Assembly: GCA_012520195.1 (NCBI GenBank)
Contig: JAAYOS010000131.1
Span: 1 to 37,655, forward strand
Length of the DNA: 37,655 nucleotides
Direction: 5' to 3'
Source: Clostridiales bacterium
GTDB lineage: Bacteria > Bacillota > Clostridia > Oscillospirales > JAAYOS01
In this document: positions 1 to 37,655 of the stretch, one piece after another
Layout: each line of letters opens with the position of its first letter
Position numbering within the stretch: position 1 is the stretch's first letter
Translations under genes and position numbers: made by a program
The notes under the pieces: model-generated
What the model was told of the DNA's origin: nothing
The model's database searches: none
The model's input: only the letters and a program-made list of their open reading frames with translations

Positions 1-140
1 AGTTTATCTTTTAGGGTGTTAACATAGTGTTCTATCAGATACTTCTCTTCACCATAGAAAATATAGACACTTTTTGCGGTATTCTCTCTGATATCTTTCT
101 TGAGAGCACTTAGCTGACTACTAGATCTTTTGCTTGCCAC
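1..140 (-). CDS. holA: DNA polymerase III delta subunit, N-terminal fragment (cut by window edge)
   Basis: Only the first 46 codons are present; the gene continues past the left edge. The translation begins from GTG at 138-140 and contains KSVYIFYGEEKYLIEHYV, which matches the start of clamp-loader delta subunits (a vYlfyGeE-YLi pattern ahead of the P-loop-like domain). Delta opens the beta sliding clamp during replication. A Shine-Dalgarno-like AGGTGA lies 4-5 nt upstream and overlaps the end of comEC, so the two genes are probably transcribed and translated together. comEC followed by holA is a common order in Firmicutes, which supports the call. Function is inferred from a short fragment. 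Confidence 0.8.
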   Translation of the reverse strand, partial: MASKRSSSQLSALKKDIRENTAKSVYIFYGEEKYLIEHYVNTLKDK

Positions 141-149
141 TCTCTCACC

Positions 150-2474
150 TCAGTTCTTAATGCTAATTATCAGGTTCCCCTGCTGGTCTGTTCTGTATAT
201 GTTTATACCCCGAGCCTTTAATCTATCAATAACTTGGGAAGAAGGGTGCCCGTAACTGTTTTGGCCAACCGAAATCACTGCTACCTCAGGCGTTACTACA
301 TCCAACAGTGTTTCACCAGTCGAACTCGCTGATCCGTGGTGCCCAGCAACAATAATGTTGATATCAGGCAGATCCTCCCTCTCAACTAGGATTCGTTCCG
401 AGATCAATGCTGCATCTCCAGTAATAAGTGCATGAAACTCACCTGCTGAAAGCATTACACACATAGTCTCCTCCTCCCCGCTTCTCTTAACTATCGGGCG
501 AAAGAGAGTTATGTCGCAGTTGTTAATTTTTACTTTGTGGTTATCATCAATACAAATTACATTAATAGACCGTTCAGTAAGATACTCAATAGTTTCTAAA
601 GCGGCCTCGGTATCGGGTATCACTGCACATGATATATCTACATTGTCTATGAGTTCTTCAATACCGTTTATATGGTCGCTGTGTGTGTGAGTAAGAATGA
701 GCAAATCCACCTTAAACCGGTTTTGGCTGAATAAATATTTGGAAGCAATGTTTCCTGCACCTGGATATCGGTTTCCACCACAGTCTACCATTGCAGTGAA
801 AGCACCTGAGGATATGATAATCGACTGGCCTTGACCGACATCCAACACTGCCATTGACATATCATTATCTGTGAAAAGAATCTCAGTGAAAAACATTGAA
901 AAGCTTAACGTTATGGCCCCTACTGATAGAACTACTATATTTGCATATTTCCCATTTTTCCTTGTTATCCGATATAGTATAAAGGCTGACATAAAAACAA
1001 CCCATATCAGTATAAACGGATTACTTATGTCTAGCACCGAGAACGGTACCCGAATCGAGAAGGAAGCGACGGTGTATACATATCGAATAACAGCGTTAAG
1101 AGGGACTGCTATTATCTCGCCGATTGGCATCCAAATAAACGCAGCAATTATGCATATTATTCCTAAGTAGAAAACTGCCGTAACAGCCCAGAGAGACAAA
1201 ATATTAGCAATAGGACTTATAAGAGAGAGGCGTCCGAAATATACGAGAACCGGAAAAGCAGTCAATATGTTCGCAGAGAGTGTAGTGCTGAGGTTGTTGA
1301 CAATAAGCTTTATTAAGTTCTTTGTGCGGTATCTCTTTGGAAATAATCTATAGACCTTTCCCTGTATCTTCGGCAAGAAGAGTATCAGACCCAGGGTTGC
1401 CAGAAAACTTAGTTGAAGTCCAATATCCTGAATGCAGAATGGGTTGAGAAAAAGGAGTAGAAGCAGTGCTGCAGAGAGTGATGTCAGTGAGTCGTCATCA
1501 CGCTTTGTCAGCTTTGCAATCATTACCATCGACTGCATCACAAAAGCTCTAATTGCAGAAGGGGCGGCTCCTGTCATCATAACAAAGAATAACATTGATG
1601 GAACCGATATTAACGCAGACACTGTATTTGCTCCAAGTGCAAAGATTATCATACCAGAAAAGAACAATACATGCATTCCCGATACTGAAATTATATGTGA
1701 CATGCCAGCGTTTGACAAGACAAACTGAGAGCTTTGAGGGAGATCAGACCTGTCCCCCGTAAGCAGTGCCTTGATGAAGCCCAGTTCTCTCCCGTCAAAT
1801 AATTGCGCTAACTTGTCGCAAATTGCTTTTCTGGTATAGACGGGCAAGAGTGTAATGGGTCTCTTCCTACAAGGTTCTACTTCAACCTCATTTTGAGCCT
1901 TTGCATCCAGATAGATTCCTTTTGATCTGTAATAGGTAAAGAAGTCAAAATCACGTGTCTCTTCAGGTGTGCTGTACTCGACTTGAACTGTTATCCTGTC
2001 CCCCGGCTTTAGCGCAACTTCCGATGAATAACTAAGGTTAACCTTGAGCCCATTTTCAGATTTAGTAAAAACGCGAGAGGAATATGAGTAGTGCTCAGGA
2101 AAGTCAAGAACTAAAAACGAATCAGTTCTCATTACACCTGAAAGCTCTACAGCAGGCAAATACCTTTGGGTTTCATTTACGATAAATGTTAGTGATCCGC
2201 TAATAAAGCCAAATAGAATTATAATAATTCTTAGCCATAATATCCGAGACTTACTTGGTGGTACAGGACAATCTACTTTGTGATTATGTAATCTTTGCTT
2301 CTCTGATTCACATAAAACTGAGAAAGAGTGATATCGTTTAAGATATAGAATTAGAAACAAAATCATAGTTGTCCCCGTCAATGCGACGAGGACAACCCGA
2401 AGCTCTCGGTGAGCACGCATCATTAATGCAATAGCAGCTGCAAATCCAACTGTAAAGCTTACAAGTCTGCGCAT
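150..2474 (-). CDS. comEC: DNA internalization/competence protein ComEC/Rec2 with metallo-beta-lactamase domain
   Basis: This 774-residue polytopic membrane protein is predicted to form the channel that takes single-stranded DNA into the cytoplasm during transformation. The N-terminal third has membrane segments and a DUF4131-like soluble part. The ComEC hallmark (LLTGDRSDLPQ followed by MSHIISVSGMHV) lies around residues 240-270 and is followed by many hydrophobic segments. The C-terminal third is a metallo-beta-lactamase-like domain with HTHSDHINGIEEL starting at about residue 596, so the putative nuclease metal ligands are retained. ATG is preceded by AGGTGAGG. The gene lies 16 nt after the HIT gene and overlaps the ribosome site of holA. 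Length is normal for the family. Whether the organism is competent cannot be told from this gene alone, because Clostridia often keep comEC without known transformation. Confidence 0.95.
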   Translation of the reverse strand: MRRLVSFTVGFAAAIALMMRAHRELRVVLVALTGTTMILFLILYLKRYHSFSVLCESEKQRLHNHKVDCPVPPSKSRILWLRIIIILFGFISGSLTFIVNETQRYLPAVELSGVMRTDSFLVLDFPEHYSYSSRVFTKSENGLKVNLSYSSEVALKPGDRITVQVEYSTPEETRDFDFFTYYRSKGIYLDAKAQNEVEVEPCRKRPITLLPVYTRKAICDKLAQLFDGRELGFIKALLTGDRSDLPQSSQFVLSNAGMSHIISVSGMHVLFFSGMIIFALGANTVSALISVPSMLFFVMMTGAAPSAIRAFVMQSMVMIAKLTKRDDDSLTSLSAALLLLLFLNPFCIQDIGLQLSFLATLGLILFLPKIQGKVYRLFPKRYRTKNLIKLIVNNLSTTLSANILTAFPVLVYFGRLSLISPIANILSLWAVTAVFYLGIICIIAAFIWMPIGEIIAVPLNAVIRYVYTVASFSIRVPFSVLDISNPFILIWVVFMSAFILYRITRKNGKYANIVVLSVGAITLSFSMFFTEILFTDNDMSMAVLDVGQGQSIIISSGAFTAMVDCGGNRYPGAGNIASKYLFSQNRFKVDLLILTHTHSDHINGIEELIDNVDISCAVIPDTEAALETIEYLTERSINVICIDDNHKVKINNCDITLFRPIVKRSGEEETMCVMLSAGEFHALITGDAALISERILVEREDLPDINIIVAGHHGSASSTGETLLDVVTPEVAVISVGQNSYGHPSSQVIDRLKARGINIYRTDQQGNLIISIKN

Positions 2475-2490
2475 AACCTCACCTATATAC

Positions 2491-2832
2491 TTATCCTGGA
2501 GGCCAGGTCATGTCGCGTCCCGCTAATACATGGAAATGCAAGTGTGGAACTGACTGCTGTGCTTGTCGTCCGCAGTTTGATACAACCCTGTATCCCTCAT
2601 CTAGATTGAGTTCGTTTGCAGCGACAGCGATTGCTTCAAATATGTCTGCGACTACGGATGAGTTTTCCTTATTGATTTCTGAAGTCGACGCTATATGTTG
2701 CTTTGGAATGAATAGGATGTGGACGGGCGCCTGTGGGTTATTGTCATAGAACGCATAGACGGTCTCGTCTTCATACACCATATTCGAAGGGATCTCGCCG
2801 GATACAATCTTACAAAAGATACATTCTGACAT
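2491..2832 (-). CDS. HIT-family nucleotide-binding protein (HinT-like)
   Basis: This 113-residue small hydrolase has the histidine-triad motif HLHFHV near its C-terminus and the usual N-terminal CIFCKIVSGEIPS segment, whose cysteines commonly bind zinc in HinT proteins. Family members hydrolyse adenosine phosphoramidates such as AMP-lysine. I chose the ATG at 2830-2832, giving MSECIFCK, because AGGGGTGA lies 4 nt upstream and the family starts there; an in-frame ATG 8 codons earlier has no better site. The gene sits between alaS and comEC on the same strand with short spacers, so it is probably in the same transcript. The in vivo substrate is unknown. Confidence 0.93.
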   Translation of the reverse strand: MSECIFCKIVSGEIPSNMVYEDETVYAFYDNNPQAPVHILFIPKQHIASTSEINKENSSVVADIFEAIAVAANELNLDEGYRVVSNCGRQAQQSVPHLHFHVLAGRDMTWPPG

Positions 2833-2882
2833 ACTTTCACCCCTAACTCCATTCACTAAAAGTTTTTCCTCTTAATGTTCAA

Positions 2883-5516
2883 TTACTCTGCAAGGACATC
2901 TCTGACATATAACTCCACTTGTGCTAGTGCTTCCTCAACCTTTGAGAGCTCTTTACCTCCGCCCATGGCTGAGTCCGGTCTTCCGCCACCCTTTCCGCCA
3001 GCAATACTGCTGACACGGCGAACAAGATTTCCTGAATGCATGCCGCGTTCAATAGCTTTCTTACCGCATGTTGCAAGGAAAGTAATCTTATCATCGCTTG
3101 TTGCCGCAAGGAGTGCGACAACACTGTCATCCTTATCACGGAGCCAATCACCCATTGCACGAAGTGCCTGTGCATCTATTTGACCCACAGATTGTGCAAT
3201 TACACTGAGACCATCTATCGATTTTGCTGATTTGAGTATGCTCTCGGTGTAGGTTACTGCTTCCTTCGCTTTAAGCGATTCATTCTCCTGTCTTAGGGTC
3301 TTCATCTCATCTAGTGTCTGATGGATACGCTTTTCAAGTTCGGACGGAGCAGTCTTAAGTGTTGAACAAACACTGCTTAGCATATTAGTAACATTGTTAA
3401 GTTCTTCTACCACTGCAGCACCTACCTTTGCCTCGATGCGTCGAACACCAGCAGCAATTGATGACTCTGACGATATCTTCAGCAGTCCAATTTTAGCTGT
3501 GTTATCGAGGTGAGTTCCACCGCAGAGTTCTATCGAATAGTTCCCCATTCTGACAACCCTGACAACACTTTCGTATTTCTCTCCAAAAAGTGCCACAGCA
3601 CCCTCTTTCCTAGCCTCTTCGATTGGCATCTCACTAATTGTGACAGGTTGACCCTCTAGGATTATCTCATTTGCTTCCCTCTCAACTGCACTAAGCTCTT
3701 CAGCTGTTACTGCAGCAAAATGAGTGAAGTCAAATCTGAGCTTGTCAGGCTCTACAAGCGAACCGGCTTGTTCAACATGGTCTCCAAGGACATTTTTCAA
3801 AGCTCTGTGAAGAATATGGGTAGCAGAATGAGCACGCATCACGGCTCTACGCCTTGATTTATCAATTTCTGCAGTAACAGCTTTCCCTGTAGATATAGTG
3901 CCTTGGAGAACTGTACCGTTGTGGACATACTTACCGTCATTTAACTTTGCCACATATTCAACCGAAACTCTGCCTTCAGATGAATAGATTTGGCCTATGT
4001 CGGTCACCTGTCCGCCGCTTTCCGCATAAAATGGAGTTTTGTCCAGAATTACCGATACCTTCTGCTTTTCAGAAGCCGTTGAGGCCTGCTCTCCGTCGGC
4101 CACTATTGCAAGAACAGTTGCATTCTCTGAATAACTAGTATAGCCTGTAAAGACTGTAGAAATTTCCTTATCTAGCCCGAAATCGGTATGGGTCCAACCT
4201 ACATCACCGAGGGATGCACGTGCAGATCTGGCTCTTTCGCGCTGTTCTGCCATAAGGGCATTGAATCCATCGGTATCAAGCTCGAGATCGTTCTCCTCCA
4301 GGACTTCAAGAGTAAGCTCGACAGGAAAACCGTAAGTATCGTACAGCTTGAACGCATCAGCACCCGAGAGAGTCTTTTTTCCATCTGCATTAAGCCGGTC
4401 GATGTGCTCGCCCAGAAGCTTCATTCCTGAATCAATCGTTGTGCGGAAACGCTCTTCCTCCATTGCAACGATTTTCTTTATATATTCTGCCTTCTCAGTA
4501 AGCTCGGGGTATGCTCCGCCACTCTCTGTAATCACAGTGTCACAAACTTCGCAGAGAAATGGCTTCTCAATACCCAAAAGCTTTCCATGTCTCGAAGCAC
4601 GACGAAGCAGTCTGCGCAATACATAGCCTCTCCCCTCGTTAGATGGGAGCACGCCGTCGCTGATCATCATTGTAGTAGATCTTATATGGTCGGTAATTAC
4701 CCGCAACGAAACATCTGTCTCTTCATTGTCGTTATACTTGATACCTGCTATTTCAGACACATGGAGCATGATATTGCGAATAGTATCGACCTCGAAAATG
4801 CTCTCCACATTCTGCATCACACATGCCAGGCGCTCAAGACCCATACCGGTATCGATATTTTTGTTCTCAAGGGGTGTGTAGTTGCCTTTACCGTCACCGT
4901 CAAACTGTGTGAATACAAGATTCCACAGCTCCACGTATCTATCACATTCGCAACCTACAGCACAAGTCTCACTACCGCAGCCATATTCTTCGCCGCGATC
5001 ATAATGGATTTCTGAACAGGGGCCGCATGGTCCCGAACCAATCTCCCAAAAATTATCATCGAAACGGAGGACCCGGGAGGGATCTAGACCTATATTCTTA
5101 GTCCATATATCGAATGCCTCATCATCGTCAGTATATATTGTGACCCAGAGCTTATCTGCAGGAAACTCGAGATCCTCAGTCATAAACTCCCATGCCCACT
5201 CGATGGCTTCCTTCTTAAAATAATCTCCGAAGGAAAAGTTTCCGAGCATCTCAAAGAAAGTACCGTGCCTTGCGGTCTTTCCAACCCTCTCGATGTCGGG
5301 GGTTCTTATACATTTCTGGCAAGTGGTCATGCGCGTCTTTGGAGGTACCGCTTCACCGGAGAAATACGGCTTTAGTGGGGCCATACCGGCATTAATAAGC
5401 AGCAGAGAAGCGTCTCCTGCTGGTATCAGTGAATAACTGGGATGACGAAGATGCTCCTTACTTTCAAAAAACGCAAGGAAGCGCTCTCTAGTTTCATTTA
5501 GGCCTAGGTTTTTCAT
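2883..5516 (-). CDS. alaS: Alanine--tRNA ligase
   Basis: This 877-residue class II alanyl-tRNA synthetase has all the usual parts. The N-terminal catalytic core contains RTPDIERVGKTARHGTFFEM. The editing domain carries the zinc motif HSATHILH together with CGGTH. The C-terminal DHHA1 domain carries GGKGGGRPDSAMGGG. Length is the usual one. The enzyme charges tRNA-Ala and removes mischarged Ser and Gly. AGAGGAG lies about 9 nt before the ATG. A 97-nt spacer separates it from tsaD and holds a near-consensus promoter, so alaS heads its own transcript with HIT, comEC and holA. No T-box-like element fits in that spacer. Confidence 0.98.
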   Translation of the reverse strand: MKNLGLNETRERFLAFFESKEHLRHPSYSLIPAGDASLLLINAGMAPLKPYFSGEAVPPKTRMTTCQKCIRTPDIERVGKTARHGTFFEMLGNFSFGDYFKKEAIEWAWEFMTEDLEFPADKLWVTIYTDDDEAFDIWTKNIGLDPSRVLRFDDNFWEIGSGPCGPCSEIHYDRGEEYGCGSETCAVGCECDRYVELWNLVFTQFDGDGKGNYTPLENKNIDTGMGLERLACVMQNVESIFEVDTIRNIMLHVSEIAGIKYNDNEETDVSLRVITDHIRSTTMMISDGVLPSNEGRGYVLRRLLRRASRHGKLLGIEKPFLCEVCDTVITESGGAYPELTEKAEYIKKIVAMEEERFRTTIDSGMKLLGEHIDRLNADGKKTLSGADAFKLYDTYGFPVELTLEVLEENDLELDTDGFNALMAEQRERARSARASLGDVGWTHTDFGLDKEISTVFTGYTSYSENATVLAIVADGEQASTASEKQKVSVILDKTPFYAESGGQVTDIGQIYSSEGRVSVEYVAKLNDGKYVHNGTVLQGTISTGKAVTAEIDKSRRRAVMRAHSATHILHRALKNVLGDHVEQAGSLVEPDKLRFDFTHFAAVTAEELSAVEREANEIILEGQPVTISEMPIEEARKEGAVALFGEKYESVVRVVRMGNYSIELCGGTHLDNTAKIGLLKISSESSIAAGVRRIEAKVGAAVVEELNNVTNMLSSVCSTLKTAPSELEKRIHQTLDEMKTLRQENESLKAKEAVTYTESILKSAKSIDGLSVIAQSVGQIDAQALRAMGDWLRDKDDSVVALLAATSDDKITFLATCGKKAIERGMHSGNLVRRVSSIAGGKGGGRPDSAMGGGKELSKVEEALAQVELYVRDVLAE

Positions 5517-5564
5517 GTCTTTGCAACTCCTCTGGGATCCGACTGGATAACGGATAATTTCTAT

Positions 5565-5593
5565 ATTTTATATTCTATAGGGCTATATGTCAA
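5565..5593 (-). promoter_or_regulatory. Sigma-A-type promoter of alaS
   Basis: On the minus strand TTGACA (5588-5593) is followed after 17 nt by TAAAAT (5565-5570). This is a perfect -35 and a 5/6 -10. It lies in the 97-nt tsaD-alaS spacer and gives a 5' leader of about 40 nt, too short for a T-box. Confidence 0.75.
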
Positions 5594-5613
5594 ATGCTAA
5601 ACTTTCAACATAC

Positions 5614-6750
5614 TCACTTTGAAATAAACTGGTGGTCGTAGTCGGCAGGCAGTGTGGCAAAAGCATTTAGCCCCATATCGGCAATATTACCAGACATCCA
5701 CTCAAAATATGCCTGAGAGCCAATCATTGCAGCATTGTCGCCGCATAGGCTAATTGGGGGTACAAAAAGCTCGATATTTGCCTCAGTTGTCTGCCGATAA
5801 AGCTCGGAACGTAATACTGAATTCGCTGATACGCCGCCAGCTACACAGAGTTTTGAGTAATTGTACTCCTTACATGCAGCAACTGCTCTGGGAACAATTG
5901 TATCGCTTACAGCCATACAGATTGACGCAGCAAGCCCGGGTATGTCGATCTCAATCCCCTTTTGCTTTGAGTTGTGGATTAGGTTAATAATTGCTGTCTT
6001 TAGACCTGAAAAAGACATGTCGTACGGGTTCCCGTCGACTTTTGCTCTTGGGAGCGGATATGCGTCGAAACTCCCGTCGCTAGACAGCTTATCCAGAACA
6101 CTTCCACCCGGGTAACCAAATCCAAGTGCTCTAGCGGCCTTATCAAATGCTTCTCCGGCTGCATCGTCTCTTGTGGAGCCAATAACACGGTACTCAGTGT
6201 AGTCATCAACTGCCAATAGCAGTGTGTGTCCGCCTGATGCAACAAGTCCTATAAACGGCGGTTTAAGTCCTTCGTGGACTAGATAGTTCGATGCAATGTG
6301 GGCCCGAATATGATGTACCGGTATTAGAGGTACATTCAGGGAGAGAGCTATGCCTTTTGCATAGTTAAGGCCAACAAGTAGAGCACCAATCAGTCCGGGT
6401 GCAAAGGTAACGGCTACTGCGTCAATGTCATTTCGCGAGATCCCCGCATTTTGAAGCGCCACTGATGTTAGCCCCTCAACTACCTCTATATGCTTTCTAG
6501 ATGCGATTTCCGGAACTACTCCCCCGTAAATCTTATGCATTTCTGTCTGTGAAGCAATCTCACTAGACAGCACTTTAGAGCCCCCCTGAACAACCGCAAC
6601 CGCAGTCTCATCGCAGGATGACTCAATCGCAAGAACTATGCTTTTTCCGTTCGGTTTCTTATCTACTTCGCTGTCATTAATCATCAATGAAGCGAAATTC
6701 TGGTCTGTATTCTTATTCGATAAAAGATGTGTTTCAGACAAAACGTTCAT
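5614..6750 (-). CDS. tsaD: tRNA N6-adenosine threonylcarbamoyltransferase TsaD
   Basis: TsaD transfers the threonylcarbamoyl group to A37 of tRNAs that read ANN codons. The family signature IESSCDETAVAVV, the metal-binding HHIRAH segment and VASGGHTLLLA are all present. The protein is 378 residues, about 35 longer than usual, because an N-terminal extension precedes the conserved start. The extension appears real: AAGGAG lies 3 nt before the first ATG, while the internal ATG at residue 23 has no ribosome site. The usual partners tsaE and tsaB are not adjacent; rimI and a phosphatase precede it instead. The gene is 41 nt downstream of rimI. Confidence 0.97.
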   Translation of the reverse strand: MNVLSETHLLSNKNTDQNFASLMINDSEVDKKPNGKSIVLAIESSCDETAVAVVQGGSKVLSSEIASQTEMHKIYGGVVPEIASRKHIEVVEGLTSVALQNAGISRNDIDAVAVTFAPGLIGALLVGLNYAKGIALSLNVPLIPVHHIRAHIASNYLVHEGLKPPFIGLVASGGHTLLLAVDDYTEYRVIGSTRDDAAGEAFDKAARALGFGYPGGSVLDKLSSDGSFDAYPLPRAKVDGNPYDMSFSGLKTAIINLIHNSKQKGIEIDIPGLAASICMAVSDTIVPRAVAACKEYNYSKLCVAGGVSANSVLRSELYRQTTEANIELFVPPISLCGDNAAMIGSQAYFEWMSGNIADMGLNAFATLPADYDHQFISK

Positions 6751-6791
6751 GATCTCCTTATTATTAGCTACGTCAAATAGTATGCAGTGCT

Positions 6792-7235
6792 TTAGAGCTC
6801 TTTCAACATTACTAAAGCATCCTCGGTAGGATTTCTATAGTAGTTGATGCGTTTCCCGACAGTTCGAAAACCAAATTTATGATAGAGCGAAATAGCAATT
6901 TCGTTAGACTGTCTCACTTCGAGCGTAAGAGATTCTACTTCTGTTTCTCTGCTCCTCTCGATTACCCTCGAAATGAGTGACGCACCTACTCCTAATGATC
7001 GGTAATCCGGAAGCACCGCTAAATTCGTGATATATCCAATATCTTGCACAGAATGCAAACCAATGTAGCCAATTATCAGATTCTCATCTGTTACTGCGAC
7101 ATAGTACGATGCATGCATGTTGCTTAGCTCGTCAGCAATCATTTTTCTAGACCATGGGATGGAAAATACAAGCCTTTCCATCTCTGCCACGTCTTCGATA
7201 TGCTCAGCCGTCATCGGAATTATTCTTACTTCCAT
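6792..7235 (-). CDS. rimI: Ribosomal protein alanine N-acetyltransferase (RimI-like GNAT)
   Basis: This 147-residue GNAT enzyme has the acetyl-CoA-binding segment ITNLAVLPDYRSLGVGASLI and the RimI-type C-terminus NYYRNPTEDALVM. RimI acetylates the N-terminal alanine of ribosomal protein bS18; other N-terminal substrates are possible. The start is uncertain. The ATG at 7233-7235 fits the family start (MEVRIIPM), but its AGAGGA site is only 2 nt away. The double ATG at 7248-7253 has a weak site. Either choice makes the 5' end overlap the upstream phosphatase gene by 32-50 nt. Position next to tsaD is the common arrangement and supports the assignment. Confidence 0.88.
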   Translation of the reverse strand: MEVRIIPMTAEHIEDVAEMERLVFSIPWSRKMIADELSNMHASYYVAVTDENLIIGYIGLHSVQDIGYITNLAVLPDYRSLGVGASLISRVIERSRETEVESLTLEVRQSNEIAISLYHKFGFRTVGKRINYYRNPTEDALVMLKEL

Positions 7236-7680
7236 CTTCCTCTGTGCCATCATCTTTCAAAGTTTTGATCAGGTGTTCCACAGCCGCTCTGATACGTGTC
7301 GCAGTATATTTATATGTCTCGAGATTGCCTCCGAATGGGTCCGGAATATCTTCATAGGGCATAGGGTATATCTTATCTCTGAACTGAGGAAACATGGATC
7401 TCAGTGCGGAAACATGTCCCTCTGTCATACCTATAACTTTGTCTGCATTTTCGACATCCTCAAATGCGACAATACTGGATCTGTGTGAGTTAATATCTGC
7501 CCCGTGAAAAGATGCAGCTATGATTGCGTTTTCCGATGCTCGAGATCCCTCAAAAGCGGATAGGCCTCTAGACTCGGCTCTAGCGTCTATTCCCATGTTT
7601 TCTGCAAGTGTATTAAAGATGCCCTCTGCAATAGGACTTCTGCAAGTATTTCCTGTACAGACAAACAGTACTTTTTTCAT
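7204..7680 (-). CDS. Low-molecular-weight protein phosphatase, likely protein-arginine phosphatase (YwlE-type)
   Basis: This 158-residue LMW-PTP family enzyme has the P-loop CTGNTCRS (C-x5-R-S) at residues 8-15 and the general-acid region DIPDPFGG. Seen in the sequence: the fifth loop residue is Thr, where tyrosine-specific members usually have Ile or Leu. In Bacillus YwlE that Thr is known to select phospho-arginine, so arginine phosphatase is the better guess, working against a McsB-type arginine kinase. No mcsB is visible here. GGAG lies about 7 nt before the ATG. The 3' end overlaps rimI. The acidic, Asn/Ser-rich C-terminal tail is longer than usual. Confidence 0.88.
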   Translation of the reverse strand: MKKVLFVCTGNTCRSPIAEGIFNTLAENMGIDARAESRGLSAFEGSRASENAIIAASFHGADINSHRSSIVAFEDVENADKVIGMTEGHVSALRSMFPQFRDKIYPMPYEDIPDPFGGNLETYKYTATRIRAAVEHLIKTLKDDGTEEDGSKNNSDDG

Positions 7681-7754
7681 ATCATCTCCACAATTTCAAT
7701 AAACACCATTAGTTGATATAACCTACACACTTAATATTTACTGTATTCTGACTA

Positions 7755-10388
7755 CTACATTGTGTCAAACCATGTCTTTCCGATTTTTGTATCGACCGTA
7801 AGCGGCACCTTAAGCTCAATGACATTTTCCATCTCTTCAGCCAATAGAAGTGCTACCTTTTCTGCCTCGTCCTCAGGAGCCTCAACCAGAAGCTCATCGT
7901 GGACCTGAAGTATAAGCTTTGACTTAAGTCCTTCCTTTTTTAGTCTTGAGCTGACCTGAAGCATTGCTTTCTTTATAATGTCGGCAGCAGAACCCTGAAT
8001 TGGTGTGTTTAATGCTGCACGTTCACCGAAGGATCTTATGTTGTAGTTTCGTGAACTCAGCTCCGGGATAAAGCGCTGCCTATTCATGATTGTCTTCACA
8101 TATGTGTGGGATTTGGCAGTCTCCACGATCTGTTTCATATACTCCCTTATTCCTGAGTAGTGGTTGAGATAACTTTCGATGTATTTAGCGGCCTCAGCAC
8201 GAGTCACTCCAATGTCTTCAGCAAGAGAGAAATCGGAGATTCCGTAGACGATACCGAAGTTTACGGCTTTTGCACGATAACGTAGTTCGGGGGTGACATC
8301 GGAAACATCTACACCGAATACTTGTGAAGCAGTAATAGTGTGGATGTCATCTCCATTGATAAACGCATCCTGCATTGCCTTGTCATCCGCAATATGGGCT
8401 AAAACCCTGAGTTCGATCTGGGAATAGTCCGCATCTACAAAAACGCATCCGTCCTCAGCGACAAACATCTTACGAATTTCGCTTCCAAGGTCCTGTCTAA
8501 TTGGGATATTCTGAAGATTCGGGTCTGTTGAGCTCAACCTGCCAGTTGCGGTTACCATCATATTGAACCTCGTGTGAATCCTACCATCCTGAGCTATCAT
8601 GTTCAGCAGACCGTCAGCATATGTTGATTTTAACTTTGTCAGTTGTCTGTATTCAATGATTTCTTCAATAATTGGGTGTTTACCCTTTAGCTTTTCAAGC
8701 ACACCAATGTCTGTGGAGTAGCCTGTCTTTGTCTTCTTGACAGGCGGCAGCCCCAACTCTTCAAAGAGCACCTCACCCAGCATCTTTGTGGAGTTTATGT
8801 TGAACTCTTTACCAGCATGTAAATAAATCGCTTGAGAGATAGCGTCCACTCGCTCTGAAAGCCACTCTGAGAAGTCTGTGAGCTTATCGGCATCGACCTT
8901 CATTCCGGTATGTTCCATGTCAGCTAAGACAGAACAGAGCGGTAGCTCCAGTTTATAGTAGAGATCAACCATGTCGGTTTCCTCGAGCATCTTCATAAGC
9001 TTCAGACTGAGGAAATAGACTGCGGAGGTGTGTAATGCAATTGATGTCTCAGCCTCGTTGTCCAGAGAGAGCGACTCAAATGCACTTCTATCCTCATAAG
9101 CTTTTGGAGATGGGATCTGCGTCTCCAGAAAGGACAGAGAAAGGCGTTCAATGGTATAGCGTCCATCACTGGGATTAAGAATATATGCGCAGAGAGCGGG
9201 GTCAAATACATAGCCCTCGGCCTTTACATTTAGCTCGAGCAGTCTGCGCATGTCTGTTTTTATGTCGAGTCCATACTTAGGTATTGCCTCGCTGAAGAAG
9301 TAGTTGAGAAATTCAATCCATTGGGCTGGCTCAAACTCGCACTCACGTCCCAAGTAGACGATCTTTTTATGATAAAACGCTATAGCGGCCACGTCTTGTT
9401 GACAGACAACCGCAACGGCACCCTCAATCGTCTCTAGGGTGTCCCGCCAATTGCTCTGGGTAACATGCTTTACTTCAAAGTCGTGTATTTCGCTCGTTAC
9501 GGTATCATCAGCAGGAGCGGCTTCAATTCCAAGTCTGTCTAGAAATGTTTTGAATTCGAGTTTTATAAAGAGGTTATATAGCTTGTCGGTGTCGGCAGGC
9601 TTGTTAACTACAGAAGCATAGTCTATCTCGATAGGTACTTCAGTATCGATTTTTGCGAGTTCATAGCTGAGAAAAGCCATTTCCTTTCCATCTATTAGCT
9701 TTTCAGCGACACCTTTTCTAAGGCCAAGATCATCTATATTGTTATATATCTCATTAATGCCGCCATAGCTCTGAATCAAGCTGCTTGCAGTTTTTTTACC
9801 TATGCCTTTCACACCGGGTATGTTATCCGAAGGATCTCCCATAAGGGCCTTGTGGTCGATGAGCTTGATTGGCTCAAAGCCATACTCCTCCCTGAACACT
9901 TCGGGTGTGTATATCGTAGTAACTGTTTGGCCCATTGATGTCGTAATGAGCCGTACAGAGACGAACTCATTGAGGAGTTGCAGAGAATCCTTGTCACCAG
10001 TGACTACTATTCCATTTTCGCCTGCATCCGTTAGTTTCTTACATATAGTTCCCAGCACATCATCAGCCTCATACCCTGCCAGTTCATAGCAGGGTATGTT
10101 CATTGCTTCAAGAACATCTCGTATTACAGGCATCTGAACAGCGAGTTCATCAGGCATTCTCTTTCTGTGAGCCTTGTATTCACCAAAGACCTCACTTCTC
10201 TTTGTTGGCGCATCGACATCGAAAGCAACACAGATGCCATTAGGCTCCTCCTCGTCAATGAGCTTTAGGAGTATGTTGATAAAACCGTAAACAGCATTCG
10301 TGTACAGACCTTCACGGTTTGAGAAAAGCCGTATACCATAGAAGGCCCTGTTCATTATGCTGTTGCCGTCAAGCATCATGAGTTTCAT
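7755..10388 (-). CDS. polA: DNA polymerase I
   Basis: This 877-residue protein has three parts. Residues 1-290 are the 5' nuclease with YEADDVLGTI and GDKDSLQLL. Residues 300-470 are a degenerate 3'-5' exonuclease-like domain. The remainder is the polymerase, with motif A DADYSQIELR near residue 651, motif B RAKAVNFGIVYGIS, and motif C VHDELLVEAP near residue 829. The exonuclease domain lacks the DxE motif (GAVAVVCQQD stands there), so proofreading is probably absent, as in Bacillus-type Pol I. The enzyme acts in Okazaki-fragment maturation and repair synthesis. GGAAAGGA lies about 9 nt before the ATG. The gene is 66 nt downstream of cysS and is followed by the phosphatase gene. Confidence 0.97.
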   Translation of the reverse strand: MKLMMLDGNSIMNRAFYGIRLFSNREGLYTNAVYGFINILLKLIDEEEPNGICVAFDVDAPTKRSEVFGEYKAHRKRMPDELAVQMPVIRDVLEAMNIPCYELAGYEADDVLGTICKKLTDAGENGIVVTGDKDSLQLLNEFVSVRLITTSMGQTVTTIYTPEVFREEYGFEPIKLIDHKALMGDPSDNIPGVKGIGKKTASSLIQSYGGINEIYNNIDDLGLRKGVAEKLIDGKEMAFLSYELAKIDTEVPIEIDYASVVNKPADTDKLYNLFIKLEFKTFLDRLGIEAAPADDTVTSEIHDFEVKHVTQSNWRDTLETIEGAVAVVCQQDVAAIAFYHKKIVYLGRECEFEPAQWIEFLNYFFSEAIPKYGLDIKTDMRRLLELNVKAEGYVFDPALCAYILNPSDGRYTIERLSLSFLETQIPSPKAYEDRSAFESLSLDNEAETSIALHTSAVYFLSLKLMKMLEETDMVDLYYKLELPLCSVLADMEHTGMKVDADKLTDFSEWLSERVDAISQAIYLHAGKEFNINSTKMLGEVLFEELGLPPVKKTKTGYSTDIGVLEKLKGKHPIIEEIIEYRQLTKLKSTYADGLLNMIAQDGRIHTRFNMMVTATGRLSSTDPNLQNIPIRQDLGSEIRKMFVAEDGCVFVDADYSQIELRVLAHIADDKAMQDAFINGDDIHTITASQVFGVDVSDVTPELRYRAKAVNFGIVYGISDFSLAEDIGVTRAEAAKYIESYLNHYSGIREYMKQIVETAKSHTYVKTIMNRQRFIPELSSRNYNIRSFGERAALNTPIQGSAADIIKKAMLQVSSRLKKEGLKSKLILQVHDELLVEAPEDEAEKVALLLAEEMENVIELKVPLTVDTKIGKTWFDTM

Positions 10389-10454
10389 TTAGATAGTCCT
10401 TTCCGGTAAACTTATCGGTCGTCCGAAATTATATCGATCAGTTCGATATATGCA

Positions 10455-11864
10455 TCAGTCGAAGGTGATCTCGCGGGTTTTTCCATCACATATGACCTTT
10501 ACGCCACCCGGCATATCCTCCAAAGTAATACCTTTTTTGCTTAAGGTGTTCCTGATGCTGTCAGCTTCGGCAAAGTTTCTGGCCTTTCTTGCCTTATGGC
10601 GCGCATAAATGAGAGACTCTGTCTCATTATCCAGCTCGAAAGAGCATATAGACGGGGCATTGCCAAGATCTAGACCGAGGATTTTATCGGTCTCAAGTAT
10701 TAGGTTGAATATTTTATCGGATTTAGAAGGATATCTCGCCATACTCCATACAGTACCAAGCGCTTTGGGAATATTGAGGTCGTCATTAATAGCATTGACA
10801 AACTCATTACGAAAACCTTCAATTACCGAATCATCAACTTCGTCCTTTCCACCAGCATGGGTGTGCACCGCTGCAATCAGATTGTCTAGCGAAGTTTTGG
10901 CTGAATCCAGGCCATCAAATGTGAAATTGAGTTTTGATCGGTAATGAGCGTTTAGGCAGAAGTACCTATAAGCAAGCGGAGAATAACCGCGTTCCTCAAG
11001 GTCATCGAGGGTGTAGCAGTTACCAAGACTCTTCGACATTTTTCCGTTGTCTACGAGTAAAAATTCACTGTGGAGCCAGAAGTTTACAGCCTTATGATCT
11101 AGAAGTGCCTCCGACTGTGCTATTTCGTTTTCGTGGTGGATCGGTATATGATCAACACCACCAGTGTGAATATCAAAAGTTTCGCCCAGATACTTCAGTC
11201 CCATTGCAGAGCACTCAATATGCCAACCGGGATATCCCATACCCCAGGGGGACTCCCACTGCTGAAGGCGATTCTTCTCTGACTTCTTCCACAAAGCGAA
11301 GTCTGCAGGATGACGCTTCTCAGTGTTGACTTCAACCCTCGCGCCCGCCTGTTGCTTGTCAAAATTCATTCTCGAAAGTTTCCCGTAATCGCTAAATTTA
11401 CCTATGTCAAAATAGATTCCATCGGAAGTCTCATATCCATATCCTTTTTCAACGAGCTTGCTGACAAAATCTATCATCTCTTCAATGTTGTCGGTAGCTT
11501 TTGCAATGATTTCGGGTATATCTATGTTTAGGCGTCCTATATCGCGCATAAAAACATCAGTATAATACGCGGCTATTTCAAGAGGTGAACGCTGCTGCTC
11601 CCGAGCGCTCTTCTCCATCTTGTCCTCGCCTTCATCTGCATCACTTACAAGGTGGCCTACATCTGTGATGTTCATGACATGGATCAGTTTATAGCCGTTA
11701 AAACTTAGCGCTCTACGAAGACTGTCCATAAAAAGATATGCACGCAAATTGCCAATATGGGCATATTGATATACTGTAGGCCCACAGGTGTAGATTTTTA
11801 CTGTATCTCCCTCTATTGGTAAAAACTCATCTTTGGATCTCGTGAGAGTGTTGTAAAGTTTCAT
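10455..11864 (-). CDS. cysS: Cysteine--tRNA ligase
   Basis: This 469-residue class I synthetase has [15 protein letters not shown] (zinc Cys plus the HIGH-like HIGN), the later zinc ligands in WHIECS and IHHENE, and KMSKSLGN. I chose the ATG at 11862-11864 ([11 protein letters not shown]) because the family starts there and GGAGGC lies upstream. Reading further upstream would add 45 unrelated residues. cysE ends 25 nt upstream; the cysE-cysS pair is a classic Firmicute arrangement that couples cysteine synthesis to its use in translation. mrnC and the rRNA methylase that often follow are missing; polA follows instead. Confidence 0.97.
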
Positions 11865-11889
11865 AACTTGACAGTGCCTCCAAGCGTAT

Positions 11890-12591
11890 TTATGTTGTCT
11901 CAACCTTGTTACTGCTCTCTTCCAACTCATCACATCCGCGTACTTTGCTCTGCAATATATCAGGTACTTCGATGTTTTGGGTTTTTTCAAGGTTCTCAAT
12001 CCGAATTCTCAGGCGACAAATCTCTTGTGCAACCGGATCGGGAATATGGACATGGTCAAGATTTGGTACCCTTTCTCCTTTTATCCTAACAATGCGTCCG
12101 GGAACGCCGACAACAGTCGAGTCAGGCGGAACCTCGCTCAGGACAACTGCATTAGCAGCAATTCGTGCACGGTCACCTACAGTGAAAGGACCTAGAACCT
12201 TTGCACCCGCACCTATTAGGACTTCGTCTCCAATTGTGGGGTGACGTTTACCGGTATCTTTCCCGGTGCCGCCAAGCGTGACTCCTTGGAATATCGTACA
12301 GTAGTCGCCTATTTCTGTAGTTTCACCAATCACTACTCCCATTCCGTGATCAATAAACAAACCTCGCCCAATCTTTGCGCCCGGATGAATCTCAATACCG
12401 GTTAGTAATCTACCAAGCTGCGAAACAAACCTTGCAAGAAACTTCAATCGAATCTTGTACAGCGCATGGGAGATTCGATAAAAGATAAGTGCATGGAATC
12501 CGGAGTAAAGAAGGACTATTTCTAGACAGCTTCTAGCAGCGGGATCCCTCTCCCGAATTGAGCGCAGATCATGTAAAATACCTTTTTTCAT
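11890..12591 (-). CDS. cysE: Serine O-acetyltransferase
   Basis: This 233-residue protein acetylates L-serine with acetyl-CoA in the first step of cysteine synthesis. It has the left-handed beta-helix hexapeptide repeats and the conserved core [19 protein letters not shown], then [13 protein letters not shown] and [12 protein letters not shown]. The C-terminal region after residue 190 is a charged, helical tail. I chose the ATG at 12589-12591 (MKKGILHDL) because GAGGA lies 7 nt upstream, rather than a TTG two codons earlier. It starts 2 nt after the pgsA stop, so translation is likely coupled. cysS follows. Confidence 0.96.
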
Positions 12592-12593
12592 AA

Positions 12594-13145
12594 TCAATCC
12601 TCGCTATTCTCTTTTCGAAACAGATCCCTGTTTAGTATCAGGTAGTCTGCACCCGACCATATGGTAACCAGTGTCATTATTCCGATGAGAACTCCCCCTA
12701 TCGCAATAGGACCCAGTGTCATTGAACGAAGAGGAGTCAAAAGGAAGGAGACAGTGATAACCTGCACAACCATCTTTGCCTTGCCCCATGAGCTTGCTGC
12801 AATGACTCTACCTGCGGACATGGCAACTGTTCGAAGCCCGGTCACAACAAACTCACGTGTAATAATTAGAACTACAACCCATGACGGAATTATGCCGGCC
12901 TCTGAAAGCATCACAAGTGCTGCAGTAATTAGGATCTTATCTGCAAGCGGATCGATAAACTTGCCAAAATCACTTATCTGATTGTATTTTCTCGCGATGT
13001 ATCCATCCAGCTTGTCAGTTAAACTGGCAAGGAGAAAAAGTGTGAACGCTATGATCTCATGATACGGGATTTCAATCAGATAGATAACCATAAATACTGG
13101 CACAATTGCGATTCTGATCAAGGTAATAATGTTTGCGCTCTTCAT
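12594..13145 (-). CDS. pgsA: CDP-diacylglycerol--glycerol-3-phosphate 3-phosphatidyltransferase
   Basis: This 183-residue integral membrane enzyme makes phosphatidylglycerol phosphate. The CDP-alcohol phosphotransferase signature D-x2-DG-x2-AR-x8-G-x3-D-x3-D is complete in [18 protein letters not shown] plus KFIDPLADK. About five hydrophobic segments surround it. The ATG at 13143-13145 ([12 protein letters not shown]) is chosen because it matches the family start. It lies one base after the rimO stop (TGATATG), so it probably depends on coupling, as its own ribosome site is weak. Upstream in-frame starts would add residues that overlap rimO and do not look like the family. Confidence 0.95.
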
Positions 13146-13146
13146 A

Positions 13147-14508
13147 TCAGGTCTCTGCCCCTTTACTGTCATATACTTTTCCCACAAGATCACCGTCAAG
13201 TAAATCCTCCATGAAAACTTCCACCATATCGCCCTCTTCAATTCCGGCCCCTCTAAAGAATACTTTTCCGTCAATCTCGGGCGCGTCTGAGTAGGTTCTA
13301 CCATAATAGTGGCGGATTATTGGGTCATAGCCCTCGCAGATAACAGTGAACACCTTACCGAGTCTCGACCTGTTGTAGTCTTCCATAACCTGATACTGGA
13401 TGTCTGTCAAAACTTCAATTCTGTCAGATACCACATCAGGGCTTACACTTCCGTCCATATCGTAGGCAGGGGTGCCCTCTTCACGGGAAAAAGTGAAAAA
13501 GCCCGCACGTTCGAGCTTGTACTCCTTGAGGAATGTGCAAAGCTCGGTAAATGCCTCTTCATCCTCGCCGGGAAACCCTGCAATAATGCTTGTGCGTATA
13601 CAGACTCCTTCGATTTCACTGCGAAGTTTGGTAATGAGCGCTCTGATCTGACTTCCAGTTGAACGGCGGTTCATTCTTTTCAGAATTTTATCGCTTATAT
13701 GTTGAATAGGGATATCTAGATAGCGAACAATCTTAGGCTGGCTCTTAATAGTTTCGATCAGCTCATCTGTTACCTCTTCCGGGTATAGATAGTGAAGACG
13801 TATCCAATTGAGCCCTTCTATCTTACAGAGCCTGTTTAATAGTTCGGGTAGCTTTCTTTCATGGTAGAGGTCTGTACCATACCTTGTGACATCCTGAGCA
13901 ACGATAATCAGTTCTTTGACTCCGCTCTCAGCGAGGTCCTCAGCTTCTTCCAAAATATACTCCATGGGTCTAGAGCGATATGTTCCCCTTAAAGAGGGAA
14001 TGACACAGTAGGAACAGTGATTATTACATCCCTCAGCGATCTTTAAGTACTCAGTAAATCTTGAACCTATTCGGAAACGCGGAATCTCCTCGAAACTTCG
14101 GTTCAGATCACCGAAAGAGCAAGTAGTCTCTCCATCGAGAACCTTTTCCACAACAGAGACGATTTCACTAAAGCTGCCACAGCCAACAACTGCATCAACC
14201 TCAGGTATTTCTTTAAGTATCTCTTCACGGTATCTTTCTGCTAGACATCCGGTCACGATAATTTTCTCAACATTTCCGCCTATGCCATCAATCCTATTGT
14301 CCTTTCGTGCTGCGACAATCTCCAAAATATTCTCAATAGCTTCCTCCCTGGCGGATTCGATAAATGAGCAGGTGTTTATGATGACAATCTCAGCAGTTTC
14401 CGGGACTTCGACTATATCGTGCCCGGCATACATCAGTTGCCATAACATTTGCTCCGCATCTATTCTGTTTTTGTCACAACCCAGTGAAACCAGTCCGATA
14501 GTAGCCAT
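13147..14508 (-). CDS. rimO: Ribosomal protein uS12 methylthiotransferase RimO
   Basis: This 453-residue radical-SAM enzyme adds a methylthio group to the conserved Asp of ribosomal protein uS12. The N-terminal UPF0004 domain has three cluster cysteines (LGCDKN, INTCSF, VTGCLAER). The radical SAM motif C-x3-C-x2-C is in EGCNNHCSYCVIPSLRG. A TRAM-like domain closes the protein. The LGCDKNRIDAEQM start is typical of RimO rather than MiaB. I chose ATG 14506-14508, 2 nt after the recX stop, with GGAGG about 11 nt upstream. The recA-recX-rimO-pgsA order supports an operon; the often linked cinA is absent. Confidence 0.95.
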   Translation of the reverse strand: MATIGLVSLGCDKNRIDAEQMLWQLMYAGHDIVEVPETAEIVIINTCSFIESAREEAIENILEIVAARKDNRIDGIGGNVEKIIVTGCLAERYREEILKEIPEVDAVVGCGSFSEIVSVVEKVLDGETTCSFGDLNRSFEEIPRFRIGSRFTEYLKIAEGCNNHCSYCVIPSLRGTYRSRPMEYILEEAEDLAESGVKELIIVAQDVTRYGTDLYHERKLPELLNRLCKIEGLNWIRLHYLYPEEVTDELIETIKSQPKIVRYLDIPIQHISDKILKRMNRRSTGSQIRALITKLRSEIEGVCIRTSIIAGFPGEDEEAFTELCTFLKEYKLERAGFFTFSREEGTPAYDMDGSVSPDVVSDRIEVLTDIQYQVMEDYNRSRLGKVFTVICEGYDPIIRHYYGRTYSDAPEIDGKVFFRGAGIEEGDMVEVFMEDLLDGDLVGKVYDSKGAET

Positions 14509-14510
14509 AT

Positions 14511-14966
14511 TCAGTATTGATCCTCCGTGTATCTGCGCAGTATTGGTGAGATGTCTTCCCATAAGAAACCTCTGCGAGCGAGCGCGTCGGATATCCTGGA
14601 GGCATCACTCCTGTCCAGCGGAATCTGCCGGGCCCTAGAAACGATGAATCTTTCAATTGTATCTGTAGCGTCAGGCAGTTCCTCAAAAGCGCTTTCTATA
14701 TCTTCATCATCTATGCCGCGTTGTCTCAACTCCATGCGAATTCTCACAGGTCCATAGCCCCTTGCAGTACGACCCGCAACATACTGACAGGCATAGTTAA
14801 GGTCGTCAATTGCGTTCATCCGTTCAAGGTTCTCAACAGCAAAATCAGCGTCCTCTTCACAAAATCCTTTTTCCGCAAGCTTATCAAGCACCTGTTTTTT
14901 TGTCATCATACGCATACTGAGCATTTTCCCGGCTTGTGATAATGCAGACTTCTGTCCCTCAGTCAT
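14511..14966 (-). CDS. recX: Regulatory protein RecX
   Basis: This 151-residue helical protein has the RecX repeat pattern (three-helix modules; KKQVLDKLAEKGF, then ARGYGPVRIRMELRQRGI, then SDALARRGFLWEDI). RecX binds RecA filaments and limits their growth. It starts 2 nt after the recA stop, which fits the usual recA-recX pairing and a coupled, lower expression of the inhibitor. The length is typical of short RecX proteins. Confidence 0.93.
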   Translation of the reverse strand: MTEGQKSALSQAGKMLSMRMMTKKQVLDKLAEKGFCEEDADFAVENLERMNAIDDLNYACQYVAGRTARGYGPVRIRMELRQRGIDDEDIESAFEELPDATDTIERFIVSRARQIPLDRSDASRISDALARRGFLWEDISPILRRYTEDQY

Positions 14967-14968
14967 TA

Positions 14969-16060
14969 TTACTTATCTTCCCCTTCAAGGTCATCCGCTT
15001 CAATGTCTACAGACTTATTAGCGGTAGCCGTTGGTTTAACCGCTCTGCGGGTTCGCTTGCCGCTTGACAGTGCACCCGGATCCTCTTTTGCGATTTCCAT
15101 AATTTCTTTCTGTATCCTTTCAGCGAGTTCCGGATTGTCTAGCAGATACTGTTTTGCAGCTTCTCTGCCCTGTCCGATTCTCTCTTCTCCGATAGAATAC
15201 CACGAACCGCTTTTTGTCACAACCCCGATTTTTGAACCCAAATCGACTATCTCACCAACGCGGGAAATGCCTTCCCCGAACATCAAATCAAATTCGCCAT
15301 CTCTAAAGGGTGGGGCCATTTTGTTCTTAACAACGCGTGCTCTGGTGCGTCCACCAATACTTTCGGTTCCACTCTTGATCCACTCTGTGCGCCGAACGTC
15401 AATGCGAACGCTCGAGTAAAACTTAAGTGCTCGTCCGCCAGTAGTTGTTTCGTTTGAACCGTAGAATACTCCGATCTTCTCGCGCAGCTGGTTTATGAAG
15501 ATAACAGATGTATTTGTCTTAGAAATTACTCCGGCAAGCTTACGCAGCGCCTGTGACATAAGACGTGCCTGCAATCCCACGAACGAGTCTCCCATTACAC
15601 CCTCAATTTCACTCTGTGGTACAAGTGCTGCTACCGAGTCGATTACGATAATATCTAGTGCGCCGCTTCGCGTGAGGGCTTCGCAAATTTCAAGAGCCTG
15701 CTCTCCAGTGTCGGGTTGCGAAATCAAGAGATTGTCGACGTCCACTCCAAGCTTTGCTGCGTATTCTGGGTCGAGGGCATGTTCTGCATCAATAAACGCA
15801 GCTTCTCCTCCTGCCTTCTGTGCCTCAGCGATTATGTGGAGTGCAAGTGTGGTCTTACCCGAAGACTCCGGACCGTATATTTCAATTATTCTGCCACGTG
15901 GAATGCCGCCAATCCCTAGAGCAATGTCTAGAGTGAGTGAACCGGTAGATATTGAACTGACAACCATATCGCTCTTTTCACCCAGTCGCATTACCGAGTT
16001 TTTTCCATACATTTTTTCTATTTGCGATATTGCAGTATCGAGAGCTTTCTTTTTATCCAT
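14969..16060 (-). CDS. recA: Recombinase RecA
   Basis: RecA is the strand-exchange ATPase and co-protease of the SOS response. The 363-residue protein has Walker [49 protein letters not shown] and a basic then acidic C-terminal tail. Two starts are possible: ATG 16064-16066 is only 3 nt from AAAGGG, whereas ATG 16058-16060 is 9 nt away and is preferred. A near-consensus promoter lies in the spacer after prmC. I do not see a GAAC-N4-GTTC LexA box in that spacer, so SOS control is not supported by an obvious operator. Confidence 0.98.
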
Positions 16061-16109
16061 AATCATAGACCCTTTCAGTAAGTGTTGGTATTATTTGGCA
16101 GTTAAGTGT

Positions 16110-16138
16110 ATTGTACAATAAAATAGTACTTTTTACAA
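16110..16138 (-). promoter_or_regulatory. Sigma-A-type promoter of recA
   Basis: On the minus strand TTGTAA (16133-16138) is followed after 17 nt by TACAAT (16110-16115), in the 95-nt prmC-recA spacer. The leader would be about 40 nt. No canonical Gram-positive LexA box overlaps it. Confidence 0.65.
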
Positions 16139-16161
16139 CCCTGTTTTAATTGGAAGAGGCA

Positions 16162-17019
16162 TCATGTGTGAATTCCTGCTACTACCCGCTCAATCCCCAG
16201 AGTATCTTGGAATGTCTCAATTTCCGAGTACCCGTTCCTTAGAAGAATATCTCTAACAGCATTTGACTGTCCCATGCCACATTCAAACATCAAGGCCGCC
16301 TCTGACTTTAGTAAATGAAAATAGCCGGAAGCAATCGAACGGAAAAACTCGAGGCCGTCATCTCCCCCATCAAGAGCTTCAAGGGGCTCATAATTTGCGA
16401 CAGACGGATCGAGATTTGCGATGTCACCAGAAGGTATATAAGGAGGGTTTGCTACAATGAGATCGTACTGCCCGAGAGAAATCGATGCTGGCCTCATGAC
16501 ATCGGTCCGTACACAGGCCACACGACTGGATAGATTGTGCCTTCGAATATTTCTCCTTGCCACAGCCAGTGCTTTTGGAGATATGTCAGCTAGAATAACA
16601 TGACTGACATCGGTGTGCATCGCTATCGCAATCCCGAGACTACCGCTTCCCGTACAGAGATCCAGCACACGGCAATCCTCTTTACTCTTGACCCATTCTA
16701 TAGCACAGTTTGCCAGAACCTCAGAATCTACTCTCGGAATAAGCACATTGGAGTTAATATCGAGCGGTATGCCCATAAACTCCCATTCTCCAATTATATA
16801 GGCGACAGGCTCACCCTTCAGTCTGCGCTCCAGCAGTTCAAATGACCCTTGGACTACGTTGTCGGGCGCGTATATTCGCGCGTCTCTGAAAAACTGTTCC
16901 CGAGTCTTCCCAGCTACATACGCAACAATCTCCCGGGCTTCCAGTGATGGCTGAGATATCCCGTGATTGATGAGCTGCTGTCGAATATCGAGATACAGGT
17001 CATTATATGTCGTCGCCAT
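16162..17019 (-). CDS. prmC: Peptide chain release factor N5-glutamine methyltransferase PrmC
   Basis: This 285-residue protein methylates the GGQ glutamine of release factors. It has the N-terminal helical substrate-binding domain, the SAM-binding VLDLCTGSGSLGIAIA, and the catalytic NPPY motif (IVANPPYIPSGD). GGGGGATGGG lies just before the ATG. It follows the DUF1385 gene by 40 nt, a conserved Firmicute pairing. prfA, which normally sits beside prmC, is not here. Confidence 0.96.
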   Translation of the reverse strand: MATTYNDLYLDIRQQLINHGISQPSLEAREIVAYVAGKTREQFFRDARIYAPDNVVQGSFELLERRLKGEPVAYIIGEWEFMGIPLDINSNVLIPRVDSEVLANCAIEWVKSKEDCRVLDLCTGSGSLGIAIAMHTDVSHVILADISPKALAVARRNIRRHNLSSRVACVRTDVMRPASISLGQYDLIVANPPYIPSGDIANLDPSVANYEPLEALDGGDDGLEFFRSIASGYFHLLKSEAALMFECGMGQSNAVRDILLRNGYSEIETFQDTLGIERVVAGIHT

Positions 17020-17059
17020 GTCCCATCCCCCATTACAGCTATATTTCTCTATCTAAGCT

Positions 17060-17998
17060 CTACCAGCGATCAAGTCCCTCGTTTTCGGGTATTACGCGAG
17101 TAAGTGCATCAATGGCAACCCCAATCATTGAATCGTCAGGCTCTCGTGTAGTCAAATTCTGTAACCACATGCCCGGTGCGCGTAAAACCTTCGTGACAAC
17201 ATTGTCATACCGACCCACTACTCTATTTATTTCATAACTCAAGCCAACAACGATCGGTAGGAACGCTATGCGCAAGAGCATACGCAAAATGGGGTTTGAC
17301 AGTCGAACAAATGAGAACACAAGGATGCTTACGATCATTACGACGAAAAGAAAACTTGTACCGCAGCGCGGGTGCTGCCGAGGATACTTTCTGACGTTAT
17401 CGACGGTGAGCTCATCCCCTGCTTCGTAGCAGTATACCGCCTTGTGTTCTGCACCATGATAAGCAAAAACCCGCTTCATTTCATCTATCCTCGAGACCGC
17501 TACCAGGTATATGAAGAATATAATTATCCTGATGAGTCCTTCAAGGAGATTTCTAACAAAGCCAGTTCCGACAGTGTTTACTAAGAATCCGGCTAGAATC
17601 GACGGCAACAAAATAAACAGACCTATAGGCAGTAGTACCCCAAGGAAAAGTGCAAATCCCATCAGTGCCTTCTCGACTTTCTCCTTGGTAAATTTCTTTT
17701 CAAGCCACAGCTCAAGCCGTCCCTTTTCTTCCTCTTCCTCTATGATATCTGTAGAATATGTCAAAGCACCTATTCCCAGTCTTAAGGAGTCGTACATGCT
17801 AAATACACCCCGGATAAAGGGAAGACCCAGTATCTTGTACTTGTCTTTCAACCTTGTTACCTGGATCTCTTTGACATTGTGTCCTTGAGGTGTATTGACT
17901 ACTATGGCGGCCTTTTGCGGCCCAAGCATTAGTATTCCTTCGATTAAGGCCTGCCCGCCAATCGTCGTGCGGTAATCCCGCTCTTTTTTCTGTGTCAT
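17060..17998 (-). CDS. DUF1385 membrane protein (YqhQ-like)
   Basis: This 312-residue protein belongs to the DUF1385 family. It has the conserved N-terminal IGGQALIEGILMLGP, the GAEHKAVYCYEAG segment and the HPRCGTSFLF motif. Hydrophobic segments lie around residues 110-165 and 205-255, so it is an integral membrane protein with a conserved His/Cys-containing part. The molecular function is not established for the family. GCGGAGGA precedes the ATG. The gene is 38 nt downstream of the histidine kinase gene, so it could receive read-through from that operon. The neighbouring prmC matches many Clostridia genomes. Confidence 0.9.
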   Translation of the reverse strand: MTQKKERDYRTTIGGQALIEGILMLGPQKAAIVVNTPQGHNVKEIQVTRLKDKYKILGLPFIRGVFSMYDSLRLGIGALTYSTDIIEEEEEKGRLELWLEKKFTKEKVEKALMGFALFLGVLLPIGLFILLPSILAGFLVNTVGTGFVRNLLEGLIRIIIFFIYLVAVSRIDEMKRVFAYHGAEHKAVYCYEAGDELTVDNVRKYPRQHPRCGTSFLFVVMIVSILVFSFVRLSNPILRMLLRIAFLPIVVGLSYEINRVVGRYDNVVTKVLRAPGMWLQNLTTREPDDSMIGVAIDALTRVIPENEGLDRW

Positions 17999-18036
17999 TA
18001 ATGTCCTCCGCTGCTGTTTGCAGCTACTGTCTAATA

Positions 18037-19461
18037 TTATGCGTTAATTTTGATTGGGAGCCTGACAGTTACTACTGTACCGGTATCCGGCGCGTTCTCA
18101 ATGACTATCTGACCATTATGAGCAAGTACAACCTCGTTAGCAATTGCCAGTCCGATTCCACTGCCACGCGACTGAGATGAACCCTTGTAGAATTTCTGCT
18201 TTATGAAGGTCAGATCCTCCTCAGGTATGCCTGGTCCATAATCCCTGATTCTGATTATGACATACTCCTTGTCGTAACTGATTGAGGTGTCAATCTCACC
18301 ACCAGAACCGCCATGCTTTGCCGCATTGTCGATCAGATTGAAGAATACCTGCTTTAGCCTGCCTCTGTCACCGGTGATTTCAGGGATATCATCTTCAAAG
18401 GAGTAATTCAGCACGATGCCTTCTTTTCTGAGACTGTCCATATACATATAGACCACTTCTTCGAAGTCTGTGGAGATATCTATCCTCTCCATCCTCATCT
18501 TGATCCTGCCGCTGTCGAGCATCGTAAATTCCAGGAGATCCTCAACAAGCTTCATCAGGCGCTTAGCTTCCTTCATTATTATTTCTACGCCCTTTTTCAT
18601 CTCAACAGGATCATCCATATAAAGAAGCGTCTCACCCCATCCGGAGATTGCTGTAAGTGGCGTTCTGATTTCATGTGAGACCGAGGAAACAAAGTCGTTT
18701 TTCATCTTCTCCGCATTTCGAATCTCAAGAGAAAGGTTGTTGATTGTGTCGCAGAGCTCGCCGATTTCATCATTAAACTCCTTATCGATGGTGACCCCAT
18801 AGCTCCCTGCCGCAATCAACTTTGCAATTTTATTCATTTCCCGTACAGGGTTTACGATTGAGCGGACAAAATAGAGATTTGAGAGAATAACGAGTAGAAT
18901 GATTAGAAGACCGACAGAAAACGCAAATAGTATCAGAATAAAGACCTGGCGGTCAATAAGTTTCAGGCTTGTCACATAGCGCACCGCACCAATGACCTGA
19001 TTATTAGAAAAAAGGAGTGGTGCAGATACTCCCATAACCCTCTCACCTGTCGTCTGATCTATACCAATCCAAGACGAAAGGGTACCCCCTCTTAGGGCTC
19101 CGTTTATATCTGGTGTGTTAGGTGTACTGCCGGCAACTAGTCCAGACGTAGACACGTCAACGCGTCCCGATGAGTTGATAAACTGCATCTCAAGATGGTT
19201 CTTTTCATCAAAACGCTCAGCATACTGATAAGCACTCGTGTAGTAATCGGTATAGCTCAAATTCAGATAGCTGTTAAAGAAACGCGCAGTTCCCTGCGCT
19301 CTCTGTTCAAGTGAGGATAGCACATTCGTGTAGTAGTAGTTCGAAATATAAATCGAAAAAAAAGCAATCACCACAAACAGTACGCCAACAACAATACCGA
19401 GACTGTTGCTGATCCACCGGTTCTTGATTCCTCTCATACTGGTCCTGCCGGATAATCTCAT
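18037..19461 (-). CDS. Two-component sensor histidine kinase
   Basis: This 474-residue membrane kinase has a transmembrane segment near residues 19-40, an extracytoplasmic sensor domain of about 125 residues, and a second transmembrane segment near 167-190. HAMP, HisKA and HATPase domains follow. The phospho-accepting His is in SHEIRTPLTAISGWGE (about H263). The ATP-binding boxes NLIDNAAKHGG, DYGPGIPEED and GSGIGLAIANEV are intact. I use ATG 19459-19461; a TTG six codons earlier and an ATG eight codons later are alternatives. It is the third gene of an operon, 23 nt after its response regulator. The signal is unknown; the co-transcribed lipoprotein may sense or deliver it. Confidence 0.93.
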   Translation of the reverse strand: MRLSGRTSMRGIKNRWISNSLGIVVGVLFVVIAFFSIYISNYYYTNVLSSLEQRAQGTARFFNSYLNLSYTDYYTSAYQYAERFDEKNHLEMQFINSSGRVDVSTSGLVAGSTPNTPDINGALRGGTLSSWIGIDQTTGERVMGVSAPLLFSNNQVIGAVRYVTSLKLIDRQVFILILFAFSVGLLIILLVILSNLYFVRSIVNPVREMNKIAKLIAAGSYGVTIDKEFNDEIGELCDTINNLSLEIRNAEKMKNDFVSSVSHEIRTPLTAISGWGETLLYMDDPVEMKKGVEIIMKEAKRLMKLVEDLLEFTMLDSGRIKMRMERIDISTDFEEVVYMYMDSLRKEGIVLNYSFEDDIPEITGDRGRLKQVFFNLIDNAAKHGGSGGEIDTSISYDKEYVIIRIRDYGPGIPEEDLTFIKQKFYKGSSQSRGSGIGLAIANEVVLAHNGQIVIENAPDTGTVVTVRLPIKINA

Positions 19462-19484
19462 AGCCCTATAACACTCCAAACAAA

Positions 19485-20171
19485 CTACTTACCCCATTTA
19501 TATCCAAAACCCCAAACGGTAGTAATGAACTCCGGATTTGTCGGATCTTCTTCAATCTTCATACGGAGGCGACGGATGTTCACATCAACAATTTTCAGGT
19601 CACTGAAGTAGTCCTTTCCCCATACCTGATTCAAGATTTCCTCCCTCGAAAGAGCGCGGTCATGATTTTCCATGAACAGCTTCATGATGGAAAACTCAAC
19701 CTGCGTCAGTCTGATCCTATCGCCGTTCTTATCCAAAGTCCGGTTTTTAACATTCAAGTGAAAGGGTCCGTTTATCAGTTCATCTGCGGTTTTTTTCTCT
19801 TCAGCACCGACACGGCGACAAAGTGCATCGATCCTTGCTACAAGCTCGGTAGGAGAGAACGGTTTTGTCATGTAGTCATCTGCTCCCGTCATGAGGCCCG
19901 TAACCTTGTCTACCTCCTGTGTCTTTGCAGTAAGCATTATTATTCCGATTTTGGAGTTATTCGAACGTATCCTTCTGCACACCTCAAATCCGTCCATATC
20001 GGGAAGCATTATATCGAGAAGGGCAACAGAGACATCCGGGTTCTCAAGCAGAATTTCGAGAGCCTGATTACCGGTCTCAGCTTCCAAGACCTCATAACCT
20101 GCACGCTGTAAGTTTATAACGACAAATCCGCGAATACTCGCCTCGTCCTCTAAAACAAGAATTTTTCTCAT
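19485..20171 (-). CDS. OmpR/PhoB-family response regulator
   Basis: This 228-residue regulator has a receiver domain (acidic pocket LEDE, phospho-acceptor D53 in LLDIMLPDMDG, conserved TAK and KPF) followed by a winged-helix DNA-binding domain ending in TTVWGFGYKW. The ATG at 20169-20171 overlaps the stop of the upstream lipoprotein gene (ATGA) and has GGGGAG 9 nt upstream, so translation is coupled. The cognate kinase gene follows directly. Target promoters cannot be named. Confidence 0.94.
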   Translation of the reverse strand: MRKILVLEDEASIRGFVVINLQRAGYEVLEAETGNQALEILLENPDVSVALLDIMLPDMDGFEVCRRIRSNNSKIGIIMLTAKTQEVDKVTGLMTGADDYMTKPFSPTELVARIDALCRRVGAEEKKTADELINGPFHLNVKNRTLDKNGDRIRLTQVEFSIMKLFMENHDRALSREEILNQVWGKDYFSDLKIVDVNIRRLRMKIEEDPTNPEFITTVWGFGYKWGK

Positions 20172-21550
20172 CGACTCAACTCCCCGGTTAACCATTCTGT
20201 CTGTATCAGTCTAAATGACTTTATTACATCCTCCTCCGAGATTGCGAATGCCGACATCTCCGGTGGCAGCTCAGCGAGATATGCTGCAAATATTGTATCT
20301 CTTCTCGAGCTCTTGGTCTGCTCTGTGTTAATTCGGAATCTTCCGGGCAACCTGCTGCGGTCTTCTTTGTTGTCGCCGGTAAGTGTATAGATAGAAAGCA
20401 CATCGACAGGTACTTCCTTACCCTCCGGCATAATCGAAAACACTATGGTGCGCTCACCACTTAGATAATCGCGTCGGTCTATACAGATGTTACGAGTCCA
20501 CGTGTCGGGAAGTATGAAGTACCACCCATCAGCGTTATTGTGATAGGTCTGCATGACCTCGGTTACACGACCATAGAGGTTATAGTTTCGCCAAACGATT
20601 TTCCTAAAAGTCTCCGACGAGTTTTGCGTCGCGTAAGGTTCTAGTGTCTCAACCATTGGCAGATCGAATATTTTGTCCCCGTTAATATCTGTTCCGAAGA
20701 TTGTATATTGCTTTACCTCCTCAACGCTCAGCCCCATCTCCTCATTCATCGAGATATTGACAAACTTGTCGTTTCGATAAGCACAAATATCTGTAAGGAT
20801 GTCGGTCTTGTTATGCTGTGAGGATATGAATACTGCAGGTTTCATGCCGCTGAGGTATCCCGTCTTGATTCGCAGGATGGATTCGGAGCCGGTTGAAAGT
20901 GATACGTAATCCGACAGAAGCATAGCTTTATCACTCTCGGAAAAACTATATACCTCGACAACACCCGATAAATCAACCAAATCGTGGCGGGCTATAACAA
21001 GCTCATTTACACCGTCATCGTCCATATCAAAAAGAGTCAGACCTGTGTATGTAGTAGATAGCATCTCAAAAAAGCCGTCATCACTAACGGAATAAACCGA
21101 AATGGCGTTTGGCAGACCAGGACCTAGTGAGCGTCCAACCAGTATTTCGCTGACACCGTCACTATTGAAATCGTAGTAAGAGACTGTATCGAAGGTGAAG
21201 CCCTCACCCTCTACAGCCATCTTTAACTCATATTTTCCGTTCTTCTGAACAAAAAGGCACAGCTTTAGCGGCTTTTCGGAAGCTGTCCTCATGAAAACAA
21301 TGGCCTCTTTGTTCCCGTCTCTATCAAGATCCTCAAGCTGAATCGACTGTCTTCGGGAGCCGGAAACAGGAGCTGCATACTCACCGTCTGTACCGAGTGC
21401 CTTGTCTATCTCATCCTGGAGCTGCTCATACTCACTTGCAATCTCAGGTACAGCAAGAAATTCGCCAGTGTTGAGGCTCGAAATGCCACATCCGAAAAGA
21501 GGCAAAAGAGTTATCAAAAACAAAAAAAGTGCCGACTTTTGTCTATTCAT
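20168..21550 (-). CDS. Predicted lipoprotein with FG-GAP/VCBS-like Asp-rich repeats
   Basis: This is a 460-residue exported protein of unknown function. It has a basic N-terminus, a hydrophobic stretch and a lipobox-like LFGC (Phe at -2 is unusual). Repeats with Asp-rich, calcium-loop-like turns follow: DLDRDGNKEA, DFNSDGVSEI, DMDDDGVNEL and DINGDKIFDL, as in beta-propeller FG-GAP/VCBS proteins. I prefer ATG 21548-21550 because the promoter at 21584-21612 puts the transcript start near 21577, and AAAAGGA lies just upstream of this ATG. A TTG at 21568 would be almost leaderless. The gene heads an operon with the response regulator and kinase, suggesting a role as sensor accessory or cell-surface monitor. 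Confidence 0.8.
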   Translation of the reverse strand: MNRQKSALFLFLITLLPLFGCGISSLNTGEFLAVPEIASEYEQLQDEIDKALGTDGEYAAPVSGSRRQSIQLEDLDRDGNKEAIVFMRTASEKPLKLCLFVQKNGKYELKMAVEGEGFTFDTVSYYDFNSDGVSEILVGRSLGPGLPNAISVYSVSDDGFFEMLSTTYTGLTLFDMDDDGVNELVIARHDLVDLSGVVEVYSFSESDKAMLLSDYVSLSTGSESILRIKTGYLSGMKPAVFISSQHNKTDILTDICAYRNDKFVNISMNEEMGLSVEEVKQYTIFGTDINGDKIFDLPMVETLEPYATQNSSETFRKIVWRNYNLYGRVTEVMQTYHNNADGWYFILPDTWTRNICIDRRDYLSGERTIVFSIMPEGKEVPVDVLSIYTLTGDNKEDRSRLPGRFRINTEQTKSSRRDTIFAAYLAELPPEMSAFAISEEDVIKSFRLIQTEWLTGELSR

Positions 21551-21583
21551 AGTCCTTTTCCATCTCAAGAGAAGTTCCTTGAT

Positions 21584-21612
21584 ATTGTATCATAAAATGG
21601 GTACAGTGTAAA
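21584..21612 (-). promoter_or_regulatory. Sigma-A-type promoter of the lipoprotein/two-component operon
   Basis: On the minus strand TTTACA (21607-21612) is followed after 17 nt by TACAAT (21584-21589). Both elements match consensus at 5/6. It lies between the spoIIA terminator and the lipoprotein start. Confidence 0.7.
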
Positions 21613-21617
21613 CCGAC

Positions 21618-21653
21618 AAAAAAGCGCAACAAAGGCCTCAAGACCTTATGCGC
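21618..21653 (-). terminator. Intrinsic terminator of the spoIIA operon
   Basis: On the minus strand GCGCA, then AAGG, a loop, CCTT and TGCGC form an interrupted stem, directly followed by TTTTTT (21618-21623). It lies about 50 nt after the sigF stop and before the next promoter. Confidence 0.8.
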
Positions 21654-21703
21654 GCTGAAGCTAATCTATACTTTCCGATATACGGTAACCGTCTCTGTAT
21701 TAC

Positions 21704-22417
21704 TCAGGCTATCGCTTTTCTTAAGAACTCAATAGCCTTTTTTTCCATTCTCGAAACCTGTACCTGGGAGACTCCTAGCACCTTTGCAGTCTTATCCTGA
21801 GTCATCCCTCTATAGAAGCGGAGTAAAATAAGCATCTGCTCTTTTTCTGATAGCATCGATATGGCCTCCCTCAGCGCAATGCTCTCCACAACATCGTCCT
21901 CCATGCCATCGACCCCGAGTGCGCTTTCAAGTGTGAAGCCCCCCTCGCTGTTTTCCCGCTGTAGCGAGTCGGGGGTCTCTGTCGCAGTTTCGGCTGTTGC
22001 TATATCCTCCGGCGTGAAGCCGGTCTCTTCGGCTAGCTCGGATAAAAGTGGCTCCCGGCCCAACTGCTGATTGAGACGTTCTCTAGCATGTCTAATCGCA
22101 TTTGCCCTCTCCTTTATGCTGCGGCTAACCTTTATAGATCCGTCATCACGTAGAAACCTTCTAATCTCTCCGCCTATCTTTGGTACGGCATAGGTAGAGA
22201 ACCGGGTCCCATAACTTTCGTCATAACCCTCTATGGCCTTTAGAAATCCCAAACAGCCAAGCTGGTACAGATCATCTGCCTCAACTCCCCGGCCGAAAAA
22301 GCGCCTGGCAACACTCCAGATAAGTCCGGAGTTTTCCTTTACCAGTCTTTCGGACGCTTCCCTGTCGCCCCTTTTTGCCTCTCGAATTAGTTGTGTCGTC
22401 TGATCAATCTTACTCAT
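21704..22417 (-). CDS. sigF: Forespore RNA polymerase sigma factor SigF (SpoIIAC)
   Basis: This 237-residue sigma-70 family factor has region 2 (DDLYQLGCLGFLKAIEGYD, then RFSTYAVPKIGGEIRRFLRDD), a region 3 segment KVSRSIKERANAIRHARERL typical of sigma F/B/G, and a region 4 helix-turn-helix (MTQDKTAKVLGVSQVQVSRME). It directs early forespore transcription after septation. It is the last gene of spoIIA, 7 nt after spoIIAB, and an intrinsic terminator follows. Operon context separates it from sigG, which would not sit behind spoIIAA and spoIIAB. Confidence 0.96.
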   Translation of the reverse strand: MSKIDQTTQLIREAKRGDREASERLVKENSGLIWSVARRFFGRGVEADDLYQLGCLGFLKAIEGYDESYGTRFSTYAVPKIGGEIRRFLRDDGSIKVSRSIKERANAIRHARERLNQQLGREPLLSELAEETGFTPEDIATAETATETPDSLQRENSEGGFTLESALGVDGMEDDVVESIALREAISMLSEKEQMLILLRFYRGMTQDKTAKVLGVSQVQVSRMEKKAIEFLRKAIA

Positions 22418-22424
22418 ATATTAC

Positions 22425-22889
22425 TCACTTGTCCGACCTTACCGACCCCTTCTGGGCTATTTTCTTAAGCATTCGTACTGTGGTTCCGGTCCCCACCTTT
22501 GACCGGACATAGAGTTTATCCATGAAACTTTCCATTATCGTAAACCCCATTCCAGCGCGGTCATCGTTGCCTGTCGTAAACATTGGCTTTCTAGCCATCC
22601 TTACATCTTCTATACCTATTCCGCGGTCGCGTATCGTGATCTCGATTAGACCACCTTCAAATATGCGGCATTTTATATGAACAACTCCGATGCTTTCAGG
22701 GTATGCGTGGACAATACAGTTGGTAACAGCCTCGCTTACAGCAGTCTTTATGTCATTTAGCTCATCGAGTGTAGGATCTAGCTGTGCCGCAAATCCTGCC
22801 ACTGCGGCCCTAGCAAACCCCTCGTTTATTGAGCGACCAGTAAACTCAAGCTTCATTTCGTTAACAGGATGTCTTTTATATATGTTCAT
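22425..22889 (-). CDS. spoIIAB: Anti-sigma F factor and serine kinase SpoIIAB
   Basis: This 154-residue GHKL-type kinase binds and inhibits sigma F and phosphorylates SpoIIAA. The ATP-binding residues are in VSEAVTNCIVHAYP (N-box), RDRGIGIEDV and GMGFTIMESFMD. The conserved N-terminal NEMKLEFTGRSINEGFAR is also present. ATG has GAGGGA about 6 nt upstream. The gene lies between spoIIAA and sigF. Length is slightly above usual because of a charged C-terminal tail. Confidence 0.96.
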   Translation of the reverse strand: MNIYKRHPVNEMKLEFTGRSINEGFARAAVAGFAAQLDPTLDELNDIKTAVSEAVTNCIVHAYPESIGVVHIKCRIFEGGLIEITIRDRGIGIEDVRMARKPMFTTGNDDRAGMGFTIMESFMDKLYVRSKVGTGTTVRMLKKIAQKGSVRSDK

Positions 22890-22903
22890 ATGTATCCCTC
22901 TCT

Positions 22904-23209
22904 CTAACTAAACGTTACAATGCGCTCTAGTCCGGCAATTCTGAATATCTTCATCACACCGGGCGGAGTATCCTTTACAACGACCCTACCCCCTACTTCT
23001 GACATCTTTCTATAGAGACCAAGAACGACTGCGATGCCCGAGCTATCCATAAAAGTGACTTGGGACATATCAAGGATGCATATAGTAGGAACAAACTCAT
23101 CTGCAGCATCGGCAATCTCCTTCAGGGCACCTTTAGCGGCATGGTGGTCGAGCTCACCAGAAAGTTTTATTACCAAACCGTCCTCTGTTTCCCTGATTTT
23201 TATTTTCAT
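22904..23209 (-). CDS. spoIIAA: Anti-sigma F factor antagonist SpoIIAA
   Basis: This 101-residue STAS-domain protein, when unphosphorylated, releases sigma F from SpoIIAB. The GELDHHAA and FMDSSGIAVVLG motifs are present; the latter carries the Ser phosphorylated by SpoIIAB. ATG 23207-23209 is chosen on family length and GGAGGA 10 nt upstream. It is the first gene of spoIIA. Its ribosome site begins directly after the U-run of a strong hairpin, which is unusual (see the hairpin entry). Confidence 0.95.
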   Translation of the reverse strand: MKIKIRETEDGLVIKLSGELDHHAAKGALKEIADAADEFVPTICILDMSQVTFMDSSGIAVVLGLYRKMSEVGGRVVVKDTPPGVMKIFRIAGLERIVTFS

Positions 23210-23224
23210 ATATAACCGTCCTCC

Positions 23225-23264
23225 AAAAAATACCGTCTGCGGAAGCATGTCCGCAGACGGTATT
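23225..23264 (-). terminator. Strong intrinsic terminator-like hairpin between argS and spoIIAA
   Basis: A perfect stem of about 15 bp (arms 23229-23243 and 23250-23264, core ATACCGTCTGCGG) with a 6-nt loop is followed on the minus strand by TTTTTT (23225-23230). It lies about 90 nt after the argS stop, so it is well placed to end argS transcription. The U-run touches the GGAGG of spoIIAA, so it is also a possible attenuator or 5' stem-loop of spoIIA. Confidence 0.85.
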
Positions 23265-23355
23265 CTATCATATTTATCATGTCGAGATTTGCTGAACTCT
23301 CTTGCTAAATGAATTCTTATCCAGTCTATACCTTACTTTACCTGTATTCGCCCTC

Positions 23356-25086
23356 TTACATAGCACTCACTGTCTCTATGCCCAGAACATCCAAGGTTTG
23401 CTCGAGCATCTTTTCGGTGATCTTACAAAGTGCTATCCATGTGCTGCGCTTCTGAACATCCGGTTCATCAATTATCCGACAGGACCCGTAGAAGACGTTA
23501 AATGAGTTTGCAAGCTCAAATAGAGCATCGCAGATGTAGTTTGGTAGCTTCTCCTCGTATGTTTGGTGGTATGCGTTTGCCAACATCTCCATCTTTAGAA
23601 GTATGTTTCTCTCAAGATCGGAGGTTACCTTTACACCTTCAATATCAATGTCAGTGGAGTCGCCCAGCTTTGCAAATATTGAGCGAATTCTCACTAGTGT
23701 GTAAAGCAGATATGACCCTGTTTTACCGTCAAACTGAAGGAACTTGTCAATATCAAAAATGTAGTTGCGTGTCCTATTACACATGAGGTCGCCATACTTC
23801 AGTGCAGCAACACCTACTTTGCGGGCAGCATCTTTATCAGCACTTTTTGCGCCGTCCGAAAGTAGCTTTTCGGCAGCCTCTGTAACAAGTGAGATCAGAT
23901 CCTTCAGCTGCATTGTGCCGCCTTCCCTCGTCTTGAAAGGCTTTCCGTCCTTCCCATTTACGGTGCCAAAGGGATAGTGGGCAAGCTTCGTCTTCTCTTT
24001 GACAAGTCCGGTTTTACGCGCTGCTCTGAAGACCTGCTCAAAGTGGAGGGCCTGCCTTGCGTCAGTAAAGTACCACATCTCATCAGGATTATACTCTTCC
24101 ATACGCTGCTTGATAGTCGCCAGATCGGTGCTGTGGTAAAGGTGTGCACCGCTGCTCTTACGTAGCATTACTGGTGGCATCGGCTTATCGTCATCCGGCA
24201 TAGTGACATCCATTATAAGTGCACCGTCACTTTCCTCGGTGAGCCCGAGGGCTGTAAAGTTGTCAATCATCGGATTTACATAGTCACGACATGTGCTCTC
24301 GCCATACCATAGATCAAACTCTACGTTTAGCTTTTCGTAATCGGCCTTTATATCTGCAATAGAAACTGCGACTATGTCCTCCCATATATCGAAGTAGCCC
24401 TTTTCCTTATTCTGCAACTTGTAAGTGATTTGCTGTGCAAGCTCCTCAAAGTCAGCATCGACCTTTGAGCGTGCACTAGCCTCAGGATAAATGAGGTTGA
24501 GATCATCCACAGTAAACTGCGGCTTCTCCGGCTTATTGCCCTCAAAATAGTCCGAAAGATCATATTTTTCGGCAAGACCTGCAATAACAAGCCCCATCTG
24601 CAATCCCCAGTCGCCTAGGTGAATATCACCTAATACTTCGCATCCCAGAAAACGCGCAAGTCTCTTCATACTTTCGCCGATCACTGCGCTTCTCATATGA
24701 CCGACATGGAGTGGTTTGGCAACATTAGGGCCGCCATAATCTATGATAATTTTGGGCGCATTTTCCAAGATATCCACACCGCATCGCGGATCTTTATGCA
24801 GATCTTTCAATGTCTGTGTAAAACCGAAATCGTTTACACTTATGTTCAAGAACCCCGGTGCTACCGCCTCGGCTGTTGCGTAGTCAACAACCTTGTTAAA
24901 CTCCTCCGCAAGGCTCGCCGCTATATCCAGGGGCTTCTTACGCAGCGCTTTAGCAAGCCTAAATGAGGAGTTCGACTGGTAATGGCAGAGGTCCGGTCTG
25001 TCAGAGAAGGAGACAAACATCTCCTCTACCGGGTAATCCAGGTGTTCAAAGCACTTCCTCAAATCCGTTCTTATCTGTTTTATCAA
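23356..25086 (-). CDS. argS: Arginine--tRNA ligase
   Basis: This 576-residue class I synthetase has an N-terminal Add1-like domain, the HIGH motif as HVGHMRS after GPNVAKPL, the KPFKTREGGTMQL region in place of a canonical KMSKS, and the C-terminal DALRPS-type anticodon domain (NYICDALFELANSFNVFY). The start is TTG at 25084-25086 with GGAG about 9 nt upstream; no suitable ATG lies near. A promoter sits 80-110 nt upstream and the hairpin at 23225-23264 ends the transcript. Confidence 0.96.
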   Translation of the reverse strand: MIKQIRTDLRKCFEHLDYPVEEMFVSFSDRPDLCHYQSNSSFRLAKALRKKPLDIAASLAEEFNKVVDYATAEAVAPGFLNISVNDFGFTQTLKDLHKDPRCGVDILENAPKIIIDYGGPNVAKPLHVGHMRSAVIGESMKRLARFLGCEVLGDIHLGDWGLQMGLVIAGLAEKYDLSDYFEGNKPEKPQFTVDDLNLIYPEASARSKVDADFEELAQQITYKLQNKEKGYFDIWEDIVAVSIADIKADYEKLNVEFDLWYGESTCRDYVNPMIDNFTALGLTEESDGALIMDVTMPDDDKPMPPVMLRKSSGAHLYHSTDLATIKQRMEEYNPDEMWYFTDARQALHFEQVFRAARKTGLVKEKTKLAHYPFGTVNGKDGKPFKTREGGTMQLKDLISLVTEAAEKLLSDGAKSADKDAARKVGVAALKYGDLMCNRTRNYIFDIDKFLQFDGKTGSYLLYTLVRIRSIFAKLGDSTDIDIEGVKVTSDLERNILLKMEMLANAYHQTYEEKLPNYICDALFELANSFNVFYGSCRIIDEPDVQKRSTWIALCKITEKMLEQTLDVLGIETVSAM

Positions 25087-25167
25087 ATACTATCACTCCA
25101 GTATATCGCTATGCATAAGCCATTTCTGTACAATATCTGTCATTTATAAGCCTTAATATAGAGAATC

Positions 25168-25196
25168 ATATTATCACTCGGAGCCTTTTTCGTCAA
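25168..25196 (-). promoter_or_regulatory. Candidate sigma-A promoter of argS
   Basis: On the minus strand TTGACG (25191-25196) is followed after 17 nt by TAATAT (25168-25173). It lies in the 158-nt spacer between the ABC-F gene and argS. No T-box sequence is visible in the resulting leader of about 75 nt. Confidence 0.55.
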
Positions 25197-25244
25197 TAGG
25201 GCTGGTCATTTAGAGATCAAACCCTCTCCTTTTGAGGCCGCTAA

Positions 25245-26780
25245 TTAGCAGAGGAAGAGACCATTAGGTGTAAGGCGATATACCTTTTCACACACCTCAG
25301 CCAAGTATTTGCGATCGTGTGACACACTTATAATTGCCCCACGGTATGCGATGAGTATTTGTCTTATAACTGGGTTCGACAGTGGGCTAAAATTACGTGT
25401 GGGCTCGTCGAGTATCAGTACATTACATTCCTTCAAAATCATGTCGATAAAGAACAGCTTTGCCTTTTGACCACCTGAAAGCTCTCCTATTCTACCAGTC
25501 ATCTCCTCATGGGTGTACTTCATGCTGCCCAAGAGAGTTCTAGCCTCGGTGATGCTTTCCTTTGAGCTGTCTGCTGCAAGAAGCTCAACCGGTGTTAAAT
25601 CTGCGTCTAGTACCTCATCATAGTTTTGAGGCATGTAGGCCACCTTGATGTCTGTTCTGTTCAAGAGTTCATCTGCAATCAGGCGAAGGAGGGTTGTCTT
25701 TCCGCTACCGTTATTTCCAACTATGCCGATGCTTTCGGGTCCAATTACCGAGAGCTTTATGTCTGAAGCAAGTAGGATATTCTCGTCACCTACTCTTAAG
25801 TGATCGAGCTCAAAGTCCAGAACACGTTTGGATGCTGGCAGAGATATATTATCGCCAAAGGAGACTAGAATAGCGTCCTCCGATTCGGGCATCTCAGTAA
25901 ATTGATCCTTCTCCCTATCAAAGCGCTTTTCCATGGATTTTAATGTATGGATCTTCTTTTTTAACAGTCGCCCACCGCTTGGGTCACCCCGAGAGATGGT
26001 GTTCTGTCTACTCTCTACCTTACTGTATATCTGCCTCCACCGCTCCATCTTTGCCTTATAGTCTGCTCTCTCGCTCCGTGCTATCTGCTCCTGACGAACA
26101 AAAGCATCACTCCTCGTCTGAATATAGGTCAGGTAGTCCGTCTTTTTTACGGTACTGCGTGGCACCGCCTTTTTACGCAGTTGCTCGAGATGGATAATCT
26201 TGTTTGCTGTGTTTTCGAGTAGGGTCTCGTCATGGGATATATACAGTAACGGCAGTTTGCAGTTCTGAATAAAGGATTCGATCCATGCTATAGTGTCTAA
26301 ATCTAAATCATTCGTGGGCTCATCTAGCAACAGAATATCCGGCGAACTCATCAGAATCCTCGCAAGTTGAAGCTTTACCTTTTCGCCACCGGACAGTGTG
26401 TTGACCCTTCTATCCTCATAGAATAGTCCGGGATCCAATCCCAGTTCTGAAAAAACCTTGGCATAGGTACTGTGAATGACTGAATCGTCATGAGAGTATT
26501 TAAGAAAATATTGGTAGACAGAAAGCTCTCTGTCATCGGCATTCAGTTCCTGCTCAAGATACCCGGTAATCGCATTATTCTTGATTATCTCACCCGACCA
26601 TGAGCAATAGTCTTCAATTAGTGCCGGATCATGGATCAGCTTAAGCAGAGTGCTTTTACCGTTTCCCTCTTCACCGATTATCGCAGCTTTATCGCCCTCA
26701 TTTACTGTAAATGAGAGACCCCTTATAAGCTCCCTGCCATCTCTATTCATCGTAATGCTTATGTTCTTAATATCTAGCAT
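25245..26780 (-). CDS. ABC-F family ATPase (ribosome-protection/translation type)
   Basis: This 511-residue soluble protein has two ABC domains and no membrane segment. Domain 1 has Walker A GEEGNGKS (36-43), signature LSGGEKVKLQLAR and LLLDEPTNDLD. A charged linker follows. Domain 2 has GNNGSGKT near 354-361, signature LSGGQKAKLFF and LILDEPTRNFSPLSN, an unusual D-loop. ABC-F proteins act on the ribosome; some protect it from antibiotics. I use ATG 26778-26780 with GGAG 8 nt upstream; an in-frame extension to 26909 runs through the terminator hairpin and is rejected. The long leader with an ORF pair and terminator suggests attenuation, as known for resistance ABC-F genes. The drug class cannot be assigned. 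Confidence 0.9.
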   Translation of the reverse strand: MLDIKNISITMNRDGRELIRGLSFTVNEGDKAAIIGEEGNGKSTLLKLIHDPALIEDYCSWSGEIIKNNAITGYLEQELNADDRELSVYQYFLKYSHDDSVIHSTYAKVFSELGLDPGLFYEDRRVNTLSGGEKVKLQLARILMSSPDILLLDEPTNDLDLDTIAWIESFIQNCKLPLLYISHDETLLENTANKIIHLEQLRKKAVPRSTVKKTDYLTYIQTRSDAFVRQEQIARSERADYKAKMERWRQIYSKVESRQNTISRGDPSGGRLLKKKIHTLKSMEKRFDREKDQFTEMPESEDAILVSFGDNISLPASKRVLDFELDHLRVGDENILLASDIKLSVIGPESIGIVGNNGSGKTTLLRLIADELLNRTDIKVAYMPQNYDEVLDADLTPVELLAADSSKESITEARTLLGSMKYTHEEMTGRIGELSGGQKAKLFFIDMILKECNVLILDEPTRNFSPLSNPVIRQILIAYRGAIISVSHDRKYLAEVCEKVYRLTPNGLFLC

Positions 26781-26848
26781 AATGTATACTCCTCTCAAGA
26801 TCTGATTCCGAGGTATATTTACTAGGCTCCTTCTAGAAATTTCCATCG

Positions 26849-26883
26849 AAAAAAATAATACGCCGCTGTTAATCAGCGACGTA
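26849..26883 (-). terminator. Intrinsic terminator/attenuator in the ABC-F leader
   Basis: On the minus strand TACGTCGCTG (26883-26874), loop ATTAA and CAGCGGCGTA form a 10-bp stem with one G-T pair, followed by TTATTTTTTT. It ends about 70 nt before the ABC-F start codon. Because it lies inside the leader, it should reduce expression unless its stem is disrupted. Confidence 0.8.
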
Positions 26884-27046
26884 CTGTTTCTAAAGGAGTA
26901 ATACTGCATGTAGACAGGCTGAATTCCGCAGCCATTGCATTAGCCCCCATTGCATCAGCTATTGTATAAGTTATTACATCAGCTAATGTGTCAGCCAATG
27001 CATCAGCCATAACATCAGCTATTACATCAGTCATTACATCAGTCAT
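26873..27046 (-). CDS. Candidate second leader ORF made of 12-bp repeats
   Basis: This is a 57-codon open frame with no recognised family. Its first half repeats a four-residue unit of the type [MIL]-[TA]-D-[VA], from the 12-bp DNA repeats; its second half (from about residue 35) is not repetitive. Its ATG shares the last A of the stop codon of the upstream leader ORF (TAATG), a typical coupling arrangement, and it has no Shine-Dalgarno site of its own. Its TGA lies at the end of the 5' arm of the terminator hairpin. A ribosome reaching the stop would cover that arm and favour read-through into the ABC-F gene. Translation is inferred, not shown. Confidence 0.4.
   Translation of the reverse strand: MTDVMTDVIADVMADALADTLADVITYTIADAMGANAMAAEFSLSTCSITPLETVRR
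26951..27046 (-). repeat. Degenerate 12-bp tandem repeat array (about 8 units)
   Basis: Read on the minus strand, eight units of the form ATGACTGATGTA / ATAGCTGATGTT follow each other without spacers, and further decayed units continue to about 26930. The first two units are identical. The period is a multiple of three, and only one of the three minus-strand frames is open through it. Confidence 0.85.
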
Positions 27047-27123
27047 TACATACAAATGCTAATAGAAACGGTATAGCGCTGACAAGACAGCTTCACATTT
27101 CTCAAACGCAGTGTGTCAATCAT
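27046..27123 (-). CDS. Candidate 25-residue leader peptide upstream of the ABC-F gene
   Basis: This short ORF begins MIDTLRLRN and ends SISICM, followed by TAA. AAAGGA (27135-27140) lies 11 nt before its ATG, and a strong promoter places the transcript start about 50 nt upstream. Seen in the sequence: ORF, ribosome site and order promoter-ORF-terminator-ABC-F. Known from other systems: drug-stalled leader peptides control several ABC-F and erm genes. The stalling motif, if any, is not recognised. The first codons lie within an inverted repeat (27065-27136), so initiation may be structure-dependent. Confidence 0.55.
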   Translation of the reverse strand: MIDTLRLRNVKLSCQRYTVSISICM

Positions 27124-27136
27124 CTTGTACCGTTTC
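27065..27136 (-). promoter_or_regulatory. Inverted repeat in the ABC-F leader RNA
   Basis: Arms GAAACGGTA (27065-27073 on the plus strand) and TACCGTTTC (27128-27136), plus CAAGA/TCTTG inside, give 14 bp with a one-sided 9-nt bulge (27074-27082). The structure encloses the leader ORF start and touches its Shine-Dalgarno site. The bulge contains TCAGCG on the RNA strand, complementary to CGCTGA in the terminator 5' arm (26873-26878), so a competing pairing is possible. Confidence 0.45.
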
Positions 27137-27154
27137 CTTTCCAAATCAAATGAT

Positions 27155-27190
27155 ATGTGTATATTGTACCATATGTGTTAATTGTACCAT
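27155..27190 (-). repeat. Two-copy 18-bp tandem duplication carrying the -10 element
   Basis: Two near-identical 18-bp units (27155-27172 and 27173-27190 on the plus strand; each ends in ATTGTACCAT) lie head to tail. On the minus strand each copy contains TGGTACAAT, an extended -10 element. Confidence 0.85.
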
Positions 27191-27209
27191 AGGTATTCTG
27201 AGTTTTCAA
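27181..27209 (-). promoter_or_regulatory. Strong sigma-A promoter of the ABC-F leader
   Basis: On the minus strand TTGAAA (27204-27209) is followed after 17 nt by TACAAT (27181-27186), with a TG one base upstream of the -10. Transcription would begin near 27174, giving a leader of about 395 nt before the ABC-F start. A second extended -10 lies 18 bp downstream in the duplicated unit. Confidence 0.75.
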
Positions 27210-27222
27210 TTAGAATCATTTG

Positions 27223-27246
27223 TGCATCAGTGCATCAGTGCATCGA
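27223..27246. repeat. 8-bp tandem repeat, three copies
   Basis: TGCATCAG occurs at 27223-27230 and 27231-27238, and a third copy with two changes (TGCATCGA) occurs at 27239-27246. It lies just upstream of the ABC-F promoter -35. Confidence 0.7.
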
Positions 27247-27467
27247 ATATGTCGTCCGCTAGATAATGTGTGAAAAATGCGCAAGAATCGAAGTAATGTG
27301 TTAACTATGAGGTGAAAAACAGCAGTTTTATGCGGAATATGCTATAGAATATGCGGTGTGCCACATATCACCTCTAGAAAATCCACACAAACCTCGGGAT
27401 TCTGCGCAAAATCCGTAATATTTGGTGAGGTACGAAAGTCTGTGGGTTAAGTAGGACACACCATGGC
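27247..27467. other. Gene-free spacer with an inverted repeat
   Basis: No credible ORF, tRNA or family match is seen here. The only structure is an inverted repeat of about 10 bp with one bulged base (27305-27315 and 27368-27377, core GAGGTGA/TCACCTC) enclosing about 52 nt, which contains the direct repeat GAATATGC. With the neighbouring arrays it forms part of a 440-bp gene-free, repeat-rich stretch between the short-chain dehydrogenase gene and the ABC-F leader. Confidence 0.5.
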
Positions 27468-27539
27468 AAAGCATTGATCTTAATCAAAGCGTTGATCTTA
27501 ATCAAAACGTTGATCTTAATCAAAGCATTGATCTTTATC
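27468..27539. repeat. 18-bp tandem repeat, four copies
   Basis: Four contiguous 18-bp units of the form AAAGCATTGATCTTAATC start at 27468, 27486, 27504 and 27522, each differing by one or two bases. Every unit junction gives the dyad TTGAT-N4-ATCAA, except that the last copy has TTTATC. The array begins about 28 nt after the stop of the short-chain dehydrogenase gene. There are no spacers, so it is not a CRISPR. Confidence 0.9.
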
Positions 27540-27566
27540 TCTGTTATCGCGTTTAATCTATAAGAA

Positions 27567-28364
27567 TTATTTAATATAAAGCATTCGTATTGCTCGGTTT
27601 ACAATGCCTGCGGGCAGCAACTTTTGAAGGACAGCGAAAAGCTTATACTTTCCTCCAAGTGTGTAAAGTGGCTTTATTCGCCTCTTCTCCGCGATGGATA
27701 AGATTTCTTTGGCTATATCGCTCGGCGAAAGTCCGCCTTGCTCATCCTTCTCCATTATTGAAACTGCTTTTTCTATCTGTCCGCCATACAGGTCATCCCC
27801 CGCAGCATTCTTTTGTCTGGCGGCGGTAAAGTCAGTTTTCACATCGCCTGGCATTACGGCACAGACTGAAATACCAAAGTCCTTTAGCTCGTTTGCCAGT
27901 GCAAGCGAAAAGGAGTTGATTGCAGCTTTGGACGCCGAATAAAATGACTGAAAAGGGATCGGGAAAATGGCAGCAGCAGAGCTTACATTGATTACTCTTC
28001 CACGGCTCCCACGGAGTAGCGGTGTTGCTAGACGGATACATCTATGTACACCGAAGAAGTTCACATCAAAAAGCTCTATAGCGTCCTTAGCTGACGTGAA
28101 CTCAACAGCTCCCGAAATACCAAATCCCGCATTGTTGATGAGAACATCAATCCGCCCCGATTCATCTTTTACACGTTCAAAGGCAGAAGCGACCTGACTA
28201 TCATCGGTGATATCGGTAGGCACATGTATGATGTTTTCAGTACTTTTCAACTCTCCTGCGCTGCGGCTTAAGTTAAATACGGTGTATCCCTTTTCCGCAA
28301 AAAGTGAGACGAGCTCTCTGCCAATACCTCTCGAACCACCTGTAATAACGGCTGTCCTCTTCAT
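27567..28364 (-). CDS. Short-chain dehydrogenase/reductase, possibly a 3-ketosphinganine-type reductase
   Basis: This 265-residue classical SDR has the cofactor motif TGGSRGIG, NNAG (LINNAGFGISG), the catalytic Ser and FYSASKAA (Y-x3-K), and PG after the active site. The C-terminal YKLFAVLQKLLPAG segment is amphipathic and could touch the membrane or a lipid substrate. The start ATG 28362-28364 has GAGGG 9 nt upstream and follows the stop of the synthase gene by 5 nt, so the two are co-translated. The pairing with a serine-palmitoyltransferase-like enzyme suggests reduction of its 3-keto product; this is inference. On its own it could be any NAD(P)H-dependent SDR. Confidence 0.85.
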   Translation of the reverse strand: MKRTAVITGGSRGIGRELVSLFAEKGYTVFNLSRSAGELKSTENIIHVPTDITDDSQVASAFERVKDESGRIDVLINNAGFGISGAVEFTSAKDAIELFDVNFFGVHRCIRLATPLLRGSRGRVINVSSAAAIFPIPFQSFYSASKAAINSFSLALANELKDFGISVCAVMPGDVKTDFTAARQKNAAGDDLYGGQIEKAVSIMEKDEQGGLSPSDIAKEILSIAEKRRIKPLYTLGGKYKLFAVLQKLLPAGIVNRAIRMLYIK

Positions 28365-28369
28365 ACGCT

Positions 28370-29620
28370 TCAACCCTCATGCAACGGTGATGTGGCATCC
28401 TCTTCTAAACCAGATGTATCTTGACCCGAAGCCGAACTCTCATACGCTTTGAATGTTTCAAAAATGATGTCCATTGCTTCATCGAGAAGAGGCTCAGTAT
28501 GTGATGCCATGTAGCTCGTACGTAACAGGCACTCATTTGGAGGTGTGGCTGGAGGTAGTACCGGATTGACATAAACGCCTGCGTCATAAAGCATCTTTGC
28601 TTTTACCAAAGTAGCCTCAGGGGTATATGTGTAAAGCGGTATTATTGGAGTAATTCCGTAGTTTGACTCCCTGATGCTTATTCCGCGCTCCTTTAGGCCT
28701 CTTCTGACATAATCGGAAATCTCAATGAGCCTCTCCTGTCGCTCCGGCTCTCTTTTTAGAATGCGCAAAGCTTGCAAAGCACATGCAGCATTTGAAGGGG
28801 GTATGGAAGCACAAAAGATAAACGGGCGTGAATTATGCCTAACGTAATCGACAACGTAGCTATCAGCGGCCATATAACCGCCTAAGCTCGCCAGCGATTT
28901 ACTGAATGTTCCCATAAGGATATCGACCTCGTCTGTAAGTCCAAAGTATTCAGCTGTTCCCCGTCCGCCGCGGCCGAGGACACCTAATCCGTGTGCATCA
29001 TCGACCATTGTCCTTGCTCCGTACTCCTTTGCCAGTCTGACAATTTCCGGGAGGTTGCAGACATCGCCCCCCATGCTGAATACGCCATCGGTCACAATTA
29101 GCTTACCAGCATCCCGGGGCACCGATTGGAGAAGCCTTTCCAGATCCGCCATGTCGTTATGCTTATACCTGAGCATTTTCGCATAACTCAGCCTGCAGCC
29201 GTCATATATGCTAGCATGGTTCTCCCTATCGCAGAAGATGTAATCGCCTCGTGATGCAATAGCACTTATGATGCCCAGATTGCTCTGATAACCAGTCGAA
29301 AAAGTCATAACAGACTCTTTACCAAGAAATTCGGCCAGCTCTTCTTCAAGTTCGAGGTGCATCATTAGTGTTCCGTTCAGAAATCTTGAGCCGGAGCAGC
29401 CCGATCCGTATTTCTCGATAGCCTTTATTCCAGCTTCAATGACCTCGGGATGTACTGTCAGTCCAAGGTAGTTGTTTGAGCCAAGCATAATACGGCGAGC
29501 ACCTTCCATCACAACCTCTACATCCTGTCGGGATTGCAGGGCGTGGAAATATGGATAGACACCCATCTCTCTTACGTCATTTGCCATAGTATAATTTACA
29601 CACTTTTCGAACAATTCCAT
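28370..29620 (-). CDS. Alpha-oxoamine synthase, serine-palmitoyltransferase-like
   Basis: This 416-residue PLP enzyme condenses an amino acid with an acyl-thioester. Seen: GVYPYF near the N-terminus, LGSNNYLGLT, GSGCSGSRFLNGT (72-84), H135 in CDRENHAS, VDDAHGLGVLG, the PLP lysine K241 in GTFSKSLASLGG, and NPVLPPATPPNE. These segments, as I recall them, fit bacterial serine palmitoyltransferases better than BioF or Kbl, which differ at the GSGCSGSRFLNG and GVYPYF positions. No bio or threonine-catabolism gene is nearby. AGGTGAG precedes the ATG. It is the first gene of an operon with an SDR. The C-terminal tail after about 395 is low-complexity and acidic. Substrate (serine, cysteate, alanine or glycine) is not determined. 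Confidence 0.85.
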   Translation of the reverse strand: MELFEKCVNYTMANDVREMGVYPYFHALQSRQDVEVVMEGARRIMLGSNNYLGLTVHPEVIEAGIKAIEKYGSGCSGSRFLNGTLMMHLELEEELAEFLGKESVMTFSTGYQSNLGIISAIASRGDYIFCDRENHASIYDGCRLSYAKMLRYKHNDMADLERLLQSVPRDAGKLIVTDGVFSMGGDVCNLPEIVRLAKEYGARTMVDDAHGLGVLGRGGRGTAEYFGLTDEVDILMGTFSKSLASLGGYMAADSYVVDYVRHNSRPFIFCASIPPSNAACALQALRILKREPERQERLIEISDYVRRGLKERGISIRESNYGITPIIPLYTYTPEATLVKAKMLYDAGVYVNPVLPPATPPNECLLRTSYMASHTEPLLDEAMDIIFETFKAYESSASGQDTSGLEEDATSPLHEG

Positions 29621-29683
29621 GATGGTCTCACCTTTTCACTTTTAATTCTCATTTTTACTTAAAAATACTTAACTATCAGACCT

Positions 29684-29712
29684 AGTATAGCACCGGTAGA
29701 GGTAGAATACAA
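29684..29712 (-). promoter_or_regulatory. Candidate extended -10 promoter of the synthase-SDR operon
   Basis: On the minus strand TTGTAT (29707-29712) is followed after 17 nt by TATACT (29684-29689), with TG one base upstream of the -10. It lies in the 133-nt spacer after the helicase gene. Confidence 0.5.
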
Positions 29713-29753
29713 GTAAGAAAGCCATCAAAAAAAGGGTTAGCACTCACATATTT

Positions 29754-31943
29754 TTACCGCCTTTTTCGTCTCCTTTTTATACTAGGCTTTCTGTTGGTTC
29801 TGCCAGTAGATCTGTCACTGTTTCTACCAGCTGGTTTACCTCCGCTCTTCAGCCCATTAGCTGTACTACTCTGTGTTTTGTTTGCTTGGCTTGTTTGGCT
29901 TGCTTTGCGCTCTTTGCTTACTGTTGTTGCAACGTTGCCCTTTCTAGACACCGATGACACTTCACCGAATCTTCTGAATCTAGATTCGTCGTTCATGAAA
30001 CAGCTATCACAAATTCCAAAAGGATAGTCCCAGCTGAGCTTTTCACCACATAGTCTACATGCCCGCCCGTGAATAGATATTTCGGATATGAGGATGTCGT
30101 TAATTTTATTGGCAGTCTCCAGTTTCTTCTCCCTTATTAGCTCCATAGAAAACGGGGTTCCCATTGTTTTGCTAAATGAATACTTCAGATCCAGGCATTT
30201 GTAGTAATCCTCTAGACCGTAGAGATCTTCGCTTTCGGGTTCGGGCATATAGATTTCCCGACCCTTGCTATATCTGTCACAGTATATCAACCAAAGCGAA
30301 AACACTGCCTCGTTGTCCTCCGAAAATGGGATATTTGTAAGACGCAGCAACTCATCCTTCGAGAAATCCAGGCCGCGGATTCTCAACTCATTTATCAAGT
30401 ACAGAGTACGTGTGATATCTGTCTTTGTAAACAGCGGGCTTGTCTTCATATTTGCCCATATCTTCAACACTTCCATAATATCTGCATCAATGTTTAGCAG
30501 TATCTCAGAGAATCCCAAGTAAGCACGATACAGTTTAGTATTTGGCTCTAATAGCAGTTCATTGATGCCCTCACAGTTCTCACTTGAGAGGACATATCCG
30601 ATATCATAGATGCCCTGCCTGCCCGCACGCCCCGCTATCTGTTTTACCTCATGGGGAAGAAGTCTTCTAACTTCGGTGCCGTCATACTTTGAATCCTCCA
30701 TAAAAATAATCCGTCTGACAGGCAGATTCAGCCCCATGCCTATAGCGTCAGTTGCAACAACCACCTTTGTTTCACCGTTTATGAAGCGCTCAAGCTGAGT
30801 CTTCCGTGTGTTGTAAGGCAGTGCCCCGTATATTACACTTGCTTGAATATCTCTATTAAAGAGTTCACTTGCGATATTCAGAACACTCTTCTTTGAAAAA
30901 ACTACGAGGGCATCCCCCTGTTCTACATCTCTTTCAATATCGTAATCCTTCCTGATGTAGACAAGTTCCGTATTTCTCCTGTGCTCGCTTAACTCATATG
31001 TGTCGCCACATTCTTCAATAATACGCACTAGCAAGTCCAGCGCTTCGGGAGCAGTGCACAGATGAACTTCCTTGGCTCTCGCCCCGAGTATTGCCCGTGT
31101 CCAGGCAAATCCCCTCTGGCTGTCACCGATCATCTGGCATTCATCAATAACGCACACATCGTACTCTTGATGGATATTCATTTTTTCAACTGTGGATGAC
31201 ATATGTTTTGCTTCCGGAATGATATCCTCCTCTTCACCGGTCGTGAGGCTGCAAGGAACTCCGGACGAATTAAGGTTTTCCTGAACTTCAAGGGCAAGAA
31301 GACGCAGCGGTGAGAGGTAGGCACCTGTTTCAGCAGCCTTTAGCCGCAGTAGAGCATGATATGTTTTTCCGGTGTTCGTAAAGCCGTAATGGATGATGAA
31401 ATGTCTCTTCATGCCGCGTGCTAAAGGGTACTCGTCCTTTGGGTGTTTGGGTATAAGAAGGGAGATGTTACTCTTTATATTCTCTTCAATATATATAATC
31501 TGAGCTATTTTTATCAGTGACATGTGCTGTGCAGCTTTTTTGCACGCAGGCAGTGAAAAAAGCTCCTGAATAGTGGGCGCTTTGTTGTCTTTCCGGTACT
31601 CTTCATATCGGTAGACCTCCCACTCGCTTACCAAATCAATGAGTTGAGGCAAGATCTCCATACCGCGACGGTGCTCACGCAGATACTCTTTGCCCTGATT
31701 TGCAGCGTAGGCACTCTGTTTGACAAAATCAGTCATACGGCTTCTAGCCCTATTTATTAATTTCTCCCGCTTGTCAGTCAACTCTGATTGTGACTTGGAG
31801 AGCCTTTTTAGCAATCCGCTCAATTCATCAACAGTATTTCGATATCGTTGAACCTTGCACTTTTCAGGCTTGGGATTTTTACCAAGAAACCCTTTGGTTA
31901 TCTCCTGGTGCACTAGTTCATACGCTTCTCGGTAATTGTCCAT
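29754..31943 (-). CDS. Suv3-like DExH RNA helicase with zinc ribbon and basic tail
   Basis: This 729-residue protein has three parts. An N-terminal region of about 180 residues is helical and charged. The helicase core has Walker A GFTNTGKT (187-194), DECQ (267-270), the Suv3-like MIGDSQRGFAWTRAILGA and the motif VI region QIAGRAGRQG. The C-terminal part has C629, C632, C645 and C648 in two CxxC pairs, then a tail of about 70 residues rich in Ser, Thr, Lys and Arg. Suv3 enzymes unwind RNA in mitochondrial degradosomes; related Firmicute proteins are poorly characterised. AGAGGA lies upstream of the ATG. The gene stands alone between folC and the synthase operon. RNA decay or ribosome maturation is an inference. 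Confidence 0.85.
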   Translation of the reverse strand: MDNYREAYELVHQEITKGFLGKNPKPEKCKVQRYRNTVDELSGLLKRLSKSQSELTDKREKLINRARSRMTDFVKQSAYAANQGKEYLREHRRGMEILPQLIDLVSEWEVYRYEEYRKDNKAPTIQELFSLPACKKAAQHMSLIKIAQIIYIEENIKSNISLLIPKHPKDEYPLARGMKRHFIIHYGFTNTGKTYHALLRLKAAETGAYLSPLRLLALEVQENLNSSGVPCSLTTGEEEDIIPEAKHMSSTVEKMNIHQEYDVCVIDECQMIGDSQRGFAWTRAILGARAKEVHLCTAPEALDLLVRIIEECGDTYELSEHRRNTELVYIRKDYDIERDVEQGDALVVFSKKSVLNIASELFNRDIQASVIYGALPYNTRKTQLERFINGETKVVVATDAIGMGLNLPVRRIIFMEDSKYDGTEVRRLLPHEVKQIAGRAGRQGIYDIGYVLSSENCEGINELLLEPNTKLYRAYLGFSEILLNIDADIMEVLKIWANMKTSPLFTKTDITRTLYLINELRIRGLDFSKDELLRLTNIPFSEDNEAVFSLWLIYCDRYSKGREIYMPEPESEDLYGLEDYYKCLDLKYSFSKTMGTPFSMELIREKKLETANKINDILISEISIHGRACRLCGEKLSWDYPFGICDSCFMNDESRFRRFGEVSSVSRKGNVATTVSKERKASQTSQANKTQSSTANGLKSGGKPAGRNSDRSTGRTNRKPSIKRRRKRR

Positions 31944-32041
31944 AGAATCCTCTTTCTCGAAAAGTTATTGTATAGCATAATATCTGTCTAAACACGTCTA
32001 ATTATGATTGCTTAATTTTTTATTCCATATTTTATAACTTA

Positions 32042-32065
32042 GGCCATGGGGTATCCCCCATGGCC
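32042..32065. terminator. Perfect hairpin downstream of folC
   Basis: Ten base pairs (GGCCATGGGG / CCCCATGGCC) enclose a 4-nt loop, 9 nt after the folC stop. There is no U-run on either strand, so termination efficiency is uncertain. It may act as a 3' RNA-stabilising stem instead. Confidence 0.5.
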
Positions 32066-32074
32066 AAGTGAAGT

Positions 32075-33406
32075 TTATCGGTTGCAATCTTTACCCGAGG
32101 CTTTCTGATCCGTCTCTTTGAGGCCTCTTATGTATGTTTTGGCTTCACCAATTAGATAGAGAGAGCCACATATCAGTACCATTCCGTTCTCTCCAGCCAT
32201 CTCAAAAGCCTTATCTACTGCCTTCTCAATTGACGGCTCAGTTACAACATCGTCACAGTACTTCTCGGCAATCTCCGCTGCACTTTTTGCATCCAAAGCC
32301 CGAGGACTATCCGGCGTAGTAGCAACAAATTTAGAGCTTCTCCGTGCCACCTCAGGTATGCAGTACTCGTAGTCTTTATCTGCAAGCATGCCCATGACTG
32401 TTATGATTTCTCTGTTTTCGAACAGTTTATCAACTGCCGTTGTCAATGCACGAACTGAATCTTCATTGTGCGCTGCATCGATTACGCAATATGGTGATTC
32501 AAATACCTGCTCAAGCCTTCCAACCCACTGTGTCTGTGCAATCCCTTTAGCAATTATCTCGTCCGTTACGTTGTATCCTCGTGCTGCCAGGGCTCTTCCT
32601 GCCTCAATTACACTAATCGCATTGTATACCTGATGAATGCCCATCAGGGGTACAGTGGTCTCAATGCCATTATACGAGAACCGTGAACCAAACAGTCCTG
32701 TGTCTATTACTCTTAATTCATCCTCACTGGGCAAGATGAAATTGGCATTTCGCTCCTCACAGATATCTCTGATTTTCTCAAGAGCTTCGTTATTCTGATG
32801 GATATAACACACCACATCAGAGCCCGGCTTTACTATTCCGCACTTTTCCCAGGCAATCTGACTTAGAGAATCACCCAGATAGCGGGTATGGTCAAAGGAA
32901 ATAGACATAATCATGGCAACTTCGGGTGGATCAATAACATTTGTCGCGTCCAGTCTTCCCCCCATCCCCACCTCAAGGGAAACAAAATCACATTTGTTGT
33001 GGGCCCAATAGTCAAATGCCATAGCGGTGAGGAGCTCAAACTCGGTAGGATGCAGCATCCCCTTATCCAACATATCTTGAATATGGTTTTTAGTTTTCTG
33101 TGTAAACCTGACGAGATCGTCGTCTGAGATGGAAGTGTTGTTAATCTGCATCCTCTCATTGAACCTCTCTAGGTAGGGGGATATAAATAGACCTGTTTTG
33201 TATCCTGCCGTAATCAGCACCGACCCCATCATAGAGGTTGCGCTGCCCTTTCCGTTGGTTCCGGCCACGTGGACGTACTTCATTGATTTGTGTGGATTTC
33301 CCATTTCATTGAGAAGATTCTCGATACGTAGAAGACCAGGCTTTGTCGAGAACTTCTTGGTCCCATGGATATATTGAAGAGCTTCGGTGTAGTTCAAATT
33401 CCTCAT
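32075..33406 (-). CDS. folC: Bifunctional folylpolyglutamate synthase/dihydrofolate synthase
   Basis: This 443-residue Mur-ligase-family enzyme adds glutamate to folates (and to dihydropteroate). It has the P-loop VHVAGTNGKGSATS, the SPYLERFNERMQIN segment, EVGMGGRLDATN and the C-terminal DAAHNEDSV. AAAGGA lies just before the ATG. It starts 24 nt after valS, and valS-folC is a conserved Firmicute pair. Length is normal. Confidence 0.95.
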   Translation of the reverse strand: MRNLNYTEALQYIHGTKKFSTKPGLLRIENLLNEMGNPHKSMKYVHVAGTNGKGSATSMMGSVLITAGYKTGLFISPYLERFNERMQINNTSISDDDLVRFTQKTKNHIQDMLDKGMLHPTEFELLTAMAFDYWAHNKCDFVSLEVGMGGRLDATNVIDPPEVAMIMSISFDHTRYLGDSLSQIAWEKCGIVKPGSDVVCYIHQNNEALEKIRDICEERNANFILPSEDELRVIDTGLFGSRFSYNGIETTVPLMGIHQVYNAISVIEAGRALAARGYNVTDEIIAKGIAQTQWVGRLEQVFESPYCVIDAAHNEDSVRALTTAVDKLFENREIITVMGMLADKDYEYCIPEVARRSSKFVATTPDSPRALDAKSAAEIAEKYCDDVVTEPSIEKAVDKAFEMAGENGMVLICGSLYLIGEAKTYIRGLKETDQKASGKDCNR

Positions 33407-33430
33407 TTCCTTTCGACCATGTCTACATGT

Positions 33431-36085
33431 CTAAATGAGACCGGATAAGTTTTCTTTTATATTATCGATTACCGAGCGGATAGATTTCTCCTTCTCTCTC
33501 TCCGCCTCGACAATCGCGGCAGGTGCCTTGTTGAGAAAGCCTGGATTGCTGAGTTTCTTAGTAACAATCTCCAGATCCTTCTCGGCCTTGCTTAGCTCCC
33601 TCTCAAGACGTTCGATTTCCTTCTTTGTGTCTACCAGATCACTCATTGGCATAAATATTCGAGCGTGTTCGGTTGTGGCAGTCGCCAGACCTTGCAGCTC
33701 ATCAGGAGCAGCGGTCAGGAACTCAACCTCCGACGCATAGGCCAAGTTTTTGAAGCTCTCCAGCATACTCTCGAAAATCTCCCTCTTCTCGGTTAGAAGT
33801 AGGGCCTTTGCTTTTTTTGAAGGGGGTACATTCATCTCTGCTCGAGCGTTTCGCACCGAGTGAATTGCTGCCATGACACTCTCTACATCATTCTTGATTG
33901 CTGAGAAATCCAGTGAGCTTTCGTACTTTGGCCATGGAGCAACGATCAGAGCGGACTTTATGCCGGGCAGTGTTTGATAAATCTCTTCTGTAATAAACGG
34001 CATGAAGGGATGCAGGAGCTTCAATGTGCCCGAAAGGACATATGCGAGGACGTTCTCTGCGTCCAGCTTATCAGTTCCACCGCTACGAAGACGGGTCTTA
34101 GTAAGTTCAATGTACCAGTCGCAATATGTCTCCCACAAGAACTCATAGAGTTTCTGCGCAGCAAGTCCCAGTTCATATTTTTCCATATTACCTGTAACTT
34201 CGGCAACTAGATCGTTATATGTTGTAAGAATCCATTTGTCTTCAGGTTTAAGATTTTTAGGCAGCTCAATCTCATCAATACTTAGGTTCATAAGCACAAA
34301 GCGCGACGCGTTCCATAGCTTGTTTGCGAAGAAGCGCATGGATTGGATCTTCTCGTCGGAGAAACGCATATCATTTCCGGGACTGTTCCCTATCATAAGG
34401 GTCATCCTGAGCGCGTCTGCTCCGTTCTGATCGATTACGTCCATCGGGTCGATACCGTTGCCAAGTGATTTTGACATCTTGCGACCTTCAGCATCTCGAA
34501 CAAGTCCGTGAATCAGTACTGTGTGGAACGGCTCCCTACCCATGTGTTCGATACTTGAAAAAATCATGCGTGATACCCAGAAACCGATGATATCGTAACC
34601 GGTGACGAGAACATCAGTCGGGAAGAAGTAATCTAGATCATCGGTCTTTTCTGGCCATCCCAGTGTGGAGAACGGCCACAGAGCTGAGCTGAACCAGGTG
34701 TCGAGCACGTCTTCATCCTGTCTGATATTGTTGGATCCACATTTTTCACATACTGTTATATCCTCGCGGCTGACCTGCATATGACCGCAATCATTGCAGT
34801 AAAACGCCGGAATCCTATGGCCCCACCAGAGCTGGCGTGATATACACCAATCTCTTGTGTTCTCCATCCAGTTTATATATAGCTTAGTAAATCTATCGGG
34901 TACAAATGAGACGGTTCCGTCCTTGACAATCTCAATCGCAGGTTCTGCAAGAGGCTTCATCTTCACGAACCATTGCTCCGAAGTGATGGGTTCTACTGTG
35001 TCCCCGCAACGGTAGCACTCGCCTACATTGTGCTGGTGTTTCTCAATCTTCTCGAGATAACCGCCCTTCTCGAGGTCCTCAACAATGCGTTTTCTCGCCT
35101 CATATCTGTATAGACCTTGATATTTTCCGCCATTTTCATTGATTTTTGCGTCACCGTCCAAAACCAAAACCTCTTCAAGGCCGTGGCGCTTTCCTACCTC
35201 AAAGTCATTCGGGTCATGGCAGGGCGTTATTTTTACGCAACCCGTCCCGAACTCCATCTCGACGTACTCATCAGCGATGATTGGTATCTCTCGACCGACA
35301 AGCGGGAGTATACATGTCTTTCCGACAAGATGCGAGTACCTCTCATCATTTGGGTTGACCGCTACTGCTGTATCGCCCAGCATTGTTTCAGGACGTGTGG
35401 TAGCAACTACTATATACTCTTCAGAATCCTTGACTTTATACCTGACATGCCAGAGGTGACCCGACTGCTCGGTATACTCAACCTCTGCGTCGGAAAGCGC
35501 AGTCAAACATTGAGGACACCAGTTTATTATCCGGTTTCCCCTATAGATAAGACCTTTATCGTACAGCCTTACGAATACTTCCCGGACAGCTGCCGATAGA
35601 CCCTCGTCCATTGTAAAGCGCTCCCGAGACCAGTCACAGGACGAGCCGAGGCTCTTTAGCTGTTCAACAATACGTGAACCGTATTTTCTCTTCCATTCCC
35701 AGACGCGTTCAACGAATTTTTCTCTGCCCAGGTCATGGCGAGTAATACCCTCATTCTCACGCAGGTACTCTTCAAGCTTTATCTGTGTGGCGATTCCTGC
35801 ATGGTCGGTACCGGGTACCCAAAGCACTTCAAAACCCTGCATACGTTTGTATCTTATCAAAATATCTTGCCAAGTTTCATCCAATGCGTGCCCCATGTGG
35901 AGCTGCCCTGTAACATTTGGAGGAGGGATAACTATAGTGAAAGGCTCTTTTTCAGAACCGTCCACATTTTTCGCAAACGGCTCTGCCCTAAAGTAATCGC
36001 CGTCCTGCCAAAGTTTATAGATACGGCTTTCAACCGAAGCGGGCTCATAGGTTTTAGAAAGCTCGTTTCTTCTCATCTCCGCCAT
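33431..36085 (-). CDS. valS: Valine--tRNA ligase
   Basis: This 884-residue class I synthetase has the HIGH motif in [14 protein letters not shown], the CP1 editing domain ([19 protein letters not shown]), zinc-type cysteine pairs (CYRCGD and CNDCG...CEKCG), [15 protein letters not shown] and the C-terminal coiled coil ([19 protein letters not shown]). I use ATG 36083-36085 with GAGTGGTG upstream; GTG at 36097 or ATG 36076 are alternatives. No T-box is visible in the short leader toward the divergent marR gene. An imperfect CTAA/TTAG dyad lies 18 nt upstream of the start, so the MarR protein could affect it. Confidence 0.96.
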
Positions 36086-36102
36086 AAGTAACACCACTCT
36101 AT

Positions 36103-36116
36103 CTAATATTTGTTAG
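36103..36116. promoter_or_regulatory. CTAA-N6-TTAG dyad upstream of valS
   Basis: An inverted repeat CTAA/TTAG (36103-36106 and 36113-36116) lies just upstream of valS and shares half-site bases with the marR operator dyads. Its spacer length differs, so a common function is uncertain. Confidence 0.25.
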
Positions 36117-36219
36117 GTATAATATTTCCACATATCCCATGATTTTTGACTTTTTTGAGTTTATCATATTCCCTTTACAAAAGCAATAACAGCGAAATTT
36201 CATTCTCTTAAAAAAAGAC

Positions 36220-36248
36220 TTGACAATCGATTTGAAGATGTGTACTAT
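36220..36248 (+). promoter_or_regulatory. Sigma-A promoter of marR
   Basis: TTGACA (36220-36225) is followed after 17 nt by TACTAT (36243-36248). The predicted transcript start is near 36255, which falls in the first operator-like dyad. Confidence 0.8.
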
Positions 36249-36254
36249 TTAGGA

Positions 36255-36271
36255 GGCCTATCAATTAGGTC
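36255..36271. promoter_or_regulatory. Operator-like dyad at the marR transcription start
   Basis: GGCCTA-TCAAT-TAGGTC is a 5/6-base inverted repeat that begins 7 nt after the -10 element, a position where a bound repressor would block transcription. Confidence 0.5.
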
Positions 36272-36287
36272 TTCTATTATTTAGCCA

Positions 36288-36302
36288 GTCTAACATTTAG
36301 AC
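36288..36302. promoter_or_regulatory. Perfect operator-like dyad in the marR leader
   Basis: GTCTAA-CAT-TTAGAC is a perfect 6-bp inverted repeat between the marR promoter and start codon. Size and place fit an autoregulatory MarR site. Confidence 0.6.
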
Positions 36303-36380
36303 GCCCGAACAGTATTATACCACACAGCACAATTATTGAGCACTATTTCAAGTGTAGACGAAATTATTGGAGGTGAAACA

Positions 36381-36956
36381 ATGAATAGCAATCAACAGGA
36401 CTCTCTGTCTTTCAGGCTCTTGACGGCACTTTTTCGTTTTCTCAAGACGCCGTGGCATGTTGTGTCAGCGCCAGGCCTATCACGTGCTGAAACCGGAATA
36501 CTAATCACAATAGACAGAGCAGCTCACCATGGTAGATCACTTAGAGTGTCTGACCTCAGCCGTATGATGCGTGTCTCAACACCTACCATATCTCAACAGT
36601 TGAACAACCTTGAAAGCCAGGGCTTTGTAATCAGATCTCAGGCAAAGGATGACAAAAGGGTAGTAAACCTTACTCTTTCTGACAAAGGCCGTGAAGCGCT
36701 TAGACAACAGCGGTCAGATATGGAGCTTAACATCAGCCGACTTGCAGAACACCTAGGGGAAGAAAACACTGAGATTTTTATCAATCTTCTCACAAAAACA
36801 TCAGACTTCTATCAAAACAGTGAAAACTCTGACGACGAAAGCATGATGGGCTTCTCCAATCGGCGAAAAAGGCACCACGAAAAATACCACCGTGAAAACG
36901 AGGAAAAAAACTCTATGAAAGAATCCCGGCAGCGGGCTGATGAAGATGGCTCATGA
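36381..36956 (+). CDS. MarR-family transcriptional regulator
   Basis: This 191-residue protein has a MarR winged-helix domain (LRVSDLSRMMRVSTPTISQ, then NLESQGFVIRSQAKDDKR with the beta-wing) and a long, highly charged C-terminal tail after about residue 150 (RRKRHHEKYHREN), which is not part of the family core. ATG 36381 has GGAGGTGA 5 nt upstream. The promoter and two dyads upstream indicate autoregulation. An ABC exporter gene follows 83 nt downstream on the same strand, the usual arrangement for MarR control of drug export. The ligand is unknown. Confidence 0.92.
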   Translation: MNSNQQDSLSFRLLTALFRFLKTPWHVVSAPGLSRAETGILITIDRAAHHGRSLRVSDLSRMMRVSTPTISQQLNNLESQGFVIRSQAKDDKRVVNLTLSDKGREALRQQRSDMELNISRLAEHLGEENTEIFINLLTKTSDFYQNSENSDDESMMGFSNRRKRHHEKYHRENEEKNSMKESRQRADEDGS

Positions 36957-37039
36957 CCGGATAACAAGCTTTATTAAGCAATAGATTATGTTAGGTAGAT
37001 TTATATATTAGATATATTTTGAAAGGGGTCGAATAACCT

Positions 37040-37655
37040 TTGTCCAAGATTTGGAAGAAACTGATGCCTCATAGGCACCTAATTATTATTGGCATCGTGT
37101 TTTTGTTTATATCGGCTATACTCGATTTGATGCTCCCCAATCTTATGGCCGAGATTGTTAACATCGGAATCCCAAGCGGAGACACAAACTTCATACTTAG
37201 AGTTGGAGGAAGAATGCTCCTTATATCTTTGGCTGTAATGTTCCTGTCAATTGGGGCGAGTTTCTTTACTTCCAAAGCCGCAATGAGCTTTGGGCGAGAT
37301 CTCCGGGGAGAGGTCTTTAGGAAAGTCACTCATTACTCACTGCACGAAGCAGACAAGATTGGTATTCCTTCTCTAATAACGCGAACCACGAATGATGTTA
37401 TACAGCTACAGATGCTCACGATGTTCATGCTTCGAACACTTGTGTCCTCACCTCTCCACATGGTTGGTGGCGTCATTATGGCAGTTTCGAAGGACCCTAC
37501 CCTATCACTCATTTTCGTTCTCGCTGTTCCGATAATGTCACTGATAATTATATTCAATATCAAATGGGTTACTCCCCTCTTCAGGTTGGTCCAGGATAAA
37601 TTGGACAATGTTAACCGGGTTTTCAGAGAGACCCTTTCTGGTATCAGGGTAATTC
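37040..37655 (+). CDS. ABC exporter, membrane domain (5' part; cut by window edge)
   Basis: At least 205 codons are open to the window end. The protein begins LSKIWKKLMPHRHLI and has hydrophobic segments and the coupling-helix region RTTNDVIQLQMLTMFML and FRETLSGIRVI typical of type I ABC exporters of the LmrA/BmrA kind. The nucleotide-binding domain is beyond the edge. The TTG at 37040 is the better start by family, with AAAGGGG about 12 nt upstream; ATG 37064 is an alternative. It is probably co-transcribed with marR, and a partner half-transporter may follow. Confidence 0.85.
   Translation, partial: MSKIWKKLMPHRHLIIIGIVFLFISAILDLMLPNLMAEIVNIGIPSGDTNFILRVGGRMLLISLAVMFLSIGASFFTSKAAMSFGRDLRGEVFRKVTHYSLHEADKIGIPSLITRTTNDVIQLQMLTMFMLRTLVSSPLHMVGGVIMAVSKDPTLSLIFVLAVPIMSLIIIFNIKWVTPLFRLVQDKLDNVNRVFRETLSGIRVI

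Follow-up and report, generated by a model that had tools for sequence, protein, structure and literature searches.

How is an ABC-F gene controlled when its start codon is preceded by two overlapping leader reading frames and an intrinsic terminator, and does the second of those frames, built largely of a tandem repeat, have any part in that control? We examined this question in a 37,655-nt window from a Clostridiales bacterium (contig JAAYOS010000131.1, assembly GCA_012520195.1), to which all coordinates refer and in which all leader parts lie on the minus strand. Our analysis indicates that the leader (27174-26781) is probably a ribosome-mediated attenuator like those of VmlR and CplR, with a 12-bp array expanded in the loop between two of its pairing elements, B and C.

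Architecture of the leader, its gene and its relatives

A sequence-only reading of this DNA had listed a promoter, a 25-codon leader with its own Shine-Dalgarno (SD) site, a TAATG-coupled 57-codon frame, a terminator holding that frame's stop codon in its 5' arm, and the ABC-F start, and we recovered every one of these parts in the same places (Table 1). The SD of ORF1 (AAAGGA) lies 11 nt 5' of its start, the ORF1 stop (27048-27046) shares the TAATG overlap with the ORF2 ATG (27046-27044), and the ORF2 TGA (26875-26873) falls within the 5' arm of a terminator with a 12-bp stem, a 5-nt loop and a following T7. Taken alone, the promoter consensus is no more frequent than chance would give (6 sites vs. 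4.0 +/- 1.9 in shuffles); in L003, the genome with the closest ortholog, a promoter TTGATA-17-TAAAAT with TGT occupies the same place. No Rfam family matched the window.

Table 1 Features of the ABC-F leader, in window coordinates
Feature	Position	Strand	Remarks
Promoter TTGAAA-17-TACAAT, extended -10 (TGn)	27181-27209	-	Same layout upstream of the L003 gene
Element A, GGAAACGGTAC	27127-27137	-	Overlaps leader SD region; 5' strand of anti-antiterminator; A:B duplex
Leader ORF1, MIDTLRLRNVKLSCQRYTVSISICM, 25 codons and stop	27046-27123	-	24-codon counterpart MISNVRRSDKSTFALDQRSIRFFR in L003
Element B, AGCGCTATACCGTTTCT, inside ORF1	27064-27080	-	Partner of A (anti-antiterminator) or C (antiterminator)
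12-bp tandem array, about 8.6 copies, in B-C loop	26949-27051	-	Found by TRF
ORF2, 57 codons, through the array	26873-27046	-	Judged a by-product, not a functional part
Anti-SD element, TATTACTCCT	26894-26903	-	Predicted pairing with ABC-F SD in read-through RNA
Element C, AGAAACAGTACGTCGCT	26875-26891	-	5' arm of terminator and 3' strand of antiterminator
Intrinsic terminator hairpin, then T-rich tract	26857-26885	-	C:D duplex -19.2 kcal/mol
ABC-F SD region, AGGAGTATA	26785-26793	-	Partner of the anti-SD element
ABC-F ATPase gene P0001, 511 codons	25245-26780	-	ATG at 26780

Two further features of the region were noted in passing. The extended -10 ATATGGTACAAT occurs twice because it lies in an 18-bp tandem repeat (27153-27191), and transcription might also start some 18 bp further downstream. 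Read in the 5' direction, the ABC-F frame also stays open across the terminator as far as an ATG at position 26909 that lacks an SD, a gain of 43 codons (26909-26781); in L003 the corresponding stretch is out of frame with the ABC-F gene.

The product of P0001 carries tandem ABC ATPase domains (PF00005 in two stretches), and its best solved relatives are ABC-F proteins, headed by VmlR2 (8buu, 1e-56). It falls below the NCBIfam cut-off for ribosomal protection-like ABC-F proteins (NF000355; 294.5 vs. 380 bits), and is therefore an ABC-F protein but not a confirmed member of that named resistance group. A role in resistance, through protection of the ribosome, is nevertheless likely, and the attenuator itself argues for one. 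Its second Walker B/D-loop reads DEPTRNFS where DEPTNxLD is usual, and DEPTRN[FLVI]S occurs in 62 of the 64 orthologs examined.

L003 belongs to another species of the same genus and was the sole close relative found (71% protein identity), with the gene order SDR / ABC-F / argS common to both loci (SDR upstream, argS downstream). Its leader begins with the same GAAAGGAA-CGG start and encodes a 24-codon ORF, and it keeps the promoter layout, the terminator, three alternative pairings and an anti-SD helix; the 12-bp array and ORF2 are absent, with B and C lying about 45 nt apart. The parts, their mutually exclusive predicted pairings, their presence in L003 and the absence of the array and ORF2 there can all be read from the two sequences themselves. 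In the two genomes ORF1 runs in different frames relative to the conserved CCGTTTCT; what has been kept is therefore the RNA element and not the C-terminal half of the peptide. This long leader form was seen in these two genomes only: no further relatives with it were found in 10 family genomes, 394 order genomes or a contig scan, where the next-best ABC-F match (about 55% identity) came with other leaders.

Shorter upstream reading frames are widespread among more distant orthologs. Among 37 orthologs with at least 50% identity (50-56%), 33 carry an SD-led uORF of 2-9 codons within 330 nt, compared with 8.4 on average and 18 at most when the upstream regions were shuffled, an excess suggesting that uORFs control the gene throughout the family, as in VmlR. 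The encoded peptides include MRK, MRF, MNK, MTK and MIIK; the 3-codon uORF of VmlR likewise has an MRK variant in other Bacilli (PMC9226507). The 24-25-codon leader is a departure from the 2-9-codon form, confined to the window's genus among the genomes examined. Minimal uORFs upstream of ABC-F genes in L004, L005, L032, L035, L075-L087 and others mostly precede one or more terminators, and would make up a widespread group of minimal-uORF attenuators among clostridial genomes. In L003, a two-codon ORF ATGGAATGA (ATG GAA TGA; complement 3211-3203) overlaps the leader start by ATGA and might, speculatively, be a trace of the minimal form.

Alternative pairings in the leader RNA

Folding of the leader RNA predicted three mutually exclusive pairings: A:B, an anti-antiterminator around ORF1; B:C, an antiterminator; and C:D, the terminator. 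Their duplex energies are -13.5 (A:B) and -12.3 kcal/mol (B:C) in the window, beside the terminator value in Table 1, and -15.8, -10.1 and -22.2 kcal/mol (A:B, B:C and C:D) in L003. With the ribosome absent, the predicted probability of A:B is 0.999 in the window and 0.976 in L003. We then modelled the ribosome as a blocked 31-nt footprint. Placed on the ORF1 start codon in the window, the footprint abolished A:B and gave P(B:C) = 0.35, with a leader-internal hairpin at 0.64; with the ribosome on codon 3 this competing hairpin reached 0.965, and over codons 3-8 P(B:C) stayed below 0.35 as other pairings competed. In L003, by comparison, P(B:C) was 1.0 with the ribosome on codons 1, 3, 5 and 7. 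As modelled, the antiterminator is thus less clear in the window than in L003.

Shuffled sequences attained the A/B/C triad of the window in 20 of 200 cases (7 of 200 without the array) and that of L003 in 155 of 200. Because the triad alone is only moderately improbable in the window and not significant in L003, it is the two-genome comparison that carries the case. The A:B helix is GAAACGGUA:UACCGUUUC in the window and GAAGCGGAU:AUCCGUUUC in L003, with two pairs changed on both sides and a further one changed to G-U. This covariation was read by hand, as the DNA alignment misplaced element B by several columns, and we therefore report no pair counts.

A further element is predicted to act on RNA that has passed the terminator. 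The conserved ACUCCU element (26903-26894) pairs with the ABC-F SD (26793-26785) around the terminator hairpin in the folded read-through RNA, with probabilities of about 0.95 in the CUCCU core in the window and about 1.0 in L003, and ATTACTCCT lies directly 5' of C in both genomes. The flanks of this helix differ and yet pair (GUAU:AUAC vs. GCAU:AUGC), with a compensating U-A to C-G change; shuffled segments matched the observed anti-SD:SD energy in 88 of 2000 cases (window) and 12 of 2000 (L003). In L003 the folded antiterminator reaches into the CCUA of the anti-SD element, an extension that would release the SD, in the way known from VmlR. A local hairpin over the SD, 3' of the terminator, was also considered and was no better than shuffles (z = -0.7), leaving the region upstream of the terminator as the SD partner.

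These pairings suggest how the switch may work. Transcription would start at the promoter and ORF1 would be translated; without drug, the ribosome would complete ORF1 and depart, A would pair with B, and C would be free for D, ending transcription near 26850. An antibiotic that held the ribosome on the first ORF1 codons would keep A covered, allow B:C to form and block the terminator, and the ABC-F gene would be transcribed. In RNA read through without a stall, pairing of ACUCCU with the ABC-F SD would provide a second brake, at translation. The array hairpin would hold B and C near each other from within the loop, and the 57-codon frame would be incidental. The sequence-only reading had called the leader a translational attenuator, of which the attenuator survives and the purely translational character does not: what we propose attenuates transcription and adds a second layer at translation. 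It had also pointed to known ABC-F and erm genes in which drug-stalled translation of the leader can prevent termination. Control by a ribosome stalled on ORF1 is indeed most likely, and drugs are probably the inducer; the three pairings A:B, B:C and C:D, on which the switch would turn, are new to the present account.

The array, the second frame and the leader peptide

The sequence-only reading had placed ORF2 at the centre of the switch, proposing that it is translated by coupling from ORF1, that a ribosome at its stop blocks the terminator, and that expression therefore reports on two linked ORFs. This rests on two real features, the TAATG overlap and a stop codon within the terminator arm; BmrB shows that read-through can require translation of a leader ORF across a terminator (PMC4191407), and two-leader systems are known. 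We nonetheless regard this proposal as very improbable. L003 lacks both ORF2 and the array while keeping everything else; ORF2 is made up largely of degenerate 12-bp repeats (TRF), has no SD of its own, and its protein matched no Pfam family. The consensus 12-bp unit has one open frame of three, the period being a multiple of three, and in simulated 12-bp arrays with the same number of changes the ORF2 frame stayed open in 89% of cases when changes were uniform and in 100% when they followed the observed spectrum. Translation of ORF2 would, moreover, antiterminate when translation is healthy, which would be the wrong polarity for a resistance factor. Because ORF2 is absent in L003 and such arrays are so often open, the frame and its terminator-arm stop are best read as by-products, most likely of repeat expansion within the antiterminator loop. 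The sequence-only reading knew of no described system with such a repeat-coded second ORF; two-leader systems as such have been reported for ermA, ermB and ermD (PMC8274638). The 12-bp array itself has no copies elsewhere in the genome. Selection could instead have acted on the array hairpin, for instance as a pause hairpin, or as a spacer tuned through its length, with basal expression set by the number of copies; we consider this reading unlikely. The 12-bp unit is nearly self-complementary, the array forms its own hairpin, and the whole leader folds strongly (z = -6.0); with the ribosome on the start codon, removing the array lowers P(B:C) in the window from 0.35 to 0.03; and VmlR has a pause hairpin, SL-2, at its antiterminator apex (PMC9226507). 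The observed fold also beats 99.1% of arrays with uniformly random changes (0.9% match it), but an equally good fold arose in 20% of the simulations that used the observed substitution spectrum, and we therefore rejected hairpin strength as evidence for selection. L003, besides, has no array and a cleaner switch, and three more unrelated tandem arrays in the same 590 bp speak for local repeat expansion, which we take as the simplest reading of the array. More doubtful still is the idea that the array is a variable-length tuning element, whose copy number would alter the antiterminator-loop hairpin or coupled translation and thereby determine both the basal level and the threshold of ABC-F induction, in a genus that has a 25-codon leader in place of a minimal uORF.

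A different question is where on ORF1 the ribosome would stall. ORF1 might be a macrolide sensor of the ErmDL type, arresting at Arg6-Leu7-Arg8 rather than at the start codon, which would be a variant of the preferred explanation with another inducer; its MIDTLRLR has RLR at residues 6-8, as does MTHSMRLR of ErmDL (PMC8298421). We judge this unlikely, since the L003 peptide (MISNVRRS) has no +X+ motif and a ribosome whose P site holds codon 7 leaves A uncovered. The residues before RLR matter as well: MDTLNRLR does not arrest, and erythromycin arrest tolerates only Ala or Gly at Ser4 of ErmDL (PMC8298421).

Within 590 bp (26949-27539) we found four tandem arrays unrelated to one another (12 bp x 8.6, 18 x 2.2, 8 x 2.9 and 18 x 4.1), the latter three at 27153-27191, 27222-27244 and 27467-27539. 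In 134 kb sampled from the same genome, short arrays were scattered with a top score of 68, compared with 118 and 89 in this region. The array-rich intergenic region is almost absent in L003, and resembles a repeat-expansion hot spot with no evident cause.

Relation to known attenuators

The VmlR leader (PMC9226507) and, in outline, that of CplR (PMC10201436) use the attenuation logic that we propose here. The vmlR leader of Bacillus subtilis has the set of parts predicted for ours, an SD-led 5' uORF in an anti-antiterminator, a rival antiterminator, an intrinsic terminator and an ABC-F SD sequestered in read-through RNA (PMC9226507); its uORF has 3 codons (MIN), whereas the leader ORF described here has 25 with B inside it, and a 12-bp array in the antiterminator loop. 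A minimal 3-codon uORF is typical of VmlR-type attenuators, but their mechanism does not depend on it. The cplR leader of Clostridioides difficile shares the predicted combination of transcription and translation attenuation with an anti-SD element (PMC10201436), but its uORF is MRI and its terminator stem itself hides the SD, a role given here to a separate element upstream of the terminator. With the bmrB leader of bmrCD in Bacillus subtilis the locus shares a long leader ORF and, as predicted here, three alternative stem-loops and ribosome-mediated transcription attenuation (PMC4191407); bmrB, however, has 53 codons and a terminator in its coding region, and its target is a transporter rather than an ABC-F protein. 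The ermD leader resembles ours in its Arg6-Leu7-Arg8 peptide (ErmDL) and a second ORF downstream (PMC8298421; PMC8274638), yet controls a methyltransferase gene, and neither RLR nor the second ORF is conserved in L003.

Were ORF2 or the repeat functional, resistance would be tuned here by a novel route; the evidence leans the other way. The case also illustrates how a tandem repeat with a unit length divisible by three yields convincing but meaningless open frames. Most likely, the locus is a further attenuator of the known VmlR/CplR kind with a curious repeat insertion. The drug-sensing attenuators would thereby gain an ABC-F lineage from clostridia, and two of its features lend themselves to testing: a leader ORF grown from the 2-9 codons usual in the family to 24-25, and a repeat in the antiterminator loop.
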